From Synechococcus sp. HJ21-Hayes (GTDB lineage Bacteria > Cyanobacteriota > Cyanobacteriia > PCC-6307 > Cyanobiaceae): a stretch of 64,000 nucleotides of DNA. The notes beneath the pieces are model-generated. The model was not told the DNA's origin, did not search any database, and saw only the letters and a program-made list of their open reading frames with translations. Position 1 is the first letter of the stretch. Every line of letters starts with the position of its first letter. This document shows, piece after piece, positions 1-64,000 of this stretch. Both the position numbers and the translations under genes were made by a program. Location of the stretch: positions 1-64,000 of the forward strand of contig NZ_JAGQBW010000015.1 of NCBI RefSeq assembly GCF_024345835.1. Direction: 5' to 3'.

Positions 1-628
1 CCTCCTCCTCCGGCAGATCCACCGCCTCCGCCAGTTCCGTGATTGTGGGGGTGCGGCCCAGATCCTGGCTCAGTTCCCGCTGGCCTTTTTTGAGCTTGTT
101 CAGCGTTTCGGTGATGTGGATCGGCAGCCGGATCGTGCGGCTCTTCTCGGCGATCGCCCGGGTGATCCCCTGGCGAATCCACCAGTAGGCATAGGTGGAG
201 AACTTGTAACCCCGGGTGGGGTCGAACTTCTCCACGCCCCGCACCAGGCCGATGGTGCCCTCCTGGATCAGATCCAGCAGCTCCATGTTCCGCTTGGTGT
301 ACTTCTTCGCCACGCTCACCACCAGCCGCAGGTTCGCTGCCACCATCCGCTCCTTGGCGCGACGCCCGGCATTGACCCGCTTTTTCAGCAGGGGCAGGGT
401 GAGTCCGGCGGCCTGGGCCAGCTCGGCTTCCGTGGGGTCCTGATCACCGGCCCGCAGCCTGAGTTCCTCTCGGATCTCCTCGATCGCCATCAGCTCCTGC
501 ACCTGGCGGCCCAAGGTGATCTCCTGCTCGTGGGAGAGCAGCGGCACGCGGCCGATATCCCGCAGATAGGAGCGCACCAGATCAGTGCCGGCAGCGGCCT
601 GGCTCGTGATGACGGGCAGGGATGGCAT
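1..628 (-). CDS. RNA polymerase sigma factor, group 2 sigma-70 type (3' part outside window)
   Basis: The first 209 residues of a sigma-70 family factor, which directs core RNA polymerase to promoters. The ATG is at 628. Region 1.2 ([16 protein letters not shown]) starts only about 15 residues from the N-terminus, so the long acidic region 1.1 of a primary RpoD is absent; this fits a cyanobacterial group 2 (non-essential, stress or circadian) sigma factor. Core-binding and -10 recognition regions 2.1-2.4 are clear ([49 protein letters not shown]), followed by the start of region 3 ([16 protein letters not shown]). The gene runs off the window at base 1, so region 4 is not seen. It is divergent from the pseudouridine synthase gene, and a 9-bp palindrome sits 12 bases upstream of its ATG. 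Which group 2 member it is cannot be decided here. Confidence 0.95.
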
Positions 629-640
629 GGCGTCGCGGAG

Positions 641-664
641 TTACGAAACCCAAATGTTTCGTAA
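641..664. promoter_or_regulatory. Perfect 9-bp inverted repeat upstream of the sigma factor gene
   Basis: TTACGAAAC (641-649), 6-base spacer, GTTTCGTAA (656-664). The arms pair perfectly and are AT-rich compared with the surroundings. The element ends 12 bases before the ATG of the minus-strand sigma factor gene (628), where an operator or a hairpin blocking the ribosome binding site would act. The type of regulator is unknown. Confidence 0.5.
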
Positions 665-747
665 AACTATCACCCTTTTTGGGCTGCCCTGGCGGGGAAA
701 CCGGCTTCGGCAGAATTGGCAAACGGCCAACAGGCATACCCACCACC

Positions 748-1473
748 ATGGCCACCGAACGGCTGCAAAAAGTCCTGGCCGCGGCAGGCCTCTGCTCCCG
801 GCGCCGCGCCGAAGATCTGCTGCGCGCCGGCCGGATTCAGGTGAATGGAGCACCGGCGGGCCTTGGGGATCGGGCCGATCCAGATCGCGATCGCATCTGC
901 CTCGATGGCCACCCCATCGCCGCCGCCGCCGTCCCCGTGGTGGTGCTGCTCAACAAGCCCACCGGGGTGGTCTGCAGCTGCCACGATCCGGAGGGTCGCC
1001 CCACGGTGCTCGACTTACTGCCCACGGACCTCGCCCGTAGCCAGGGGGTGCACCCTGTGGGGCGCCTGGATTTTGAAAGCCGTGGTGCCCTGCTGCTCAC
1101 CAACGACGGCAGCCTGACCCTGCGCCTCACCCATCCCCGCTACCAACACAGCAAGACCTACCGGGTCTGGGTGGAGGGCGATCCAAGCCAGTCCAGCCTC
1201 GATCGCTGGAGTCGGGGCGTGCCCCTAGAGGGGCAACCGAGCCAGCCGGTGCAGGTGCGGCGCCTCGGGCGCGAGCGGGGCCAGACCCTGCTGGAATTGG
1301 TGATGAGCGAGGGCAGAAATCGCCAGATCCGGCGCACGGCTGAACTCCTGGGGCACCGGGTGCGCGACCTCCAGCGCATCGGCATCGGCCCCCTGGAGCT
1401 GGGCGAGCTGCCGGAAGGGCGCTGGCGGCGGGTTGATCCTCGAGAATGGGGTTACAAGGAACCCAGGGGTTGA
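748..1473 (+). CDS. rRNA pseudouridine synthase, RsuA/RluB/RluE/RluF family
   Basis: Isomerises specific uridines of 16S or 23S rRNA to pseudouridine in the cytoplasm. 241 residues from the ATG at 748. The first ~60 residues form an S4 RNA-binding domain (ERLQKVLAAAGLCSRRRAEDL...GRIQVNG). The catalytic domain carries the family signature around GRLDFESRGALLLTNDG, with the catalytic Asp in GRLD, and later GRNRQIRRTAELLGH. Longer upstream reading is possible, but the S4 domain begins immediately after this ATG, which supports the start chosen. The stop overlaps the start of the next gene (TGATG at 1471-1475), suggesting coupled translation. The exact target uridine cannot be read from the sequence. 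Confidence 0.92.
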   Translation: MATERLQKVLAAAGLCSRRRAEDLLRAGRIQVNGAPAGLGDRADPDRDRICLDGHPIAAAAVPVVVLLNKPTGVVCSCHDPEGRPTVLDLLPTDLARSQGVHPVGRLDFESRGALLLTNDGSLTLRLTHPRYQHSKTYRVWVEGDPSQSSLDRWSRGVPLEGQPSQPVQVRRLGRERGQTLLELVMSEGRNRQIRRTAELLGHRVRDLQRIGIGPLELGELPEGRWRRVDPREWGYKEPRG

Positions 1474-2408
1474 TGCCACGGCTCGCCACCAAGCTCCCCC
1501 TCTCCAATCGCCTGGGGCGCTGGCTGCAGCGGGGTAAACAAGCGATGCCCCCTGCGGCCAACGGCGCACCCGCAGCGGAGGATCCCCTACTGCAGGTGGG
1601 ACGTCTGATCAGGCAGGAGCGCGACGCCCGGGGCCTGAACCTGCGCCAGCTGGCCCTCGAGACCCGAATCAGCACCCCCGTGCTCGAAGCCCTCGAGCGG
1701 GGTTGGCGTGATCGGCTGCCAGAGGGGGCCTACCTACGCACGATGCTGCCCCTGATCGAGCAGCGCCTGGAGCTGCCGAAGGGCAGCCTGGATGTAGCCC
1801 TACCTCCCCAACAAGCGAACGGTGGACCAAACGGGAGCTGCAGGGTCGGTCTGCTGCAACGCTTCACGCCGGGATCAATCGACGTATTCAGCACCTGGCA
1901 GGGCACCGTGCTCTACGGCGGCCTGACCCTGGCGCTGATCTACGGGGTGAACCTGCAACAGCAACAGCTGGCCGCGGCCAATCTGCTCAGCCTGCGGCCG
2001 ATCCCGCCGCTCCCTCCTACGGAACAGGTCAAACCCGCCGCGCCCGGCACCAGCCTGCTGGGGGCCTACCCGGAACTGCGCCCGCTACAGCAGGTCAGTC
2101 GGGGCCTGGCCGTGCAACAACTGCAACGGGGCCGAACCCAGGCCTCCAGCAGCAGCGGCATCCTCAGCCTGAACCTCAGCCAGCCCAGCCGCCTGCAACT
2201 CAGCAGCGAGGGCGGCCAACGTACCAACCTGCAGGGGGCCAGCGGCGAGCTCGTGCTTCAACTCCAGGCGCCGCTCAGCCTGCAACTCGAGCCAGCCCCC
2301 AAGGCCGGTGAGGTGACCTGGAACGGCGTTCCCTTGCAGCCTTTGGCCCAGCAACCGGGGCAGTTCAGGCTGCCGCAGCCGCGGCAGCCGGCTGTTCAGC
2401 GGCCGTAG
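1473..2408 (+). CDS. RodZ-like membrane-anchored helix-turn-helix protein
   Basis: 311 residues starting at the ATG that overlaps the preceding stop by one base. Residues ~35-100 form a Cro/C1-type HTH of the RodZ kind (VGRLIRQERDARGLNLRQLA...LEALERGWRDRLPEGAYLRTML). A single transmembrane segment follows (GTVLYGGLTLALIYGVNL, about residue 145). The C-terminal part is rich in Gln, Leu and Pro and ends in a small beta-rich region like the periplasmic DUF4115 domain. In other bacteria RodZ links MreB to the cell-wall elongation machinery; that role here is inferred from architecture only. The 3' end overlaps convergent malQ by 13 bases. Confidence 0.75.
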   Translation: MPRLATKLPLSNRLGRWLQRGKQAMPPAANGAPAAEDPLLQVGRLIRQERDARGLNLRQLALETRISTPVLEALERGWRDRLPEGAYLRTMLPLIEQRLELPKGSLDVALPPQQANGGPNGSCRVGLLQRFTPGSIDVFSTWQGTVLYGGLTLALIYGVNLQQQQLAAANLLSLRPIPPLPPTEQVKPAAPGTSLLGAYPELRPLQQVSRGLAVQQLQRGRTQASSSSGILSLNLSQPSRLQLSSEGGQRTNLQGASGELVLQLQAPLSLQLEPAPKAGEVTWNGVPLQPLAQQPGQFRLPQPRQPAVQRP

Positions 2409-3895
2409 CGCCTGGCCATCTCCCCAAGGCCCTGCAGGGCCCCATCCAGCGAGGCGATCGAACGATGCAGCCGCCACTGCCAGTTGCCGCTGGCGGTGCC
2501 AGGGGTGTTGAAGCGGGCCTCATCGCCCAGGTTGAGCAGATCCTGCAGGGGCACCACCGCCAGATCAGCCGACGACTGCAGGGCCAACTCCAGCAGCTGC
2601 CAGCCGGGGGAATGCACGGCCATGCCCAGCTGTTCTTCCACCCGGCGGCGCTCGTGGTCGCCGAGGGACTGCCACCAGCCAATGCAGGTGGCGTTGTCAT
2701 GGGTGCCGGTGTACACCACCCAGTTGCTGCCGCGATAGTTCTCCGGCAGGTAGGGGTTGTCCGTTGAGCCGTCGAAGGCGAATTGCAGGATCTTCATGCC
2801 CGGCAGGGCGTAGTGATCCCGCAGGGCTTCCACCCCAGCGGTGATCACGCCGAGATCTTCCGCAATCATGGGGAGGTGGCCGCCCGCCAGGCGGCGGTGC
2901 AGGCGCTCCAGCAGCGCCCGGCCCGGGGAGCGGTGCCAGACGCCATGCTCGGCTGTGGGGTCTGTGCCAGGCACCAACCAGGCCGCCTCCAGGGCGCGGA
3001 AGTGGTCGAGGCGCAGCAGGTCGTAGAGCTCGAGCTGGCGCTGGAGACGCCGCACCCACCAGCGGAAGCGGGTGACTCTGTGCAGGGCCCAGCGGTACAC
3101 GGGGGTGCCCCACAGCTGGCCGGTGGCGGCGAAATAGTCGGGCGGAACGCCGCTCTGGGTCACCAGAGAACCGGAGGCGCGCACGGAAAAGAGGCGGCGA
3201 TGGCTCCAGACATCGGCGCTGTCGTGGGCCACATAAAAGGGAAGATCCCCCACCAGCTGCACACCATGGCTGCGGGCCCGGTCCATCAGGCGCTGCCACT
3301 GCAGCTGAAGTTGCCACTGCACCAGGGCTTCCTGCAGCAGCCCATCGGCCTGATCGCGGTCGAGAGCCGCCAGGGCACGGCGGCTGCGGCGCACCAGCGG
3401 GGCCGGCCATTGCCACCAGGGGGTCTGGCCATGCAGACGGCGCAACACCATGAAGCGGCAGTGATCCAACAGCCAGTCCTGCTGGCCGCGCCAGTGCTCG
3501 AAGGCCTCGTGCCACGCGGTGCCACGGGAGGGCCAGCGCTGCAACAGAAGCGCACCCAGCACCTCGGCCCGACGGTTGGCCAGGTTGAGATCCAGGCGAT
3601 CGCTGACTCCATCGCGGGGCAGAGCGTCCAGATCGCCCGCTTCGAGCAGGCCATCAGCCACCAGCCGCTCACTATCCAAGAACCAGGGGTTCAGGGCGAA
3701 CCCACTGGGGGAGCTGTAGGGCGAGCCCGTGCCATCCGGCGGCGCCAGGGGCAGCAGCTGCCACACGTGGATGCCCTGCCGCGCCAGGGCATCAATCCAC
3801 TCCTCGGCGGCAGCGCCAAAACTGCCGGAACCGGGCGTGCCCGGCAGGGCGGTGGGATGCAGGAGAACGCCGCAGCGGCGGGCAGGGCTGGTCAA
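2396..3895 (-). CDS. malQ: 4-alpha-glucanotransferase (amylomaltase, GH77)
   Basis: Transfers alpha-1,4-glucan segments between oligosaccharides (disproportionating enzyme) in glycogen or maltodextrin metabolism. 499 residues, the normal length for the plant/cyanobacterial DPE1 type. Family motifs: GVLLHPTALPGTPGSGSFG at the N-terminus, LVGDLPFYVAHDSADVWSH, the region LRLDHFRALEAAWLVPG (catalytic Asp in RLDHFR), MIAEDLGVIT (acid/base Glu) and YTGTHDNATCIGWW. Start taken as TTG at 3895, which overlaps the TGA of the upstream bciB-like gene (TTGA) and places translation just before the conserved ARRCGVLLHPTALPG. A longer N-terminus would read through bciB coding sequence. Confidence 0.95.
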   Translation of the reverse strand: MTSPARRCGVLLHPTALPGTPGSGSFGAAAEEWIDALARQGIHVWQLLPLAPPDGTGSPYSSPSGFALNPWFLDSERLVADGLLEAGDLDALPRDGVSDRLDLNLANRRAEVLGALLLQRWPSRGTAWHEAFEHWRGQQDWLLDHCRFMVLRRLHGQTPWWQWPAPLVRRSRRALAALDRDQADGLLQEALVQWQLQLQWQRLMDRARSHGVQLVGDLPFYVAHDSADVWSHRRLFSVRASGSLVTQSGVPPDYFAATGQLWGTPVYRWALHRVTRFRWWVRRLQRQLELYDLLRLDHFRALEAAWLVPGTDPTAEHGVWHRSPGRALLERLHRRLAGGHLPMIAEDLGVITAGVEALRDHYALPGMKILQFAFDGSTDNPYLPENYRGSNWVVYTGTHDNATCIGWWQSLGDHERRRVEEQLGMAVHSPGWQLLELALQSSADLAVVPLQDLLNLGDEARFNTPGTASGNWQWRLHRSIASLDGALQGLGEMARRYGR

Positions 3896-5124
3896 ATTTT
3901 GGGCAACCGATAGCGGCTGATAATTTTCTTGGCAAAGGCAGGGATCTGGGCTTCGGCCTTGGCCGGATGGTTGCGGCGCAGCCACAGGGCGTTGCGGGTG
4001 AAGTGGGAGTCGATCGAGAAGCGGCCGTACTCGAGCCCCTTGGGGCCGAAGCGCTGCACGAACACACCAATCAACTCAGCCAGCCACATGGGCAGCTTGA
4101 GCGCTTTGTCGTAGGCCTCAATGCCCTGCTGCACGGCAGCCTTACGATCGCCACGACTCATCACCGGGGCCACATCGAGCTCCGCCTCCACCAGATCCAG
4201 CAGCTCCTGGCCCCTGGGGTTCCGCACAGTGATCCATTGGCGCCCGAAAGTGGCCCCCATGTAGCCCACCACCAGATCGGCTCCGGCGTTGGTGTAGTCG
4301 AAGCAACTGAGGCAGCTGGACGCAAACACGTCCTTGAGCCTGGGGGTGTCGAGCCCGAAGAAGGGCACTGTTTCCTCGCGGCCGTCGCTGTGGCGGAAGT
4401 GGATGCGGAAATCCTGCATGAACTCGTAGTGCACCACCGTGTCCGGGGAGCTCACGGTGCTCTCGAGAAAGGTCTGCAGTCCGTCGCGGCTCACGTTGTC
4501 CACGCAGGGGAGCCCCAGCACATAGAGCTGCTCAAGGGGCAGGGTGGACTGCACGGCCCGCAGGGCCTGGATCTGACAGCCCACGCCGATGGCCAGCAGG
4601 CGCTTGATGCCACTGCCGGGCAACTGCTCCAGCACCTCCAGATTCGGCGAGAGCGTGGGCTTGTTCACCCGTGCCGCCAGCACCTGCTCCGGCGTGCGGG
4701 CCAGTACGGGCACCGGCGTGAAGCGGTCATGCTCGCTCTGCCCAACGCACAGCACCGCGTCCACCAAGCCCGTTTCCAGGGCCCGCACGCCAAGGCGGCT
4801 CACGATGCCTGTCCACTGGGCCCCCTCGATGGGCTGAGCCAGGCGTGCGCTGAACATGCGCTGCTGCACGCCGAAATAGAGCTCGTCCTCGTTGTCGAGG
4901 TTGCGGCTGCGGCCATGGGCCGCCGTTTCCATCGCCTCGAAACGCTGGTGAAGGAAGGCGCATGCATCCTTCACATAAGCCACCCAGCGGCTATCGCACA
5001 AGCCGCACTGGCTGCACAGATCCTTGGCGGGGTAGGTGCTGCCCTTGGCCAGAGGCTGGGCGCGCTCGTGGGGAGCGAGCTGGGGAGAGGGGGCGGAAGT
5101 CAACGGGGTGGGCCTGCAGGCCAA
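3892..5124 (-). CDS. bciB: Ferredoxin-dependent 3,8-divinyl (proto)chlorophyllide a 8-vinyl reductase (F420 hydrogenase beta-like family)
   Basis: 410 residues of the coenzyme F420 hydrogenase/dehydrogenase beta-subunit family, which in cyanobacteria includes BciB (Slr1923 type) and in plants 7-hydroxymethyl chlorophyll a reductase. The N-terminal cluster motif CSQCGLCDSRWVAYVKDAC and a second CLSCFDYTN cysteine set indicate 4Fe-4S clusters. The family also binds FAD. BciB reduces the 8-vinyl group to ethyl in chlorophyll a synthesis; the genome may hold a paralogue, so assignment to this rather than HCAR activity is by family and organism. It lies directly upstream of malQ with a 4-base overlap. 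Divergent from the LCP protein gene. Confidence 0.82.
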   Translation of the reverse strand: MACRPTPLTSAPSPQLAPHERAQPLAKGSTYPAKDLCSQCGLCDSRWVAYVKDACAFLHQRFEAMETAAHGRSRNLDNEDELYFGVQQRMFSARLAQPIEGAQWTGIVSRLGVRALETGLVDAVLCVGQSEHDRFTPVPVLARTPEQVLAARVNKPTLSPNLEVLEQLPGSGIKRLLAIGVGCQIQALRAVQSTLPLEQLYVLGLPCVDNVSRDGLQTFLESTVSSPDTVVHYEFMQDFRIHFRHSDGREETVPFFGLDTPRLKDVFASSCLSCFDYTNAGADLVVGYMGATFGRQWITVRNPRGQELLDLVEAELDVAPVMSRGDRKAAVQQGIEAYDKALKLPMWLAELIGVFVQRFGPKGLEYGRFSIDSHFTRNALWLRRNHPAKAEAQIPAFAKKIISRYRLPKI

Positions 5125-5216
5125 TCCGGATGCATCAACCTATCGGCCTCGACGGCCTACCCAGGGCAAAATGCAAACAGCTGCGTCAAAGTGGGTCGAT
5201 TTTCCACTGGCGCGCC

Positions 5217-6164
5217 ATGGTCCCCAAAGGGGCAAGGCCCAAGACCCCACGTGGCTCCCGTCGGCGCCTCGCCCTGCGCCTGCTGGCTGCCGGCCTCGGG
5301 GTAGCCGCCGGCATGGGAACCGTGAACCTCCTGTGGCCCGAAGCGGATCGGGCCGCCAAGCCAGAGGACATTCCCACTGCCAAGGCCCTGGCGGAAGTGC
5401 CAAGCCAGGCCATCACCGTGCTGCTGATCGGCTCCGATGGCGATCGCCCTGGCACGGTGCGCAACGACGCGGCACCACTGGGCCAGGCCAACAGCGATGC
5501 CCTGCTGCTGGTAAGGGTGAACCCGCAGGGGCCTGTGCAGGTGCTGACCCTCCCCATCGAGACCGCCGTGCAGCTGCCAGGTGATCAGAAGCCTGTGGCC
5601 CTGGGCAGCCTCTACCGCCGCGGCGGCCCGGCCTTGGTGGCGGGCGCGGTGGCCGCGCTGGTGGGCTTGCCACAGGGCCAACCCCAGCGCTACCTGGTGC
5701 TGCCCCGCGGTGCCCTGCGCACCCTGGTGGACGACCTGGGCCGGGTGGAAATCGCCCCCGACCGCACCATGAACTACACCGACAAGGCCCAGAAGCTCAC
5801 GATCAAGCTGGATGGCGGCTTGCAATGGCTGGGGGGGCAACAGCTGGAACAGCTGTTGCGCTTCCGTGATGAGGAGCGCGGGGAAGAGGGGCGGCGCGAG
5901 CGGCAACAGCTGGCCGTGGAGAGCCTGCTCAAGCAGATGGGCCACCCGCAACAGCTACAGCAGCTGCCCAACCTGATCAACAAGCTCCAGAACCAGGTGG
6001 ACACGAACCTCAGCCAGGGTGAGGTGCTGAGCCTGCTAGCGGCGGCCCTGCAGCAGAGCGAACCCGTGCGCTTCCGCAGCCTGCCCCTGAAGCCCCCTGT
6101 CAAGCCGGGAGATTCCCTGCGCCAACTCGCCCCTGAGGCCCGAGATCAGCCCTGGCCCAACTGA
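5217..6164 (+). CDS. LytR-CpsA-Psr (LCP) family protein
   Basis: 315 residues from the ATG at 5217. A basic N-terminus (KGARPKTPRGSRRR) followed by one hydrophobic segment (LALRLLAAGLGVAAGMGTVNLLW) indicates a single membrane anchor with an outside C-terminal domain. The LCP core is seen as ITVLLIGSDGDR, NSDALLLVRVNP, VQVLTLPIETAV, the DDLGRVEI segment and QLLRFRDEERGEEGRRERQQ. LCP enzymes attach glycopolymers to peptidoglycan in other bacteria; the cyanobacterial substrate is not established. Tail-to-tail with the next gene with a 19-base overlap. Confidence 0.85.
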   Translation: MVPKGARPKTPRGSRRRLALRLLAAGLGVAAGMGTVNLLWPEADRAAKPEDIPTAKALAEVPSQAITVLLIGSDGDRPGTVRNDAAPLGQANSDALLLVRVNPQGPVQVLTLPIETAVQLPGDQKPVALGSLYRRGGPALVAGAVAALVGLPQGQPQRYLVLPRGALRTLVDDLGRVEIAPDRTMNYTDKAQKLTIKLDGGLQWLGGQQLEQLLRFRDEERGEEGRRERQQLAVESLLKQMGHPQQLQQLPNLINKLQNQVDTNLSQGEVLSLLAAALQQSEPVRFRSLPLKPPVKPGDSLRQLAPEARDQPWPN

Positions 6165-6697
6165 AGCGCGCCTGGCTCCGCCAGGGCCTGCCAGCGCACC
6201 AGGCAGTGGTGGCGCAGGGCCGCTAGATCTGCCTGATCGGCCTCGCCATCCGCCAGGGGTAGCCAACCCAGCCAGGGCAATCCATCAGAGCGCCGCTCGC
6301 CAGGCTGCCACGCACCACCCCACTGCACCAGGCCCACCAACGGCACCCCGGCCATGGCCAGCAAGGCCCGGTAGGCAGCCGCAGGGCCGGAGCCGGCGGC
6401 CGCTCCCGACACCACCAGCAACGTGGGCTGGCGCCAGGCCCCGAGGGCATCGGCCCAACCACCGCCAGAGCCCAACCAGGCCCCGGGATCAAGCCCCAGG
6501 GGCTGCAACCAGGCCGCTGGGCCAGGCCGCTGGGCCAAGGCCGCCAGGGCGGTGGCGGGATCGGCCCGGGGATCCTGAAGGGGCGGCAGACACTCCAGCT
6601 GCAACAGCTGGGCCAGGGCCTGGTCAGCAGCAGCTAACACGCCTGCGGGGGCCACCAAAACAAGCCCGGGTCCTGGCCAGTGCTGGGAACTCTTCAT
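6146..6697 (-). CDS. Conserved hypothetical protein, unknown function
   Basis: 183 residues from ATG at 6697. Rich in Ala, Gly, Leu and Trp. Alternating hydrophobic strands (GLVLVAPAGVLAAAD, TLLVVSGAAAGSGPAAAYRALLAMAGVPLVGLVQWG) look like a Rossmann or P-loop-type alpha/beta fold reminiscent of dethiobiotin synthetase/CobQ relatives, but no Walker A motif (GxxxxGKS/T) is present, so no activity is assigned. Divergent from prs with 69 bases between starts; overlaps the LCP gene at the 3' end. Confidence 0.6.
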   Translation of the reverse strand: MKSSQHWPGPGLVLVAPAGVLAAADQALAQLLQLECLPPLQDPRADPATALAALAQRPGPAAWLQPLGLDPGAWLGSGGGWADALGAWRQPTLLVVSGAAAGSGPAAAYRALLAMAGVPLVGLVQWGGAWQPGERRSDGLPWLGWLPLADGEADQADLAALRHHCLVRWQALAEPGALQLGQG

Positions 6698-6732
6698 GGT
6701 GATTTGCAGCCTGGGAACCGAGTGGCTTCTAC

Positions 6733-6751
6733 GATCGGGTCTCAACCGATC
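6733..6751 (+). promoter_or_regulatory. Short inverted repeat in the prs leader
   Basis: GATCGG (6733-6738), 7-base spacer, CCGATC (6746-6751), 15 bases before the likely GTG start of prs and between two divergent genes. It could be an operator or a small leader hairpin; the arms are only six bases, so chance is possible. Confidence 0.25.
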
Positions 6752-6766
6752 ACGCCAGCGGCCGCC

Positions 6767-7762
6767 GTGACCAGTTTCCTGACCGCAGAACGGGTGGAAC
6801 AGGCGAGCCTGCCCCACGACACCCGCAGGCTGCGGCTGTTCAGCGGCACCGCCAACCAGGTTCTGGCCCGGGAAATCGGCGCCTACCTGGGCGTGCCCGA
6901 TGGCCCACGGGTGATCAAGCGCTTCGCCGACGGCGAGCTCTACATCCAGATTCAGGAATCGATCCGCGGCTGCGACGTATTCCTGATTCAGCCCACCTGC
7001 GCTCCGGTGAACGACCACCTGATGGAGCTGCTGATCATGGTGGACGCCTGTAAGCGGGCCTCGGCACGCCAGATCACCGCCGTGATCCCTTACTACGGCT
7101 ATGCCCGCGCCGACCGCAAGACCGCGGGGCGCGAGTCGATCACCGCCAAGCTGGTGGCCAACCTGCTGGCCAAGAGTGGCGTGGACCGGGTGCTGGCCAT
7201 GGACCTGCACTCCGCCCAGATTCAGGGCTATTTCGACATTCCCTGCGACCACATCTACGGCTCACCCGTGCTGGTGGATTACCTGGCAGGCCGCGACTTC
7301 GGCGACGTGGTGGTGGTGTCTCCCGATGTGGGCGGTGTGGCCCGGGCCCGCGCCTTCGCCAAGAAGATGAACGATGCCCCTCTAGCGATCATCGACAAGC
7401 GCCGCTCCGGTCACAACGTGGCCGAGAGCCTCACGGTGATCGGTGATGTGGCCGGCAAAACGGCGATCCTGATCGACGACATGATCGACACCGGCGGCAC
7501 CATCTGTGCCGGTGCCCGGCTGCTGCGTCAGCGCGGCGCCACCCGCGTGCTGGCCTGCGCCACCCATGCCGTGTTCTCACCTCCGGCGGTGGAGCGCCTC
7601 TCCGAACAGGGGCTGTTTGAGGAGGTAATCGTGACCAATTCGATCCCCCTCACCGACGATCGCCGCTTCCCCCAACTGCAGGTGTTGTCCGTGGCCAACA
7701 TGCTTGGCGAAGCCATCTGGCGCATCCACGAGGAGAGCTCCGTGAGCTCGATGTTCCGTTGA
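6767..7762 (+). CDS. prs: Ribose-phosphate diphosphokinase (PRPP synthetase)
   Basis: Makes 5-phosphoribosyl 1-diphosphate from ribose 5-phosphate and ATP for nucleotide, histidine, tryptophan and NAD synthesis. 331 residues from GTG at 6767, matching the usual picocyanobacterial N-terminus (TSFLTAERVEQASLPHDT). Motifs: FSGTANQVLAREIGAYLG, FADGELYIQIQESIRGCDVF, the flexible-loop sequence YARADRKTAGRESITAKLVANL, MDLHSAQIQGYFDIPCDH, and the PRPP-binding loop ILIDDMIDTGGTICAGA. The stop codon overlaps the TTG start of the downstream glycosidase gene (TTGA), so the two are probably co-translated. Confidence 0.97.
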   Translation: MTSFLTAERVEQASLPHDTRRLRLFSGTANQVLAREIGAYLGVPDGPRVIKRFADGELYIQIQESIRGCDVFLIQPTCAPVNDHLMELLIMVDACKRASARQITAVIPYYGYARADRKTAGRESITAKLVANLLAKSGVDRVLAMDLHSAQIQGYFDIPCDHIYGSPVLVDYLAGRDFGDVVVVSPDVGGVARARAFAKKMNDAPLAIIDKRRSGHNVAESLTVIGDVAGKTAILIDDMIDTGGTICAGARLLRQRGATRVLACATHAVFSPPAVERLSEQGLFEEVIVTNSIPLTDDRRFPQLQVLSVANMLGEAIWRIHEESSVSSMFR

Positions 7763-8982
7763 AGGGCTCCGCGCCTGAACCGGCCCAGACCCATCCCTTT
7801 CGCCTCTCCACGCGCCTGAAACGGGCCCTACCAGCCCTGCTCACGGCGCTCGTGACAACGGGGCTGCAGACCTTTGGCGCCCTAGAGGCTCGAGCCACTC
7901 AGCGGCGGGTGGGGGTTTGGCTCACCAACAGCCCCAGCCCCCTCTATTACGAGCCGGCGCGCATTGATCAGGCCGTGGCGGACTTGGCGGCTGCCGGCTT
8001 CAATACCCTCTATCCCAACGTGTGGAGCCGCGGCACCACGTTCCATCGCAGCCGCTGGGCACCAATGGAGCCGGCCCTAGCGAAGGCCAACCCGGGCTTC
8101 GATCCCATCTGCCGCATGACCCAGGCGGCCCATCGCCGGGGGCTCAAGGTGATCCCCTGGTTCGAGTACGGGCTGATGGAGCCCGCCGAGGCGGCCGTGG
8201 TACGCCAGAACCCCGAGTGGGTTCTGCAGAAACGCGACGGCAGCACCGACTTGATCATGCATGGCAAGGCCATGGTGTGGCTCAACCCGGCCCATCCCGG
8301 CGTACGCCAGCGCTTCATCGGCCTGATCGGCGAGATCGTGCAGCGCTGCAGCGTGGACGGCATCCAGCTCGACGACCACTTCGCCTGGCCCGTGGAACTG
8401 GGCTACGACCCTTACACCCGCGCCCTCTATCGCCAGGAGAAGGGCAGCGATCCCCCTAACAACCACACCGATCGCGCCTGGATGACCTGGCGGCGCCACC
8501 AGCTCAGTGGCCTGCTGCGGGAGCTGCGCAACACCCTCAAGCAAAAGGGCCAGAGCAGCCCCTATGTGAGCCTCTCACCCGGGCCCTTTCGCTTCGCCTA
8601 CAACCACTGGCTGCAGGACTGGGAGATCTGGGCCCTGGGCGGCTTGATCGAGGAGCTGGTGGTGCAGAACTACGCCTACTCCGTGCAGGGGTTCGCCAAG
8701 GATCTGCAACAGCCCGCCCTAGTGAAGGCCAGCAGCTGGGGCATCCCCGTGGAGATCGGCATCCTCTCGGGCTTCGGCGGACGCACCACCCCAATCCCCA
8801 CCCTGAATCAGAAGGTGCGCCTGGCGGCAGACCGCAACCACGGCGTCATCTACTTCTATTGGGAAGGGCTGTGGGGCCTGCATGCCGGCCCTGAAGGTGG
8901 CGAGGCCCGCAAGGCGGGGTTGCGCCAACTGCACAACAGCCTGTTCCCCGATCCCTTCCCCCGCTCCAGCAGCCAGCGCTAG
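7759..8982 (+). CDS. Glycoside hydrolase family 10-like (GHL10/DUF187) secreted protein
   Basis: 407 residues from a TTG overlapping the prs stop. The N-terminus has a basic stretch and hydrophobic core (STRLKRALPALLTALVTTGLQTF...RATQ) consistent with a signal peptide or anchor. The mature part is a TIM-barrel of the GHL10 family: GVWLTNSPSPLYYEPARI, AGFNTLYPNVWSRGTT, GLKVIPWFEYGLMEP, VDGIQLDDHFAWP and GVIYFYWEGLWG. Members are predicted to act on cell-wall or extracellular polysaccharides, but substrates are mostly unknown. Ends with a 4-base overlap against convergent pepN. Confidence 0.85.
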   Translation: MKGSAPEPAQTHPFRLSTRLKRALPALLTALVTTGLQTFGALEARATQRRVGVWLTNSPSPLYYEPARIDQAVADLAAAGFNTLYPNVWSRGTTFHRSRWAPMEPALAKANPGFDPICRMTQAAHRRGLKVIPWFEYGLMEPAEAAVVRQNPEWVLQKRDGSTDLIMHGKAMVWLNPAHPGVRQRFIGLIGEIVQRCSVDGIQLDDHFAWPVELGYDPYTRALYRQEKGSDPPNNHTDRAWMTWRRHQLSGLLRELRNTLKQKGQSSPYVSLSPGPFRFAYNHWLQDWEIWALGGLIEELVVQNYAYSVQGFAKDLQQPALVKASSWGIPVEIGILSGFGGRTTPIPTLNQKVRLAADRNHGVIYFYWEGLWGLHAGPEGGEARKAGLRQLHNSLFPDPFPRSSSQR

Positions 8983-11663
8983 GCCAGGCATTGGCCCACC
9001 ACCTCGGCGGTGTTGGGCGAGAGCGGTGCGAGCGCCAACTGCTCTAGGGCCTCGCGCAGGCGCAGGCTGCGCTCGGGGCCATAGCTCTGCCACCGGCTAA
9101 ACACCTTGGCCATGCGGGAGGCGGTGATGGGATTGCGCTGGTCCACCGCAGCGATCTGCTCGGCCATGAAGCGATAGCCCGAGCCATCGAGGGCATGGAA
9201 CACGGGCACGTTGCCGGCCAGGCCACCCAGCACCGCCCGCAGGGAATTCGGTGCCGCGGGATCAAAGCGGGGATGCTCCATCAGCAGCCGCACCCGGGCC
9301 ACCCCATCGCCAAAGGGAGCTGCGGCCTCCAGGCCAAACCAGGCATCCAGGATCACCGGCTTGTGCTGCCAGCGATCGTGGAACGCGGCCATGGCGGCGG
9401 CGCGCTCAGGGGTGTTGTGGCACTGCAAGGCCCGCAGCCCCGCCCGCGCCAGGGTCATCGAAGGACCCATCACCGCGTCAGCGGCCTCGGCGCGCAGGAG
9501 CTGATCGCCAGCCGCCACCCGCCAGGCCCAGATCGTGCCGGTGAGTTGGCGATCACCGTTGCCCTGGGGCCAGGCGAGCCCCCACTGCTGCCGGCAGCGA
9601 TGCAGGTTCTGATGCAGCGGCTGCTCCAGCTCGCGGCCGAAGCGGGCCTGCAGATCGAGTAAGGCCTGAAACAGGGCCGGGGGGTCCGCCAAGCCGCTCA
9701 GCGCCAGGGCGGCGTCCTCCAACTCCGGCAACCCCGGCAGAGCGAGCAGCGCACTGCGGTTGGCATCACAGAGCCCCACCTCCAGCAGGATGCGCTCAAA
9801 GGCCGCCACCAGCCCCTCTTCCAATTCATCGTTGGGCTGCCCCGCCGCTCGCTCCAGCACCGCCTGGCGCAGCAGCGTCTGGCCCGCATCCCAACGGGCA
9901 AAGGGGTCGCTGTCGCAGGCGAGCAGATGCAGCAACTCACTGCCGGAGCGCTCCAGCTCCAGCTTCACCGGCGCCGAGAAACCACGCAGCAGCGAGAGGG
10001 CCGGCGGATGGCTATGGGGCTCGAGGCCCACGAAGTGGAAGCTCTGCTCTGGCTGGTCCATCACCAGCAACCGGCTGCCCTGCCCCCAGGACGGTGCCAG
10101 CACCGCGGCAGCCGCCTCCGCTTCCCCCTCCCCCGCAAGGCGCAGCGGCAAAGGATCACCGCCCTGACCCACCAGGCCCATGGCCAGGGGAATCACCAGC
10201 GGATCCTTATGGGGCTGGCCCGGGGTGGCCGGGGTGCTCTGGCGCACCTGGAGGCTGAGGCTGCCGGCCTCACCATCCCAGTGGCGCTGAATCGCCAGGC
10301 TGGGGGTGCCGGCCTGCCCGTACCAACGCCGGAACTGCTGGAAGTCGAAGCGGGGCTGGCCGGACTGCTGGGCGGCGTCCTCCATGGCCTGCACAAACTC
10401 GTTGCAGGTGGCGGCGGTGCCATCGTGACGGCTCACATAGAGAGCCATGCCGCGCATGAACGTCTCCTCCCCCAGCAGGGTGTGGAGACAGCGGATCACC
10501 TCGGCACCCTTTTCATAGATCGTGGTGGTGTAGAAGTTGTCGATCGCCTGGTAGTGATCCGGCTGAATCGGATGGGCTGTGGGGCCGGCATCCTCACGGA
10601 ACTGGGTATTGCGCAGCAGCGACACATCCTCAATCCGTTTCACGGCAGCCGAATGCAGATCGGCGGTGAAGCAGGCATCCCGGAACACCGTGAGGCCCTC
10701 CTTGAGCGAGAGCTGGAACCAGTCGCGGCAGGTGATGCGGTTGCCGGTCCAGTTATGGAAATACTCATGGGCAATCACACTCTCAATCCGCTCCAGCTCG
10801 GCATCGGTGGCAGTGGCAGCATCAGCGAGCACTAGCTTGGAGTTGAAGATATTGAGGCTCTTGTTCTCCATCGCGCCCATATTGAAATGGCGCACCGCCA
10901 CAATATTGAACTCATCGAGGTCGTATTCCAAGCCATACACCTCCTCATCCCAGGCCATCGAGCGTTTCAGCGAGGCCATGGCATGGGCGGTAAAGGGCAG
11001 ATCGCCCGGCTCCACGTGAATCCGCAACTGCACATCGCGGCCGCTACGGGTGGTGAACACCTCCCGCACCTCATCCAGCCGCCCCGCCACCAGGGCAAAC
11101 AGGTAGGAGGGCTTGGGGAAGGGATCGTCCCAGATGGCGTAGTGGCGGGAGGGATCACCGGGCAGCTCGCCGGTTTCCAGGCAGTTGCCGTTGGAGAGGA
11201 GCACGGGGCAACTCTCCCGATCCGCCTCAATCCGCACCCGGAAGCGGCTGAGCAGATCGGGGCGATCCGGATGGAAGGTGATGCGGCGGAAGCCCTCGGC
11301 CTCACACTGGGTGGTGAACAGGCCCCCACTCACATAGAGGCCTTCGAGGGTGGTATTGGTTTCCGGGTGGATGCGCACCCGTGAGCGCAGCTGGAAGGGC
11401 CTGGCCGGGGGGTGCAGCAGCACCAGTCGACCCGACTCGAGGCGATAGGCCGCCCCAGGCAGAGCCTCGCCATCGAGGGCCAGGTCCAGCAACTCCAGCT
11501 CCTCCCCCCGCAGCTCAAGGGGGCCGGGCTCGCCGGCCGGATTGGGCGTGAAGGCCAGCTCCGCCTCCACCAGGCTGTGGTCTGCGAACAGTTGAACGCG
11601 CAGATCCGTGCGTTCAATCAGGCAGGGGGCCGGGCGGTAGTCAGCAAGGCGAACGGTGGCCAT
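8979..11663 (-). CDS. pepN: Aminopeptidase N (M1 family)
   Basis: 894 residues, close to E. coli PepN in length. A cytoplasmic zinc aminopeptidase removing N-terminal residues from peptides. Visible: exopeptidase motif MGAMENKSLNIFN, zinc-binding HEYFHNWTGNRITCRDWFQLSLKEGLTVFRD (first His near residue 299, then the downstream Glu), and the conserved Tyr region (TTTIYEKGAEVIR). The N-terminal beta-saddle and C-terminal helical domain (ending SPNTAEVVGQCLA) are both present, so the gene appears intact. It reads from ATG at 11663 and is followed by the small gene at 11679-12080 upstream on the same strand, 15 bases away. Confidence 0.97.
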   Translation of the reverse strand: MATVRLADYRPAPCLIERTDLRVQLFADHSLVEAELAFTPNPAGEPGPLELRGEELELLDLALDGEALPGAAYRLESGRLVLLHPPARPFQLRSRVRIHPETNTTLEGLYVSGGLFTTQCEAEGFRRITFHPDRPDLLSRFRVRIEADRESCPVLLSNGNCLETGELPGDPSRHYAIWDDPFPKPSYLFALVAGRLDEVREVFTTRSGRDVQLRIHVEPGDLPFTAHAMASLKRSMAWDEEVYGLEYDLDEFNIVAVRHFNMGAMENKSLNIFNSKLVLADAATATDAELERIESVIAHEYFHNWTGNRITCRDWFQLSLKEGLTVFRDACFTADLHSAAVKRIEDVSLLRNTQFREDAGPTAHPIQPDHYQAIDNFYTTTIYEKGAEVIRCLHTLLGEETFMRGMALYVSRHDGTAATCNEFVQAMEDAAQQSGQPRFDFQQFRRWYGQAGTPSLAIQRHWDGEAGSLSLQVRQSTPATPGQPHKDPLVIPLAMGLVGQGGDPLPLRLAGEGEAEAAAAVLAPSWGQGSRLLVMDQPEQSFHFVGLEPHSHPPALSLLRGFSAPVKLELERSGSELLHLLACDSDPFARWDAGQTLLRQAVLERAAGQPNDELEEGLVAAFERILLEVGLCDANRSALLALPGLPELEDAALALSGLADPPALFQALLDLQARFGRELEQPLHQNLHRCRQQWGLAWPQGNGDRQLTGTIWAWRVAAGDQLLRAEAADAVMGPSMTLARAGLRALQCHNTPERAAAMAAFHDRWQHKPVILDAWFGLEAAAPFGDGVARVRLLMEHPRFDPAAPNSLRAVLGGLAGNVPVFHALDGSGYRFMAEQIAAVDQRNPITASRMAKVFSRWQSYGPERSLRLREALEQLALAPLSPNTAEVVGQCLA

Positions 11664-11678
11664 GGGAAGGAGAAGAGA

Positions 11679-12080
11679 TCACCAGGGAACGGGCCCCCGA
11701 CCGGCGGCGGTGCTGCAGCCCACCTGGGAGCCCAGCAGCGCCCCGAGGGGGATCGCCCATGCCCGTCCATCCTGGCGGGACAGGGCGTAGCCGAGGCCCC
11801 CACCCATCAAGCCGCCCACCAGCCGGCCTGTGTTGCAGCGCTGAGCCAGCTGCTCGAGGCTGAGGGGTTGGGCGGGGGAGGGGGTTCTGCCGTAGGGAGC
11901 CCGGGACACCGGTGGGGGAAGCGGGGGCCCATCGCTGCCATCGCTGTAGGTATCGCCATAGGCCCAGGGATTGGGCGCCCGCTCGTAGGGGGCTACCCCC
12001 ACAGCACGGGGATAGGCCCCCACAGGCAAGGCCAGCAGGGGGGCCACCAGAAGGGCCGGCAAATAACGCAGCGAGGTCAT
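11679..12080 (-). CDS. Small secreted glycine-zipper-type protein
   Basis: 133 residues with a signal peptide (TSLRYLPALLVAPLLALPVGAYP) followed by a Pro/Tyr-rich linker and a Gly-rich C-terminal segment (GRLVGGLMGGGLGYALSRQDGRAWAIPLGALLGSQVGCSTAAG). The GxxxG spacing resembles the glycine-zipper 2TM family of envelope proteins. No enzymatic motif is seen. A good purine-rich ribosome binding site (GGAG on the minus strand) precedes the ATG at 12080. Lies just upstream of pepN and could be cotranscribed with it. Confidence 0.65.
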   Translation of the reverse strand: MTSLRYLPALLVAPLLALPVGAYPRAVGVAPYERAPNPWAYGDTYSDGSDGPPLPPPVSRAPYGRTPSPAQPLSLEQLAQRCNTGRLVGGLMGGGLGYALSRQDGRAWAIPLGALLGSQVGCSTAAGRGPVPW

Positions 12081-12196
12081 GACAGCTGGAGGAGTGAGGA
12101 AGGCCCTGGGGGCCTTTCGCTAGAAAAGCCCCGCAGCACCACGCAGTCCCTACAGGCTTCAGCCCAACCTGCGACCAACTGCAACTGGCCGTGCGG

Positions 12197-12667
12197 CTAC
12201 TTCGCCGGCGGCTTGGAGCCTGCAGCCGGCTTGGCGCCAGGCTGGCCAGCGGGAGCCGGTTGGGCCTGGCCAGTGCGGCTCTTGAGCACGTCCTGCACCT
12301 TCTTGAGCACATCGGCAGGAACGTCCTTGGGGCACACCTCCACGGCCCCAAGCACGGCCGAGTTAATCGACCCCTTGCGCAATTCATCCAGGCTGAGGGG
12401 CTTGGGGCCCACCTGCTGGATCACACCATCGTGCTGACCCTGAATCACCTGGGCCAGGGTTTCGCCGGCCACGGCCACCGACTTATCAAACTCGATCCCA
12501 GCGGCACGGGAGATGCAGACATTCAAGGCCGAAATGCGGGTGTAGAGGCTCATGTCCGCCTCCGTGGCGGGACCTGCCCATGCAGCAGCCGGAGCCAGCA
12601 GCAGGGCCAGGGGAAGAAGCAGGAGGCCGAAACGGCCGGCGGTCTTGCGCACGCGCAGAACGGGCAA
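12197..12667 (-). CDS. Conserved secreted cyanobacterial protein of unknown function
   Basis: About 156 residues from the TTG at 12667; a GTG five codons later is an alternative. A signal peptide (FGLLLLPLALLLAPAAAWA) is followed by a helical domain (ATEADMSLYTRISALNVCISRAAG, ETLAQVIQGQHDGVIQQVG, SINSAVLGAVEVCP) and an Ala/Pro/Gly-rich tail. The two conserved-looking Cys could form a disulfide. From memory, relatives are sometimes labelled cAMP phosphodiesterase, but no phosphodiesterase motif is visible here, so no function is assigned. Confidence 0.65.
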   Translation of the reverse strand: MPVLRVRKTAGRFGLLLLPLALLLAPAAAWAGPATEADMSLYTRISALNVCISRAAGIEFDKSVAVAGETLAQVIQGQHDGVIQQVGPKPLSLDELRKGSINSAVLGAVEVCPKDVPADVLKKVQDVLKSRTGQAQPAPAGQPGAKPAAGSKPPAK

Positions 12668-12708
12668 TGAGCCCCAATCCTGCTGCAGAACCAGCGGACC
12701 GAGCCACG

Positions 12709-13290
12709 TCAGGCGTCTGCCGGTAGGGGAGTGCCCGCACCCTCCAGCCTGATCTCGTGATGAATCTCCGCCAATTCCAGGTTGCCATCGCACCAGGAAT
12801 AAATGGAGCGGGCCCGGTAACGGTCCTGATCCACCAGGCGAATGTGCTCCAGGATGTCCCATTCGAGATAATGGGATTCGAACACCAACTCGTGCTCATC
12901 CACTTGGCGGATCTGGCTGCGGGTGGGAGATCCACAGAGGTAACCCCGGCTGCGACGCAACTGATGGCCGCAGAGGGTAGCTTCCATCGTGCCCTCCCGC
13001 ACGTAGCGGGTTTTCTTCTCAAAAAAGTCGTACTCCTTCTCGGGCCACCAGCTGAAGCGATAGCGCACCTCGGCGTCGGCACAGTCCTCAAAGGTCTCGA
13101 CGCGCAACAACATGTCCACCCGCAGCACTTCGTCGTCTGGAAAGAAGTACTGGCGGCGGGAGCGCCACAAACCCAGATTACGATTGAACCAGCGCCTCAG
13201 GTTGTTGTCCAATTTGATCCGGCTGCCACCCACTGCGGGTCCGCCGGTCACAGGGTGAGGCCTCGTAGCCAATTCATGGTGATGGCTCAC
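12709..13290 (-). CDS. Conserved hypothetical protein, possible lipocalin-like (CpcS/CpeS-type fold)
   Basis: 193 residues from GTG at 13290. Alternating charged and aromatic strands (WRSRRQYFFPDDEVLRVDMLLRVETF, EVRYRFSWWPEKEYDFFEKKTRYV, EHELVFESHYLEWDILEHIRLVD, YRARSIYSWCDGNLELAEIHHEIRLEG) suggest an antiparallel beta-barrel as in lipocalins and S-type phycobiliprotein lyases. The WFNRNLGLWRSRRQY start resembles the opening of such barrels. No catalytic residues can be named, so bilin-lyase function is only a possibility. It is divergent from sasA, with 72 bases between the starts. Confidence 0.6.
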   Translation of the reverse strand: MSHHHELATRPHPVTGGPAVGGSRIKLDNNLRRWFNRNLGLWRSRRQYFFPDDEVLRVDMLLRVETFEDCADAEVRYRFSWWPEKEYDFFEKKTRYVREGTMEATLCGHQLRRSRGYLCGSPTRSQIRQVDEHELVFESHYLEWDILEHIRLVDQDRYRARSIYSWCDGNLELAEIHHEIRLEGAGTPLPADA

Positions 13291-13362
13291 AGCAACCCCT
13301 CGAACAACGACTCATCACAGTCGTCATAGCGGCGACACCACCAGCTGCCCGAAAACCATAGG

Positions 13363-14604
13363 GTGAGCACACTTTTCTCAGGATTCGCCACACCGGTGCC
13401 CGTTGCAGGGGAACTCAGCCCCGCCGACCCGAATCCCTCCGGCACCGCAGGCGCGTCTCGCCAGCGGAATGCATCAACGCGCCCTGCTGTGCTGAACCCT
13501 GCGGATCCTCCGCCGCTACGCCACCTAAAACTGCTTCTGATCGCCGCCCCCCATCACCGCTCCACCCCCGACCTGCGCGGGCTGGTGGGGTTCCTTGAAA
13601 GTGAGGATTTCGGCTTCGAGGTGACCCTGGAGGTGGCTGACCCCGCCAAGCGGCCCGAACTGCTGGAACTGCACCGGCTGGTGGCCACCCCGGCCCTGAT
13701 CAAGCTGGAGCCCACCCCCAAGCAGGTGTTTGCCGGCAACACCCTGCTGCAGCAACTGCGCAGCTGGCTGCCCCGCTGGCAGCAGGTGGAGGTGGTGAGT
13801 GGCCTGGGCATGAGCCTGCGCCCTCCGGAGAGCGATGGCAGCCGCACCCAACGGGAACTGCAGCTGGAGGACCAGGTGCTGGTGCTGCGCCAGGAAAATG
13901 AGACTCTGATCGAGCGCTTGCGGGTGCAGGAACGGCTGTTGCGCATGGTGGCCCACGAGCTGCGCACCCCGCTCACCGCCTCCAAACTGGCGCTGCAGAG
14001 CATGAACCTCGGCCAGATCGACCAGGCCCGCTTCCGCGACGTGCTCGGCCGCCGGCTCGACGACATTGAGCAGCTCTCCAAGGACCTGCTGGAGGTGGGC
14101 ACCACCCGCTGGGAAGCCCTGTTCAACCCGCAACGCCTGGCCCTGGCCCCCGTGGCGGCCGAAGCCATCCTCGAGCTCGAGAAGCTGTGGGTGGGCCGGG
14201 ACCTGGAGCTGATCACCGACATCCCCACCGACCTGCCGGATGTGTATGCCGACCAGCGCCGCATGCGCCAGGTGCTGCTGAACCTCCTGGAGAACGCCTT
14301 CAAGTTCACCCCCGACGGCGGCATGGTGAGCCTCACGGTGCTGCACCGCACCAGCCAGTGGCTACAGGTGAGCATCTGCGACTCCGGCCCCGGCATCCCC
14401 CGCGATGAGCAGGAGCGGATCTTCCAGGAGCGGGTGCGCCTACCCCAGACCTCCGCCACCACATCGGGCTTTGGGGTGGGGCTCTCGGTGTGCCGCCGCA
14501 TCACCGAGGTGCACGGCGGCCGCATCTGGGTGGCCTCGGAACCCGGGGAGGGGGCCTGCTTCCACTTCACCGTCCCCGTGTGGGATGGCCAGGGCGTGTC
14601 TTGA
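13363..14604 (+). CDS. sasA: Circadian clock output histidine kinase SasA
   Basis: 413 residues from GTG at 13363. An N-terminal KaiB-like thioredoxin-fold domain (residues ~55-145: [21 protein letters not shown]...[12 protein letters not shown]) binds KaiC. A coiled coil follows ([27 protein letters not shown]). The kinase has the H-box [14 protein letters not shown] (phospho-acceptor His near residue 198), N-box [16 protein letters not shown] and G-boxes [12 protein letters not shown] and [14 protein letters not shown]. SasA passes clock phase from KaiC to the response regulator RpaA. The first ~50 residues before the KaiB-like domain are low complexity, so a later start is possible. No other kai gene is in the window. 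Confidence 0.93.
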
Positions 14605-14673
14605 CGAAGGGCAGCTCTGGCCCGTAACTTCTTCTCATCGGCAGAGGGACGCCAAAAGGCAGATCCCGCAAGG

Positions 14674-14694
14674 CAAGAGAGACTTTCTCTCTTG
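14674..14694 (+). terminator. Strong hairpin between sasA and tRNA-Glu
   Basis: CAAGAGAGA (14674-14682), a CTT loop, and TCTCTCTTG (14686-14694) form a perfect 9-bp stem followed by TTGTTG. It lies 70 bases past the sasA stop and 17 bases before the tRNA. A sasA terminator is the simplest reading, although the T-tract is interrupted and the stem is AU-rich. Confidence 0.5.
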
Positions 14695-14711
14695 TTGTTG
14701 TCCGAGTCCTA

Positions 14712-14784
14712 GCCCCCATCGTCTAGAGGCCTAGGACACCTCCCTTTCACGGAGGCGACAGGGGTTCGAATCCCCTTGGGGGTA
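14712..14784 (+). tRNA. trnE: tRNA-Glu (anticodon UUC)
   Basis: A 73-base cloverleaf. Acceptor GCCCCCA pairs with TGGGGGT (G1-U72 wobble, as in chloroplast tRNA-Glu) with discriminator A. D-arm is GTCTAGAGGCCTAGGAC, anticodon stem CCTCC/GGAGG around CTTTCAC with anticodon TTC, T-arm GGGGTTCGAATCCCC. No CCA is encoded. In cyanobacteria this tRNA serves translation and is also the substrate of glutamyl-tRNA reductase for chlorophyll, haem and bilin synthesis. A terminator follows directly. Confidence 0.98.
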
Positions 14785-14793
14785 TACCAATCG

Positions 14794-14818
14794 AGCGGCT
14801 CCAGCAGCCGCTTTTTTA
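14794..14818 (+). terminator. Rho-independent terminator after tRNA-Glu
   Basis: AGCGGCT (14794-14800), 5-base loop, AGCCGCT (14806-14812) and a run of six T ending at 14817. It begins 10 bases after the tRNA discriminator base, so it ends the tRNA transcript. Confidence 0.85.
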
Positions 14819-14891
14819 TTGCCATCACTCCGCAGGGCTACGGCTCCATCTGGCGAACCCTGGATGGGGGATGTCAGGTGACGGTAGGCCC

Positions 14892-15488
14892 TCAGGCCCT
14901 GGCCACCCGAGTGAAGCGACGCAGGGCTTCCTGCTGCACAGCCCGCAGGTTGGCGGCCAGGTCTTCCCGCAAACGTTGCTCAATCAGTCCGATCGGCATG
15001 CCCACGCAGCCCTGAACCGTGAGCTCATAGAGCAGGGTTGTGGCTTCCGTGCTGACGCCGCCGATCTGCCAGGACCCCTCGAAACGCCGAAAATCCCCTT
15101 TGGTCATCACAAAACTGAGCCGCTGCTGCTCCCGGTGCTCGGTGAGCTCCAGCTGAACCCTGGCCTTGAAGCGGAGCCCCATGAAGGTTTGGGCGCCTTC
15201 CTGCTCCAGACCCACCACGTCGTCCCGCCGCCACAGCTGGCGCGAGCTCTGCAAATTGGGGATGAAGCGGCTGAGATTGTCGTAGTCGGTAAGCACCGCC
15301 CAGATCGCATCGGGATCGAGGCCAATCCGCAACTGAACCGCAAGCCTGCGGCATCCGCCGGGCAACCGCTCCATGTCCTGCTGGATCGTGTCCAGGGAAC
15401 AGCTCTCCAACTGCAGAGGGGCACTGCCCATGGTGAGGGCCTGGGTCTGCAACAGACCGTTGCCGTTGGGAGCCGAGAGCTGCGTCAA
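14892..15488 (-). CDS. SRPBCC (START/COQ10-like cyclase) family protein
   Basis: 198 residues. After a ~45-residue N-terminal extension the SRPBCC lipid/ligand-binding fold is recognisable: RRLAVQLRIGLDPDAIWAVLTDYDNLSRFIPNL, VGLEQEGAQTFMGLRFKARVQLEL, QQRLSFVMTKGDFRRFEGSWQI, TTLLYELTVQG, ending in a long helix LIEQRLREDLAANLRAVQQEALRRF. Members bind hydrophobic ligands such as quinones or lipids; the ligand here is unknown. Divergent from petH with 92 bases between starts. Confidence 0.8.
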   Translation of the reverse strand: MTQLSAPNGNGLLQTQALTMGSAPLQLESCSLDTIQQDMERLPGGCRRLAVQLRIGLDPDAIWAVLTDYDNLSRFIPNLQSSRQLWRRDDVVGLEQEGAQTFMGLRFKARVQLELTEHREQQRLSFVMTKGDFRRFEGSWQIGGVSTEATTLLYELTVQGCVGMPIGLIEQRLREDLAANLRAVQQEALRRFTRVARA

Positions 15489-15532
15489 GGAACGACTAGG
15501 GCTGGGCGGTGGTCTGCGGTGGCCAAACCTAG

Positions 15533-16786
<1,254 letters not shown>

Positions 16787-16818
16787 GCCCTGGCTCATGG
16801 CCCATCCAGGCTGTCCAG

Positions 16819-16843
16819 GCCCGCCCCACCGGCGGGCTTTTTT
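16819..16843 (+). terminator. Rho-independent terminator of petH
   Basis: GCCCGCC (16819-16825), CCACC loop, GGCGGGC (16831-16837) and six T residues. It lies 32 bases after the petH stop and separates petH from zwf. Confidence 0.9.
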
Positions 16844-16951
16844 CATGGGCAGCTCACGAGGCCTGCCAGACGGCGCTTTTTTAACTGATCACGCACAAAA
16901 GCCTTGAGAACGCCATCGACCCAGGCGCTTCCCCGCCAGGACCGTTAAACC

Positions 16952-18496
16952 ATGGGCAAGCGCGCAATCGAGATGGCCCACACCCTCACCAACCCCCTGC
17001 GCGTTGGCCTGCGCCAAGAGCGGGTGATCTCACCCCAGTGCCTGGTGATCTTCGGGGCCAGCGGCGACCTCACCCATCGCAAACTGATTCCGGCCCTGTT
17101 CGAGCTGTTCCGCCAGCGGCGGCTGCCCAGTGAATTCGCCGTGCTCGGCTGTGCCCGCCGCCCCTGGAGCGATGAGGAGTTCCGCTCCCGCATGGCCGAG
17201 GCCCTCAGTGAGGAGGTGAGCCAGCACCAGAGCGCTTGGAGCCAGTTCTCAGCCTGCCTCTTCTACGAGCCGGTGGATCTGCAGCAGCAGCAGGACGTGG
17301 AGCGGCTGGGAACCCGACTGGAGGCCATCGACCGCCTCAAGGCCACCCGCGGTAACCGCACCTTCTACCTCTCGGTGTCGCCCGCCTTCTACGGCAGTGG
17401 CTGCCGAACCCTGGCCAATGCCGGCCTGCTCAAGGATCCCAACCGCAGCCGCGTGGTGATCGAGAAGCCCTTCGGCCGCGACTACGGCAGTGCCGAACAG
17501 CTGAACCGCATCGTGCAGGCCTGTGGCCAGGAGCAGCAGATCTTCCGGATCGACCACTACCTCGGCAAAGAAACGGTTCAGAACATCCTGGTGTTGCGCT
17601 TCGCCAACACGATTTTCGAGCCGATCTGGAACCGCAACTACATCGCCAACGTGCAGATCACGGCCGCGGAAACGGTGGGGGTGGAAGAGCGAGCCGGCTA
17701 CTACGAGAGCTCCGGTGCCCTGCGGGACATGGTGCAGAACCACCTCACCCAGATGCTGGCGCTCACCACCATGGAAGCCCCCGGCCGCTTTGATCCAGAG
17801 GCCATCCGCAACGAAAAGGCCAAGGTGCTCCAGGCCTCACGCCTGGCCAATGAAGAGGAGCCCTGGAAGTGCTGCGTGCGAGGCCAGTACAGCGAGGGAG
17901 GAAGTCCGGCGATGCCACTCACCGGCTACCGAGCCGAACCGGGGGTGAATCCCAACAGCACCACCGAAACCTATGTGGCGATGAAGCTGTTCATCGACAA
18001 CTGGCGCTGGCAGGGCGTGCCCTTCTATCTGCGCACCGGCAAAAGGCTGCCCAAGCGCCTCAGCGAAGTGGTGCTCACCTTCCGCGAAGCGCCAGTTCAC
18101 CTGTTCGATGCGGCCGGCGGCAGCCCCACCGCCAACCAGCTGATCCTGCGCATCCAACCCGATGAGGGGGCCGGATTCGTGTTTGAGGTAAAGGCCCCCG
18201 GTTCCGGCATGCGCAGCCGGCCGGTGGACATGCACTTCAGCTACGACGAATCCTTCGGCGAGCCCTCGGACGAGGGCTATGTGCGCCTGTTGGCTGACGC
18301 CATGCTGGGTGATCCCACCCTGTTCACCCGCAGCGACGAGGTGGAAGCGGCCTGGCGTCTGTACACCCCACTGCTGGAACTGATAGAGGACGCTCCCTGG
18401 CAGCTGCCGATCCACCCCTATGAGGCCGGCACCTGGGGCCCCGGCGCCGCCGACAACCTGATGGCCGAGGAGGGCCTGATGTGGCGCCGCCCCTGA
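16952..18496 (+). CDS. zwf: Glucose-6-phosphate 1-dehydrogenase
   Basis: 514 residues. Oxidises glucose 6-phosphate to 6-phosphogluconolactone with NADP+, the entry to the oxidative pentose phosphate pathway used in the dark. N-terminal dinucleotide motif VIFGASGDLTHRKLIPALFEL, active-site RIDHYLGKETVQNILVLRFAN (catalytic His region), VIEKPFGRDYGSA, and C-terminal VDMHFSYDESF are all present. ATG at 16952 is followed by a second Met seven codons later. It sits directly upstream of opcA, the usual cyanobacterial pair; no transcription terminator separates them. Confidence 0.97.
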   Translation: MGKRAIEMAHTLTNPLRVGLRQERVISPQCLVIFGASGDLTHRKLIPALFELFRQRRLPSEFAVLGCARRPWSDEEFRSRMAEALSEEVSQHQSAWSQFSACLFYEPVDLQQQQDVERLGTRLEAIDRLKATRGNRTFYLSVSPAFYGSGCRTLANAGLLKDPNRSRVVIEKPFGRDYGSAEQLNRIVQACGQEQQIFRIDHYLGKETVQNILVLRFANTIFEPIWNRNYIANVQITAAETVGVEERAGYYESSGALRDMVQNHLTQMLALTTMEAPGRFDPEAIRNEKAKVLQASRLANEEEPWKCCVRGQYSEGGSPAMPLTGYRAEPGVNPNSTTETYVAMKLFIDNWRWQGVPFYLRTGKRLPKRLSEVVLTFREAPVHLFDAAGGSPTANQLILRIQPDEGAGFVFEVKAPGSGMRSRPVDMHFSYDESFGEPSDEGYVRLLADAMLGDPTLFTRSDEVEAAWRLYTPLLELIEDAPWQLPIHPYEAGTWGPGAADNLMAEEGLMWRRP

Positions 18497-18556
18497 TCTG
18501 CGCGCGTTCGCCAATTGCCTGCCGATCCCTCCCCCACCTTCGCCGTACCGCCCGCC

Positions 18557-19858
18557 ATGGCTCCCCAGCTCACTCTTCAGGCCCCCCTTGCCTTGCCCCC
18601 CAGCGAGGTGCCCGGCTACCTCAACAACCTCTGGAGTGAGGGGCTGCTGGGATCCGCCGGGGCTGCCACCTTCACCCTGCTGGTGTGGGAACCCTCCTGG
18701 CTGCAGCAGCAGCTGATCCGCACGGGCCGGATCGATGGCCCCATCAGCGGCCTGCTCAACGAGGAGCTGCTGGAGGCTGCCCGCGAGGCCATTCCCGCCT
18801 GCGGGTTGCCCTGCAGCACGGCGCCCACTGCCACAGAGCTGGCCTGGGCCCTGGGCCAGCAGCCCGGGGAGCACACGGCCGACGACCTGCGCGGCCAATT
18901 CGTGGATCGCGCCATTAGCGCCCATCGGCCGCGGCGCCTGATCACCCTGGCTCCCACCCTGGCGGCCGACAAGCCGCTGGAAACCCTGGTAGCGGCCTAC
19001 TGCCCCCTGCCGGAGGAACGCAGCGGCAGCGAGGATGCTTGCGGCGATGTGGTGGTGCTGCGGGGGGGCATGGGTGCCCTGCATCAGGGGCTGGCCATGT
19101 TGCAGCCCCTGATCGAACCCGATCTGCCCTGCTGGGTGTGGTGGAACGGCTCGATGGATGAATCGCCCGAGCTGCTGGAGGCCCTGGCCGTGCCGCCGCG
19201 CCGCCTGGTGGTGGACAGCTCCAGCGGCGATCCCCGCCGCTGCCTGGATCTACTGGTGGAGCGCATCGCCACGGGCCAGGCCGTGAACGACCTCAACTGG
19301 CTGCGGCTGCGTAGCTGGCGCGAATCGCTGGCGATGGCCTTCGACCCCCCCAGCCGCCAGAGCGCCCTCGATCGGGTCGTACAGCTGGACATCGACATGG
19401 AAGGCCACCACCCCGTGAAAGGGCTGCTGTTGGCCGCCTGGATCGCCGACCGGCTGGGCTGGCACCTGCAGAGCAGCTACTGGATCCCGGGCGACGAGGG
19501 CCAGCAGGGCATTGGCGCCGAATTCGAGCGCAACGATGGCGAGAGCGTGCAGGTGCGTTTGATGCCCGTGCCCGTGGGCATCACCAAGACCCACCCCGGG
19601 GCCCTCGTGGGCCTACGGCTGATCTGTGCGCCCCCGGGCCAGGCCCCCCTGTGCGTGATTCTCTGCTCGGAATCGGGCGGCTGCATGCGCCTGGAGGCCG
19701 GCGGTGCGGCCTCGATGGAGTTGGCGGAGGAGGTGGTGCCCCTGCCGAATGAAAGCGAGGAAATGGAAATGGCCCGTTTGCTGGGGGGCGGCCACGACAG
19801 CACCAACCCCCTGCTGGCGGCTGCGGCCCCCCTGGCTGCCAAGCTGCTGCCCCAGTAG
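18557..19858 (+). CDS. opcA: Glucose-6-phosphate dehydrogenase assembly protein OpcA
   Basis: 433 residues from ATG at 18557 (a TTG 14 codons earlier is also open). OpcA is an allosteric activator and assembly factor of Zwf and mediates redox/thioredoxin control in cyanobacteria. Characteristic segments are AQQPGEHTADDLRG-like DDLRGQFVDRAISAHRPRRLITLAP, LNWLRLRSWRESLAMAFDPP and EFERNDGESVQVRLMPVPVG. It lies 60 bases after zwf, supporting a zwf-opcA operon. The candidate redox Cys pair cannot be fixed by inspection. Confidence 0.93.
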   Translation: MAPQLTLQAPLALPPSEVPGYLNNLWSEGLLGSAGAATFTLLVWEPSWLQQQLIRTGRIDGPISGLLNEELLEAAREAIPACGLPCSTAPTATELAWALGQQPGEHTADDLRGQFVDRAISAHRPRRLITLAPTLAADKPLETLVAAYCPLPEERSGSEDACGDVVVLRGGMGALHQGLAMLQPLIEPDLPCWVWWNGSMDESPELLEALAVPPRRLVVDSSSGDPRRCLDLLVERIATGQAVNDLNWLRLRSWRESLAMAFDPPSRQSALDRVVQLDIDMEGHHPVKGLLLAAWIADRLGWHLQSSYWIPGDEGQQGIGAEFERNDGESVQVRLMPVPVGITKTHPGALVGLRLICAPPGQAPLCVILCSESGGCMRLEAGGAASMELAEEVVPLPNESEEMEMARLLGGGHDSTNPLLAAAAPLAAKLLPQ

Positions 19859-19876
19859 CCCCATCCTCCAGTCCCC

Positions 19877-21268
19877 ATGGCCTGCCTGATCGCCGCCCCG
19901 GCCAGCGGCAGCGGCAAGACCCTGGTGACCCTGGCACTCACGGCCCTGGCCCGCCGCCGCGGCCGCAGCATCCAGACCTTCAAGGTGGGGCCCGACTACC
20001 TCGATCCCCAGCTGCTCACAGCCACCAGCGGCAGGCCCTGCCGCAACCTCGACCCCCTGCTCTGCGGGGAGGCCTGGGTGGAGCGCAGCTACCGCGGTTT
20101 CGGCAGCGGCGCCGACCTGGCGGTGGTGGAGGGGGTGATGGGCCTGTTTGATGGCAAGGGGCCCAGCAGCGAGGGCAGTTCCGCAGCCGTGGCCGCCCAG
20201 CTGGGACTGCCGGTGCTGCTGGTAGTTGAGGCCAGCCGCCAGGCTGGGTCACTGGCGGCGCTGGTGCGGGGCTTCCGCGACCACCAAGCCCACCTGCAGA
20301 TCGCCGGGGTGGTGCTTAACGGGGTGGGCAGCGATCGGCACCATGCCCTGCTGCGGGAGGCCCTGCAGAGCATCGGTATGCCGCTGCTAGGGGCCCTGCC
20401 CCGCCACGAGACCCTCAGCCTGCCCTCCCGCCACCTGGGCCTGCTGCCAGCCCACGAACTCTCCGACCTAGAGGAGCGCCAGGGGGCCTGGGCCAACCTG
20501 GCAGAACGCCACCTAGACCTCGAGCAGCTGTGGCCCCTGCTGGGAGCCCCCAGCCCCCCAGCCGATGGCCTCGATCCGATCACTTGGTGCCTGCAGGCAC
20601 ACCCGGCCGCCCCCGGAGGCCACGCGCCCCTCACCATCGCCATCGCCAGTGATCGGGCCTTCCACTTCCGCTATCCGGAGGCGGGGGAATTGCTGGCGGC
20701 CCACGGCCTCCGTGTGGAGGCCTGGTCACCGCTGGCCGATGCTCCCCTGCCGGCGGAGTGCCGTGGCTTGATCCTGCCCGGGGGCTACCCCGAACTGCAC
20801 GCCGCCCAACTGGCAGCCAGCCAGCGCAGCCGCAGCGCCATCGCCGCTGCGGCTGCCGAGGGGCTGCCGATCTATGCGGAGTGCGGCGGGCTGTTGCTGC
20901 TGGGCCAGAGCCTCTGTGATCAGGCCGGTGTGGCCCAGCCCATGGCTGGGGTGCTGCCCTTTCACGCCCGCCGCGGCAGCCTCAGCCTGGGCTACCGCGA
21001 TGCAAGCGTGGGCCGCGAGGGGCTGGTGGTGCGGCCCGGCGAGCGCCTCTGCGGCCATGAGTTCCATCGCTGGCAGCTAGATCCAGTGGCCGCCCATGGC
21101 GAACTGTGGCAGCTTGAGGGCTGGGGATCGCCGATCCGGCCCGAGGGCTGGACCCACCCTGGCCTGCATGCCAGCTGGCTGCATCTGCACTGGGCGGGCT
21201 GCAGCCAGGTGCCCCAACGGTTTGCTCTAGCCGCCCGCACCTACCACCGTGACCACTGCCTCGCCTGA
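19877..21268 (+). CDS. cbiA: Cobyrinate a,c-diamide synthase
   Basis: 463 residues. Uses ATP and glutamine to amidate the a and c side chains of cobyrinic acid in (pseudo)cobalamin synthesis. The N-terminal P-loop is IAAPASGSGKTLVTLALTAL, with DLAVVEGVMGLFDG and LPVLLVVEAS for the ATPase part. The C-terminal class I glutamine amidotransferase has GLILPGGYPELHAAQLA, nucleophile Cys in IYAECGGLLLLGQ, and GHEFH. The start is 18 bases after opcA and the end overlaps the next gene by 20 bases, so it is probably in the zwf-opcA transcript. Confidence 0.95.
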   Translation: MACLIAAPASGSGKTLVTLALTALARRRGRSIQTFKVGPDYLDPQLLTATSGRPCRNLDPLLCGEAWVERSYRGFGSGADLAVVEGVMGLFDGKGPSSEGSSAAVAAQLGLPVLLVVEASRQAGSLAALVRGFRDHQAHLQIAGVVLNGVGSDRHHALLREALQSIGMPLLGALPRHETLSLPSRHLGLLPAHELSDLEERQGAWANLAERHLDLEQLWPLLGAPSPPADGLDPITWCLQAHPAAPGGHAPLTIAIASDRAFHFRYPEAGELLAAHGLRVEAWSPLADAPLPAECRGLILPGGYPELHAAQLAASQRSRSAIAAAAAEGLPIYAECGGLLLLGQSLCDQAGVAQPMAGVLPFHARRGSLSLGYRDASVGREGLVVRPGERLCGHEFHRWQLDPVAAHGELWQLEGWGSPIRPEGWTHPGLHASWLHLHWAGCSQVPQRFALAARTYHRDHCLA

Positions 21269-21848
21269 GCTCTGGCTGTTGCGCCACGGCGCCACCGAAT
21301 GGGCCCAGAGCGGCCGCCATACCGGCCGCACCGACATCCCGCTGCTGCCGGAGGGGGAAGCGGAAGCCCGAGCCCTGGCCCCCCTGTTGGCCGCCCAGAG
21401 CTTCTCGGCCGTGCTGGTGAGTCCGCTGCAGCGGGCCCGGCGCACCTGCGAGCTAGCGGGGCTGGGGGATCAAGCCGTCATCAGCAACGATCTGCAGGAA
21501 TGGGACTACGGCGCCTATGAGGGCATCACCACGGCCGAGATCCGCCAGTCGGTGCCGGATTGGACGGTGTGGAGCCATCCCTGCCCCAACGGCGAGAGCC
21601 GCCAGCAGGTGCAGGAGCGCTGCGAGCGGCTGATCCAGCAGTGCCTCGCCCTGACGGGAGCCGACGGTCGCGTGGCCCTGTTCGCCCACGGCCATCTGCT
21701 GCGCAGCCTGGCGGGAACGTGGCTCGGGCTCGGTGCCGCCGGCGGGGCCCTGCTGGTGCTGGGCACAGGCACCTTCAGCGTGCTCGGCCAGGAACGGGAG
21801 CAGCACACCCTGCTGCGCTGGAACGCCCCCGTGGCCGATCCCACGTAG
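21249..21848 (+). CDS. Histidine phosphatase family (phosphoglycerate mutase-like) protein
   Basis: 199 residues from a GTG inside the end of the preceding gene. The catalytic RHG motif is in LWLLRHGATEWAQSGRHTGRTDIPL, the second active-site segment in EWDYGAYEGITTAEI, and the late His in VALFAHGHLLRSLAGTWLG. Such enzymes are usually phosphatases acting on small phosphoesters. Proximity to cobyrinate synthase raises a possible CobC-like (alpha-ribazole phosphatase) role, but the zwf neighbourhood makes sugar phosphate equally likely; neither is proved by sequence. Confidence 0.87.
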   Translation: MTTASPELWLLRHGATEWAQSGRHTGRTDIPLLPEGEAEARALAPLLAAQSFSAVLVSPLQRARRTCELAGLGDQAVISNDLQEWDYGAYEGITTAEIRQSVPDWTVWSHPCPNGESRQQVQERCERLIQQCLALTGADGRVALFAHGHLLRSLAGTWLGLGAAGGALLVLGTGTFSVLGQEREQHTLLRWNAPVADPT

Positions 21849-21919
21849 CCGGAATCCGAGCGCTGTGGCAGGTTGATCGTGGAGCCTCAGTTCCGCGTTC
21901 CCCAGCCAGGAGGGCAGCC

Positions 21920-22339
21920 ATGGTGCACAAGAAATTGCCCCGACAGATGGGCTCCCAGGCCCCGGGCTGGCTGTTCGCGGACATGAGCCCCCTGGTGCGC
22001 AGCAGCCGGGCCGAGCGCCTCAAGGAATGGCGGCGGGTGGAACGGGGCGAGCCCAGACCCGTGCAGTACATCGAGCGCTGGCGACTGATCGTGCGGGGCA
22101 AGGTGCAGGGGGTGGGCTACCGCGCCGCCTGCAGCCACACCGCCAAACAGATGGGCCTGAGCGGCTGGGTGCGCAACAGCCCCGATGGCTCCGTGGAAAT
22201 CCAGGTGGAGGGCCCGGTGCATCAGCTCACCGAACTGCAACTTTGGGCTGAACGGGGGCCGCGCAGCGCCAGCGTGTCCCAGGTGATCACCTCACAGCTA
22301 ACGCCCAGCAGGGAAGACTGGTTCGAAATCCGGGCCTGA
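21920..22339 (+). CDS. acyP: Acylphosphatase with N-terminal extension
   Basis: 139 residues from the ATG at 21920, which has a textbook AGGAGG five to six bases upstream. The C-terminal ~88 residues are acylphosphatase: RWRLIVRGKVQGVGYR with the phosphate-binding Arg (about residue 68), GLSGWVRNSPDGSVEIQVEG with the catalytic Asn (about 86), and ITSQLTPSREDWFEIRA. It hydrolyses carboxyl-phosphate bonds such as acyl phosphates. Single-domain members are ~90 residues; the extra ~50 basic residues here (KKLPRQMGSQAPGWLFADM...RLKEWRRVERGE) match no domain I know. Confidence 0.9.
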   Translation: MVHKKLPRQMGSQAPGWLFADMSPLVRSSRAERLKEWRRVERGEPRPVQYIERWRLIVRGKVQGVGYRAACSHTAKQMGLSGWVRNSPDGSVEIQVEGPVHQLTELQLWAERGPRSASVSQVITSQLTPSREDWFEIRA

Positions 22340-22365
22340 ACGGCCCCCTTGCCAGCACTCCAGCC

Positions 22366-23052
22366 ATGATCAACCCCAGCCTCTGGGCCGAGCTGCTGGC
22401 CTACGGCAGTGGTGTGAGCATCAGTCCGATCCACATCGGGCTGATGCTGCTGCTGCTACTGGGCCCCAACCCCCTGCGGCGCGGTGGGCTATTGCTGCTC
22501 AGCTGGTTGGCCACGATCGCCCTGATAGTGACCCTGCTGCTCACGGTGGGCCACAGCCTGCTGCTCACCATGCAGCAGGGCTCAAGCCACCGCACCGGCC
22601 TGGATCTGCTGGCCGCCGGGGCCCTGCTGGCCCTGGGCATGAAGGAACTGCTGGAAAGCCGCGAAGACGGCAAGGAACCCCCGGGCTGGACACGGCAACT
22701 GGACCGCTTCTGCGCCATGCCCCTGCCGCTGCTGCTGGGGGCCAGCTGCGCCATTGAGGCCGTAAGCCCGGACGATCTGTTTCTGATGGCCAAGACGGCC
22801 TCAGCCCTGCTCTCCGCCGGCCTCACCAGCACCCAGGAAGTGCTCTACACCGCTGGCTTCACCGTGGCCTCCAGCCTGGCATTGCTGCTGCCCTTCCTGG
22901 CGGTGGTGATCGGCCGCCACCAGGTGGTGCCCCTGCTCGAGAAAGGCAAACAGCTGCTGTTCAGCAACGGCGATGTGTTGGTGGGAGGCCTCAGCCTGGT
23001 GCTGGCGGGCTACCTGGGCTGGCAGGGCATCGACGGGCTGCAGCTGGGCTGA
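22366..23052 (+). CDS. GAP family multi-pass membrane protein
   Basis: 228 residues with about six hydrophobic segments (GVSISPIHIGLMLLLLLGPNP, LLLLSWLATIALIVTLLLTVG, PLPLLLGASCAIEAVSPDD, TAGFTVASSLALLLPFLAVVIG, GGLSLVLAGYLGWQGI). The ISPIHIGLMLLLL start and internal duplication are typical of the GAP/LysE-like superfamily, which includes the mycobacterial sulfolipid-addressing protein. The transported substrate is unknown. Converges on the helicase gene with 3 bases between stops. Confidence 0.75.
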   Translation: MINPSLWAELLAYGSGVSISPIHIGLMLLLLLGPNPLRRGGLLLLSWLATIALIVTLLLTVGHSLLLTMQQGSSHRTGLDLLAAGALLALGMKELLESREDGKEPPGWTRQLDRFCAMPLPLLLGASCAIEAVSPDDLFLMAKTASALLSAGLTSTQEVLYTAGFTVASSLALLLPFLAVVIGRHQVVPLLEKGKQLLFSNGDVLVGGLSLVLAGYLGWQGIDGLQLG

Positions 23053-23055
23053 GCC

Positions 23056-24514
23056 TCAGGCCCCCTGGCCCAGCCCATCGGCCCAGAGCTGCCGGTCGGC
23101 TGCACTCCCTGCAGACGAGCGGCTATCGGCCACCAGCCACACCGCCTGGCTGGCCCGGCTCACCGCCACATACACCAGCTGGCGACGCAGCACCGCATCG
23201 CTCGGCCAGAACACATCCCCGGCGATGAACACCTCGCCGAAGGTGCTGCCCTGGCTGCGGTGCACCGTGAGCACGGCCGCCGGGCCCAGGGAGGCGAAGG
23301 CATCGCGCACCAGGAAGTAGCGGCGCCAGAGGCCGCGACCATCCTTCTTGCCGGCCTCCCGGGCCTGCAGGCGGAGGTGCTGCAACACCGCATCCAGATC
23401 CCGGCGGGCCGCGCTGCCGGCCGGCGGCAGCAGGCGCAGGGCAAGGCGGGTCTCGCCGGCCTCCACCTCAGCGGTGAGGGTGTCGATCACGGCGGGCGGG
23501 CAGGCATCGCCAGCCCCCACTCCGAAATCCGCCAGGTCACAGCGATCGGGGGTCACGTCCCGCACCACCAGTTCCCGGTTGGAGCCCAGCACCATGTCGG
23601 GCTCCTCGGCCGCCTCCTCTCCAGCACGGCAGGCGGGGGCCATCACAGCAGATCGGGTGATCAGCACTTCCCCGGGGAGCACCGGCAGCTGGTCGGCCAT
23701 CTCCCCATGGATGGCACGCCGGGCCAGGGGCACCAGCTGCTCCAGGGCGCGGTTGGTGTAGCAGAGGATGCGGGCATGGTCGGGGTTATCAAGCTCAACG
23801 GCCCGCCGCAGGGCAGCCTGAGCCGCCGCCAGCCACTCCTGCCGCGGGGCCATCGCCACCAGCCCCTGGGCCGTGCGCACCGGCAGACAGGCCGGTGGCT
23901 GACGGCAGGGCAGCAGGCCGTTGCGCAGCCCCGTGGCGAGCTGCAGCACGGGGCCCTGGTGGCGCACCACCTCGGTGAGGGCCGCCGTGGCCGCACGGCC
24001 CATGCCAAACACCGGACTCTGGGGCTCCCCCACGGGGGGCAGCTGGGCCGGATCCCCCACGAACACCAGGCGGGTGCGAAAGGGATGGGCGCAGCGCAGG
24101 GCGATCTCCAGCAGGGTGGAATCCACCATGGAGGCCTCATCCACCAGCACCAGCCCCAGGTTTTCCAGGGAGCCGGCGGTTTGCTCGGTTTCCTCGCAGC
24201 GCTCCAGATCCCCCTGGCGCTTGAGCTTCAAGCGCAGCAGGCGGTGAATGGTGGAGGGAAACCAGGTGGGTTGTAGCCCCGCCAGGCTCAACTGCTGGCG
24301 GATCACCCCCACCGCTTTATGGGTGGGGGCCACTACGGTCCAGCACAGACCCGTGCTCTCCACCCGCTCCAGCAGATGGCGGGAGAGGTAGGTCTTGCCT
24401 GTGCCGGCATAGCCACTCAGTACGAAGGGCGTGCCGTCGTAGGGGGCCTGCAACCAGGCGGAAAAAGTCTCGGCAGCCGCCTGCTGGCCGGGCGTCAGCC
24501 CCTTCCGCGGCGCC

Positions 24515-24522
<8 letters not shown>
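23056..24522 (-). CDS. RecD-like superfamily 1 DNA helicase (AAA/UvrD-type ATPase)
   Basis: 488 residues from TTG at 24522, overlapping the upstream stop by 8 bases. Walker A is VLSGYAGTGKTYLSRHLLE, Walker B LVLVDEASMVD, then LVFVGDPAQLPPV (motif III), and C-terminal AVLTVHRSQGSTFGEVFI and LVYVAVSRASQAVWLVA (motifs V and VI of the UvrD-like C-terminal domain). It belongs with RecD2/Dda-like 5'-3' helicases but lacks the long N-terminal domain of RecD2. Role in repair or replication restart is inferred from family. Last gene of the folD-crtE-PAP2 run. Confidence 0.88.
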
Positions 24523-26902
<2,380 letters not shown>

Positions 26903-26974
26903 GGAGCGTCAAGGGCACATCTGGCTTCAGCATGCCTGGGCATCGCTAGCTTGGGCATCCCTTTCGCCGCTGCG

Positions 26975-29059
26975 GTGACGCGCCCGGGCCCCGCCCATCG
27001 CCTCTGGCGACAGCTGTTGCGGCTGGAAATGCCCCGCCAGGTGCTGGCCCCCTGGCGATGGCGCGACAGCGTGGCCATCACCTTGGTGTGCGTGCTGGTG
27101 GCCCTGCTCTCCAGCTGGCCCTGGCTGGTGGAGCCCAGCCTCAGGCCCGGCATCCCCGCCCCCTTCACGGCGCGGGCCCCCAAGGCCGCCACGGTGGTGG
27201 ATTCCGACGCCCTTGACCAGCGCCGCACCCAGCTGGGCCCCAGGACCCACGTGCAGGTGGTGAACCCGCGCATCAGCCAGGAGCTGGAACAGCGGCTCGA
27301 CCGCCAGCTGCAGGCCATCACCCGCCTGGCCGGCAGCCGCCAGGAGCAGGTGGCTCCCCTGAATCTCAGCCCCCAGGAACGGGACTGGCTGAGCCAGTTG
27401 CCCCCCGCCGAACTGGACACCTGGCAGGCGGAACTACGCCAGGTGCAGCGACGGATGCTCCAACAGGGCGTGGTGGGCAGTGTGGCCCGGCAACAGCTGG
27501 AAAACGCTGCCCAGCTTCAGCTCGACAACCTGGGGGAACCGGGCCGCAGCCTCGGCAGCCGCGTGGTGGCAACCTCCCTGCAGGGGCGCACCAACCTGCG
27601 CATCGATGCAGGGCTGAGTCAGCGACTGATTGAAGAACTGCTCACCCAGCAGGGCATCCCCACCATCAATGTGCGCCAGGGCGAACTGATCACCCGCCAG
27701 GGTGAACCCATCAGCCCCCAGGCCTATGCGGTGCTCGATTACTTCGGTCTGGTGAACCGTCGACCCTTGATCGGGGCCTGGCTGCTGCACTTCAGCGAGG
27801 CCATGGCCGCCTGTGGCGTGATGGTGCTGCTGATCCGGCGCCGCCGGGCCAGCCTGGAACCTCGCCAGGCCCTGCTGGCCCTCGGGATGTTGCTGGTGGT
27901 GCAGGGGTTCAAGCTCTGGCTGGGGGGAGCCGCGAGCCCCCTGGCCCTGCTAGTGCCCCCCACGCTGCTGCTCACCCAGGGCCTCGGCACCACGGCTGGT
28001 TTGGCCTGGCTGTCCATGGCCAGCCTGCTCTGGCCGCTGCCGATGGCGGCATTCAACGACGAGCGCATCCTGGTGGCGGCCGGCGTGGCGGTGGTGGCGG
28101 CCGTGTTGGCGGGCCGCCAGCGCAACCGCGCCCAACTGCTCCAATTGGCACTGCTGCTGCCGGTGGGGGCCCTGGCGGCGGAGTGGCTGCTGCTCCAGTT
28201 GGCGGCAGCCAGCGGCGAGGGCAATGGCCAGCTGCCGATCAGTGCGGACCTGCCCGGTGAAGCCCTGCTGCTGGGGGGCCTGCTACTCGGGGTGCTGCTG
28301 GTGAGCCCGATGGTGGAGAGCTTCTTCGATCTGCTCACCCGCACCCGCCTGCTGGAACTGGCCGACCTGGAACGCCCGCTGCTGCGGCGACTCTCCTGTG
28401 AGGCCCCAGGCACCTTTGAACACACGCTGATGATCTGTGGCCTGGCCGAGGAAGGAGGCCGGGCGATCCAGGCGGACGTGGACCTAATTCGCACCGGCGC
28501 CCTCTACCACGACGTTGGCAAGCTGCACGCTCCCCAGTGGTTCATCGAGAACCAGGAGAGCGGTGAGAACCCCCACGAGACCCTCGACGATCCCCAGCTC
28601 AGCGCCGGCATCCTGCAGGCCCATGTGGATGAAGGCCTCAAGCTGGCCCGCCGGTACCGCCTGCCCAAACCCCTGGCGGACTTCATCCCCGAGCATCAGG
28701 GCACGCTCAAGATGGGCTACTTCCTGCACGAGGCCCGCCGGCGGAATCCCCAGGTGCCGGAAAGCGCCTTCCGCTACCGGGGCCCCAACCCCCGCAGCCG
28801 CGAAACGGCTGTGCTGATGCTGGCCGATGGCTGTGAGGCTGCCCTGCGCTCCCTTCCCCCCGACACCAGCGAACAGCAGGCCCGGACCATGGTGCGCCGC
28901 ATCGTGGACGCCCGCTGGCAGGACGGCCAACTGGCCAGCAGCGGCCTCAGCCTGGCGGAACTGGAACTGCTGGTGCGGGCCTTTGTGCGGGTGTGGCGGC
29001 GCATGCGCCATCGCCGCATTCCCTATCCCATCCCTGCCCGCAAGGGCTACAGCGCCTGA
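26975..29059 (+). CDS. PgpH-like 7TM HD-domain phosphohydrolase
   Basis: 694 residues from GTG at 26975. Organisation: one N-terminal membrane segment (DSVAITLVCVLVALLSSWPWLVEP), an extracytoplasmic 7TMR-HDED-type domain (~60-270), a block of about seven membrane segments (LLHFSEAMAACGVMVLLIRR through LLLGGLLLGVLLVSPMVESFF), and a cytoplasmic HD domain (GTFEHTLMICGLAEEGGRAIQ, TGALYHDVGKLHAPQWFIENQ, ADFIPEHQGTLKMGYFLHEARRR). In Listeria, PgpH of this architecture degrades c-di-AMP, a nucleotide that cyanobacteria also use; that activity here is inferred. The stop overlaps the next start (TGATG). Confidence 0.9.
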   Translation: MTRPGPAHRLWRQLLRLEMPRQVLAPWRWRDSVAITLVCVLVALLSSWPWLVEPSLRPGIPAPFTARAPKAATVVDSDALDQRRTQLGPRTHVQVVNPRISQELEQRLDRQLQAITRLAGSRQEQVAPLNLSPQERDWLSQLPPAELDTWQAELRQVQRRMLQQGVVGSVARQQLENAAQLQLDNLGEPGRSLGSRVVATSLQGRTNLRIDAGLSQRLIEELLTQQGIPTINVRQGELITRQGEPISPQAYAVLDYFGLVNRRPLIGAWLLHFSEAMAACGVMVLLIRRRRASLEPRQALLALGMLLVVQGFKLWLGGAASPLALLVPPTLLLTQGLGTTAGLAWLSMASLLWPLPMAAFNDERILVAAGVAVVAAVLAGRQRNRAQLLQLALLLPVGALAAEWLLLQLAAASGEGNGQLPISADLPGEALLLGGLLLGVLLVSPMVESFFDLLTRTRLLELADLERPLLRRLSCEAPGTFEHTLMICGLAEEGGRAIQADVDLIRTGALYHDVGKLHAPQWFIENQESGENPHETLDDPQLSAGILQAHVDEGLKLARRYRLPKPLADFIPEHQGTLKMGYFLHEARRRNPQVPESAFRYRGPNPRSRETAVLMLADGCEAALRSLPPDTSEQQARTMVRRIVDARWQDGQLASSGLSLAELELLVRAFVRVWRRMRHRRIPYPIPARKGYSA

Positions 29060-30375
29060 TGACAACACGATCCCTGGAGCCAAGCCTGTGGCAGAACGCC
29101 TGGTATCCGGTGGCCTACCTCAAGGATCTCGATCCAACCCGGCCCACGCCCTTCACCTTGCTGGGGCAGGACCTGGTGCTGTGGTTCGAAGGCAGCAGCG
29201 CCCGGTGGCGAGCGCTGGCGGATGTGTGCCCCCACCGGCTGGTGCCCCTCTCGGAGGGGCGCCTGAACGGGGCTGGAGAGCTGGAATGCCCGTATCACGG
29301 CTGGAGCTTCAACGGTGAGGGCCGCTGCACCGCCATCCCCCAGGCGCCCACAGACAGCAATTCCAGCCCGCAACGCAGCCAGTGCCGCCGCTACGCCACA
29401 GCTGAGGCCCAGGGGCTGCTGTTCGTGTTTGCGGGGGAGGCCGCCTTGGCCAGCTCGGAGCCCCTGCCGCTGGTGCCGGTGCTGGAAGAGGAGGGCTGGC
29501 TGGTGCAGGACACCTTCCGCGACCTGCCGATGGATGCCCTCACCCTGCTGGAGAACGTGCTGGACGTGAGCCATGTGCCCTTCACCCACCACGCCACCGT
29601 GGGGCGGCGAGAGAATGCCGGCCCGGTGGAGCTGGAGCTCACCAGCTTCGGGCCACAGGGGTTCACGGGCCTCTGGCAGGAAGGCCCCCGCCGCGGAAAG
29701 CTCGGCAGCCAGTTCACCACCTTCTCGGCCCCTGGCCTGATGTGGCACGACCTCACCGCGAAAGGCTTCGCGCGGATTCTCACGGTGGTGTACGCCACCC
29801 CGATCCGCCGGGGCGAGTGCCGGCTGTTTGCCCGCTTTCCCTTTCAGTTCGAGTCGGCCCTGCCGGCCCAGCTGCTGCGGCTCCGGCCCCAGTGGCTGCA
29901 GCACATCGGCAACCACACCGTGCTGGAGGATGACCAGGTGTTCCTGCATTGGCAGGAGCGGGTGCTGGAACAGCGCGGTGGCAGCCAAGCGGCCAATCGC
30001 AACTGCTATTTCGCCACCAGCGCCGATCGCTACGTGCGCGCGCTGCACGACTGGCAGAACCGCTACGCCGGTGAGCCATTCCCGGGGCAACCGCTCAAGC
30101 CACGCCTCAACCGCGACCAGCTGATGGATCGCTACGAGGCCCACACCTGCCATTGCCGCAGCTGCTCCGCTGCCCTGCGGCAACTGCAGCGTCTCCACCA
30201 GATCGGCCTGGTGCTGGCGGGGCTGGGGCTGGCACTCACGGCCTGGATGGGGGCGAGCCCCGCAGGTGCCGTAGGGCTGCTGGTGGCGGCTGCAGCCGTG
30301 GGGCTGCGTTGGCAATGCAGCCGTTGGATCACGGGATTGCGCCGTGGCAGTGGCCTGGCGCCCCGCAATCGCTGA
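29059..30375 (+). CDS. Rieske 2Fe-2S oxygenase of the pheophorbide a oxygenase (PaO/TIC55/CAO) family
   Basis: 438 residues from ATG at 29059. The Rieske domain binds 2Fe-2S through CPHRLVPLSEG and CPYHGWSFNGEG. The mononuclear iron site lies in LLENVLDVSHVPFTHHATVG. The C-terminal HTCHCRSCSAAL resembles the redox-active CxxC region of PaO and PTC52, followed by a hydrophobic pair of segments (VLAGLGLALTAWMG, AVGLLVAAAAVGL) for membrane attachment. Such enzymes oxidise chlorophyll derivatives in plants; the cyanobacterial substrate is generally unknown. Translationally coupled to the PgpH-like gene. Confidence 0.88.
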   Translation: MTTRSLEPSLWQNAWYPVAYLKDLDPTRPTPFTLLGQDLVLWFEGSSARWRALADVCPHRLVPLSEGRLNGAGELECPYHGWSFNGEGRCTAIPQAPTDSNSSPQRSQCRRYATAEAQGLLFVFAGEAALASSEPLPLVPVLEEEGWLVQDTFRDLPMDALTLLENVLDVSHVPFTHHATVGRRENAGPVELELTSFGPQGFTGLWQEGPRRGKLGSQFTTFSAPGLMWHDLTAKGFARILTVVYATPIRRGECRLFARFPFQFESALPAQLLRLRPQWLQHIGNHTVLEDDQVFLHWQERVLEQRGGSQAANRNCYFATSADRYVRALHDWQNRYAGEPFPGQPLKPRLNRDQLMDRYEAHTCHCRSCSAALRQLQRLHQIGLVLAGLGLALTAWMGASPAGAVGLLVAAAAVGLRWQCSRWITGLRRGSGLAPRNR

Positions 30376-30382
30376 ACCAGCC

Positions 30383-30664
30383 TCAGCGCCGCCCAGCCAA
30401 CATAGCCCGCAACTTGCGCTCGAAGATCAGGCCAGCCGTCACCAGGGTGATGACATTGGCGGCCATCAACGGGCCATCCCCCGTGAGCAGGCCGTACACC
30501 CCCCACAGGGCAATACCGGCGGTGAACAGGGCATACATGCGCAGGGAAATGCCACGGGTATCGCCGCTGCGAATGGTCTTGAGCGCTTGCGGGATGAAGC
30601 TCACGGTGGTGAGGCTGGCGGCCACGTAGCCCAGGGCGGCGATAGCGGGGGGATGGGGACTCAC
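30383..30664 (-). CDS. SemiSWEET-type sugar transporter (PQ-loop)
   Basis: 93 residues from GTG at 30664, with three membrane helices as expected for a SemiSWEET: ALGYVAASLTTVSFIPQALKTIR containing the PQ motif, ISLRMYALFTAGIALWGVYGLL, and LMAANVITLVTAGLIFERKL with the conserved Asn of helix 3. SemiSWEETs dimerise and move sugars down a gradient. Longer upstream reading runs into the RluA gene in another frame, so the short form is preferred. It ends 8 bases from the convergent oxygenase gene. Confidence 0.85.
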   Translation of the reverse strand: MSPHPPAIAALGYVAASLTTVSFIPQALKTIRSGDTRGISLRMYALFTAGIALWGVYGLLTGDGPLMAANVITLVTAGLIFERKLRAMLAGRR

Positions 30665-30690
30665 AGTGATGGTGCGCTCAGAAGGGACAG

Positions 30691-31335
30691 TCAGAAGGGG
30701 CAGTGGGCCTGAAACAGCCGCGGCTCGCCGCTGAAGGGATGCTGGAAGGCCAGGCCACAGGCATGCAGCCGCAGCCGATCCGATCGGGGTGCCCATGGCG
30801 AGCCATAGAGAGGATCCCCCAGGATCGGATGGCCTAGAGCGGCCAGGTGCACCCGCAACTGATGGGAGCGGCCGGTGTGGGGCGTGAGTTCCAGGCGGCT
30901 CCAACCCCGATCCGGCGCCACCCCCAGCAACCGCCAATCGGTGCGGCAGGGCTTGCCCGTCGGATCCGGACCGTAGAGGGGAGGTCGATGGCTGCGCTTG
31001 GCGATGGCCAGGGTGATGCTGCCCGCCTGCTCGAGCGGCACGCCGGCCACATCGGCCCGGTAGGTCTTGCACACCAGCCGCTGGGCAAACAAGCCGCTCA
31101 GGGCCCGGTGCAGCTCCGGGGTAAGGGCCAGCAACAGCAGACCGGAGGTGTCGCGATCCAGGCGATGCACCAGCTGGGCGGTGGGCCAGGTGCAGCGCAG
31201 GCGAGTGAGCAGGGAATCGGCCAGGGCCGGGCCGAGCCCCGGCTGGCACAGCAGGCCGGAGGGCTTGTTCACCACCAGTAGATCACCATCCACCGCGATC
31301 AGCGAGGCCTCCAGAGCCGGCGACAGGCCCTTCAC
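30691..31335 (-). CDS. RluA-family pseudouridine synthase
   Basis: 214 residues from GTG at 31335, overlapping the upstream stop (GTGA). The catalytic core is clear: LLVVNKPSGLLCQPG, HRLDRDTSGLLLLALTPELH (catalytic Asp in HRLDRDTSG), KTYRADVAG, RLELTPHTGRSHQLRVHLAALGHPILGDPLYG. There is no S4 domain, as in RluA/RluC-lite and TruC forms. Targets may be rRNA or tRNA; not determinable here. Probably in an operon with the GGDEF gene upstream and SemiSWEET downstream. Confidence 0.9.
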   Translation of the reverse strand: MKGLSPALEASLIAVDGDLLVVNKPSGLLCQPGLGPALADSLLTRLRCTWPTAQLVHRLDRDTSGLLLLALTPELHRALSGLFAQRLVCKTYRADVAGVPLEQAGSITLAIAKRSHRPPLYGPDPTGKPCRTDWRLLGVAPDRGWSRLELTPHTGRSHQLRVHLAALGHPILGDPLYGSPWAPRSDRLRLHACGLAFQHPFSGEPRLFQAHCPF

Positions 31336-32327
31336 TCCGCAATCAAACGAGCAATTTGATTGCGGCCGTTGCCTTTGGCCAAATAGAGGGCCTGATCGGC
31401 CCGATAGAAGAGATCGGCAAAGCTGTGGTCCGATGGCACCAGGTTGGTGAGCCCACCACTGATCTGGGGGTGGTAATCGGAATGGCTGAAGATTCCACCC
31501 ATGGCTGCCACATCGCTGCGAATGACCTCGGCCATGGCCATGGAACTGCTGTCGTCGCCATCCACCAGCAGCACGGCGAACTCCTCGTCGCCAATGCGGC
31601 CGAACAGATCCTGCTCCCGCAGCCGCAGCTGGGTGAGCTTGCAGACATCCACCAGCACCTGATCACCGGCCTGGTGTCCCCAGCGCTGATTGATCTGGCG
31701 GAAGTCGTCGATGTCGAAGTTGAGCAGGAACAGCCCATGCCCCTGCTGGCGGGCCCGCTCCACCTCCTGCTCTCCTAAGCGGAAGAAGCTGGCCCGGTTG
31801 AACAGCCCCGTTACTGGACAGAGACTGCTGACCCGGCGCAATTCGATCTCGCGCATCACCAGATCCGCCATCAACTGCAGCATCTCCAGCTGATCCGGTT
31901 TGAGGCTGCGGGGCTTCTGATCGATCACACAGAGAGTGCCGAGCTTGTGTCCCTCGGACGACTGCAACGGCGCGCCGGCGTAGAAGCGGACGTGGGGGGA
32001 CGTGAGCACCAGGGGGTTGGTGTTGAAGCGCTCATCGGCGAGGGCATCGGGCACCACCAGCACCCCATCCGCCGCAATGGCATGGGCACAGAAGGCCATC
32101 TCCCGAGGGGTCTGGTTCACCGCCAAACCATGGCGAGCCAGGAACCACTGACGATCGCGATCCACCAGCGACACCAGGGCGATCGGCATCTCCAGGGCCT
32201 CACTGGCCAACTGAACGATGCGATCAAAGTGGGGGTCTGGGGCCGTATCGAGCACACCGTGGCGCTGCAGATCCCGCAAACGCTGGTCCTCATCCCCAGG
32301 GATGGGGTAATCGGGAAAAGGCGGCAC
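31332..32327 (-). CDS. GAF-GGDEF protein with degenerate GDEEF motif
   Basis: 331 residues from GTG at 32327, preceded by AGGA at good spacing. The N-terminal GAF domain (about 20-170) carries FDRIVQLASEALEMPIALVSLVDRDRQWFLARHGL and APLQSSEGHKLGTLCVID. The GGDEF domain (about 180-331) has LNFDIDDFRQINQRWGHQAGDQVL and ends ADQALYLAKGNGRNQI. The signature is RIGDEEF instead of RIGGDEF/RIGGEEF (residues ~246-250), so the second Gly is replaced by Asp. GGDEF domains make c-di-GMP; this substitution may weaken or abolish catalysis, leaving a binding or regulatory role. No RxxD inhibitory site is obvious. Confidence 0.88.
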   Translation of the reverse strand: MPPFPDYPIPGDEDQRLRDLQRHGVLDTAPDPHFDRIVQLASEALEMPIALVSLVDRDRQWFLARHGLAVNQTPREMAFCAHAIAADGVLVVPDALADERFNTNPLVLTSPHVRFYAGAPLQSSEGHKLGTLCVIDQKPRSLKPDQLEMLQLMADLVMREIELRRVSSLCPVTGLFNRASFFRLGEQEVERARQQGHGLFLLNFDIDDFRQINQRWGHQAGDQVLVDVCKLTQLRLREQDLFGRIGDEEFAVLLVDGDDSSSMAMAEVIRSDVAAMGGIFSHSDYHPQISGGLTNLVPSDHSFADLFYRADQALYLAKGNGRNQIARLIAE

Positions 32328-32430
32328 GGGATTCCTGGCCTTGCAGATCAGCCTACGAACGCCAAGCGCCACTGACCGGTGGCCAGGGACCGCCGCCTTG
32401 GCCACACTGCCAGCAGCACACAGCAGGGCC

Positions 32431-32808
32431 ATGGCACTGGATCGCTTCAAGCAGGCCCTGGCAGCTCTATTAGACCAGGCCCCAAGCGACCCACTGGAGC
32501 GGGACGAGTACTTCGAGCTCCACACCCTGCCGGCCAGCGGCGGCGAGGGCTTCGAAGTGGTGATCTGCGATGAAGACCATGAAATCTTCGCCGCGATCTA
32601 CACCGCAAAACTCTTCGACGAAGGCGAGCCAGGCCAGGAGGCGGTGGAAGCCCTGGTGCCTCCCTTCCTCGAGGCGGCCTACGGCCTCACCAGCGAGGAG
32701 TGGCAGGCCACCGAACCCTTCGACCTGGGCTGGCGCAGCCGCGAATACCTCTGGTTCATGGAGTTCACAGTGCCCGGTCTCAAGCCGGACTGTCGCTTCG
32801 AGGCTTGA
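32431..32808 (+). CDS. Conserved hypothetical acidic protein
   Basis: 125 residues from ATG at 32431. Acidic and without membrane segments: DRFKQALAALLDQAPSDPLERDEYFELH, GFEVVICDEDHEIFAAIYTAK, EALVPPFLEAAYGLTSEEW, EYLWFMEFTVPGLKPDC. It looks like a compact alpha/beta cytoplasmic protein. No known motif is recognised. Divergent from the GGDEF gene; its end overlaps the convergent gene at 32780 by 29 bases. Confidence 0.65.
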   Translation: MALDRFKQALAALLDQAPSDPLERDEYFELHTLPASGGEGFEVVICDEDHEIFAAIYTAKLFDEGEPGQEAVEALVPPFLEAAYGLTSEEWQATEPFDLGWRSREYLWFMEFTVPGLKPDCRFEA

Positions 32809-33124
32809 AATCCCCCGCAGGGCCACCCTCCACCCAAACCAGCTGCAGGGCTCCCTCTCGCCGACTGAGCAGCAGCAAGCCAGCGGAATCCTCGGGCAGG
32901 GGCAGGCCGGTGGCCACCCGCAGCTGGGCACGCTCCACCAGACCCACGCCACAGGTTTCCACCAGCAACACCGGCAGGGTGCCGGGCTGCCCGCGCATGG
33001 CCTGCAGATCGAGGGCTTGGCGAGCGGCCTGGACAGCCCGCTCACTGCCCAGGCGCTCCACCAGCTGGGGCCAGAGGTGATTCACGGGCGTCGCCGCCAC
33101 CAGATCCAGCTCCGCTGCCTGCAT
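32780..33124 (-). CDS. Conserved hypothetical protein in the SepF cluster
   Basis: About 114 residues from ATG at 33124; a GTG at 33160, placed immediately after the SepF stop (TGAGGTG), is an equally good coupled start giving 12 more residues. Contains alternating strands (LPVLLVETCGVGLVERAQLRV, AGLLLLSRREGALQLVWVEGG) after a helical opening (VNHLWPQLVERLGSERAVQAARQALDLQ). No family recognised. Third gene of a tight minus-strand set with the SepF-domain gene. Confidence 0.6.
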   Translation of the reverse strand: MQAAELDLVAATPVNHLWPQLVERLGSERAVQAARQALDLQAMRGQPGTLPVLLVETCGVGLVERAQLRVATGLPLPEDSAGLLLLSRREGALQLVWVEGGPAGDFKPRSDSPA

Positions 33125-33161
33125 GGCCTGCCCGCGATCATTCGAGCCTCCAGCTTGCACC

Positions 33162-33443
33162 TCAGGCCCGACTGAGCTGAACGAAATGGGGAGCGAACAG
33201 AAACACCCGCTCACCCAGGCACTGCTGCTGGCCATCCAGGGCAAAAGCCCCGCCCGCCATGAAATCCGCAGCCCGCTGCACCTCCGCCGCGGGCATGGCA
33301 CTGAGGTTGAGCAACACGGTGGCGTGATCCCGCAGGGCCATCACGGCCTCCTGCACATCTTCAAGACGGGTGGGATGCATCACCACCACCTCCGCTCCCC
33401 AAGCGTGGGGATCCGGCGCAAATCCGGGGGGCAGGGAATCCAT
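33162..33443 (-). CDS. sepF: Short SepF-domain protein (cell division)
   Basis: 93 residues consisting almost only of the SepF core: EVVVMHPTRLEDVQEAVMALRDHATVLLNLSAMPAAEVQRAADFMAGGAFALDGQQQCLGERVFLFAPHFVQL. SepF (Cdv2 in cyanobacteria) bundles FtsZ and tethers it to the membrane through an N-terminal amphipathic helix. Canonical cyanobacterial SepF is about 190 residues with an N-terminal helix and acidic linker; both are missing here. It could be a paralogue of a full-length SepF elsewhere or could rely on the protein encoded 4 bases upstream. Start ATG at 33443, right after the upstream stop. Confidence 0.82.
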   Translation of the reverse strand: MDSLPPGFAPDPHAWGAEVVVMHPTRLEDVQEAVMALRDHATVLLNLSAMPAAEVQRAADFMAGGAFALDGQQQCLGERVFLFAPHFVQLSRA

Positions 33444-33447
33444 CCCT

Positions 33448-33726
33448 TCAAGGTGACGGTTCCTCGGCCTCAGCGCCAGTCCCCGCAGGGCAGGCCTGCT
33501 CGAGCATCTCCGCGGTGGGAAGGATCGTCTCGAGTTCGTCCTCGTTATCGAGAAAGGCCTCGAAGGAGCGATAGCGGCGGATCGTGGGGGTGTAGCTGGG
33601 ATCGGCGCAAACCTCCTGCCAGCTCAGCTCCTTGGGTTTCACCTCCTGAAATCCAGCCAGCGCCTCGGCAAGATCACCGGCATCACTGAATCCCTCGCCC
33701 TGCCAGAGCAGCTCAAAGAACGTCAT
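33448..33726 (-). CDS. Conserved hypothetical protein upstream of the short sepF
   Basis: 92 residues from ATG at 33726. Opens with TFFELLWQGEGFSDAGDLAEALAGFQEVKPKELSWQEV and continues YTPTIRRYRSFEAFLDNEDELETILP, ending in an acidic tail. The first ~12 residues (FFELLW) could form an amphipathic segment. Four bases separate its stop from the short sepF start, so the two are probably translated together. Function unknown; a partner role for the truncated SepF is only a guess from position. Confidence 0.65.
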   Translation of the reverse strand: MTFFELLWQGEGFSDAGDLAEALAGFQEVKPKELSWQEVCADPSYTPTIRRYRSFEAFLDNEDELETILPTAEMLEQACPAGTGAEAEEPSP

Positions 33727-33807
33727 GGCAGAACCGGCGAAAGCCTCAATCTATGGAGGCTCGGGGGGTGCTGCTTCTGCCCACGGGGATCCGGGTGTCC
33801 TGGCGTT

Positions 33808-34410
33808 TCAACAAGTCTTGAGCGGCTCCAGCAAACCATTGGCGCCATAGCGACGCACCAGCTCCAACGCGATCCCCGGCTCAGGCTGCCAGCGCAACAG
33901 ACAGGCCACGGGATCCCCCAGCTGCCGCCCCATCACCGTGACCAGCTCCAGACCAGGCTGCACGCACCAATGGCCTGGCCCCACCAACGGCACCGCCAGC
34001 GGCGGCTCTGGAGCTGGATCTGCAACACCAGGACGCGCCTCCACCACCAGCACAAACGTCTCCAGGTCGGCGCTGCCATGGCGCAGCACCACCCGGCGGC
34101 GCCGATCCCCGTGCACGAGGCACAGCTCCGCAAACCAGGGCCACGGGCCAATGCGATCAGGCCCCAGGCTCCAGTGGCCGCTGGGGGCAATCTGCATCTC
34201 GGGCGGGGGCTCCTGGAAACGCATACTGCGCACCTGGCCCGTGTGGCAGTAGGTGAGGGCGGCTTCGATCGCATCGCCGTTGTCCGTCACCTGCAGGCTG
34301 GTGGGGAAGCGTTCCTGCTCCTGGCCATCGGCACCGCAGCGGATGAAGGTGCCATCCCAGCGGCCACCATTGGGGCCCATCAGCCGCTCGCGCACCCCGG
34401 TGGAGTCCAC
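33808..34410 (-). CDS. DUF3598-like cyanobacterial lipocalin-type protein
   Basis: 200 residues from GTG at 34410; the frame stays open farther upstream but without a start codon. Features seen: RLMGPNGGRWDGTFIRC, LQVTDNGDAIEAALTYCHTGQVRSMRFQEPP, GHWSLGPDRIGPWPWFAELCLVHGDRRRRVVLRHG, then a second beta-rich half ending LRWQPEPGIALELVRRYGANGLLEPL. The strand-rich pattern and GRWxGxF opening match the DUF3598 family of cyanobacteria and plastids, whose function is unknown; lipocalin-like ligand binding is proposed. Divergent from the rhomboid gene. Confidence 0.68.
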   Translation of the reverse strand: MDSTGVRERLMGPNGGRWDGTFIRCGADGQEQERFPTSLQVTDNGDAIEAALTYCHTGQVRSMRFQEPPPEMQIAPSGHWSLGPDRIGPWPWFAELCLVHGDRRRRVVLRHGSADLETFVLVVEARPGVADPAPEPPLAVPLVGPGHWCVQPGLELVTVMGRQLGDPVACLLRWQPEPGIALELVRRYGANGLLEPLKTC

Positions 34411-34463
34411 AACATTCGCCCACGAAAGGTCAGCAGAATCATCTCCAACTCGCGCCTCCCCCT

Positions 34464-35024
34464 GTGATGGGCCGCTGGCTTCCAGCTCGGCTAAAGCTGC
34501 CTCTGCTGATCCTGGCGGTGCCCTGGCTGCAGGAACTGGTGGACCAACTGCTGTTCGGCGGTCGCTGGAACCTGCCCATGCTCCCCCTGGCCAGCGGCGG
34601 CAGCCTGGTGGGCGTGTTCACGGCGCCCTTCAGCCACGGCGATTTCAGCCATCTGCTCAGCAACAGCCTGTTATTCCTGCCGCTCTCCTGGCTGGTGCTG
34701 GCCAAGAGCCGCCGCGATTACCTCGCCGTGTGGCTTGGCGTGTATGCCTGCGCGATTCCCGTATGGCTGGTCTGGCCCCAGGGCAGCCATGGCCTCTCCG
34801 GCATTGTGTACGGCCTGCTCGGCTACCTGATGGTGATCGGCTTTCTGGAGCGGCGACTCAGCACCCTGGCCCTGTCAGGCTTCTGCCTGATCACCTGGGG
34901 AGGCGTGCTGCCCAGCCTGCTGCCGTTTGCCTCGCCGGCCGGCGTCAGCTGGATTGGCCACGTGTCGGGATTTGCGGGCGGCGTCGTGGCGGCCCTGGCC
35001 ATTCACCGCGAGCAGACCACCTGA
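34464..35024 (+). CDS. Rhomboid family intramembrane serine protease
   Basis: 186 residues from GTG at 34464 (ATG is the next codon). Six hydrophobic segments. The HxxxN of helix 2 is FSHGDFSHLLSNSLLF. The GxSG-type nucleophile is GLSGIVYGLLGYL (Ser near residue 112), and the catalytic His lies in WIGHVSGFAGGVVAALA (near 166). All three active-site positions are present, so an active protease is expected. Rhomboids cleave transmembrane helices of other proteins; the substrate is unknown. No extra cytoplasmic domain. Confidence 0.88.
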   Translation: MMGRWLPARLKLPLLILAVPWLQELVDQLLFGGRWNLPMLPLASGGSLVGVFTAPFSHGDFSHLLSNSLLFLPLSWLVLAKSRRDYLAVWLGVYACAIPVWLVWPQGSHGLSGIVYGLLGYLMVIGFLERRLSTLALSGFCLITWGGVLPSLLPFASPAGVSWIGHVSGFAGGVVAALAIHREQTT

Positions 35025-35135
35025 AGCCTGGCCCTTGCCGAGAGGGGCATTCACTCCTGTGGGTAACAACTCATTGCACGGCAAAGTCAGGATCGATGGG
35101 CTCGATAGCGTCTCCACCAGAGCTGCTGCACAGCC

Positions 35136-35318
35136 ATGGTCGTCGGCGAAGTGTTTCTGGAAAGCCTCTCCACAGGCGTGATCACCGCTGAAGAAATCGC
35201 CTGGATCACTCGGCATCAAACCAGCTTCAATCGCCAAGAGGAAGCCACGGCCTTGAAGCTTGGTCGGCTGCTGGATGAAGGCCGCATTCAGATCGGCTGC
35301 CGCCTGCTGGGAACCTGA
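35136..35318 (+). CDS. Small conserved hypothetical protein (60 aa)
   Basis: 60 residues: a short strand (VVGEVFLESLSTG) followed by VITAEEIAWITRHQTSFNRQEEATALKLGRLLDEGRIQIGCRL. The two-helix acidic/basic pattern with a final strand looks like a folded small protein, and similar ~60-residue proteins are common in picocyanobacteria, from memory. The 111 bases upstream (35025-35135) contain no gene. No function assigned. Confidence 0.65.
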   Translation: MVVGEVFLESLSTGVITAEEIAWITRHQTSFNRQEEATALKLGRLLDEGRIQIGCRLLGT

Positions 35319-35333
35319 GAACATCCGCCATTG

Positions 35334-35738
35334 ATGACATCGTTTGATACTGCCTTCCGGGATCTACTGCGGCTGGCACCCGGCCCGATTTTCCCCCGGG
35401 CTCGAGCGCTCTATTTCCACAAATATCCCCTCGAGGGCAAGGGTGCAGCACCCTTTCGCACCCATTTAATGGAAGAGGAGATCGAAGAACCTGAAGCCCT
35501 CCAAGGCGGTGGCTATCTGGTGCGGGCCCTTCGCTTTGCGGTGGTGTTCTGGGATGGAGTTCCCCTCACCAGCCCACCAAACTTTGCGGCTTATCTGACG
35601 CAGCAGTGGCAACTGAACCCCGCAGACCTGAAGCAGGAATCAGGGCTGTGGTTCAGGGATGAAGGCCATTACGCCAGCTTCACGGCGCCAGCTCTGTATC
35701 GCTCTAAATCAGCTGAGGATGGGCAGGATCCCCCTTGA
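35334..35738 (+). CDS. Hypothetical protein, unknown function
   Basis: 134 residues from ATG at 35334 (a TTG lies one codon before). Sequence such as FRDLLRLAPGPIFPRARALYFHKYPLEGKG, GGGYLVRALRFAVVFWDGVPLTSP, NFAAYLTQQWQLNP and WFRDEGHYASFTAPALY is non-repetitive and protein-like. Codon third positions are less GC-rich than in the neighbours, a possible sign of a more recent arrival. Its 3' end overlaps the convergent DUF427 gene by 35 bases. No family recognised. Confidence 0.55.
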   Translation: MTSFDTAFRDLLRLAPGPIFPRARALYFHKYPLEGKGAAPFRTHLMEEEIEEPEALQGGGYLVRALRFAVVFWDGVPLTSPPNFAAYLTQQWQLNPADLKQESGLWFRDEGHYASFTAPALYRSKSAEDGQDPP

Positions 35739-36174
35739 AGGGGCCCACCACGGCAGAGGTAATCCAGCCGCCATAGAAACCACCCGGCTGGGGAATCACC
35801 CGGTCCCCATTCACCCAACAACCATCCATCTGGGCCGGGTAGAGGGCATACCAACCGGCCAGCGCCCCAAACGCAGCCGTGGGCTCGGGGTATTGCCACA
35901 CGGCACACGGCAAGGCCTGGCCGGCCACCACCACATCGAAGTAGCGGGCCAGTCCCTTCCACTCGCAGAAGCTGCGGCCAGCGGCCGGCCGCAGCAAGGA
36001 CAGCGCCATCGTTTCGGGTGGCAGGTAGTAGGTGGGGGGATGGAAGGTTTCCAGCACCCTGAGGCTGTGGTGGGTGTCGCACAGCAGTTGGCCCAGCACC
36101 CTCACAACCACATGGTCGGCACAGGGCACCAGGGCAGGTGGACGCGGATAGTCGCTGACGTGTTCCAGGGCCAT
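35704..36174 (-). CDS. DUF427 domain-containing protein
   Basis: 156 residues from ATG at 36174. The DUF427 fold (pleckstrin-like barrel) is recognisable: HVVVRVLGQLLCDTHHSLRVLETFHPPTYYLPPE, SFCEWKGLARYFDVVVAG, CAVWQYPEPTAAFGALAGWYALYPAQMDGCWVNGD, ending GGFYGGWITSAVVGPFKG. The CEWKG...YPxP pattern is the family signature. Biochemical function is not established. It precedes the Nif11-like gene by 12 bases on the same strand. Confidence 0.88.
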   Translation of the reverse strand: MALEHVSDYPRPPALVPCADHVVVRVLGQLLCDTHHSLRVLETFHPPTYYLPPETMALSLLRPAAGRSFCEWKGLARYFDVVVAGQALPCAVWQYPEPTAAFGALAGWYALYPAQMDGCWVNGDRVIPQPGGFYGGWITSAVVGPFKGDPAHPQLI

Positions 36175-36186
36175 GGGGCCTGCCCC

Positions 36187-36453
36187 TCAGCCGGGGATGA
36201 AGCTGCGCAGCTTGCGGGCCTCCAGGCCAGCGCGGCGCTGCAACTCGGCATCGCTGAGCTCCGCTTCGGCCCGCACCTGGGCGGCGATCACATCGGCCTC
36301 CTCCAGCCCATACCCATGGCTGGCGGCCAGGGCCAACAACTCCTCAACCTCCACGGGCTGGCGTAACCGCTGCGCCAGGTCCGGCGTGGAACGCGCGTGG
36401 GCCAGAAAGGCGTCGAGTTGGGCGAGCGACAACGGAGCTGCGATCGGTTCCAT
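36187..36453 (-). CDS. Nif11-like domain protein without recognisable core peptide
   Basis: 88 residues: SLAQLDAFLAHARSTPDLAQRLRQPVEVEELLALAASHGYGLEEADVIAAQVRAEAELSDAEL is a Nif11/N11P-type helical domain, seen in nitrogen-fixation gene 11 and as the leader of prochlorosin-like lanthipeptide precursors. Precursors normally end in a GG/GA cleavage site and a Cys/Ser/Thr-rich core; here the tail is only LQRRAGLEARKLRSFIPG with no Cys and no GG. It therefore looks like a freestanding Nif11 protein of unknown role. No lantibiotic synthetase gene is in the window. Confidence 0.7.
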   Translation of the reverse strand: MEPIAAPLSLAQLDAFLAHARSTPDLAQRLRQPVEVEELLALAASHGYGLEEADVIAAQVRAEAELSDAELQRRAGLEARKLRSFIPG

Positions 36454-36538
36454 CTGTCCTAGCGGGCGGGGCCCAGGGATGAGGGCTCGCCAAGCCGGCC
36501 ATGAGCCCGCAGACTTGGATCAGCAGATCTGCCGAACC

Positions 36539-36955
36539 ATGGCATCCAGCCCGCAGACGCCTGAGCTGGCCAGGTCCCTGCCCAACTGGATGCGCTGGGG
36601 AGGGGCGGGCCTCACCGCCCTGGTGGCGGTGTTGTTTGTGGTGCTGTTGCTGCAGGTGCGCGAGCAGGGCCAACGGCTTCAAACGTTGCAAAACCGTCTG
36701 CAAACCCTCGAAAACGCCAACGACCTTGGCCGCACCAATGCCCTCGAGGAGCAGCTGCGCAGCACCGTGCAGCGGCTGCAGCGGCTCGAGACCCTCGACA
36801 CCACCGTGCAGGCCCTGAGCCGGGAGCAAGAGGCCCTGCGACAGCAGATCAGCAGTCGCCCCGAGCTGAGCCTGCCGCCGGCGGATGCCGGGCTGCTGCC
36901 GGCGCCCACTCCCGCCAAACCCAAAGCTCCCCCCCAGCCCCTCAGTCCGGAATGA
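36539..36955 (+). CDS. Membrane-anchored coiled-coil protein
   Basis: 138 residues from ATG at 36539. One transmembrane segment near the N-terminus (WGGAGLTALVAVLFVVLLLQV) is followed by a long heptad-type coiled coil rich in Leu, Gln and Arg (EQGQRLQTLQNRLQTLENAND ... ALEEQLRSTVQRLQRLETL), then a Pro-rich tail. No enzyme motif. Its stop overlaps the aminotransferase start (ATGA), so the two are co-translated, but the functional link is unknown. Confidence 0.75.
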   Translation: MASSPQTPELARSLPNWMRWGGAGLTALVAVLFVVLLLQVREQGQRLQTLQNRLQTLENANDLGRTNALEEQLRSTVQRLQRLETLDTTVQALSREQEALRQQISSRPELSLPPADAGLLPAPTPAKPKAPPQPLSPE

Positions 36956-38127
36956 GTGGCACCGCCCCCACCGCCGCCCAGCGCCTGGCGGCGGTGCAGA
37001 GCCCCGTGATTCCCGTGATGGGGGCCTTGATCGCCCAGACCCCGGGCACCCTCTCCCTCGGCCAGGGGATGGTGGGCTGGGGCCCACCGGACACGGTGAT
37101 CTCGGCCGCCCTGCAGGCCCTGCAGAGCGATCCCCAGATCCATCGCTATGGCCCGGTGGAGGGGCTGCCGCCCCTGCGGGCCGCCATCGCCAACCACCTG
37201 CACCACCAGCACAGGCTCGACCTCGAGGCCAGCGCGGTGCTCGTGACCGCCGGCAGCAACATGGCCTTCAACGCCGTGGTGCAGGTGCTGTGCGACCCCG
37301 GCGATGAAGTGATCCTGCCGGTGCCTTACTACTTCAACCACGCGATGGCGATCCGCCTGGCGGGCGGCGTGCCGGTGGCGGTGGAAGCAGGGGTGATCCC
37401 GGATCCCGAGCGGCTGGCGGCCGCGATCACCCCGCGCAGCCGCGCCATCGTGACGGTGTCACCCAACAACCCAAGCGGGGCCGTGTTTCCCCGTGAGGTG
37501 CTGAAGGCGATCAACCAGCTCTGCGCTGAGCGCGGCCTGCTGCACATCAGCGACGAGGCCTATGCCCTGTTCAGCTACGGCACCGCCGAGCACTGGAGCC
37601 CCGGCAGTACCCCTGGCAGCGGCGCCCACACCGTGACCCTCGGCTCGCTGTCTAAGAGCCACGGCATGGCGGGTTGGCGCCTGGGCTACGCCGCGGCCCC
37701 CAGAACGCTGATGGCGGAGCTGGCCAAGGTGCAGGACACGATCCTGATCTGCGCTCCCCAGCTCAGCCAGCACGCCGGCCTGGCCGCCCTGGAGGCCGGC
37801 AATGGCTGGTGCCTGGAACGGATCGCCACCCTGGCGGAGCGGCGGACCCAGGTGCTTCACGCTCTCGAGCAACCCGAAGCACCCTGGCGGTTGATGGCCC
37901 CACCGGAGGGGGCCTTCTATGCGTTGCTGAATGTGAGCACGCCCCTCAGCAGCGATGGGGCCATGGAACGACTGATCCGGGAGCACCGGGTGGCCCTGGT
38001 AAGCGGCAGCAGCTTCGGGTTGCGCGGCTGCTGCCTGCGACTCAGCTACGGCATGCTCGATGAGGCCCAGTTGCAGGAGGCCCTGGATCGGCTCACCCAG
38101 GGACTGCTGGCGATGGCACAGGCGTAA
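36952..38127 (+). CDS. PLP-dependent aminotransferase (class I/II)
   Basis: 391 residues. Fold-type I aminotransferase: SLGQGMVGWGPPDTVISAALQALQ, IHRYGPVEGLPPLRAAIANHL, VTAGSNMAFNAVVQVLCDPGDEVILP, TVSPNNPSGAVFPREVLKAI, ISDEAYALFSYG, and the PLP lysine in TLGSLSKSHGMAGWRLGY (about residue 235), with the carboxylate-binding Arg in RLSYGM. It belongs with aspartate/methionine/kynurenine aminotransferase-like enzymes; substrate preference cannot be set by eye. Coupled to the coiled-coil membrane protein. Confidence 0.9.
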   Translation: MSGTAPTAAQRLAAVQSPVIPVMGALIAQTPGTLSLGQGMVGWGPPDTVISAALQALQSDPQIHRYGPVEGLPPLRAAIANHLHHQHRLDLEASAVLVTAGSNMAFNAVVQVLCDPGDEVILPVPYYFNHAMAIRLAGGVPVAVEAGVIPDPERLAAAITPRSRAIVTVSPNNPSGAVFPREVLKAINQLCAERGLLHISDEAYALFSYGTAEHWSPGSTPGSGAHTVTLGSLSKSHGMAGWRLGYAAAPRTLMAELAKVQDTILICAPQLSQHAGLAALEAGNGWCLERIATLAERRTQVLHALEQPEAPWRLMAPPEGAFYALLNVSTPLSSDGAMERLIREHRVALVSGSSFGLRGCCLRLSYGMLDEAQLQEALDRLTQGLLAMAQA

Positions 38128-38130
38128 GGC

Positions 38131-39824
38131 TCAGCCCTCAATGCGCACCCAGTGGCTGAACAGCGCCTCCATCTGGCCGCGGGCCAGCCAGGCATTGATG
38201 TAACGGCACAGGGCAACGTCATCCCCGGCAATCGCCCACACCAACTCCCCGGCAAGGCGATCTGCAAAGGGAGCGATCAAGCTGGTCCGCGGGTGCAGCA
38301 CGGCCCAGGACGATCCAGCTTCCGCCGAGATGAGCAACCCATCGAAACAGGCCGGGCCGGCGGCGGAGAAGAACTGGCGCTTGTCGGCCAGGGGCAACAG
38401 CTGCAGGCTGAGCTGGCCCGAGGGTCCCACCAGCTCACTGCGGAGCTGATCCCTGAGGTCGCCCGTGAGCAGTTGCGGATCACTCACCGCCAGCACCAGC
38501 GGCCTGCCTACCAGATGCACCCGCTGGTCGCCCTGGCTTAACTGATGGCGCACCGCCCTTTGTGGGCTGGTCTGGATCCCGCCAACCGCCAGCTCGATGC
38601 GGCCGGAATCCAGCCAGCTCTCGAGGGCCTCCAGGCAGGCCTCACGGACCTCGAGCCGTACCCCCAGGCTGCGCACAAGGCCTTCCACCAGATCGATGTC
38701 GTAGCCCACCAGCTCACCGCGGGCTTTGCGGTACGCCCAGGGCAAACCATCGGCCCGCACCCCAACCCGGAGCACACCGCGCTTGAGGATCGCCGCCAGG
38801 GAAACAGGCTCAGGGATGAGCTGGCGGAGCGCAGCCGATTGCGGGCGAGCGGCTGCGGAACGCAGACCCAGGAGTTTCTGGTCGTTGCGGTAGGTGCCCT
38901 GAAGGGAACGCGCCAAATAGGCACGGGCCGCCGCGCCGAGGCCGGAGGGGATTGAGCCGCAGGGCGCCCACTACGCGTGCGTACAGCAGAACCGCAAGCA
39001 CCACCAACCCCTCGGGGGCCAACACCTTCTCGAAGCGGTAGAGCCACTCACCATTGATGTACACGAGCTGGAGTAGGTCCATGGACAAACCACGGGTCTG
39101 CAACTCCTGGCGCATTACCGCCTTCAGGCTTAACACAGCAGCGGGGATGGCCGTGAGCAACATACGAGCTGTTTCGCTGGGCTGAAGCGGTTGGTCCACG
39201 TACCAGCCCGCAAACGGGATGAACCACAGGGCGGCCACCTGCCCCAAGGTGGGCAGGGCAAATCCGAGCGACACCAGGGGAACGATTTCATCAACAGCCT
39301 CGGGATGATGCTGCTGGGGATCCAGTGCCACCGGCAACTCCTGGCGCAGGTTGGCGACCAACAGCGGCAGGGCCATCAGCAAGTTCGCACTGCTGGCTTT
39401 GAGCGCCAGGGGGTCAGTACCAGAACCGCTCGAACGCACAGCAGGCTCAGCAGCAGAAAGGCCACCAGCGAGTGCTGAAAAAGCCGTGAATACGCAACAG
39501 CTGCGGCCAGTCAAGCCGCACCACATTGAGAGCCGTAATGGGAAAAATGCCGTAGAGAATGACGAGTGCCACCAGCTTGCTAAGGCGCGCAAACAGCTGG
39601 CGCATCACCTCCAGAGGCTCGAGCAGCCGGCCCTTGTTATCGACACCCTAGAGCAGCACCCCGAGCACTGAACTGAACAGCACCACGGCGGTAAAGCTAT
39701 CGTCAGCCAGACCACTGAAAATGTTATCCAGAAGATAGACACCCAGCAGAGCAAGCGAGGCCAACGCCTCAAGACGTTGGCAGCATGGGACCATCGACGG
39801 GCCCTGGCCCTGCTCAGCCAACCG
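38131..39824 (-). pseudogene. Decayed dicarboxylate/amino-acid:cation symporter fused to a solute-binding domain
   Basis: Read on the minus strand the protein is recoverable only by changing frame. From ~39821: EALASLALLGVYLLDNIFSG and SFTAVVLFSSVLGVLL, an in-frame TAG at 39650-39648, then LLEPLEVMRQLFARLSKLVALVILYGIF (DAACS symporter helices). A frame change near 39480 (T run) gives QHSLVAFLLLSLL; another near 39411 (C run) gives SSANLLMALPLLVANLRQELP and SLGFALPTLGQVAALWFIPFAGW. A third near 38953 (C run) enters an SBP_bac_3 solute-binding domain: LAAILKRGVLRVGVRADGLPWAYR, GELVGYDIDLVEGLVRSLGVRLEV, ending FSHWVRIEG. The first symporter helices are missing and the 5' end overlaps the divergent channel gene. 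Homopolymer indels could be sequencing errors, but the TAG and 5' loss support real decay. Confidence 0.75.
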
Positions 39825-40903
39825 TCAGCACAAGCGTGAGATCCCAGACAGCAGGCGTGCTCCAGCACCAACCACGGGTCATCAAGCCCCACAAACCATC
39901 CTGGTGGCATTGGGCAGCAGGATGGTTTGTGGCTCTTTCCTTGACACTCCTACTGGCATGGCCACAGGCCTCTGAGGCCGCAGCACCGCCACCCTCTCAG
40001 CCGCGCCTGGTCCCCTTGTCCGTGTCGATGGATGTGGACAACGTCTACGGCTTCTCCTCCCGTGACAAGACCTACACGGTGGAAGGCACCCTGCAGGTGA
40101 CAGCGCCAGAAACAGAGATGGGGCAGTGGCTCGCAGCCGGAATCGATCCGATCAGCCTGCTGCGCTTTCAGAACATGGTGCAGCCATGGAACTCTGCGGT
40201 GGAACCAACAAGCAGCGCAATTCGTGCGGGAAGCAATCTGGGCAAGAATTATCGCTTCAACGGCAGTTTTTATTCTGACGAGATCGACTATCGCAGCTAT
40301 CCCTTTGGCGCCCTACCACTGACACTCCACCTAGCACCTGATCCGAGTTTTCCCACTGCCATTGCCGATCCACCAGCCATTCGCCTAGAGGCCATCCAAG
40401 AGGGCTCCGGCGTTAGCAAGCGCACTAACATGAATGGCTACAAACTCGCGAGCTGGCGCCTCTACAACGAGACCGAGGGAGTCAGAATGGAGCTCACCTA
40501 CCAGCCGATTGGCTGGGCAGCCCTGGTGAAGTGGCTGATGCCCCTGGCCATCACGATGACCGTGATGCTGCTCACCCCAAATCTGCGCTCCAGCTTCAGC
40601 TCAGAGCGCCTCGCCATTCCACCGGTCGTCCTGCTGACGTTGGTGTTCATGCAACAGGCCTACCGCGACAGCCTGCCCTCCCTGCCATACCTCACGGTGC
40701 TCGACGGCTTGTATGCGTTTTCCTATCTGGCGACGCTGATCTTTTTCTGCGAATTCATCTGGTGCGCCAACGTCATGGACCGGTACGCCACAGGCAACAC
40801 CGCTCCCATGCAACGGCGGGCTGAGCGACTGGAGGTGCTGTTACAACTGGCCAGCCTGGGGGGCTATGCAGTGTTGCTGGTGTGGGCTTGGGCCCAGCGC
40901 TGA
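39785..40903 (+). CDS. Probable pentameric ligand-gated ion channel (Cys-loop receptor-like, GLIC-type)
   Basis: 372 residues from ATG at 39785; GTG at 39836 is an alternative. A signal peptide (WWHWAAGWFVALSLTLLLAWPQASEA) leads to a beta-rich extracellular domain (~70-245): LVPLSVSMDVDNVYGFSSRDKTYTVEGTLQV, and DEIDYRSYPFGALPLTLHL (~165-183), matching the D-x-x-x-YPFD-x-Q-x-L pattern of the Cys-loop family without cysteines, as in prokaryotic members. Four C-terminal helices follow: M1 with the mid-helix Pro (LVKWLMPLAITMTVMLL), M2 (ERLAIPPVVLLTLVFMQQAY) with Glu at its cytoplasmic end, SLPSLPYLTVLDGLYAFSYL into M3, and M4 (LEVLLQLASLGGYAVLLVWAWA). M2-LP..PY-M3 resembles GLIC from memory. Ligand and ion are unknown. 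Lower GC than neighbours suggests transfer. Confidence 0.62.
   Translation: MGPSTGPGPAQPTVSTSVRSQTAGVLQHQPRVIKPHKPSWWHWAAGWFVALSLTLLLAWPQASEAAAPPPSQPRLVPLSVSMDVDNVYGFSSRDKTYTVEGTLQVTAPETEMGQWLAAGIDPISLLRFQNMVQPWNSAVEPTSSAIRAGSNLGKNYRFNGSFYSDEIDYRSYPFGALPLTLHLAPDPSFPTAIADPPAIRLEAIQEGSGVSKRTNMNGYKLASWRLYNETEGVRMELTYQPIGWAALVKWLMPLAITMTVMLLTPNLRSSFSSERLAIPPVVLLTLVFMQQAYRDSLPSLPYLTVLDGLYAFSYLATLIFFCEFIWCANVMDRYATGNTAPMQRRAERLEVLLQLASLGGYAVLLVWAWAQR
39889..39932. repeat. 15-bp perfect inverted repeat inside the signal-peptide region of the channel gene
   Basis: CCACAAACCATCCTG (39889-39903) and its exact complement CAGGATGGTTTGTGG (39918-39932) flank a 14-base loop. The element lies within codons for the hydrophobic signal segment and near the point where the divergent symporter remnant begins. 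As RNA it would form a stable hairpin soon after the start codon. It is not followed by a T-tract, so a terminator is unlikely. Confidence 0.6.
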
Positions 40904-40952
40904 TCCGAGCCACAACGAATGAAGATGCTCTGCGCAGCGCAGCCCTCAGCCC

Positions 40953-41801
40953 TCAGCCCTTCACGGCATCGCCGCTGGCACTGGGCAGGATGTAGCGCTG
41001 CAGGCCAATGAACAGCAGCAGCACCGGCAGAATCGAGACCACCGATCCCGCCGCCACCAGTCGCCAGTCGAGCGAGAAGCTACTGGCCAACTGCTGCAGC
41101 CCCAGGGGCAGGGTGTAGAGCTTGGGGTCGTCGAGGATCACCAGGGGCCAGAGGAAATCACTCCAAGTGCCGATGAACACAAACATCGCCAGGGTGATGA
41201 GATCGGCCCGGGCAGCAGGGATCATCACGTTCCACCACTCCCCTACAGGGGTGCAGCCATCGATGCGGGCCGCTTCCTCGAGCTCCACCGGCACGCCAGC
41301 GAAACTCTGACGCAGCAGAAAGATGCCGAAAGCCGTGGCCGCCTGGGGCAAGATCAGGGCCCAGAGGGTGTTGCGTAACCCCAGCTGCACCATCAAGAGG
41401 TAGAGCGGGATCATCACCACCTGGAAAGGAATCAGGATCGTGGCCACCACGAGGGCCAGCACCAACCCTCGGCCGGCAAAGCGCATCCGCGCCAGGGGGT
41501 AGGCCGCCAGGGAACAGAACAACAGGTTGGCCAGCACCGCCAGCCCGCTCACGATGGTGCTGTTCACGATGTAGCCCAGCATGGGGTTATCGCGGAACAA
41601 GCGCCCGTAGGCCTCCAGGCTGGGCTGGCTGGGCAGCAGGGCCGGCGGCGTGGTGAAAATGTCCTCGGCGGGGCCCTTCAGCGAGGTGCTCACCAGCCAG
41701 AACAGGGGCACCAGCATGGCCAGGGCCACCAGCAACAACAGCACCAGCTGCAGGGCACTGGCCGCGAGGCTGCGGGATCTCCCGCTGGTGAGTTCGCTCA
41801 T
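40953..41801 (-). CDS. Carbohydrate ABC transporter permease (MalG/GgtD-like), orphan
   Basis: 282 residues from ATG at 41801. Six membrane segments with the MalG-type pattern: LVLLLLVALAMLVPLFWLVSTSLK, MLGYIVNSTIVSGLAVLANLLFCSLAAYPLARM, LALVVATILIPFQVVMIPLYLL, the EAA loop ELEEAARIDGCTPVGEWWNVMIPA that contacts the ATPase, and a final VAAGSVVSILPVLLLFIGLQRYI. It would form half of the membrane pore of a sugar or compatible-solute importer. No partner permease, ATPase or binding protein is adjacent; leuA is upstream. In cyanobacteria relatives import glucosylglycerol or trehalose. Confidence 0.88.
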   Translation of the reverse strand: MSELTSGRSRSLAASALQLVLLLLVALAMLVPLFWLVSTSLKGPAEDIFTTPPALLPSQPSLEAYGRLFRDNPMLGYIVNSTIVSGLAVLANLLFCSLAAYPLARMRFAGRGLVLALVVATILIPFQVVMIPLYLLMVQLGLRNTLWALILPQAATAFGIFLLRQSFAGVPVELEEAARIDGCTPVGEWWNVMIPAARADLITLAMFVFIGTWSDFLWPLVILDDPKLYTLPLGLQQLASSFSLDWRLVAAGSVVSILPVLLLFIGLQRYILPSASGDAVKG

Positions 41802-41823
41802 AACGACAGACTCTCGGACCGGT

Positions 41824-43464
41824 TCAGAGCCTGGGTCGGTCGGCGGGCGCCAGATCCCCCACCGGCAGGGGCCCCTTCTGGGGATGCAAGGGCGTTCGCT
41901 GGCTACCTGCCACCAAGCGGTTGAGGGCATTCACGAAAGCCTGGGCCGCAGCCACCACGATGTCGGTATCAGCGGCGTGTCCGGAATAGAGCACTCCATC
42001 GGACCGCAGGCGAATGGTCACCTCGCCCATGGCATCAATGCCCTCGGTGACGCTCTTCACTGAGAACTCCACCAGCTCATTGGGCACCCTCGCCAGGTGG
42101 TTGAGGGCCTGACAGACCGCATCCACGGGCCCTGTACCAATGGCAGCCTCGGTGAGCTCAGCGCCATCGCTGTTCACCAGGGTGACAGTGGCCGTGGGTT
42201 GCAGATTTGTGCCCGTACTCACCTGCACCAGCTTGAGGCTGTAGACGGCCTCATCCTGCTGTTGCACCTGCTCACTCACGATCGCCTCGAGATCGCGATC
42301 GGAGATCTCGCGCTTGCGATCCGCCAGCTCCTTGAACCGGGCGAAGGCATCATCCAGGGCCTGGCGCTCCAGTGTGTAACCCAGCTCCTCCAGGCGAGCT
42401 CGAAAGGCACTGCGACCGCTCAGCTTGCCCAGGGAGATCCGGTTATCGGCCAGGCCGATCGTGCGGGCGTCGATGATCTCGTAGGTGAGGCGGTTCTTGA
42501 GCACACCATCCTGGTGAATCCCGCTCTCATGAGCAAAGGCATTCGCCCCCACGATCGCCTTATTGGGCTGTACCGCCATGCCGGTGAGATTGCTCACCAG
42601 CCGGGAGGTCTTGGTGATCTCCTCGGTGCGCACACCCGTGAGCGGCTCGCTGCTCTCAGCCTGACGGCCCAGGAAGGGATTGAAGTAGCTGCGGCGCACA
42701 TAGAGGGCCATCACCAGCTCCTCGAGAGAGGCATTCCCAGCCCGCTCGCCGATGCCGTTGATGGTGCACTCCAGCTGGCGAGCACCGTTCTTCACCGCCT
42801 CGAGGAAGTTGGCCACGGCCAGGCCCAGGTCGTTGTGACCGTGCACCGAGATCACCGCTTGATCGATGTTCGGCACGTGGTGGTTGATGCCATCGATCAG
42901 GGCCCCGAATTCAACGGGGGTGGCGTAACCCACCGTGTCCGGGATGTTGATGGTGGTGGCCCCAGCGGCAATGGCCGCCTCGATCACCTGATACATGAAC
43001 TCCGGATCGGAGCGGCCGGCGTCCTCGCAGGAGAACTCCACGTCGTCCACCAGAGAGCAGGCGTAGGCCACCATCTCGCCAGCGATCTGCAGCACCTCGG
43101 CGCGGCTCTTGCGCAGTTTGTGCTCGAGGTGAATGTCGCTGGTGGCGATGAAGGTGTGGATCCGCTTGTGCACAGCGGGGGCCACGGCATCGGCACAGGC
43201 CTTGATGTCGCCTTGGGCCGCCCGGGCCAGGCCGCAGATCACCGGGCCATCGGCCGTGCCCACCGCGGCGGCGATGCGCTGCACGGCGTTGAAATCACCG
43301 GGACTCGCAAAGGGAAAGCCCGCCTCGATGATGTCCACCCCGAGGCGAGCCAGCTGCTGAGCGATCGCCAGCTTCTCCTCAAGATTGAGGCTGGCGCCCG
43401 GAGATTGCTCCCCATCGCGCAGGGTGGTATCGAAGATCAATACCCGGCCGGGATCGCGGGCCAT
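41824..43464 (-). CDS. leuA: 2-isopropylmalate synthase
   Basis: 546 residues. Condenses acetyl-CoA with 2-oxoisovalerate, the first step of leucine synthesis. The HMGL-like TIM barrel carries [24 protein letters not shown] (metal Asp and Arg), [16 protein letters not shown], and [48 protein letters not shown] with the metal-binding HxH. The C-terminal LeuA allosteric domain ([33 protein letters not shown]) gives leucine feedback. Complete, with ATG at 43464. Confidence 0.97.
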
Positions 43465-43536
43465 GGCGGCTACAAGTCGGAATGGTTATGAGTTAGCCCC
43501 AGTCTAGGGGTGTGGCGTGCTTCCGGCCTGCTGTGG

Positions 43537-44076
43537 TCAGCTGGAGCGGCTGAACACGGGTGCTTGGAGGGCCTCAGCTTTCTCCAGCTGGGGCCGCAGG
43601 CTGGCCAGATCCACAAATCGATCGGCGGCGTTGCGCAGCTCGCGCGGCACCATGCCATCGGTGCTCATCACCACGATCTTGAGGCCCCGGGCCCGCAGCA
43701 CCTCCACCAGGCGCTCTAGGTCGCGACTGCCGCTCAGCAACCACACCTCATCGGTGCGGTGGGCCACGGCCATCAGGTCGATGGCGATCTCCACGTCCAA
43801 GTTGGCCCTGGCGAACTGGCGCTGCTCCGGGTCGTTGCCGAATTCCCGCAGGGGCTTGGCCCGCACCGTGAAGCCCAGGCTGGTGAGGGCATCGCGGAAG
43901 GGCCGCTGGTCGGTGGGATCCTTCAGGCCGGTGTACCAGAAGGCACTGCCGATCTCCAGACCAGGAGTGGCCGTGGCGTACTCCAGCAGCCGGCGCGGGT
44001 CGAAGAACCAGCCCAGCTTCTGCTGGACGTAGAACATGCTGTGGCCATCGACCGCCAGAGCCAGCTGCATCGGCAC
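43537..44076 (-). CDS. NYN (LabA/DUF88-type) domain protein
   Basis: 179 residues. The NYN/PIN-like nuclease fold is indicated by LALAVDGHSMFYVQQKLG (first acidic site), NLDVEIAIDLMAVA (second), EVWLLSGSRDLERLVEVLRARGLKIVVMS (third) and ELRNAADRFVDLASL. Acidic residues D, D and D/S sit at the expected positions for metal binding, so RNase activity is possible. LabA in Synechococcus elongatus acts in circadian negative feedback; this protein is a relative, not clearly an orthologue. Divergent from the GH57 gene. Confidence 0.85.
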   Translation of the reverse strand: MPMQLALAVDGHSMFYVQQKLGWFFDPRRLLEYATATPGLEIGSAFWYTGLKDPTDQRPFRDALTSLGFTVRAKPLREFGNDPEQRQFARANLDVEIAIDLMAVAHRTDEVWLLSGSRDLERLVEVLRARGLKIVVMSTDGMVPRELRNAADRFVDLASLRPQLEKAEALQAPVFSRSS

Positions 44077-44137
44077 CCCATTACTGAAGTTGAGCCTAGA
44101 AGCTGCACCTAAAGTTGCTGAACTGCGAGGTGGGCCC

Positions 44138-45709
44138 TTGGCCGCCGGCGACCTGGCCCTGGTGCTTCACGCGCACCTCCCCTATGTGCATTCCAGCGAG
44201 CCTGGCTCCCTGGAGGAGGACTGGTACTTCCAGGCCCTGCTCGAGTGCTACATCCCCCTGCTGGAAACCCTGGAGGCGGCAGCTGCCGATCCCGCCCAGA
44301 GCCCACGGCTGAGCCTGGGCCTCTCGCCAACCCTGCTGTCGCTGTTGAGCAGCGGGGAGCTCAGCCGCCGCTTCGGGCCGTGGCTCACGGTGCGGCTGGA
44401 GCTGCTGCAGCAAGCTCCCAGCAGCCATGGCGCGGCCACCACCGCCCTGGCCGAGCGGCTGGAGCACACGGCCGCCATCTGGCAAAGCTGCAACGGCGAT
44501 CTGCTGCCCCGCTTCCGCCTGCTGCAACAGGCGGGCGTGCTCGATCTGCTCACCTGTGCCGCCACCCACGGCTACCTGCCCCTGCTGCGCGACTGTCCTG
44601 AAGCGGTGCGGGCCCAGCTGCTCACGGCAGTGCGGGAGCACGAACGCCTGCTGGGGGCACGCCCCCAGGGGATTTGGCTGCCGGAATGTGCCTATTACGA
44701 GGGGCTCGATCGGCTGCTGGTGGGCTGCGGGCTGCGCTACGCCATCCTTGACGCCCACGGCCTGCTGCACGGCTTGCCGCGTCCCCGCTACGGGGTGTAT
44801 GCACCCATCTGCACCCCCGCGAGCATGGCGTTCTTCGCCCGCGATAGCGAATCCACCCTGCCGGTGTGGAGCGCTCGCGAGGGCTACCCCGGCGATGCCA
44901 GTTACCGCGAGTTCCACCGCGACCTGGGCTGGGATCTACCCCCAGACGAACTCAGCCAGCGCGGCATCGATTGCCCCCGGCCCCTCGGCCTCAAGCTGCA
45001 CCGGGTGAGCGGGCGTCAGTGCCCCCTCGATCAGAAACAGGCCTACGACCCCGCGGCTGCCCTAGCCGCTGTCCGCCGCGACGCGGCCCACTACCTGGAG
45101 GGTCGGTCCCAGCACCTGCAGGCGCTGGGCACCGCCATGGAGCGCCGCCCCCTGCTGGTGGCCCCCTTCGATGCGGAGCTCTTTGGCCACTGGTGGTTTG
45201 AAGGACCGCAATTCCTCGGGGAACTGTTCCGTCAGGCCCCGGCAGCCGGTGTGGGCCTGGTGACCCTGCGGGAGAGCCTCAGCCGCGGCGATACCCTGCA
45301 GCTCTGCCAGCCCTCCCCCTCCAGCTGGGGGCAAGGGGGCTACCACCACTACTGGTTAAACGAGAGCAATGCCTGGGTGATCCCCGAGTGGCACCGTGCA
45401 TCCCGAGCCATGGTGGCGCGGGTGGCCAAGGGAGTCGGCAGTGCCGAAGCCCGCAACCTGCTGCATCAGGCGGCCCGCGAACTTCTGCTATCCCAGAGCT
45501 CGGATTGGAGCTTCATCCTGCGGGCCGGCACCACCACCGAACTGGCCCGCGAACGCATCCAGCGGCACCTCACCCGCTTCTGGCGGCTGTTGGAGGCGAT
45601 CGACACCAACAATCCTCCCCCCGCGGACTGGCTGGAAGCCGTGGCCCGCGAAGATGGTCTGTTCCCCCTTGTGAACGCGGCCGACTGGGCCCGGCTGCCT
45701 GCCCCATGA
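44138..45709 (+). CDS. GH57 family 1,4-alpha-glucan branching enzyme
   Basis: 523 residues from TTG at 44138 with AGG seven bases upstream. GH57 catalytic domain: LALVLHAHLPYVHSSEPGSLEEDWYFQALLECYIPLL, GIWLPECAYYEGLDRLL (nucleophile Glu in WLPEC), VAPFDAELFGHWWFEGPQFL (acid Asp) and QGGYHHYWLNESNAWVIPEWH. The C-terminal DUF1957 helical part ends LLEAIDTNNPPPADWLEAV. It makes alpha-1,6 branches in glycogen. Many cyanobacteria also carry a GH13 branching enzyme; whether this one does is unknown. Co-translated with arsS-like gene (ATGA). Confidence 0.88.
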   Translation: MAAGDLALVLHAHLPYVHSSEPGSLEEDWYFQALLECYIPLLETLEAAAADPAQSPRLSLGLSPTLLSLLSSGELSRRFGPWLTVRLELLQQAPSSHGAATTALAERLEHTAAIWQSCNGDLLPRFRLLQQAGVLDLLTCAATHGYLPLLRDCPEAVRAQLLTAVREHERLLGARPQGIWLPECAYYEGLDRLLVGCGLRYAILDAHGLLHGLPRPRYGVYAPICTPASMAFFARDSESTLPVWSAREGYPGDASYREFHRDLGWDLPPDELSQRGIDCPRPLGLKLHRVSGRQCPLDQKQAYDPAAALAAVRRDAAHYLEGRSQHLQALGTAMERRPLLVAPFDAELFGHWWFEGPQFLGELFRQAPAAGVGLVTLRESLSRGDTLQLCQPSPSSWGQGGYHHYWLNESNAWVIPEWHRASRAMVARVAKGVGSAEARNLLHQAARELLLSQSSDWSFILRAGTTTELARERIQRHLTRFWRLLEAIDTNNPPPADWLEAVAREDGLFPLVNAADWARLPAP

Positions 45710-46767
45710 CCACGATCCCCCGGCCCGTGCTGGAACCCCAGGAGCAACGAGCTCTGCTGGGAGCGGGGCTTCCCCCTGGGGCCGGATTTGTTGCCCATCT
45801 GCAGGACCGGGACCTGCAGGTGCCCCGCCGGGGCCGCTTGCGGGTGCTGCAGCTGAACCTGGGCAAGCTCTGCAACATGACCTGCAGCCATTGCCACGTG
45901 GAGGCGGGGCCCCATCAGGGGCATACCCAGATGCCCGCAGTGGTGGTGGAGCAGTGCATCGCGGCGATCCAACGCCTGCGGCCCGCCGTGGTGGACCTCA
46001 CCGGCGGAGCGCCGGAGCTCCACCAGCAGTTTCGGCAGTTGGTGAGGGCTGCACGCGACCAGGGCTGCCACGTGATCGACCGCTGCAACCTCACGGTTCT
46101 GCTACTGCCGGCACTGGCCGATCTGGCCGGCTTCCTGGCGGAGCAGCAGGTGGAGATCGTGGCCAGCCTGCCCAAGCCCGAGGCCGCCGCCACCGACGCC
46201 CAGCGGGGTGAGGGCACCTGGGAGTCCTCAATTGAAGCGCTGCGGCGGCTCAATGCCCTGGGCTATGGCCTGGGCCATCCCAACCTGCCGCTCACCTTGA
46301 TGAGCAATCCCAGCGGCACCCAATTGCAACACCTCACGGCCTGCGATGAACAGGCCTGGAAACAGCGTCTCCAGGCCGAGGCTGGCGTGAGCTTCGACAA
46401 CTTGATCGGCCTGAACAACATGCCGATTGCCCGCTTCCTGCAACAACTGGACAGCGAAGGCCAAGTATCGAACTACCTAAGCGTGCTGCAAGAAGCCTTT
46501 AACCCCTTGGCGCTCTGCGGGCTGATGTGCCGCGACACCCTCTCCGTAGCACCCGACGGTCATCTGTATGACTGCGATTTCAACCAGATGCTGCATCTGC
46601 CAATCAGCCCGCTCGGCAACACAACGCATCCAACGATTGCCACCATCACAGCCGACCATCTCGAGGACCGCGCCATTGCGTGGGGCAACCACTGCTTTGG
46701 CTGCACGGCTGGCCAAGGGAGCTCGTGTGCGGGCTCAACCCAATCGGTGGACAGCGTGAGGTCGTAA
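45706..46767 (+). CDS. arsS: Arsenosugar biosynthesis radical SAM protein ArsS-like
   Basis: 353 residues from ATG at 45706. The radical-SAM cluster is CNMTCSHCHVEAGPHQ, in a typical ArsS frame: LQLNLGKLCNMTCSHCHV, VVDLTGGAPELHQQFRQLVRAARDQG, IDRCNLTVLLLP, VEIVASLPKPE, LPLTLMSNPSGTQL, FDNLIGLNNMPIARF. The C-terminal auxiliary-cluster region (CGLMCRDTLSVAPDGHLYDCDFNQML and HCFGCTAGQGSSC) is intact. ArsS adds a 5'-deoxyadenosyl group to dimethylarsenite en route to arsenosugars; no arsM lies nearby. The last ~300 bases are less GC-rich than the start. Confidence 0.88.
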   Translation: MTTIPRPVLEPQEQRALLGAGLPPGAGFVAHLQDRDLQVPRRGRLRVLQLNLGKLCNMTCSHCHVEAGPHQGHTQMPAVVVEQCIAAIQRLRPAVVDLTGGAPELHQQFRQLVRAARDQGCHVIDRCNLTVLLLPALADLAGFLAEQQVEIVASLPKPEAAATDAQRGEGTWESSIEALRRLNALGYGLGHPNLPLTLMSNPSGTQLQHLTACDEQAWKQRLQAEAGVSFDNLIGLNNMPIARFLQQLDSEGQVSNYLSVLQEAFNPLALCGLMCRDTLSVAPDGHLYDCDFNQMLHLPISPLGNTTHPTIATITADHLEDRAIAWGNHCFGCTAGQGSSCAGSTQSVDSVRS

Positions 46768-46809
46768 AACACCACCAACCCTCCCCAAGAGAAAAGCCAA
46801 CTGGGGACC

Positions 46810-48072
46810 TTATGGCCTGATCAAGCGCCCCAGAAGCGCCAGCTCGCGTCCCTGCTGCTGCATCAGCCCCCAGCGCACACGCCAGGGGGCCACGACGAAC
46901 AATCGCAACATGGCAGCAATGAGCTGGGGAAGGCTGAGGGTGTTAGTGAGGAAGCCAAACCACTGCTCCGCCGGGAGGCTGAAGAAGGTGGCGAAAAAGG
47001 CCCGTAGCTGATCCTCGGGGTATCGCATCAGCTTCTCCAGGCCAAAGCGATACAACGCATGCTTGCGTTGCAGCTCGAGGGGCCAAAGGGCCTGCCAGGC
47101 TTGGTGCGACAGCTGATCAATCGATAGCTCAGGCTGCCTCAATCCAGCGGCGATCGCCTCAGCCAGGGCAGGAGCTCGGCGCAACAGCGAACCCACCATA
47201 TAGCCCGATGCAGGATGAACCATCGAGGCGGAACCGCCAAAGGCCAGCACCCGCTGCCGAACATCCGGCAGCGGCAGGTTCATCGGAAACAGACAGTGCT
47301 CCTCGTGTTGCACGTCCAGGACATCGACACCGCGGTGAGCTAATCGCCGCAGCAGTCGGTCCTTGAGCAGGTCGTAAGGAACCGCTGGCGCCAGCGCCAG
47401 GGACGTTTCCTCCACGAAAAACATCCCCTCACCGACATCCATCGCATAGAGGAAGGTGGGAGGGCCGCAGCGGCGCTCCGCCTCACTGAGGTGGTCGCAG
47501 CGATAGTCCATCAGCACGAACTGCCCGGGATTCACCGGTGGCAGTGAGAAGCGGCCCACGATGCCGTAGGCAGCCTGGCCTGCCACCGGCCCCTCATCGG
47601 GACGCTGCACAAAGGCCGCCCTGTGGCCACTGGCATCGATCACCAAACGGGCCGCGATCAACGCGCCATCCGCGGTGAGCACCCTGGAGCCGCGAGCATC
47701 GTGCTCAATGGATGCCGCCACACCACGCTGCCAATCCACACCGCCGCGCAGACACTGCGCAAGCCAGTGCTGCTGCAGGGCGGTTTTATCAAACAGGCCG
47801 TAGTCGATGCCGTGTTGCACGGCGGAACTGGCGACGGCATCGCCGAAGTAGCTCCGGGTGTCACTCCAGCGATGGCCCAAGAGATGCTGCAAGCCCAACG
47901 CATCCACCTCAGGCCCCCAAACCCCATAGGTGTTGGGCCAAGGAGCGGCAGGGTCGTCCGGGGCCAGACCCTGCACGGCCAGACCGCGCTCAGCCAAAGC
48001 GCCGGCAATGCACAGGGCAGCAGGCCCTGCGCCGATCACCAGCACCTCAACAGGCTCAGCAGGCTGCCTCAC
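46810..48072 (-). CDS. crtL: Lycopene cyclase (CrtL family)
   Basis: 420 residues from GTG at 48072, which overlaps the upstream stop (GTGA); an ATG 15 bases earlier is possible. FAD-binding N-terminus VEVLVIGAGPAALCIAGALAERGLAVQGL, then APWPNTYGVWGPEVDALGL, RLVIDASGHRAAFVQ, FVLMDYRCDHL, MFFVEETSLALAPAVPYDLLKDRL and FGGSASMVHPASGYMVGSLLRRAP, all typical of plant-type CrtL. It cyclises lycopene ends to beta- (or epsilon-) rings; the ring type cannot be told by eye. Supplies beta-carotene and zeaxanthin. Confidence 0.92.
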   Translation of the reverse strand: MRQPAEPVEVLVIGAGPAALCIAGALAERGLAVQGLAPDDPAAPWPNTYGVWGPEVDALGLQHLLGHRWSDTRSYFGDAVASSAVQHGIDYGLFDKTALQQHWLAQCLRGGVDWQRGVAASIEHDARGSRVLTADGALIAARLVIDASGHRAAFVQRPDEGPVAGQAAYGIVGRFSLPPVNPGQFVLMDYRCDHLSEAERRCGPPTFLYAMDVGEGMFFVEETSLALAPAVPYDLLKDRLLRRLAHRGVDVLDVQHEEHCLFPMNLPLPDVRQRVLAFGGSASMVHPASGYMVGSLLRRAPALAEAIAAGLRQPELSIDQLSHQAWQALWPLELQRKHALYRFGLEKLMRYPEDQLRAFFATFFSLPAEQWFGFLTNTLSLPQLIAAMLRLFVVAPWRVRWGLMQQQGRELALLGRLIRP

Positions 48073-48422
48073 AGGGCCAGCTCCCATACGGCTCTGTTGT
48101 TGGCCTGCAGGCTCGCCGCCTCCGCCACCAGCTCTTGCAAGGGCCGCCCCTGGCTTGTGCCCAGGGCTGCAAGATCCACGGGCGTAAACACGGCGGTGGC
48201 GTCACCGCAGAAGCACAAATAGGGAAAGTGGACACTGGCATCGCGGGAGCGGAGGGCCCGGATGCCGCTATCACTGGCCTGGCCTTTCCAGATCGTGGTA
48301 TCGCCACAAGGCTGCTGCGAGAAGGTGAGCTCGCCCTTGTCGATGCTGGTGGTGGCCAGGCCCAGCACGTCCCGCTGAATCAGGTCGCTCACTGTGTTGG
48401 CGCTCCAGAACTCGACCGCCAT
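48069..48422 (-). CDS. Conserved hypothetical protein between gyrA and crtL
   Basis: 117 residues from ATG at 48422, six bases after the gyrA stop. Segments: VEFWSANTVSDLIQRDVLGLATTSIDKGELTFSQ, ASVHFPYLCFCGDATAVFTPVDLAALGTSQGRPLQELVAEAASLQANN. Soluble, mixed alpha/beta, with three Cys. No family recognised. Tight spacing on both sides implies gyrA-hyp-crtL cotranscription. Confidence 0.65.
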   Translation of the reverse strand: MAVEFWSANTVSDLIQRDVLGLATTSIDKGELTFSQQPCGDTTIWKGQASDSGIRALRSRDASVHFPYLCFCGDATAVFTPVDLAALGTSQGRPLQELVAEAASLQANNRAVWELAL

Positions 48423-48428
48423 CCGCGA

Positions 48429-51038
48429 TCAGGCCTCGGTGCTGGCGCTGGCAGCCGCAGGGGCTTCCAGCTCGGTCTCCTCGGGAGCGGGGGGCACTAG
48501 CACCACTTCGGAGAGGCGGTCGCCGGAATCCAGCTTCTGCAGCCGAACGCCGGTGGCCGCTCGCGACTGCTGGGGCACTGCATCGGCCTGCATGCGCACA
48601 ATCACACCCCGCTCGCTCACCAAGAGGAGCTCCTCACCGGCCCCCAGCACCTTGAGGCCCACGAGCACGTCGCCATCGCGCCGGAACTTCATGCAGCGCA
48701 GGCCCATACCCGCCCGCTTCTGCAGCCGGAACTGATCCACCGGCACCCGCTTGCCCAGGCCGCTGGCCGAGGCCACCAGCACCCAGGGGCCTTCGCTGGG
48801 AGCCAGCTCCTCGCTGTCGCCCTCGTCATCCTCGCCAGCGGCGGCACCTTCCACCCGATCGGCGAGTTCCACCGGCAGCACATCCATGCTCACCAACTGA
48901 TCGCCCGGCCGCAGGTTCATGGCACGAACGCCGCGGGCCGTGCGGCCCAAGGGACGGAGCTCCTCATCACTGAGGCGGAAGTGGATGGTCATCCCATTGC
49001 GGGAGCCGATCAACACGCTGTCGCCTGGGAGGGCCAGGCGCACCCAGGTGAGGGCATCGCCCTCCTCGAGGGAGATGGCGATCAAACCGTTGGAGCGGAT
49101 ATTGCCAAAGGCGGAAAGCCGCGTGCGCTTCACATAGCCACCGCTGGTGAGCATCACCAGCACCATGTTGTCTTCGAAGGCGCTCACTGCCAGCAGCGAG
49201 GTGATCAACTCCTCCCGCGGGATGGGCAGCAACTGCACGATCGGCGTGCCCTTGGCCGCCCGGCTACACATCGGAACCCGGTAGGCCGGCACGGAGTACA
49301 CCACACCGCGATCACTGAACAGCAGCAGGGAATCGTGGTCGTTGCAGCTGATGAACAGCTTCACGGCCTCTTCACCATGGCTCTTGGTGCCGGCCTTGCC
49401 ACGGGTACCGCGGCTCGTGGCCTCAAACTCACTCACCGGCATCCGCTTGAGATAGCCGTTCTCGGTGAGCAGCACCACTGAGCGCTCGTTGGCGATCAAG
49501 TCGATGTCCTCGAGCCCACCCTCGAGGTCGAGGATCTCGGTGCGACGGGGCGAGTCGTAGCGGGTGCGGATCGACTGCAGCTCTTCGGTGATCAGGGCCA
49601 GGACCCGCTCCTTGCGGGCCAGGATGTCCTTGTAGTCGGTGATCTTGGCGAGCAGGTCCTCGTGCTCCAGGCGGATCTTGTCGGCCTCCAGGGCCGTGAG
49701 CCGCCGCAATTGCATCTGCAGGATGGCGTCGGCCTGGATCTCACTGAGGCCAAACTGGTCCTGGAGCTCCTGGCGGGCGGTGGCGGTGTCCGCCGCGCTG
49801 CGGATCAGGGCAATGATCGCGTCGAGGTTATCGAGCGCAATCAGCAGGCCGAGCAGAATGTGGTCGCGTTCCTCGGCTTTGCGCAGCAGATAACGGGTGC
49901 GGCGCTCGATGGTCTCAACGCGGAACTCAAGGAACACCTCGAGCATCTTGCGCAGGGTGAGCAACACCGGCTCCCCCTTCACAAGCGCCAGCATGTAGGC
50001 ACTGAAATTGCTCTGTAGAGGAGTGAGTTTGAACAGGTTGTTCAACACCACCTGCGGGTAGGCATCCCGCCGCAGTTCAATCACGATCCGCATGCCATCG
50101 CGATCAGATTCATCGCGGATGTCGGCGATGCCCTCGAGCTTCTTGTCGTTCACCAGTTCGGCGATGCGCTCGATCAGGCCCGCCTTGTTGGTCTGGTAAG
50201 GCAACTCGGTGATGATCACCGCATCGCGGTCGGGGCGGCCCTTGCCCTCCACGGTCTCGATCTGGGCCACGCCCCGCATGGTCACCGAACCGCGGCCGGT
50301 GCTGTACATCTCGCGGATCCCCCGCCGGCCGAGGATCTGCCCCCCGGTAGGGAAGTCCGGCCCCGTGATGAGTGCCGTCAGTGCCCGGTCCTCAAGGCCT
50401 GGGTTGGCGATCAGGGCCAAGAGGCCGTCGATCAGCTCAGTGAGGTTGTGGGGTGGGATGTTGGTGGCCATCCCCACGGCGATGCCCGTGGAGCCGTTCA
50501 GCAAAAGCTGGGGGATGCGGGCAGGCATCACCGTGGGCTCCTGCTGGGACCCATCAAAATTGTCGATGAAATCGACGGTCTCGCTCTCGATGTCCTCGAG
50601 CAGGCTGTCGGTGGTGAGGGCCCGCAGCCGCGACTCGGTGTAGCGCATGGCCGCCGGCGGATCGTTGTCCACCGAGCCGAAGTTGCCATGCCCATCGATC
50701 AAGGGCATGCGCATGGAGAAGTCCTGCGCCATCCGCACCAAGGCGTCGTACACCGCCGTGTCGCCGTGGGGGTGGTACTTACCCAGCACCTCACCCACCA
50801 CACGGGCGCATTTGCGGTAGGGCCTGTCGCTAGTGAGGCCCAGCTCGTACATCGCGTACAGAATGCGGCGATGCACCGGCTTGAGGCCGTCGCGGGCATC
50901 GGGCAGGGCCCGGCCCACGATCACGCTCATCGCATACTCCAGATAGGAGCGCGACATCTCGTTGCGCAGGTCCGCCTGGATGATCCGCCCGTCGGAGTCT
51001 CCGGGAGTGAGTTCTCCGGGTCCGCTTGGATCCGCCAT
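48429..51038 (-). CDS. gyrA: DNA gyrase subunit A
   Basis: 869 residues. ATP-dependent type II topoisomerase subunit that cuts and rejoins DNA and introduces negative supercoils with GyrB. The breakage-reunion domain has [68 protein letters not shown] (quinolone-resistance region), and the catalytic Tyr in [11 protein letters not shown]. The C-terminal beta-pinwheel begins after the coiled coil and holds the GyrA-box-like [12 protein letters not shown] (about residue 560), separating gyrase from topoisomerase IV. Divergent from the HcyBio gene by 45 bases. Confidence 0.96.
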
Positions 51039-51083
51039 TCAAGACCGCCTTCGTTAGAACGCATTTTATCGACTGTTCCGCCA

Positions 51084-52214
51084 ATGACCTCGTCACCGCG
51101 GACTGAAGTTGACCTGCAGGATCGCCAGCGGCAGGGAACGCTGCGGGTTTGCACGGTGGCGGCCTTCCAGCAGCTGGTGGCCGCAGCGGGGATCACGGCG
51201 GCCTTCGAGGCCACCGATGTGGTGGTGGCCGCCAATGCGGAGTTCCACGACCAAGCCAGCCTGGTGCTGCAGCTGGGGCCCAGCGATCCCCCGATCCGCA
51301 TCCGCCGTTTTCGTCTGGGCGGAGCCGAGGGCATCGGCGGGCACGGCAGCACGGATCTGGTGCTGCCCCTGGGGAGAGGAGGCGCCCAGGTGCTGGCCTC
51401 GCTGCTGGCGGGGCACGATCTCCCCCTGAGTGCCAGCGGAGACCCCACGGCATTGCAGCCGCGTCAAGAGCTGGAAACCAGGCTCAGCCTGGATCGCATC
51501 GGCGCAGGCCGGCTGCTGCTCCACCGCGGCATCAGCGAAAACGGCGTGGTAGCGGTGAGCAGCGCCGAAGGGCTCACCCGCACCCCCTGGGGGCCGTTGC
51601 TGGGGCCCTTCGCCACGGCCCTTTACAGCTGCGGCGGCAGCGGCAGCATCGGGCTGGCCATGCCGGGCCTCTCGCTGCTAGGCCCCGGTTCACCGGTACT
51701 GGTGGGGGGAGCGATCGGCTGGGTCACCGGCTGCGGCAGCGGCCACAATCCGGCTGTCCGGCGCCTGGTCAGCGGCCATGCCGCCAGCCCGGGCATGAGC
51801 TGCAGCCTGGAGGTCAACCTGCATGCCCTGCGGCCGGAGTGGGTGCGCGCCGCTGCTATGGAGGGCCACGGCACCAGTTTGCTGGTGGCCATCGCCGCTC
51901 CGATTCCCCTGATCAACCCGAGCGTGGCCCAGCAGGTGGCCAGCACGAATGCAGACCTGGAAGCCCCGGTGCTGGACTTCGCCATCCCGCGCCGGATCAA
52001 ACCCAGCTTTGGCTCCATCAGCTACGCCCAGCTCAAGCAGGGCAACCTGCTGCTGAATGGGCACCCGCTGCGCTGCGCTCCGGCCCACAGTCCGCGCCTG
52101 GCCGCCTCCATCGCCGCCGAACTGTGCAACCAGCTGCAATCCGGACAGTTCCCCCTGCGCCTCCCCCTGCTTCCCCTGAGCCAGCGGCCCGCCCTGGTGC
52201 CCCTGGAGGGATGA
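51084..52214 (+). CDS. HcyBio (COG1900/DUF39) family protein, putative homocysteine synthesis
   Basis: 376 residues from ATG at 51084. The COG1900 domain is recognised by VVVAANAEFHDQASLVLQLG, GAEGIGGHGSTDLVLPLGRGGAQVLASLL, GPGSPVLVGGAIGWVTGCGSGHNP and ADLEAPVLDFAIPRR. In methanogens and some bacteria this family, with a 4Fe-4S partner, converts aspartate semialdehyde and sulfide to homocysteine. No NIL/ferredoxin partner is adjacent, and the Cys of TGCGSGHNP replaces the more usual Thr-Gln-His arrangement as I recall it. Function here is inferred by family only. Confidence 0.75.
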   Translation: MTSSPRTEVDLQDRQRQGTLRVCTVAAFQQLVAAAGITAAFEATDVVVAANAEFHDQASLVLQLGPSDPPIRIRRFRLGGAEGIGGHGSTDLVLPLGRGGAQVLASLLAGHDLPLSASGDPTALQPRQELETRLSLDRIGAGRLLLHRGISENGVVAVSSAEGLTRTPWGPLLGPFATALYSCGGSGSIGLAMPGLSLLGPGSPVLVGGAIGWVTGCGSGHNPAVRRLVSGHAASPGMSCSLEVNLHALRPEWVRAAAMEGHGTSLLVAIAAPIPLINPSVAQQVASTNADLEAPVLDFAIPRRIKPSFGSISYAQLKQGNLLLNGHPLRCAPAHSPRLAASIAAELCNQLQSGQFPLRLPLLPLSQRPALVPLEG

Positions 52215-52298
52215 ACAGACTGAAGCACCGGCTCTCCGCACCACCCTCAGCACGGAAACGGCCGTAAGCTCCCCCATCGTTGAATCCACTGCGGACCC

Positions 52299-52901
52299 AT
52301 GGCTGACGCTTCCTCCCCGTTGCCGCAGCCGCAGCAAGAGCCGGAGCAACTGGTGGAGCAGCCGGCAGACCCGCAGCCTGAACCGACCCTCCAGCAGCCC
52401 TTCGCCACCGAGACAGCTCGAGCCATGGAGGTTGTGCACCTGGGTGGCCCTACGGCGGAGGCAGAGCCCGCCTCTGAACCCACTCCGGAACCGGCTCCTG
52501 AACCCGTGGCCGTGCCCGAGGTGCCCACGGTGGTGAGCACCATGGAGGTGCCAGCCCTGGAACGGCCCAGCGGCGGCGACGCGGAAGGAGGCGAATGGGA
52601 CCTGCTGCTTGACAAGCTGCGCCAGTGGATCGCCAGCGGCCAGCTGCAGCAGATCTGGCAGACATCCCGCACACCACTCACAGCCGCCGCCGGCCTGATC
52701 GGCCTGCTGCTGGTGCTACGCATCTACGGCGCTTTGCTGGGGGTGTTGGATAGCCTGCCGCTGCTACCAGGCCTGCTGGAACTCGCCGGCCTGGTGGCCG
52801 TGGTGCGCTTCAGCCTCAGCAATCTGGTGCGCAGTAGCGACCGCGGGAAGGTGATCGCCAACGTGAAAGGCCGCTGGGCTGCGTTTCGCGGCAATCGCTG
52901 A
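52299..52901 (+). CDS. curT: CAAD-domain thylakoid membrane protein (CurT-like)
   Basis: 200 residues. A long acidic, Pro/Glu-rich N-terminal half (repeats of EPxPEPAPE type, 20-95) precedes the CAAD/CURT1 domain: WDLLLDKLRQWIASGQLQQIWQTSRTPL, two membrane helices (AAAGLIGLLLVLRIYGALLGVLDSL and LPGLLELAGLVAVVRFSLSNLV), and SSDRGKVIANVKGRWAAFRG. CurT bends thylakoid membranes and affects photosystem II assembly; CAAD domains are also appended to some cyanobacterial tRNA synthetases. The extended acidic N-terminus is unusual relative to CURT1A. Confidence 0.82.
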   Translation: MADASSPLPQPQQEPEQLVEQPADPQPEPTLQQPFATETARAMEVVHLGGPTAEAEPASEPTPEPAPEPVAVPEVPTVVSTMEVPALERPSGGDAEGGEWDLLLDKLRQWIASGQLQQIWQTSRTPLTAAAGLIGLLLVLRIYGALLGVLDSLPLLPGLLELAGLVAVVRFSLSNLVRSSDRGKVIANVKGRWAAFRGNR

Positions 52902-52973
52902 GAACAGCTCCCCTGGCAGGGAGTGGCTGGTCGGGCCGGTTGATAGCTTGGCCCGATTGCGTCAAGGTCTCCG

Positions 52974-54137
52974 GTGGACATTCAGCTCGGCCGCTCCCGT
53001 ACCGTTCGCCGCGCCTACGGCATCGATGAAATTGCCCTAGTGCCGGGTGGCCGGACAGTGGATCCTGCTGTAACGGACAGCAGCTGGACCCTGGGCGGCA
53101 TCACTCGCGAGATCCCGATCATTGCCAGTGCCATGGATGGCGTGGTGGACGGGGGCATGTGCGTGGAACTCACCAAGCAGGGGGCCCTAGGGGTCCTCAA
53201 CCTGGAGGGTGTCCAGTGCCGCTACGACGACCCCAACCCAGCGCTGGACCGCATTGCCGCGGTTGGCAAGGACGAGTTCGTTCCCCTGATGCAGGAGCTC
53301 TACAGCCAACCGGTGCGGGAAGACCTGATCCGCCAGCGCATTGCCGAGATCAAGGAGAAGGGCGGCATCGCCGCGGTGAGTGCCACTCCGGTGGCGGCCC
53401 TCAAATTCGGAAAGGCCATCGCCGAAGCCGGAGCTGACCTCTTCTTCGTCCAGGCCACGGTGGTGAGCACCGAGCACGTCGGCCCCGAGGGCCAAGAAAC
53501 CCTGGATCTCGAAGCCCTCTGCCGCGACTTTGGCGTGCCCGTGGTGATCGGCAACTGCGTCACCTACGACGTGGCCCTCAAGCTGATGCGCGCCGGCGCC
53601 GCCGGCGTGATGGTGGGCATCGGCCCCGGTGCCGCCTGCACCAGCCGCGGGGTGCTGGGCATCGGCATTCCCCAGGCCACCTCGGTGGCGGACTGTGCCG
53701 CCGCCCGCGACGACTACCAGCGCGAGAGCGGCCGCTACGTGCCGATCGTGGCCGACGGCGGCATCGTGACGGGCGGTGACATCTGCAAGTGCCTGGCCTG
53801 CGGCGCCGATGCCGTGATGATCGGCTCACCGATCGCCCGGGCCGCCGAGGCCCCCGGCCGCGGCTTCCACTGGGGCATGGCCACGCCGAGCCCGGTCCTA
53901 CCCCGTGGCACTCGCATCAAGGTGGGTACCACCGGCAGCCTCGAGAAGATCCTGCGGGGCCCCGCCGGCCTCGACGACGGCACCCAGAACCTGCTGGGCT
54001 GCATCAAGACCTCCATGGGCACCCTCGGCGCCCGCACCCTCAAGGAGATGCAACAGGTTGAGGTGGTCGTGGCCCCCTCCCTGCTCACCGAGGGCAAGGT
54101 TTACCAAAAGGCCCAGCAGCTAGGCATGGGCAAGTAA
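52974..54137 (+). CDS. guaB3: GuaB3-family IMP dehydrogenase-related protein (probable GMP reductase)
   Basis: 387 residues from GTG at 52974. IMPDH/GMPR TIM barrel: RAYGIDEIALVPGGRTVDP, PIIASAMDGVVDGGMCVELTKQGALGVLNLEG, GVMVGIGPGAACTSRGVLGIGIPQATSV with the catalytic Cys loop, PIVADGGIVTGGDICKCLACGADAVMIGSP. It lacks CBS domains and belongs to the cyanobacterial/actinobacterial GuaB3 group, usually labelled IMP dehydrogenase. To my knowledge a Synechocystis GuaB3 was shown to act as GMP reductase; that is the likelier activity here. A terminator follows. Confidence 0.88.
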   Translation: MDIQLGRSRTVRRAYGIDEIALVPGGRTVDPAVTDSSWTLGGITREIPIIASAMDGVVDGGMCVELTKQGALGVLNLEGVQCRYDDPNPALDRIAAVGKDEFVPLMQELYSQPVREDLIRQRIAEIKEKGGIAAVSATPVAALKFGKAIAEAGADLFFVQATVVSTEHVGPEGQETLDLEALCRDFGVPVVIGNCVTYDVALKLMRAGAAGVMVGIGPGAACTSRGVLGIGIPQATSVADCAAARDDYQRESGRYVPIVADGGIVTGGDICKCLACGADAVMIGSPIARAAEAPGRGFHWGMATPSPVLPRGTRIKVGTTGSLEKILRGPAGLDDGTQNLLGCIKTSMGTLGARTLKEMQQVEVVVAPSLLTEGKVYQKAQQLGMGK

Positions 54138-54196
54138 AGGCCGGCGTTAGCCTCGAGGCGTGCGGGCTTCGGCCCACACACTCCTCACACCCCCTG

Positions 54197-54223
54197 GCCC
54201 GGCGCGTCCGGGCTTTCTGTCTT
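54197..54223 (+). terminator. Terminator after guaB3
   Basis: GCCCGG (54197-54202), CGCGT loop, CCGGGC (54208-54213) followed by TTTCTGTCTT. A second hairpin with a UUCG loop, GTGcGGGC/GCCCaCAC, lies just upstream at 54160-54179. Together they end the guaB3 transcript before trxA. Confidence 0.75.
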
Positions 54224-54297
54224 CCGGTGCAGGCGCACCAAGCAGCCACCACCCACGGTTACAACCTCGACGGTTACGACTTCAAGGGTGGCTGCAT

Positions 54298-54317
54298 GCA
54301 ACGCCGAACAGCGTTGC
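54298..54317 (+). promoter_or_regulatory. Inverted repeat in the trxA promoter region
   Basis: GCAACGC (54298-54304), 6-base spacer, GCGTTGC (54311-54317), directly followed by TAGATT (54318-54323), a plausible -10 hexamer 25 bases before the trxA ATG. A repressor/activator site or leader hairpin is possible. Just upstream, 54255-54284 is an imperfect 15-bp tandem repeat starting ACGGTTAC. Confidence 0.4.
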
Positions 54318-54347
54318 TAGATTCCCAAAACCCTGATCCCTCCTCGG

Positions 54348-54671
54348 ATGTCCAGCGCCGCTGCCGTCACCGACGCCTCCTTTGAGCAAGACGTGCTCAA
54401 GAGTGATGTGCCCGTGCTGGTGGACTTCTGGGCCCCCTGGTGCGGCCCCTGCCGCATGGTGGCTCCCATCGTTGATGAGATCGCCAAGGAATTCGAGGGC
54501 AAGATCAAGGTTTTCAAGCTGAACACCGACGAGAATCCCAATGTGGCCAGCCAGTACGGGATCCGCAGCATCCCCACCCTGATGGTGTTCAAGGGCGGCC
54601 AGAAGGTGGACACGGTGGTGGGCGCCGTTCCCAAGACCACCCTCGCGGGCACGATTTCCAAATACCTCTGA
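54348..54671 (+). CDS. trxA: Thioredoxin (m-type)
   Basis: 107 residues. Reduces protein disulfides using electrons from ferredoxin-thioredoxin or NADPH-thioredoxin reductase, controlling carbon metabolism enzymes. The active site WCGPC (residues 31-35) lies in [24 protein letters not shown]; the cis-Pro is in [21 protein letters not shown]. Close to the essential TrxA/m-type of cyanobacteria. The upstream 210-base gap holds the guaB3 terminator and a likely promoter. The following LOG remnant is in the same reading frame after the TGA. Confidence 0.97.
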
Positions 54672-55520
54672 TCAGCTTCCCTGCGTTCCACCAGGTCTGC
54701 CCTCGCTCCCTCGGAAGAAAGTCAACTGGAGGCCCTGGCTGTTCTGCTGCTGGGCCATCCACAGCGCCGTTCCATTAATTCCAGCATCGTGAGTTTGCTG
54801 GAAATCTCGCGCACCAGCAGCGATCTCGATGAGTTGTGGCTGATCAGTGGAGCCCTTGCAGACATTCGCGACGGCTTCCACGTGTTTCAGCACCACCACC
54901 ACACCCGCAAGGTTGCGGTGTTTGGTTTGGCCAGAACCCAGCCCTCTGACCCCTCCTACCAACTCGCCGAGGAGTTAGCGGCAGAGGCCGTGCAGCGAGG
55001 GTCTGAGGTGATGACCGTGATACAGACGGGGCGCACCCCGCCCATGCACTTGGTGATGCTCGCTCCGACCGGCGACGACTTCTGGCCAAGCTGGCTGGGG
55101 GACATGCAGAAGGTAGTGGTGAACCGCGGCCTGATCTCCGCGGAGGACACTGCCCTGCTCAAGCAGGCCCGCAGCGCCGCTGAGGCCATGGATCACGTAT
55201 CGCAGTTCTACCGGGTGTTCCATACTGCCCAGTTCGCTGAAGACGTGATGGAGCTGTTGCTCCACAGCGCCATTTCCGCCGAGACCCTCCACAGCCTCAA
55301 CCATGACTTCGACGCCCTGGTGCAGGAAGGCGCCATCAGCCAGGGCGAGAGTTGTGATGCCCACGGCATCCTGCGGCACTGCCTGCGCTTCCATCTCGAT
55401 AAGCGCCGCATGGGCCTGCTCTATCGCATGATCGACCGCCTCAACGGCCTGGAGCTGCTCGCCGCGGCCGCGATCGAACAACCTGGCCAACGTCTTTGCG
55501 CCACACCACCACGCCCATGA
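54672..55520 (+). pseudogene. LOG-family (Lonely Guy, cytokinin riboside 5'-monophosphate phosphoribohydrolase-like) gene with catalytic core deleted
   Basis: The frame is open from the trxA stop to 55520. The first canonical start is GTG at 54789 (243 codons), yet family-like sequence begins earlier (EESQLEALAVLLLGHPQRR) with no ATG/GTG/TTG. Flanks fit the cyanobacterial TIGR00730 family: SRTSSDLDELWLISGALADIRDGFHVFQ, RKVAVFGLARTQPSDPSYQLAEELA, then IQTGRTPPMHLVMLAPTGDDFWPSWLG and a C-terminal helical part. At 55016/55017 EVMT joins VIQTG directly, so the GGGxGxMxxAN and PGGxGTxxE nucleotide-binding and catalytic segments (roughly 70-80 residues) are missing in frame. The remaining ORF may still be translated but cannot be an active LOG enzyme. 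Confidence 0.72.
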
Positions 55521-56143
55521 CCCGCATCGGCCTGATCGACTACGGCATGGGCAACCTGCACTCGGTGCAGCGGGCCTTCGAGCGGCTGGGGGCCGAGGTA
55601 ACAACCGTGCCTTCCCCTGCCGCCATGGCATCCTGCGCAGCCCTAGTGCTGCCGGGCGTGGGGGCCTTCGATCCAGCGATGGAACGGCTGCAGGCCTCGG
55701 GGCTCGTACCGGCCATCCAGGCCTGGTGCGCCGCTGGCCGGCCCCTGCTGGGCATCTGCCTGGGCTTGCAGCTGCTGTTCGAAGCCAGCGATGAGGGCAG
55801 CGCCAGGGGCCTGGGCCTGATCCGGGGGCGCGTGACCGCGCTGCCCCGCAGTCCCGGGCATCCCATTCCCCACATGGGCTGGGCACCCCTGCTACCCGCC
55901 AGCCCCAGCCCACTACTGCCCGAAGGAGCCCCTCCTGCCTGGGTGTATTTCGTGCATTCCTACGCCGCAGTGCCCAGCAATCCGGCCTGCATCACCGGCC
56001 GGGTGGCCTTCGGCGACGTGGCCGTGACAGCCGCCCTCTGGCAGGGCGCCGTAGCCGCCTGCCAGTTCCATCCGGAGAAATCGAGCCTGGCGGGCCAGCT
56101 GATGCTGCAGCGCTGGCTGAACTGGGTGGCCCAGCCGTCATGA
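55517..56143 (+). CDS. hisH: Imidazole glycerol phosphate synthase, glutamine amidotransferase subunit
   Basis: 208 residues from ATG at 55517, overlapping the LOG remnant's stop (ATGA). Supplies ammonia from glutamine to HisF in histidine synthesis. N-terminal IGLIDYGMGNLHSVQRAFERLG, ALVLPGVGAFDPAMERL, nucleophile Cys in LLGICLGLQLLFEAS, HMGWAPLLP, and the catalytic His/Glu in AACQFHPEKSSLAGQLML. Complete. Its stop overlaps the rsmD start (ATGA). Confidence 0.97.
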   Translation: MTRIGLIDYGMGNLHSVQRAFERLGAEVTTVPSPAAMASCAALVLPGVGAFDPAMERLQASGLVPAIQAWCAAGRPLLGICLGLQLLFEASDEGSARGLGLIRGRVTALPRSPGHPIPHMGWAPLLPASPSPLLPEGAPPAWVYFVHSYAAVPSNPACITGRVAFGDVAVTAALWQGAVAACQFHPEKSSLAGQLMLQRWLNWVAQPS

Positions 56144-56739
56144 GCCTGCGCCTGAGCGGCGGCCGCAAACTGCAGAGCCCGCCCGGCAGCCTGGCAAGGC
56201 CCACGCCCTCCCGGGTACGACTGGCGGTGATGAACATGCTGGCCACAGAACTGCCCGGAGCCTTCTGGCTGGATCTGTTCTGTGGCAGCGGTGTCATGGG
56301 CTGCGAGGCCCTGCAAAAAGGGGCGGCAGCCGTTGTGGCCGTTGATCAGGACCGGCGCATGCAGGCCACAACCCGCAAAAATCTCGAAGCCGTGGCGAGA
56401 GGGTTGCCCCAACCCGTAGCGGTGGAGGTGGTGGCCCAGGAGGTGCTGCGCTGGCTGGGGGCGGGGGCGCTGGAGCGCTGCAGCGGCTCGCCGATGGCCC
56501 AGGGCTTTGATCTGATCTATGCCGATCCGCCCTACAGCGCTGAGCTCTACGGGGCCGTGGCCGCCGCGGTGATGCAAGGCAGCTGGCTCAAACCGGGAGG
56601 CCTACTGCTGTGGGAACACGCAACAATGACCCAGCCCGAAGTTCCTCCAGGCTGGATCGCTGTGAAGCACAAGCGCTATGGCACGAGCTCCGTCTTGATG
56701 CTGAAGCAACGCAAGACGCTGGACAGCCACCAGCACTGA
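56140..56739 (+). CDS. rsmD: 16S rRNA (guanine(966)-N(2))-methyltransferase
   Basis: 199 residues. SAM-dependent N2-methylation of G966 in the small-subunit rRNA. Motifs: LSGGRKLQSPPGSLARPTPSRVRLAVMNML, SAM-binding FWLDLFCGSGVMGCEALQKGAAAVVAVDQDRR, and catalytic DPPY in FDLIYADPPYSAELYGAVAAAV, followed by GGLLLWEHA. Translationally coupled to hisH. Its end lies 19 bases from convergent petG. Confidence 0.93.
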   Translation: MSLRLSGGRKLQSPPGSLARPTPSRVRLAVMNMLATELPGAFWLDLFCGSGVMGCEALQKGAAAVVAVDQDRRMQATTRKNLEAVARGLPQPVAVEVVAQEVLRWLGAGALERCSGSPMAQGFDLIYADPPYSAELYGAVAAAVMQGSWLKPGGLLLWEHATMTQPEVPPGWIAVKHKRYGTSSVLMLKQRKTLDSHQH

Positions 56740-56758
56740 GAGCCAGTGGCCCCGTGGA

Positions 56759-56872
56759 TCAGCCCCCCAGGGCGCCACCACGGCGGTACTGGTTCCAGGC
56801 GGCCACAAACAGACCGGTAAGGGTCACGGGAATCAGACCGAGCACGATGCCGCAGAGCAGGGGTTCGATCAT
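56759..56872 (-). CDS. petG: Cytochrome b6f complex subunit PetG
   Basis: A 37-residue single-helix protein: [18 protein letters not shown] then [19 protein letters not shown]. It is the complete length of PetG, a small subunit at the edge of the cytochrome b6f complex in the thylakoid, required for assembly. The ATG is at 56872. Easily missed because of its size. Divergent from the cytochrome cM-like gene, 76 bases apart. Confidence 0.97.
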
Positions 56873-56948
56873 GGGTCTGGTGCAACCGGTAGGCGTTGCA
56901 CAATTCTCCCACGGCCCGGGTGGGCAGTGTGACCACCGCGCAACAACT

Positions 56949-57335
56949 GTGACCGCAGAGCCAACGCCAACCCCCACCGATGGCCCCAAGCGGGGCTTGA
57001 TCTCCGCCCTGGTGCTGCTGGCCACGGCCTGTGTGGTCCTGGTGCTGGCCTTTGCCTTGCCGGCAGCCCGCAGCGATCCCTACACCCGCAGCACGTTGCA
57101 ACTGGGGGGCTCAATGGAGCGCGGGGAGCAGCTGTTTCTGATCAACTGCGCCGGCTGCCATGGCATGGCCGCCCAAGGGCTGGTGGGCCCCAACCTGCAT
57201 GGCGTGGCCGAGCGGAAGAACAACCGGCAGCTGATCCAGCAGGTGGTGAGTGGCCGCACGCCCCCGATGCCCCGCTTCCAACCGGAGCCCCAGGCCATGG
57301 CCGACCTGCTCTCCTATCTGCATCAGCTCTCGTGA
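56949..57335 (+). CDS. cytM: Class I cytochrome c, cytochrome cM-like
   Basis: 128 residues from GTG at 56949. An N-terminal uncleaved-looking hydrophobic segment ([21 protein letters not shown]) anchors the protein. Haem site CAGCH at about residues 67-71 in [30 protein letters not shown], with axial Met in [16 protein letters not shown] (about 107). Size, anchor and GRTPPMPRF fit cytochrome cM, which modulates respiratory/photosynthetic electron flow in the dark. PetJ-type cytochrome c6 is less likely because of the anchor. Overlaps the next gene (GTGA). Confidence 0.82.
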
Positions 57336-58090
57336 CGCTGGCGGTGGTGCTGGTGGAGCCGGCGGGCCCCCTCAATGTGGGCAGCGTGGCCAGGCTCTGC
57401 GCCAATTTCGCCATCGATCAACTGCGCCTGGTGGCCCCCCGCTGCGACCACCTGGGGGACGAAGCGCGGCGCATGGCTGTGCACGGTGGCTGGCTGCTGG
57501 AGCAAGCCACCCTGTTCCCCGACCTGGCCTCGGCCGTGGCCGATTGCCGCCGAGTGGTGGCCACCAGTGGCCGCATCGAGCAGGAGGGCCTGCCCCTGAG
57601 CGGCCCCCAGGAAGGACTGCGCTGGCTACTGGCCGGCCGTGATGCCGATGACAGCACCACGGCTTCCCCCACGGTGGCGGCCCTGGTGTTCGGCCGGGAG
57701 GACCGGGGCCTGAGCAACGATGAACTGCTGCAGGCAGGACGGGTGCTGCGCATCGCCACCGGCCCGGCCTACGCCTCACTAAACCTCTCCCACGCCGTGG
57801 CGATCTGCCTGCACGAGCTGCAGCAGCAGCGCCAGGCCCCGGCGCCGGCCATGCCCCCAGGCTGCGAGCTGACCGGAGAACCCTCTGCCAGGGGCAACCT
57901 CGAGGCGGTGCTGGCCGACGCCGAAGCGCTGCTGCTGGATGTGGGCTTCCTCTATCCCCATACCGCCCACGCCCGCATGGCCAAAGTGCGCGCCCTGCTG
58001 CAACGGGCCCAAGTGAGCGACGAGGACGTGGCTCTGGTGCGCGGCATGGTTCGCCAACTGCGCTGGGCAGCCACCAGAGAGACCCCTTAA
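57332..58090 (+). CDS. TrmJ-like SPOUT RNA 2'-O-methyltransferase
   Basis: 252 residues from GTG at 57332. SPOUT knot domain: AVVLVEPAGPLNVGSVARLCANFAIDQLRLVAPRC, VVATSGR, ALVFGREDRGLSNDELLQAGRVLRIATGPAYASLNLSHAVAICLHEL. The C-terminal helical extension (MAKVRALLQRAQVSDEDVALVRGMVRQLRW) is that of TrmJ, which methylates tRNA position 32. rRNA targets cannot be excluded. Coupled to the cytochrome gene by GTGA. Confidence 0.9.
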   Translation: MTLAVVLVEPAGPLNVGSVARLCANFAIDQLRLVAPRCDHLGDEARRMAVHGGWLLEQATLFPDLASAVADCRRVVATSGRIEQEGLPLSGPQEGLRWLLAGRDADDSTTASPTVAALVFGREDRGLSNDELLQAGRVLRIATGPAYASLNLSHAVAICLHELQQQRQAPAPAMPPGCELTGEPSARGNLEAVLADAEALLLDVGFLYPHTAHARMAKVRALLQRAQVSDEDVALVRGMVRQLRWAATRETP

Positions 58091-58118
58091 GGTCTGGCCC
58101 GATCCCGTTCCGATCAGC

Positions 58119-59225
58119 GTGAGCTCCAGTCGCCCCCCTCGCCCTGGCAACGGCAGCGCCTGGGGCCCACCCCTGCGGCTGGTGTTGCGCCTGCTGGTGA
58201 TGGGTGTGGGGCTCGGGCTGATCAGCGGCACGGTGTTGAAACTGCTGGCGCCACGGCTGGCCCAGGGCGCCGTGGACATGCCCCGGGCCAATCCCAGCGC
58301 CACCTCCCCCCTGCAACCCCTGCAGCGGGGCCTCAACCTCGGGCGCTTTGAGCCCCGCACCGAACTCACGGCCCTGAGCCAGAAATGGGCGCAACTGGCC
58401 GCCGTTCACAAGGACCTCAAGGCCAGTGGCTACCTGCTCGTGCTGGACGACGGCCGCTTTGCCCAGCTCCAGGCCGAACTTCCCCTGCCGGCCGCCAGCG
58501 CGATCAAGACGCCGATCCTGCTAGCGGGCCTCGAGGATCTCGACGCCGGCAAGCTGCGCTGGAACGAACCCCTGCCGCTCACGAAGGAGGTCATGGGAGG
58601 TGGGGCAGGCTGGATGGCCAGCAAACCCCTCGGCACCCGATTCCCCTTCTACGAGGCGGCCATGGAAATGATCCGGGTGAGCGATAACAGCGCCACCAAC
58701 CTGTTGATCAAACGGCTCGGGGGCAAGACGACCCTCAACGCCCGCTTCCAGGCCATGGGGCTGAGCGGCACGGTGATCAACAACTGGCTGCCGGATCTCG
58801 ACGGCACCAACACCACCACTTCCCACGACCTAGCCCGGGCCATCGCCCTGGTGGACACCGGCGAAAAACTCAGCCCGCGGGCCCGGGATCTGTTCCGCGA
58901 AGTGATGGGCAAATCCCGCACCAATACCCTCCTGCCCCTGGGCCTGTTGATGGGCCTGGGGGGCGACTCCCCCGATCCCGACAGCGACCTGCTGGCCCAT
59001 GGCGTCACCGTGCTCAACAAGACCGGTGATATCGGCATTGCCTACGCCGATGGCGGCCTGATCGAACTGCCCAATGGGCAACGGGCCGTGGCGGCCTTCA
59101 TGGTGAAGGGCCCCTTCAACGATCCGCGCTCCACCGACCTGATCCGAGCCATGGCGGCAGAAGTGGCGAAAACACTGATCGGCCGCAGCAGCAGTAGTTC
59201 CCAGCCCCGAGCGACCAACCCATGA
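58119..59225 (+). CDS. Class A beta-lactamase-related serine hydrolase
   Basis: 368 residues from GTG at 58119. A membrane anchor or signal (LRLVLRLLVMGVGLGLISGTVLKLL) leads to a serine hydrolase domain with Ser-x-x-Lys SAIK (S127, K130), the SDN triad SDNSATN (188-190) and KTG in LNKTGDIGIAYADG (301-303). The order and spacing match class A beta-lactamases and related DD-peptidases; the Glu of the omega loop is not obvious, so penicillinase activity is not assured. In cyanobacteria such proteins may trim peptidoglycan. Ends with an ATGA overlap. Confidence 0.85.
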   Translation: MSSSRPPRPGNGSAWGPPLRLVLRLLVMGVGLGLISGTVLKLLAPRLAQGAVDMPRANPSATSPLQPLQRGLNLGRFEPRTELTALSQKWAQLAAVHKDLKASGYLLVLDDGRFAQLQAELPLPAASAIKTPILLAGLEDLDAGKLRWNEPLPLTKEVMGGGAGWMASKPLGTRFPFYEAAMEMIRVSDNSATNLLIKRLGGKTTLNARFQAMGLSGTVINNWLPDLDGTNTTTSHDLARAIALVDTGEKLSPRARDLFREVMGKSRTNTLLPLGLLMGLGGDSPDPDSDLLAHGVTVLNKTGDIGIAYADGGLIELPNGQRAVAAFMVKGPFNDPRSTDLIRAMAAEVAKTLIGRSSSSSQPRATNP

Positions 59226-60586
59226 TTCCCCCCCTGCTGCTGGCGGCAACACCGCCCCCTGCTGCCCCCACCACGCTGGTGCGCCCCCAGACCGTGGCCC
59301 CCTTGCCTGGTGCTCTGGACGGAGTGCTGATGCTGAATGACAACAACCCGGAGCTGATCACCGCACCGGGCATTCTGCTCTCCACCTTCCCGGCGGCCGG
59401 GCGACCTGAACCGAGAGCCCACCTGGATGTGGCTCTCAACGGTCGCTTCGACCTGTTCAGCCACCACGTGTACGCGGGCAAGCCCGAGAGCCTCGACTCC
59501 ACCCTGTGGCTGGCGGTTCTGGCCCAACCCCGTGGCACCGAGCCCGTGACACTCAAGTTACTGGCGGGCTCCACCGCCCTGTCCCAGGCCACGGACCGGG
59601 TGCAGCCATCGGCGCCATTCCTGCCCCTGCCGGCCGTGCTGCCCCAGGACGGCAGCACCTTCTCAGGCCCCGGCAGCCGGGTGGCCACGGAACTGCTGAT
59701 CCGCCAGCGCAGCCCGCTGCTGCCCGATCAGTGGCAACTGCCGCCAAACCGGGCCACCACCCTGGTGGTGCTGCCCCTGCCGGTGAAAGGCCTCGACCCC
59801 CTACTCAACGGCCGCAACCTGCAGCTGCGGCTGGTGAGCAGCGGACCGGTGAGTGTGGCCACGCTGGCAGCCTTCGGCACGGGCGACCAGCCGCCCACGC
59901 CGGAGAGCTGGGCCCCCATGCTGAACGGCCCCCTGAGCCCCAAGGAGCACACCCCAACACCTCGGGGCAGCAAGGGCCAGCTGATCTACTCACGCGTCAG
60001 CGGCGTACAAGTGGGCAGCATCTGGCGCACCAGCCTCACCGACCCCGGCAAGCGCTGGCTGAGCGCCTCCCGCGCGCCCATCTCCTGGCCGATCAGCTCC
60101 CTGGAACGGGGCAGCCTGGGCAGCGGCCAGGTGCAAACCGCCGAACTGCAGGCCCTCTATCCCGGCACCGCCTGGGCGGCCCATGGCAACTACGGCGTGG
60201 AGTACGACCTCTCCATCCCCCTGCGCAACGACAGCAAGGCCCCGCTGCAGCTGCAGTTGGCCTTCGAATCACCACTCAAATCCGACCAGCCCCTGGGCGG
60301 GTTGCGCTTCAACACCACCCCGGCGAAGGCCGTGATGTTTCGCGGCACGGTGGAGGTGAGTGGCTTGGACGACGGGACCGGCAAACCCATGGGCCGGCGC
60401 GGTTTCCACCTGATCCAACGGGCCGGCCAGCAGGGGCCGGCCCTGGGCACGGTGAGCCTGGCCCCCGGGGCCCAGCGGCAGCTGCAGGTGCGGCTGATCT
60501 ACCCGGCCGATGCCACCCCGCCCCAGGTGCTGAGCCTGTTGCGTGTGAAACAATCGCCAACAAACCCAGCCAGCAGCCAACCGTGA
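59222..60586 (+). CDS. DUF3370 domain-containing secreted protein
   Basis: 454 residues. A short N-terminal hydrophobic segment (PPLLLAATPPPAAP) may be a signal. The DUF3370 pattern is seen in LPGALDGVLMLNDNNPELI, GRFDLFSHHVYAGKPESLDSTLWLAVLAQP, QPPTPESWAPMLNGPLSPKEHTPTP, HGNYGVEYDLSIPLRNDSKAPLQLQLAFESPL, MFRGTVEVSGLDDGTG. The domain is largely cyanobacterial, beta-rich and uncharacterised. Overlaps genes on both sides by four bases, suggesting co-translation with the serine hydrolase and chlI. Confidence 0.85.
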   Translation: MIPPLLLAATPPPAAPTTLVRPQTVAPLPGALDGVLMLNDNNPELITAPGILLSTFPAAGRPEPRAHLDVALNGRFDLFSHHVYAGKPESLDSTLWLAVLAQPRGTEPVTLKLLAGSTALSQATDRVQPSAPFLPLPAVLPQDGSTFSGPGSRVATELLIRQRSPLLPDQWQLPPNRATTLVVLPLPVKGLDPLLNGRNLQLRLVSSGPVSVATLAAFGTGDQPPTPESWAPMLNGPLSPKEHTPTPRGSKGQLIYSRVSGVQVGSIWRTSLTDPGKRWLSASRAPISWPISSLERGSLGSGQVQTAELQALYPGTAWAAHGNYGVEYDLSIPLRNDSKAPLQLQLAFESPLKSDQPLGGLRFNTTPAKAVMFRGTVEVSGLDDGTGKPMGRRGFHLIQRAGQQGPALGTVSLAPGAQRQLQVRLIYPADATPPQVLSLLRVKQSPTNPASSQP

Positions 60587-61671
60587 CGCAAGCCCGCAAG
60601 CGCCGGGTCTTCCCCTTCACCGCGATCGTGGGCCAGGAGGAGATGAAGCTGGCCCTACTGCTCAACGTGATCGACCCGCGCATCGGCGGCGTGATGATCA
60701 TGGGCGACCGGGGCACCGGCAAATCCACCACCATCCGCGCCCTGGCCGACCTGCTGCCCGAGATCGACGTGGTGGCCGGCGATCCCTACAACAGCTCGCC
60801 CCAGGATCCAGATCTCCAGAGCGCCGAGGTGCGCCTGCGGGCTGAGCACGGCGAGGCACTGTCCACCGAGAAGCGCCAGGTGCCGATGGTGGACCTGCCC
60901 CTGGGCGCCACCGAAGACCGCCTCTGCGGCACCATCGACATCGAGAAGGCACTCAGCGAGGGCGTGCGGGCCTTTGAGCCAGGCCTCCTGGCCAAGGCCA
61001 ACCGCGGCCTGCTTTACGTGGACGAGGTGAACCTGCTGGACGACCACTTGGTGGACGTGCTGCTGGATTCGGCCGCTTCCGGCTGGAACACCGTGGAACG
61101 CGAGGGCGTGAGCGTGCGCCACCCGGCCCGCTTCGTGCTGATCGGCTCCGGCAACCCCGAGGAAGGTGAACTGCGGCCTCAGCTGCTCGATCGCTTCGGC
61201 ATGAGCGTGGAGGTACGCACCGTGCGCGATCCCGAACTGCGGGTACAGGTGGTGGATCAGCGCACCAGCTTCGACAACGACCCCGACGGCTTCAACAACG
61301 GCGTGCAGCCCACCCAGGATGCACTTCAGGCCCGGGTGGTGGAAGCCCAGAACCGCCTGCCGCACGTGCAGATCGACGACGACCTGCGCATCCGCATCTC
61401 CGCCATCTGTGGGGAGCTGGATGTGGATGGCCTGCGGGGCGACATCGTGACCAACCGCGCAGCCCGGGCCCTAGCAGCCTTGGAGGGCCGCACGGAAGTT
61501 ACTGAGGACGACGTGGCCCGGGTGGCAGCCTGCTGTCTGCGCCACCGCCTGCGTAAGGATCCGCTCGAGCAGATCGACTCAGGCGACCGGGTTGTGAAGG
61601 TGTTCTGCAAGGTGTTCGAACGGGCTGAAGCCAGCGATCGCCGCCAATTCGAGCTGGCCCTCGCCGCCTAG
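60583..61671 (+). CDS. chlI: Magnesium chelatase ATPase subunit ChlI
   Basis: 362 residues from GTG at 60583 (GTGA overlap with the previous stop). AAA+ motor subunit that, with ChlD and ChlH, inserts Mg into protoporphyrin IX for chlorophyll. Motifs: [22 protein letters not shown], Walker [10 protein letters not shown] (41-49), [49 protein letters not shown] (Walker B), [23 protein letters not shown]. The Cys of AICGEL and the two others may allow thioredoxin control, as reported for plant ChlI. Complete. Confidence 0.97.
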
Positions 61672-62135
61672 TGCGCATCCTCGGCATCGATCCCGGCCTG
61701 GCCCGCGTGGGCTACGGGGTGATCGACACCGGCGGAGGCGTGCAGCAGATGCTCGATTGCGGCATCATCCGCACCGATCCCGGCACCAGCGAAGGCGATC
61801 GCATGGTGGAAATCGCCCGGGATCTGCGGGTACTGATCCGCACCTGGCAGCCCCAACTGGCAGCGGTGGAGAAGTTTTTCTTCTACCGCTCCAGCACCAC
61901 CATCTCCGTGGTGCAGGCCCGCGGGGTGGTGATGATGACCCTGGCCCGCTTCCGGGTGCCGGTGGTGGAGTTCCCCCCCATGCAGATCAAGCTGGCCATG
62001 GCCGGCCATGGCCACGCCGACAAGCACGACGTGCTGGCCGCCGTGATGCGTGAGCTCAACCTCAGCGATCCCCCCCGGCCCGACGACGCAGCCGATGCCT
62101 TGGCCGTGGCGCTCACCGGCTGGTTCCAGCGCTGA
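61671..62135 (+). CDS. ruvC: Crossover junction endodeoxyribonuclease RuvC
   Basis: 154 residues from GTG at 61671, sharing one base with the chlI stop (TAGTG). Cuts Holliday junctions during recombinational repair. Catalytic acidic residues: [18 protein letters not shown] (first Asp), [26 protein letters not shown] (Glu), and [37 protein letters not shown] (final Asp pair). Complete and of normal length. Confidence 0.96.
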
Positions 62136-62139
62136 GGCC

Positions 62140-62724
62140 GTGGACACACAGCCGCCCGCCCCAACCAAGCCCCTCCTGCGCCAGCACTACCGCTCCCGCC
62201 GTGGGGCGCTGCTGGCGGCAACAGAGGCACCGCTACTAGCCCTGGCGGCCGAGCATCTAGCGAACTGGATCCCTGCAGACCGCAGGCTTGGGCTCTACTG
62301 GCCCCTGCCGGGGGAAGCCGATCTGCGGCTCCTCAGCCAACACCCCCCCCTGCAGGGGCGCCTGGCCCTGCCCCGAATCGAGGCCGGGCGGTTGCACTAC
62401 CGCCCATGGCAGCCAGGCGATCCCCTGACGCCGGACGACGCCCGCATTCCGGCCCCAAGCACAGGGCCGCTACTGGAGCCTGAGCACCTAGGCCTGGTGC
62501 TGGCACCGGCCCTGGCCTTCGACTGCGCGGGCATCCGCCTGGGCTACGGCGGTGGCTGGTTCGATCGCCTGCGGACTGATCCTGCGTGGCGGGCGATCCC
62601 GGCCCTGGCGGTGCTGCCCAGCGGCTGCCTGGTGGAACGGTTACCCCGCGACGCCTGGGACATTCCCTTCCACGGCTGGCTGGATGAAACCGGACTCCAC
62701 TGGCTGAAGCTGGCCTCGGCTTGA
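62140..62724 (+). CDS. 5-formyltetrahydrofolate cyclo-ligase
   Basis: 194 residues from GTG at 62140, 4 bases after ruvC. Converts 5-formyl-THF to 5,10-methenyl-THF with ATP. Evidence: KPLLRQHYRSRRGALLAA (N-terminal Arg-rich helix), RLGLYWPLPGEADLR, LVLAPALAFDCAGIRLGYGGGWFDRLR (the GxRLGYGGGxYDR family signature, Phe for Tyr), ALAVLPSGCLVERLPRDAWDIP. Related to folate use with folD elsewhere in the window. Confidence 0.9.
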   Translation: MDTQPPAPTKPLLRQHYRSRRGALLAATEAPLLALAAEHLANWIPADRRLGLYWPLPGEADLRLLSQHPPLQGRLALPRIEAGRLHYRPWQPGDPLTPDDARIPAPSTGPLLEPEHLGLVLAPALAFDCAGIRLGYGGGWFDRLRTDPAWRAIPALAVLPSGCLVERLPRDAWDIPFHGWLDETGLHWLKLASA

Positions 62725-62811
62725 GGTTGCAAGCTATGTAACGGCCCCCCACGATCGGCGCTCGAACCCCGGCCATTTGCCAGGATCAGGGCATCGAACA
62801 GCTCAGCCGCA

Positions 62812-63054
62812 GTGGATCTTCAGGCCAACGACGCGTTCCTATCTGCCACTGCCGCGGGTCGCGCCGGAAGCACCACCAAGCGCGGACCCAGCATCAGGCT
62901 CTCCGCAGGCACGGCCGCTGAGCAGGTGCTGGCCTCGGAGCTGAAGAACCGCAACGAGCCCTCGGATGCCCTGTCCATGATGGTGAGTTCAATGGTGCGC
63001 ATGGTGCAGGCCGGTAAAACGAAGAGCACCGGCAGCCGCTGGTCCGCCTCCTGA
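62812..63054 (+). CDS. Small hypothetical protein
   Basis: 80 residues from GTG at 62812. Basic and Ser/Ala-rich at the start (AAGRAGSTTKRGPSIRLSAGTAAEQVLASELKNRNEPSDALSMMVSSMVRMV). Third codon positions are strongly GC-biased like neighbouring genes, and the frame is uninterrupted between fully coding neighbours, which supports a real gene. No domain recognised. Without it, 62725-63064 would be an empty 340-base gap. Confidence 0.5.
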   Translation: MDLQANDAFLSATAAGRAGSTTKRGPSIRLSAGTAAEQVLASELKNRNEPSDALSMMVSSMVRMVQAGKTKSTGSRWSAS

Positions 63055-63064
63055 GGTTCACGCC

Positions 63065-63526
63065 ATGTCCCGCCAGCTGATCGCCCCCCTGCTCGGCCTC
63101 GGCCTGCTGGTCGCACCGGCCACAGCCCGGGCCCACGGCATCGAGAGCAGTCTCACCAGGCTGCAGGCCCTGAGTGATGAGCTCACGTTGCAGAGCCAGT
63201 TCTCGAGCGGCGAACCCACCCGTGACGCCGTGGTGCGCCTGGTGCCTCCGGGTGGTGCCCCCATCGAGGTGGGACGCACGGACGCCCAGGGGCAACTGAG
63301 CTTTGCCCTGCCCAAAGGTGCCAGTGGCGACTGGGAGGTGCAGGTGGATGGCGGCGCAGGCCATCGCGACTACCTGGAGATGCCTGTGGAGGGCGGCCAG
63401 GCCCAACTCGATCGGGTGAGCCAGCACCATGCCCGCCCCTTGGGCCTGGCTTCGCTGGCGGGTCTCGGTGGCCTCGGAGCCGCTGCCATGCTGCTGGGAT
63501 TGCAGCGCATCCGACGCCCCCGTTAA
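63065..63526 (+). CDS. Secreted or membrane-anchored beta-sandwich protein
   Basis: 153 residues. Signal peptide LIAPLLGLGLLVAPATARAHG, a transthyretin/carboxypeptidase-regulatory-like repeat (DAVVRLVPPGGAPIEVGRTDAQGQLSFALPKGASGDWEVQVDGGAGHRDYLEMPV), and a C-terminal helix (LGLASLAGLGGLGAAAMLLGLQRI) with a basic end. The His after cleavage (AHG) recalls copper- or nickel-related periplasmic proteins, but metal binding is not shown. The stop overlaps the sufE start (TAATG). Confidence 0.72.
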   Translation: MSRQLIAPLLGLGLLVAPATARAHGIESSLTRLQALSDELTLQSQFSSGEPTRDAVVRLVPPGGAPIEVGRTDAQGQLSFALPKGASGDWEVQVDGGAGHRDYLEMPVEGGQAQLDRVSQHHARPLGLASLAGLGGLGAAAMLLGLQRIRRPR

Positions 63527-63945
63527 TGGCCACCGGCAGCGAGAAGCTCGATCAGATTGTTGAGCGGCTGAAGACCACCAGTGATCCCAAGCGCCGCTAC
63601 GAGTACGTGCTCTGGCTGGCCAAGAAACTGCAACCCCTGCCGGATGACTACCGCAACGACGCCTTCAAGGTGAAGGGCTGCGTGTCCCAGGTGTTTGTGG
63701 TGGGGCAGCTGGTGGACGGCAAGCTCCACTGGCAGGGCGATTCTGATGCCGCCATCACTAAGGGGCTGTTGGCCCTGTTGATCGAGGGGCTGGAAGGGCT
63801 CGAGCCCAGCGCCGCCGCCAAGCTCGATCCCAGCTTCCTGGCGGAGACCGGTCTGCAGGGGAGCCTCACGCCATCCCGAGCTAACGGCTTCCTGAACATC
63901 CTCAAGATGATGCAGGCCCAGGCCCAGGCTCTGGCTGACGGCTGA
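63526..63945 (+). CDS. sufE: Cysteine desulfuration protein SufE
   Basis: 139 residues. Accepts persulfide sulfur from SufS and passes it to the SUF scaffold for Fe-S cluster assembly. DQIVERLKTTSDPKRRYEYVLWLAKKLQPLPDDYR, persulfide Cys in VKGCVSQVFV (about residue 52), QGDSDAAITKGLLALLIEGLEG and GSLTPSRANGFLNILKMMQAQA are diagnostic. ATG at 63526. The final codons and stop lie within a tandem GGCTGAC repeat. Confidence 0.95.
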   Translation: MATGSEKLDQIVERLKTTSDPKRRYEYVLWLAKKLQPLPDDYRNDAFKVKGCVSQVFVVGQLVDGKLHWQGDSDAAITKGLLALLIEGLEGLEPSAAAKLDPSFLAETGLQGSLTPSRANGFLNILKMMQAQAQALADG

Positions 63946-63974
63946 CGGCTGACGGCTGACGGCTGACGGCTGAC
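63933..63974 (+). repeat. Six tandem copies of heptamer GGCTGAC at the 3' end of sufE
   Basis: Perfect repeats from 63933 to 63974. The repeat supplies the last residues (ADG) and the TGA stop of sufE, then continues into the intergenic space. Copy-number change by slippage would leave the stop unchanged but alter the 3' UTR. Sequence after 63975 to the window end shows no gene. Confidence 0.9.
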
Positions 63975-64000
63975 GCTCAGATTTCTAGGATCGCCGCTTT

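Follow-up and report, generated by a model that had tools for sequence, protein, structure and literature searches.

A Synechococcus homolog of pentameric ligand-gated ion channels with a Pro-Pro-Val pore motif, from a branch largely overlooked by standard domain models

Pentameric ligand-gated ion channels (pLGICs) include those by which nerve cells sense neurotransmitters; for the bacterial members, natural ligands and physiological roles are, to our knowledge, largely unknown. The pore helix (M2) of one of these, GLIC, is not known to have a proline at position 4' or 5'. Another, ELIC, is encoded in an operon that includes an amino acid decarboxylase, and primary amines open it (PMC3119659). 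Bacterial pLGICs with PBP-I fusions and PBP-II neighbors are described by Tasneem et al. (PMC549065), and Jaiteh et al. (PMC4795631) tabulate the conserved positions of the pLGIC, or Pro-loop receptor, superfamily. In the sections consulted, both papers record Synechococcus pLGICs as single sequences, so that pLGICs of picocyanobacteria were already on record. Bacterial pLGICs, including those of Synechococcus, and the theme of a binding-protein partner are thus already known.

Here, we describe a pLGIC gene of the freshwater picocyanobacterium Synechococcus sp. HJ21-Hayes, located in a stretch of 64,000 nucleotides (contig NZ_JAGQBW010000015.1, positions 1 to 64,000; hereafter the window) whose relevant features are listed in Table 1. 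The gene is a single open frame of 372 codons (39785-40903, plus strand), and the opposite-strand frame tested at this position is interrupted by stops. Orthologs with 56-73% identity are found in Cyanobium, Synechococcus and Aphanothece (12 named picocyanobacterial records), and dN/dS between the window gene and these orthologs is 0.16-0.26, about 0.2 (NG86; a rough value, as dS exceeds 1). Because of this conservation and these ratios, we consider the frame a gene and no chance ORF, and its pattern of substitutions indicates purifying selection. The first ATG is a doubtful start, because the ortholog proteins seem to begin ~20 residues ahead of the hydrophobic core: the true start probably lies downstream, and GTG 39857, the nearest in-frame candidate upstream of the signal-peptide core, is a putative choice. 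The signal peptide proposed in the first-pass annotation was recovered as a signal-peptide-like N-terminus (WFVALSLTLLLAWPQASEA/A).

Table 1. Features of the pLGIC locus and of the ancestral site in the window
Feature	Position	Strand	Basis
Decayed sodium:dicarboxylate symporter (SDF) fused to an SBP_bac_3 domain; truncated, frameshifted	38131..39740	-	Domain scan; comparison with L034
pLGIC subunit gene, first ATG to stop	39785..40903	+	ORF, homology, predicted fold; real start probably later
Signal-peptide-like segment SWWHWAAGWFVALSLTLLLAWPQASEAA	39899..39982	+	Sequence; orthologs have an equivalent hydrophobic segment
Extracellular (periplasmic) beta-sandwich domain, model strands E9-25 to E166-175	40007..40507	+	AlphaFold; Foldseek to GLIC/ELIC/sTeLIC
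Pro-loop tip Y-P-F-G; fourth position Gly instead of canonical Asp	40298..40309	+	Sequence; motif definition in PMC4795631
M1 helix with conserved M1 proline; Gln replaces canonical pre-M1 Arg	40511..40582	+	AlphaFold, alignment
M2 pore helix: Glu-1', Arg0', Ala2', Pro4', Pro5', Val6', Leu9', Phe13', Gln16', Asp20'	40589..40669	+	AlphaFold, alignment
Adjacent M2 prolines 4' and 5'	40619..40624	+	Sequence, alignment
M3 helix	40697..40783	+	AlphaFold
M4 helix	40802..40897	+	AlphaFold
Lycopene cyclase-like gene, direct divergent neighbor of the pLGIC in orthologs (ancestral site)	46813..48051	-	Synteny
gyrA, flanking the orthologs' (ancestral) pLGIC site on the other side	48477..51038	-	Synteny

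Homology of the encoded protein to pLGICs can be taken as settled from sequence comparison. A single-sequence phmmer search against the PDB reaches ELIC at 4e-5, and with a profile built from 27 relatives E falls to 1.5e-20 for ELIC and to 7e-14 for GLIC, the match extending over the full length and thus over both the extracellular domain (ECD) and the transmembrane domain (TMD). The AlphaFold2 model, a monomer predicted from a 60-row alignment of the protein's own relatives, has a pLDDT of 92 and a pTM of 0.83 and consists of a beta-rich domain (residues 9-175) followed by four helices (177-200, 203-229, 239-267 and 274-305). Its best 50 Foldseek matches in the PDB are all pLGICs (E 8.5e-20 to 1.6e-17, TM at most 0.80) and include GLIC and its chimeras, sTeLIC, ELIC and the glycine receptor; by this prediction, a pLGIC fold is very likely. 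The Cys-loop-receptor architecture that the first-pass annotation had read from the letters, with a beta-rich outer domain and four C-terminal helices M1-M4, was thereby confirmed: the profile extends to ELIC and GLIC, and the modeled outer domain finds GLIC, ELIC and sTeLIC. Searches with neurotransmitter-gated channel domains gave a different picture, with only 13.8 bits against Pfam Neur_chan_memb (PF02932, cut-off 28.1) and 17 bits against NF033918 (cut-off 500) where the family profile reaches known channels. None of the 27 relatives passes the Pfam cut-off (best E 3.5e-4), and such genes are therefore easily missed. Failure at the Pfam and NCBIfam cut-offs is a limit of the models and bears on annotation only; Pfam alone was rejected as a detector, as it overlooks the family.

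ELIC is the best natural sequence match. The two proteins share the layout of an ECD followed by M1-M4, a Glu at -1', Leu9', an M2-M3 loop of the form LPxLPYxTVxD and an ungapped alignment of M2, from which we took the M2 numbering. The M2-M3 loop of the window protein (SLPSLPYLTVLD) had been likened to GLIC; the resemblance is there, but the loop resembles that of ELIC (LPRLPYTTVID) at least as much. ELIC differs in that identity to the window protein is ~20% in the structural alignment, in having Ser4', Phe5' and Thr6' in place of Pro-Pro-Val, and in the canonical Pro-loop Asp, which the window protein lacks. The residue aligned with the loop-B Phe of ELIC is Asp, so that a classical amine box is not evident. 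The genomic settings differ as well: an amino acid decarboxylase gene lies next to that of ELIC (PMC3119659), whereas none adjoins the window gene. Like the window protein, GLIC is cyanobacterial and Cys-less, and Foldseek ranks GLIC structures among its top matches (TM 0.72-0.80), but its identity to the window protein is 13-14%.

Across the superfamily, the Pro-loop proline after F/Y is absolutely conserved, while the Pro-loop Asp (93%) and the pre-M1 Arg (94%) are typical but not required (PMC4795631). The window protein, whose Pro-loop reads SDEIDYRSYPFG, has this proline (YP at 40298-40303), and the YPF signature noticed earlier (DEIDYRSYPFG) is in place; the M1 proline, the M2-M3 proline, Arg0' and Leu9' are also retained. 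The canonical Asp and Arg are replaced by Gly and Gln. Nearly all orthologs have Gly for the Asp, and the pre-M1 position is Gln, Asp or Glu, with Arg in one; a single ortholog (L005) keeps both residues, which are missing too in much of the wider branch. Prompted by this ortholog, we looked for co-evolution of the two positions and found no significant association (independent pairs across the tree, median p 0.6-1). Among the 128-131 relatives compared, practically every one has the prolines of the Pro-loop, of M1 and of the M2-M3 loop and an Arg or Lys at 0'. Because the two absent hallmarks are not universal in the superfamily, we regard membership as secure, in the Cys-less bacterial type: the ECD contains no cysteine and hence no Pro-loop-flanking disulfide pair, which excludes the animal Cys-loop subgroup.

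Of 300 genomes of the same GTDB family, 115 (in 19 of 59 genera) have a match to the family profile; Neur_chan_LBD (PF02931) detects only 3 of 151 in this family. Within the genus, 18 of 25 genomes have pLGIC matches, with up to five per genome; besides the window gene, the window's own genome contains a single intact paralog (C2:84396, 33%) and a single remnant (C5:75463). A genome of this genus (G001) shares 3.9 kb of identical sequence with Vulcanococcus limneticus LL, which makes Vulcanococcus the probable genus. Remnants between dnaJ-like and hemB-like genes are seen in two genomes, this one (G000:C5:75463-75687; L003, L032) and a second (G024:C1; L037), and L181 has an intact pLGIC at apparently the same site, which seems to be a shared site of gene loss.

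The gene's lower GC content had been read in the first-pass annotation as a sign of acquisition. The difference is real, at 59.9% against 64-70% in the flanking genes and 67.0% in the whole window, with a GC3 of 0.71 against 0.79-0.89 in neighboring genes. Recent horizontal acquisition would further fit the long stem of the ortholog group on the tree and the displacement of the window copy from the ancestral site. However, our phylogeny of the members places the window gene inside a picocyanobacterial ortholog clade (SH-aLRT 100), the family is an expanded one, and in related genomes the orthologs, whose GC matches that of their hosts, sit between gyrA (some with a small intervening gene) and a divergent lycopene cyclase gene. 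The window has this gyrA/lycopene cyclase junction at ~48 kb with no pLGIC in it; the gene is found at 39.8 kb. Because the window copy still lies in the neighborhood of the orthologs' site, gene order favors vertical inheritance, followed by a local move, over recent acquisition. Phage, plasmid and viral records and contigs searched for the gene gave no match, and carriage by such elements was rejected. With synteny and tree both against it, recent acquisition is largely refuted, and we give it very little credence.

Directly beside the pLGIC gene, on the opposite strand, lies the decayed SDF-SBP_bac_3 gene, which is open over its full length in L034. An intact copy is found two genes from the ortholog in L034 and L104, and similar genes lie near L102 and L103; in all, the gene accompanies four of the 11 assessable orthologs and is decayed in one of the four. 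Around the Cyanobium-type orthologs, the sequence available past the lycopene cyclase gene, ~1.6 kb, revealed no such gene. The setting recalls the binding-protein-linked channels of PMC549065, as sister subfamilies have PBP-I adjacent or fused and some orthologs have the PBP-II-type SBP_bac_3 nearby; in the window, however, the would-be partner gene has decayed, and the majority of orthologs lack one. A link of the SDF-SBP_bac_3 gene to the ortholog group is suggestive only, and a universal binding-protein partner was rejected for this group and several other subfamilies, most orthologs having no adjacent one. Given the frameshifted neighbor and the second pLGIC remnant in the same genome (G000:C5:75463), the window gene could itself be decaying or non-functional, and a dN/dS averaged over a whole branch would be compatible with a very recent loss of expression; the full-length open frame, the retention of all core pore residues and a dN/dS of about 0.2 make this highly improbable.

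M2 reads Ser-2' Glu-1' Arg0' Leu1' Ala2' Ile3' Pro4' Pro5' Val6' Leu9' Phe13' Gln16' Asp20' Pro23'. Its two adjacent prolines (IPPVV), correctly spotted in the first-pass annotation, had been thought odd for a pore helix, a view that comparison within its branch does not bear out. Among 131 distinct relatives from picocyanobacteria, other cyanobacteria, Myxococcota, Gammaproteobacteria and Verrucomicrobia, 127 have Pro4', which is a branch hallmark spread over several phyla, and both Pro5' and Val6' are invariant in the window's ortholog group (14/14 sequences). The alignment identifies Pro-Pro as a lineage trait; the prolines as a sign of decay were rejected given the prevalence of Pro4', and the modeled M2 helix continues through both. 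The tree explains Val6' by one change and requires four for Pro5'. All but one of the 131 relatives have an acid at -2' or -1', and Glu-1' in 14/14 orthologs places an acidic ring at the cytoplasmic mouth (-2'/-1'), from which we infer cation selectivity.

The same helix bears on whether the protein conducts at all. Outside the ortholog group, 116 of 117 relatives have Thr6'; all 14 orthologs have Val instead, by that one change on the tree, and with it the 2'-13' pore face lost its only polar ring. The Pro-loop Asp/pre-M1 Arg pair is gone in nearly the whole group as well. The protein might then be a receptor of pLGIC fold that barely or no longer conducts, its hydrophobic Ala2'-Pro4'-Pro5'-Val6'-Leu9'-Phe13' pore being shut, and that signals conformationally or merely binds a solute. 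We take this alternative into account because the 2'-13' pore face is wholly hydrophobic, yet consider it unlikely: Glu-1', Arg0', Leu9', Phe13', Gln16' and Pro23' are invariant in the ortholog group, as expected of a selected pore, and hydrophobic gates exist in channels that do open, such as ELIC.

The reading we favor, on the basis of sequence conservation and the predicted fold, is that the gene probably encodes a cation-permeable channel subunit that senses a periplasmic solute as part of a homopentameric ligand-gated channel of the cell envelope. As we infer it, the pentamer would expose its beta-sandwich ligand domains to the periplasm, and M2 would line the pore. A periplasmic solute, by itself or via a binding protein, would move the extracellular domain; this movement would open the hydrophobic gate (Leu9', Phe13'), and the membrane potential or the cation content would change, cations being allowed through by the ring of acidic side chains at the cytoplasmic mouth that the Pro4' branch carries. 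The channel may formerly have been helped by the binding-protein domain whose gene decayed in this genome. Against the channel reading stand the Gly and Gln at the Pro-loop Asp and pre-M1 Arg positions and the absence of a polar ring on the 2'-13' pore face, and the link to a partner is strong for sister subfamilies but weak for the window's ortholog group.

In the subfamily with the M2 motif DARxxIP, a divergent Peripla_BP_6 gene accompanies the pLGIC in 26 loci and is missing in about three assessable ones. In another subfamily, whose hosts are Myxococcota, Halieaceae (Gammaproteobacteria), Verrucomicrobia and marine Synechococcus (WH7803, L138, among them), 24 of ~30 loci have a gene for an UrtA-like binding protein next to that of the pLGIC; in most cases the two share a strand and abut or overlap. 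Of the four UrtA-like proteins scanned, two exceed the UrtA cut-off (TIGR03407). Loci with an UrtA-like periplasmic binding lipoprotein gene directly beside the pLGIC are L138 (2764-5195, Synechococcus WH7803), L105-L123, L130, L149, L151 and L159. Other cyanobacteria encode the binding protein and the pLGIC as one fusion, with the binding protein at the N-terminus. L173 carries tandem genes of ~1185 codons (900-4463 and 4550-8101) that encode Peripla_BP_6, a pLGIC core and, after M4, SBP_bac_1, a layout that would put two binding-protein domains on the periplasmic side. At L178 and L179, two pLGIC genes lie ~4 kb apart, each with a divergent Peripla_BP_6 gene and with an ABC1-kinase gene between them; they could encode two subunits of a heteromer. 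Neither the UrtA-like pairing nor the C-terminal fusion was found described in the literature searched, whose coverage is incomplete.

A further subfamily, absent from the window's genome, is encoded by the last gene of a same-strand cluster comprising a histidine decarboxylase, a Cache-like membrane protein, an MFS transporter and the pLGIC. Clusters of this kind occur in related genomes at L180 (5474-11095), L184 (2735-8229), L185, L186 and L187, with a Crp-type regulator upstream in L184. The decarboxylase scores 369.6 bits against NF002748 (cut-off 305), and the Cache-like protein has a sub-threshold match to dCache_1. Histidine decarboxylase is present in 7 of the 300 family genomes, all seven of which carry the cluster pLGIC subtype, and the two genes are 2.6-3.2 kb apart in 6/6 genomes with both on one contig. 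Because the ELIC operon has a decarboxylase and primary amines open ELIC, an amine ligand is plausible by analogy for the channel of this cluster; this says nothing direct about the window gene. More tentatively, the Pro4' branch as a whole may consist of channels run by dedicated ligand-supply modules, whether UrtA-like or Peripla_BP_6 neighbors or a histidine decarboxylase-Cache-MFS-channel cluster that would produce an amine, export it and detect it. The window's group would then be a hydrophobic Pro-Pro-Val member that lost or never needed its partner. We put this forward as a possibility, less likely than not.

As far as the literature searched shows, the new elements are the extent of a Pro4' branch missed by Pfam, the Pro-Pro-Val pore group and the conserved pairings with UrtA-like genes and with the histidine decarboxylase cluster: we found no description of the family's size, of Pro4' in M2 or of these neighborhoods in that literature. 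Freshwater picocyanobacteria commonly carry members of this branch, which extends to marine Synechococcus WH7803 and almost entirely escapes standard domain models. Its neighboring genes point to candidate ligand classes, namely those of urea/amide or amino-acid binding proteins and the product of histidine decarboxylase. The window's ortholog group offers a natural experiment, having lost both the coupling salt bridge and the 6' polar ring. If channels of this branch are indeed run by ligand-supply modules, the amine-making cluster would be a bacterial counterpart of neurotransmitter signaling.
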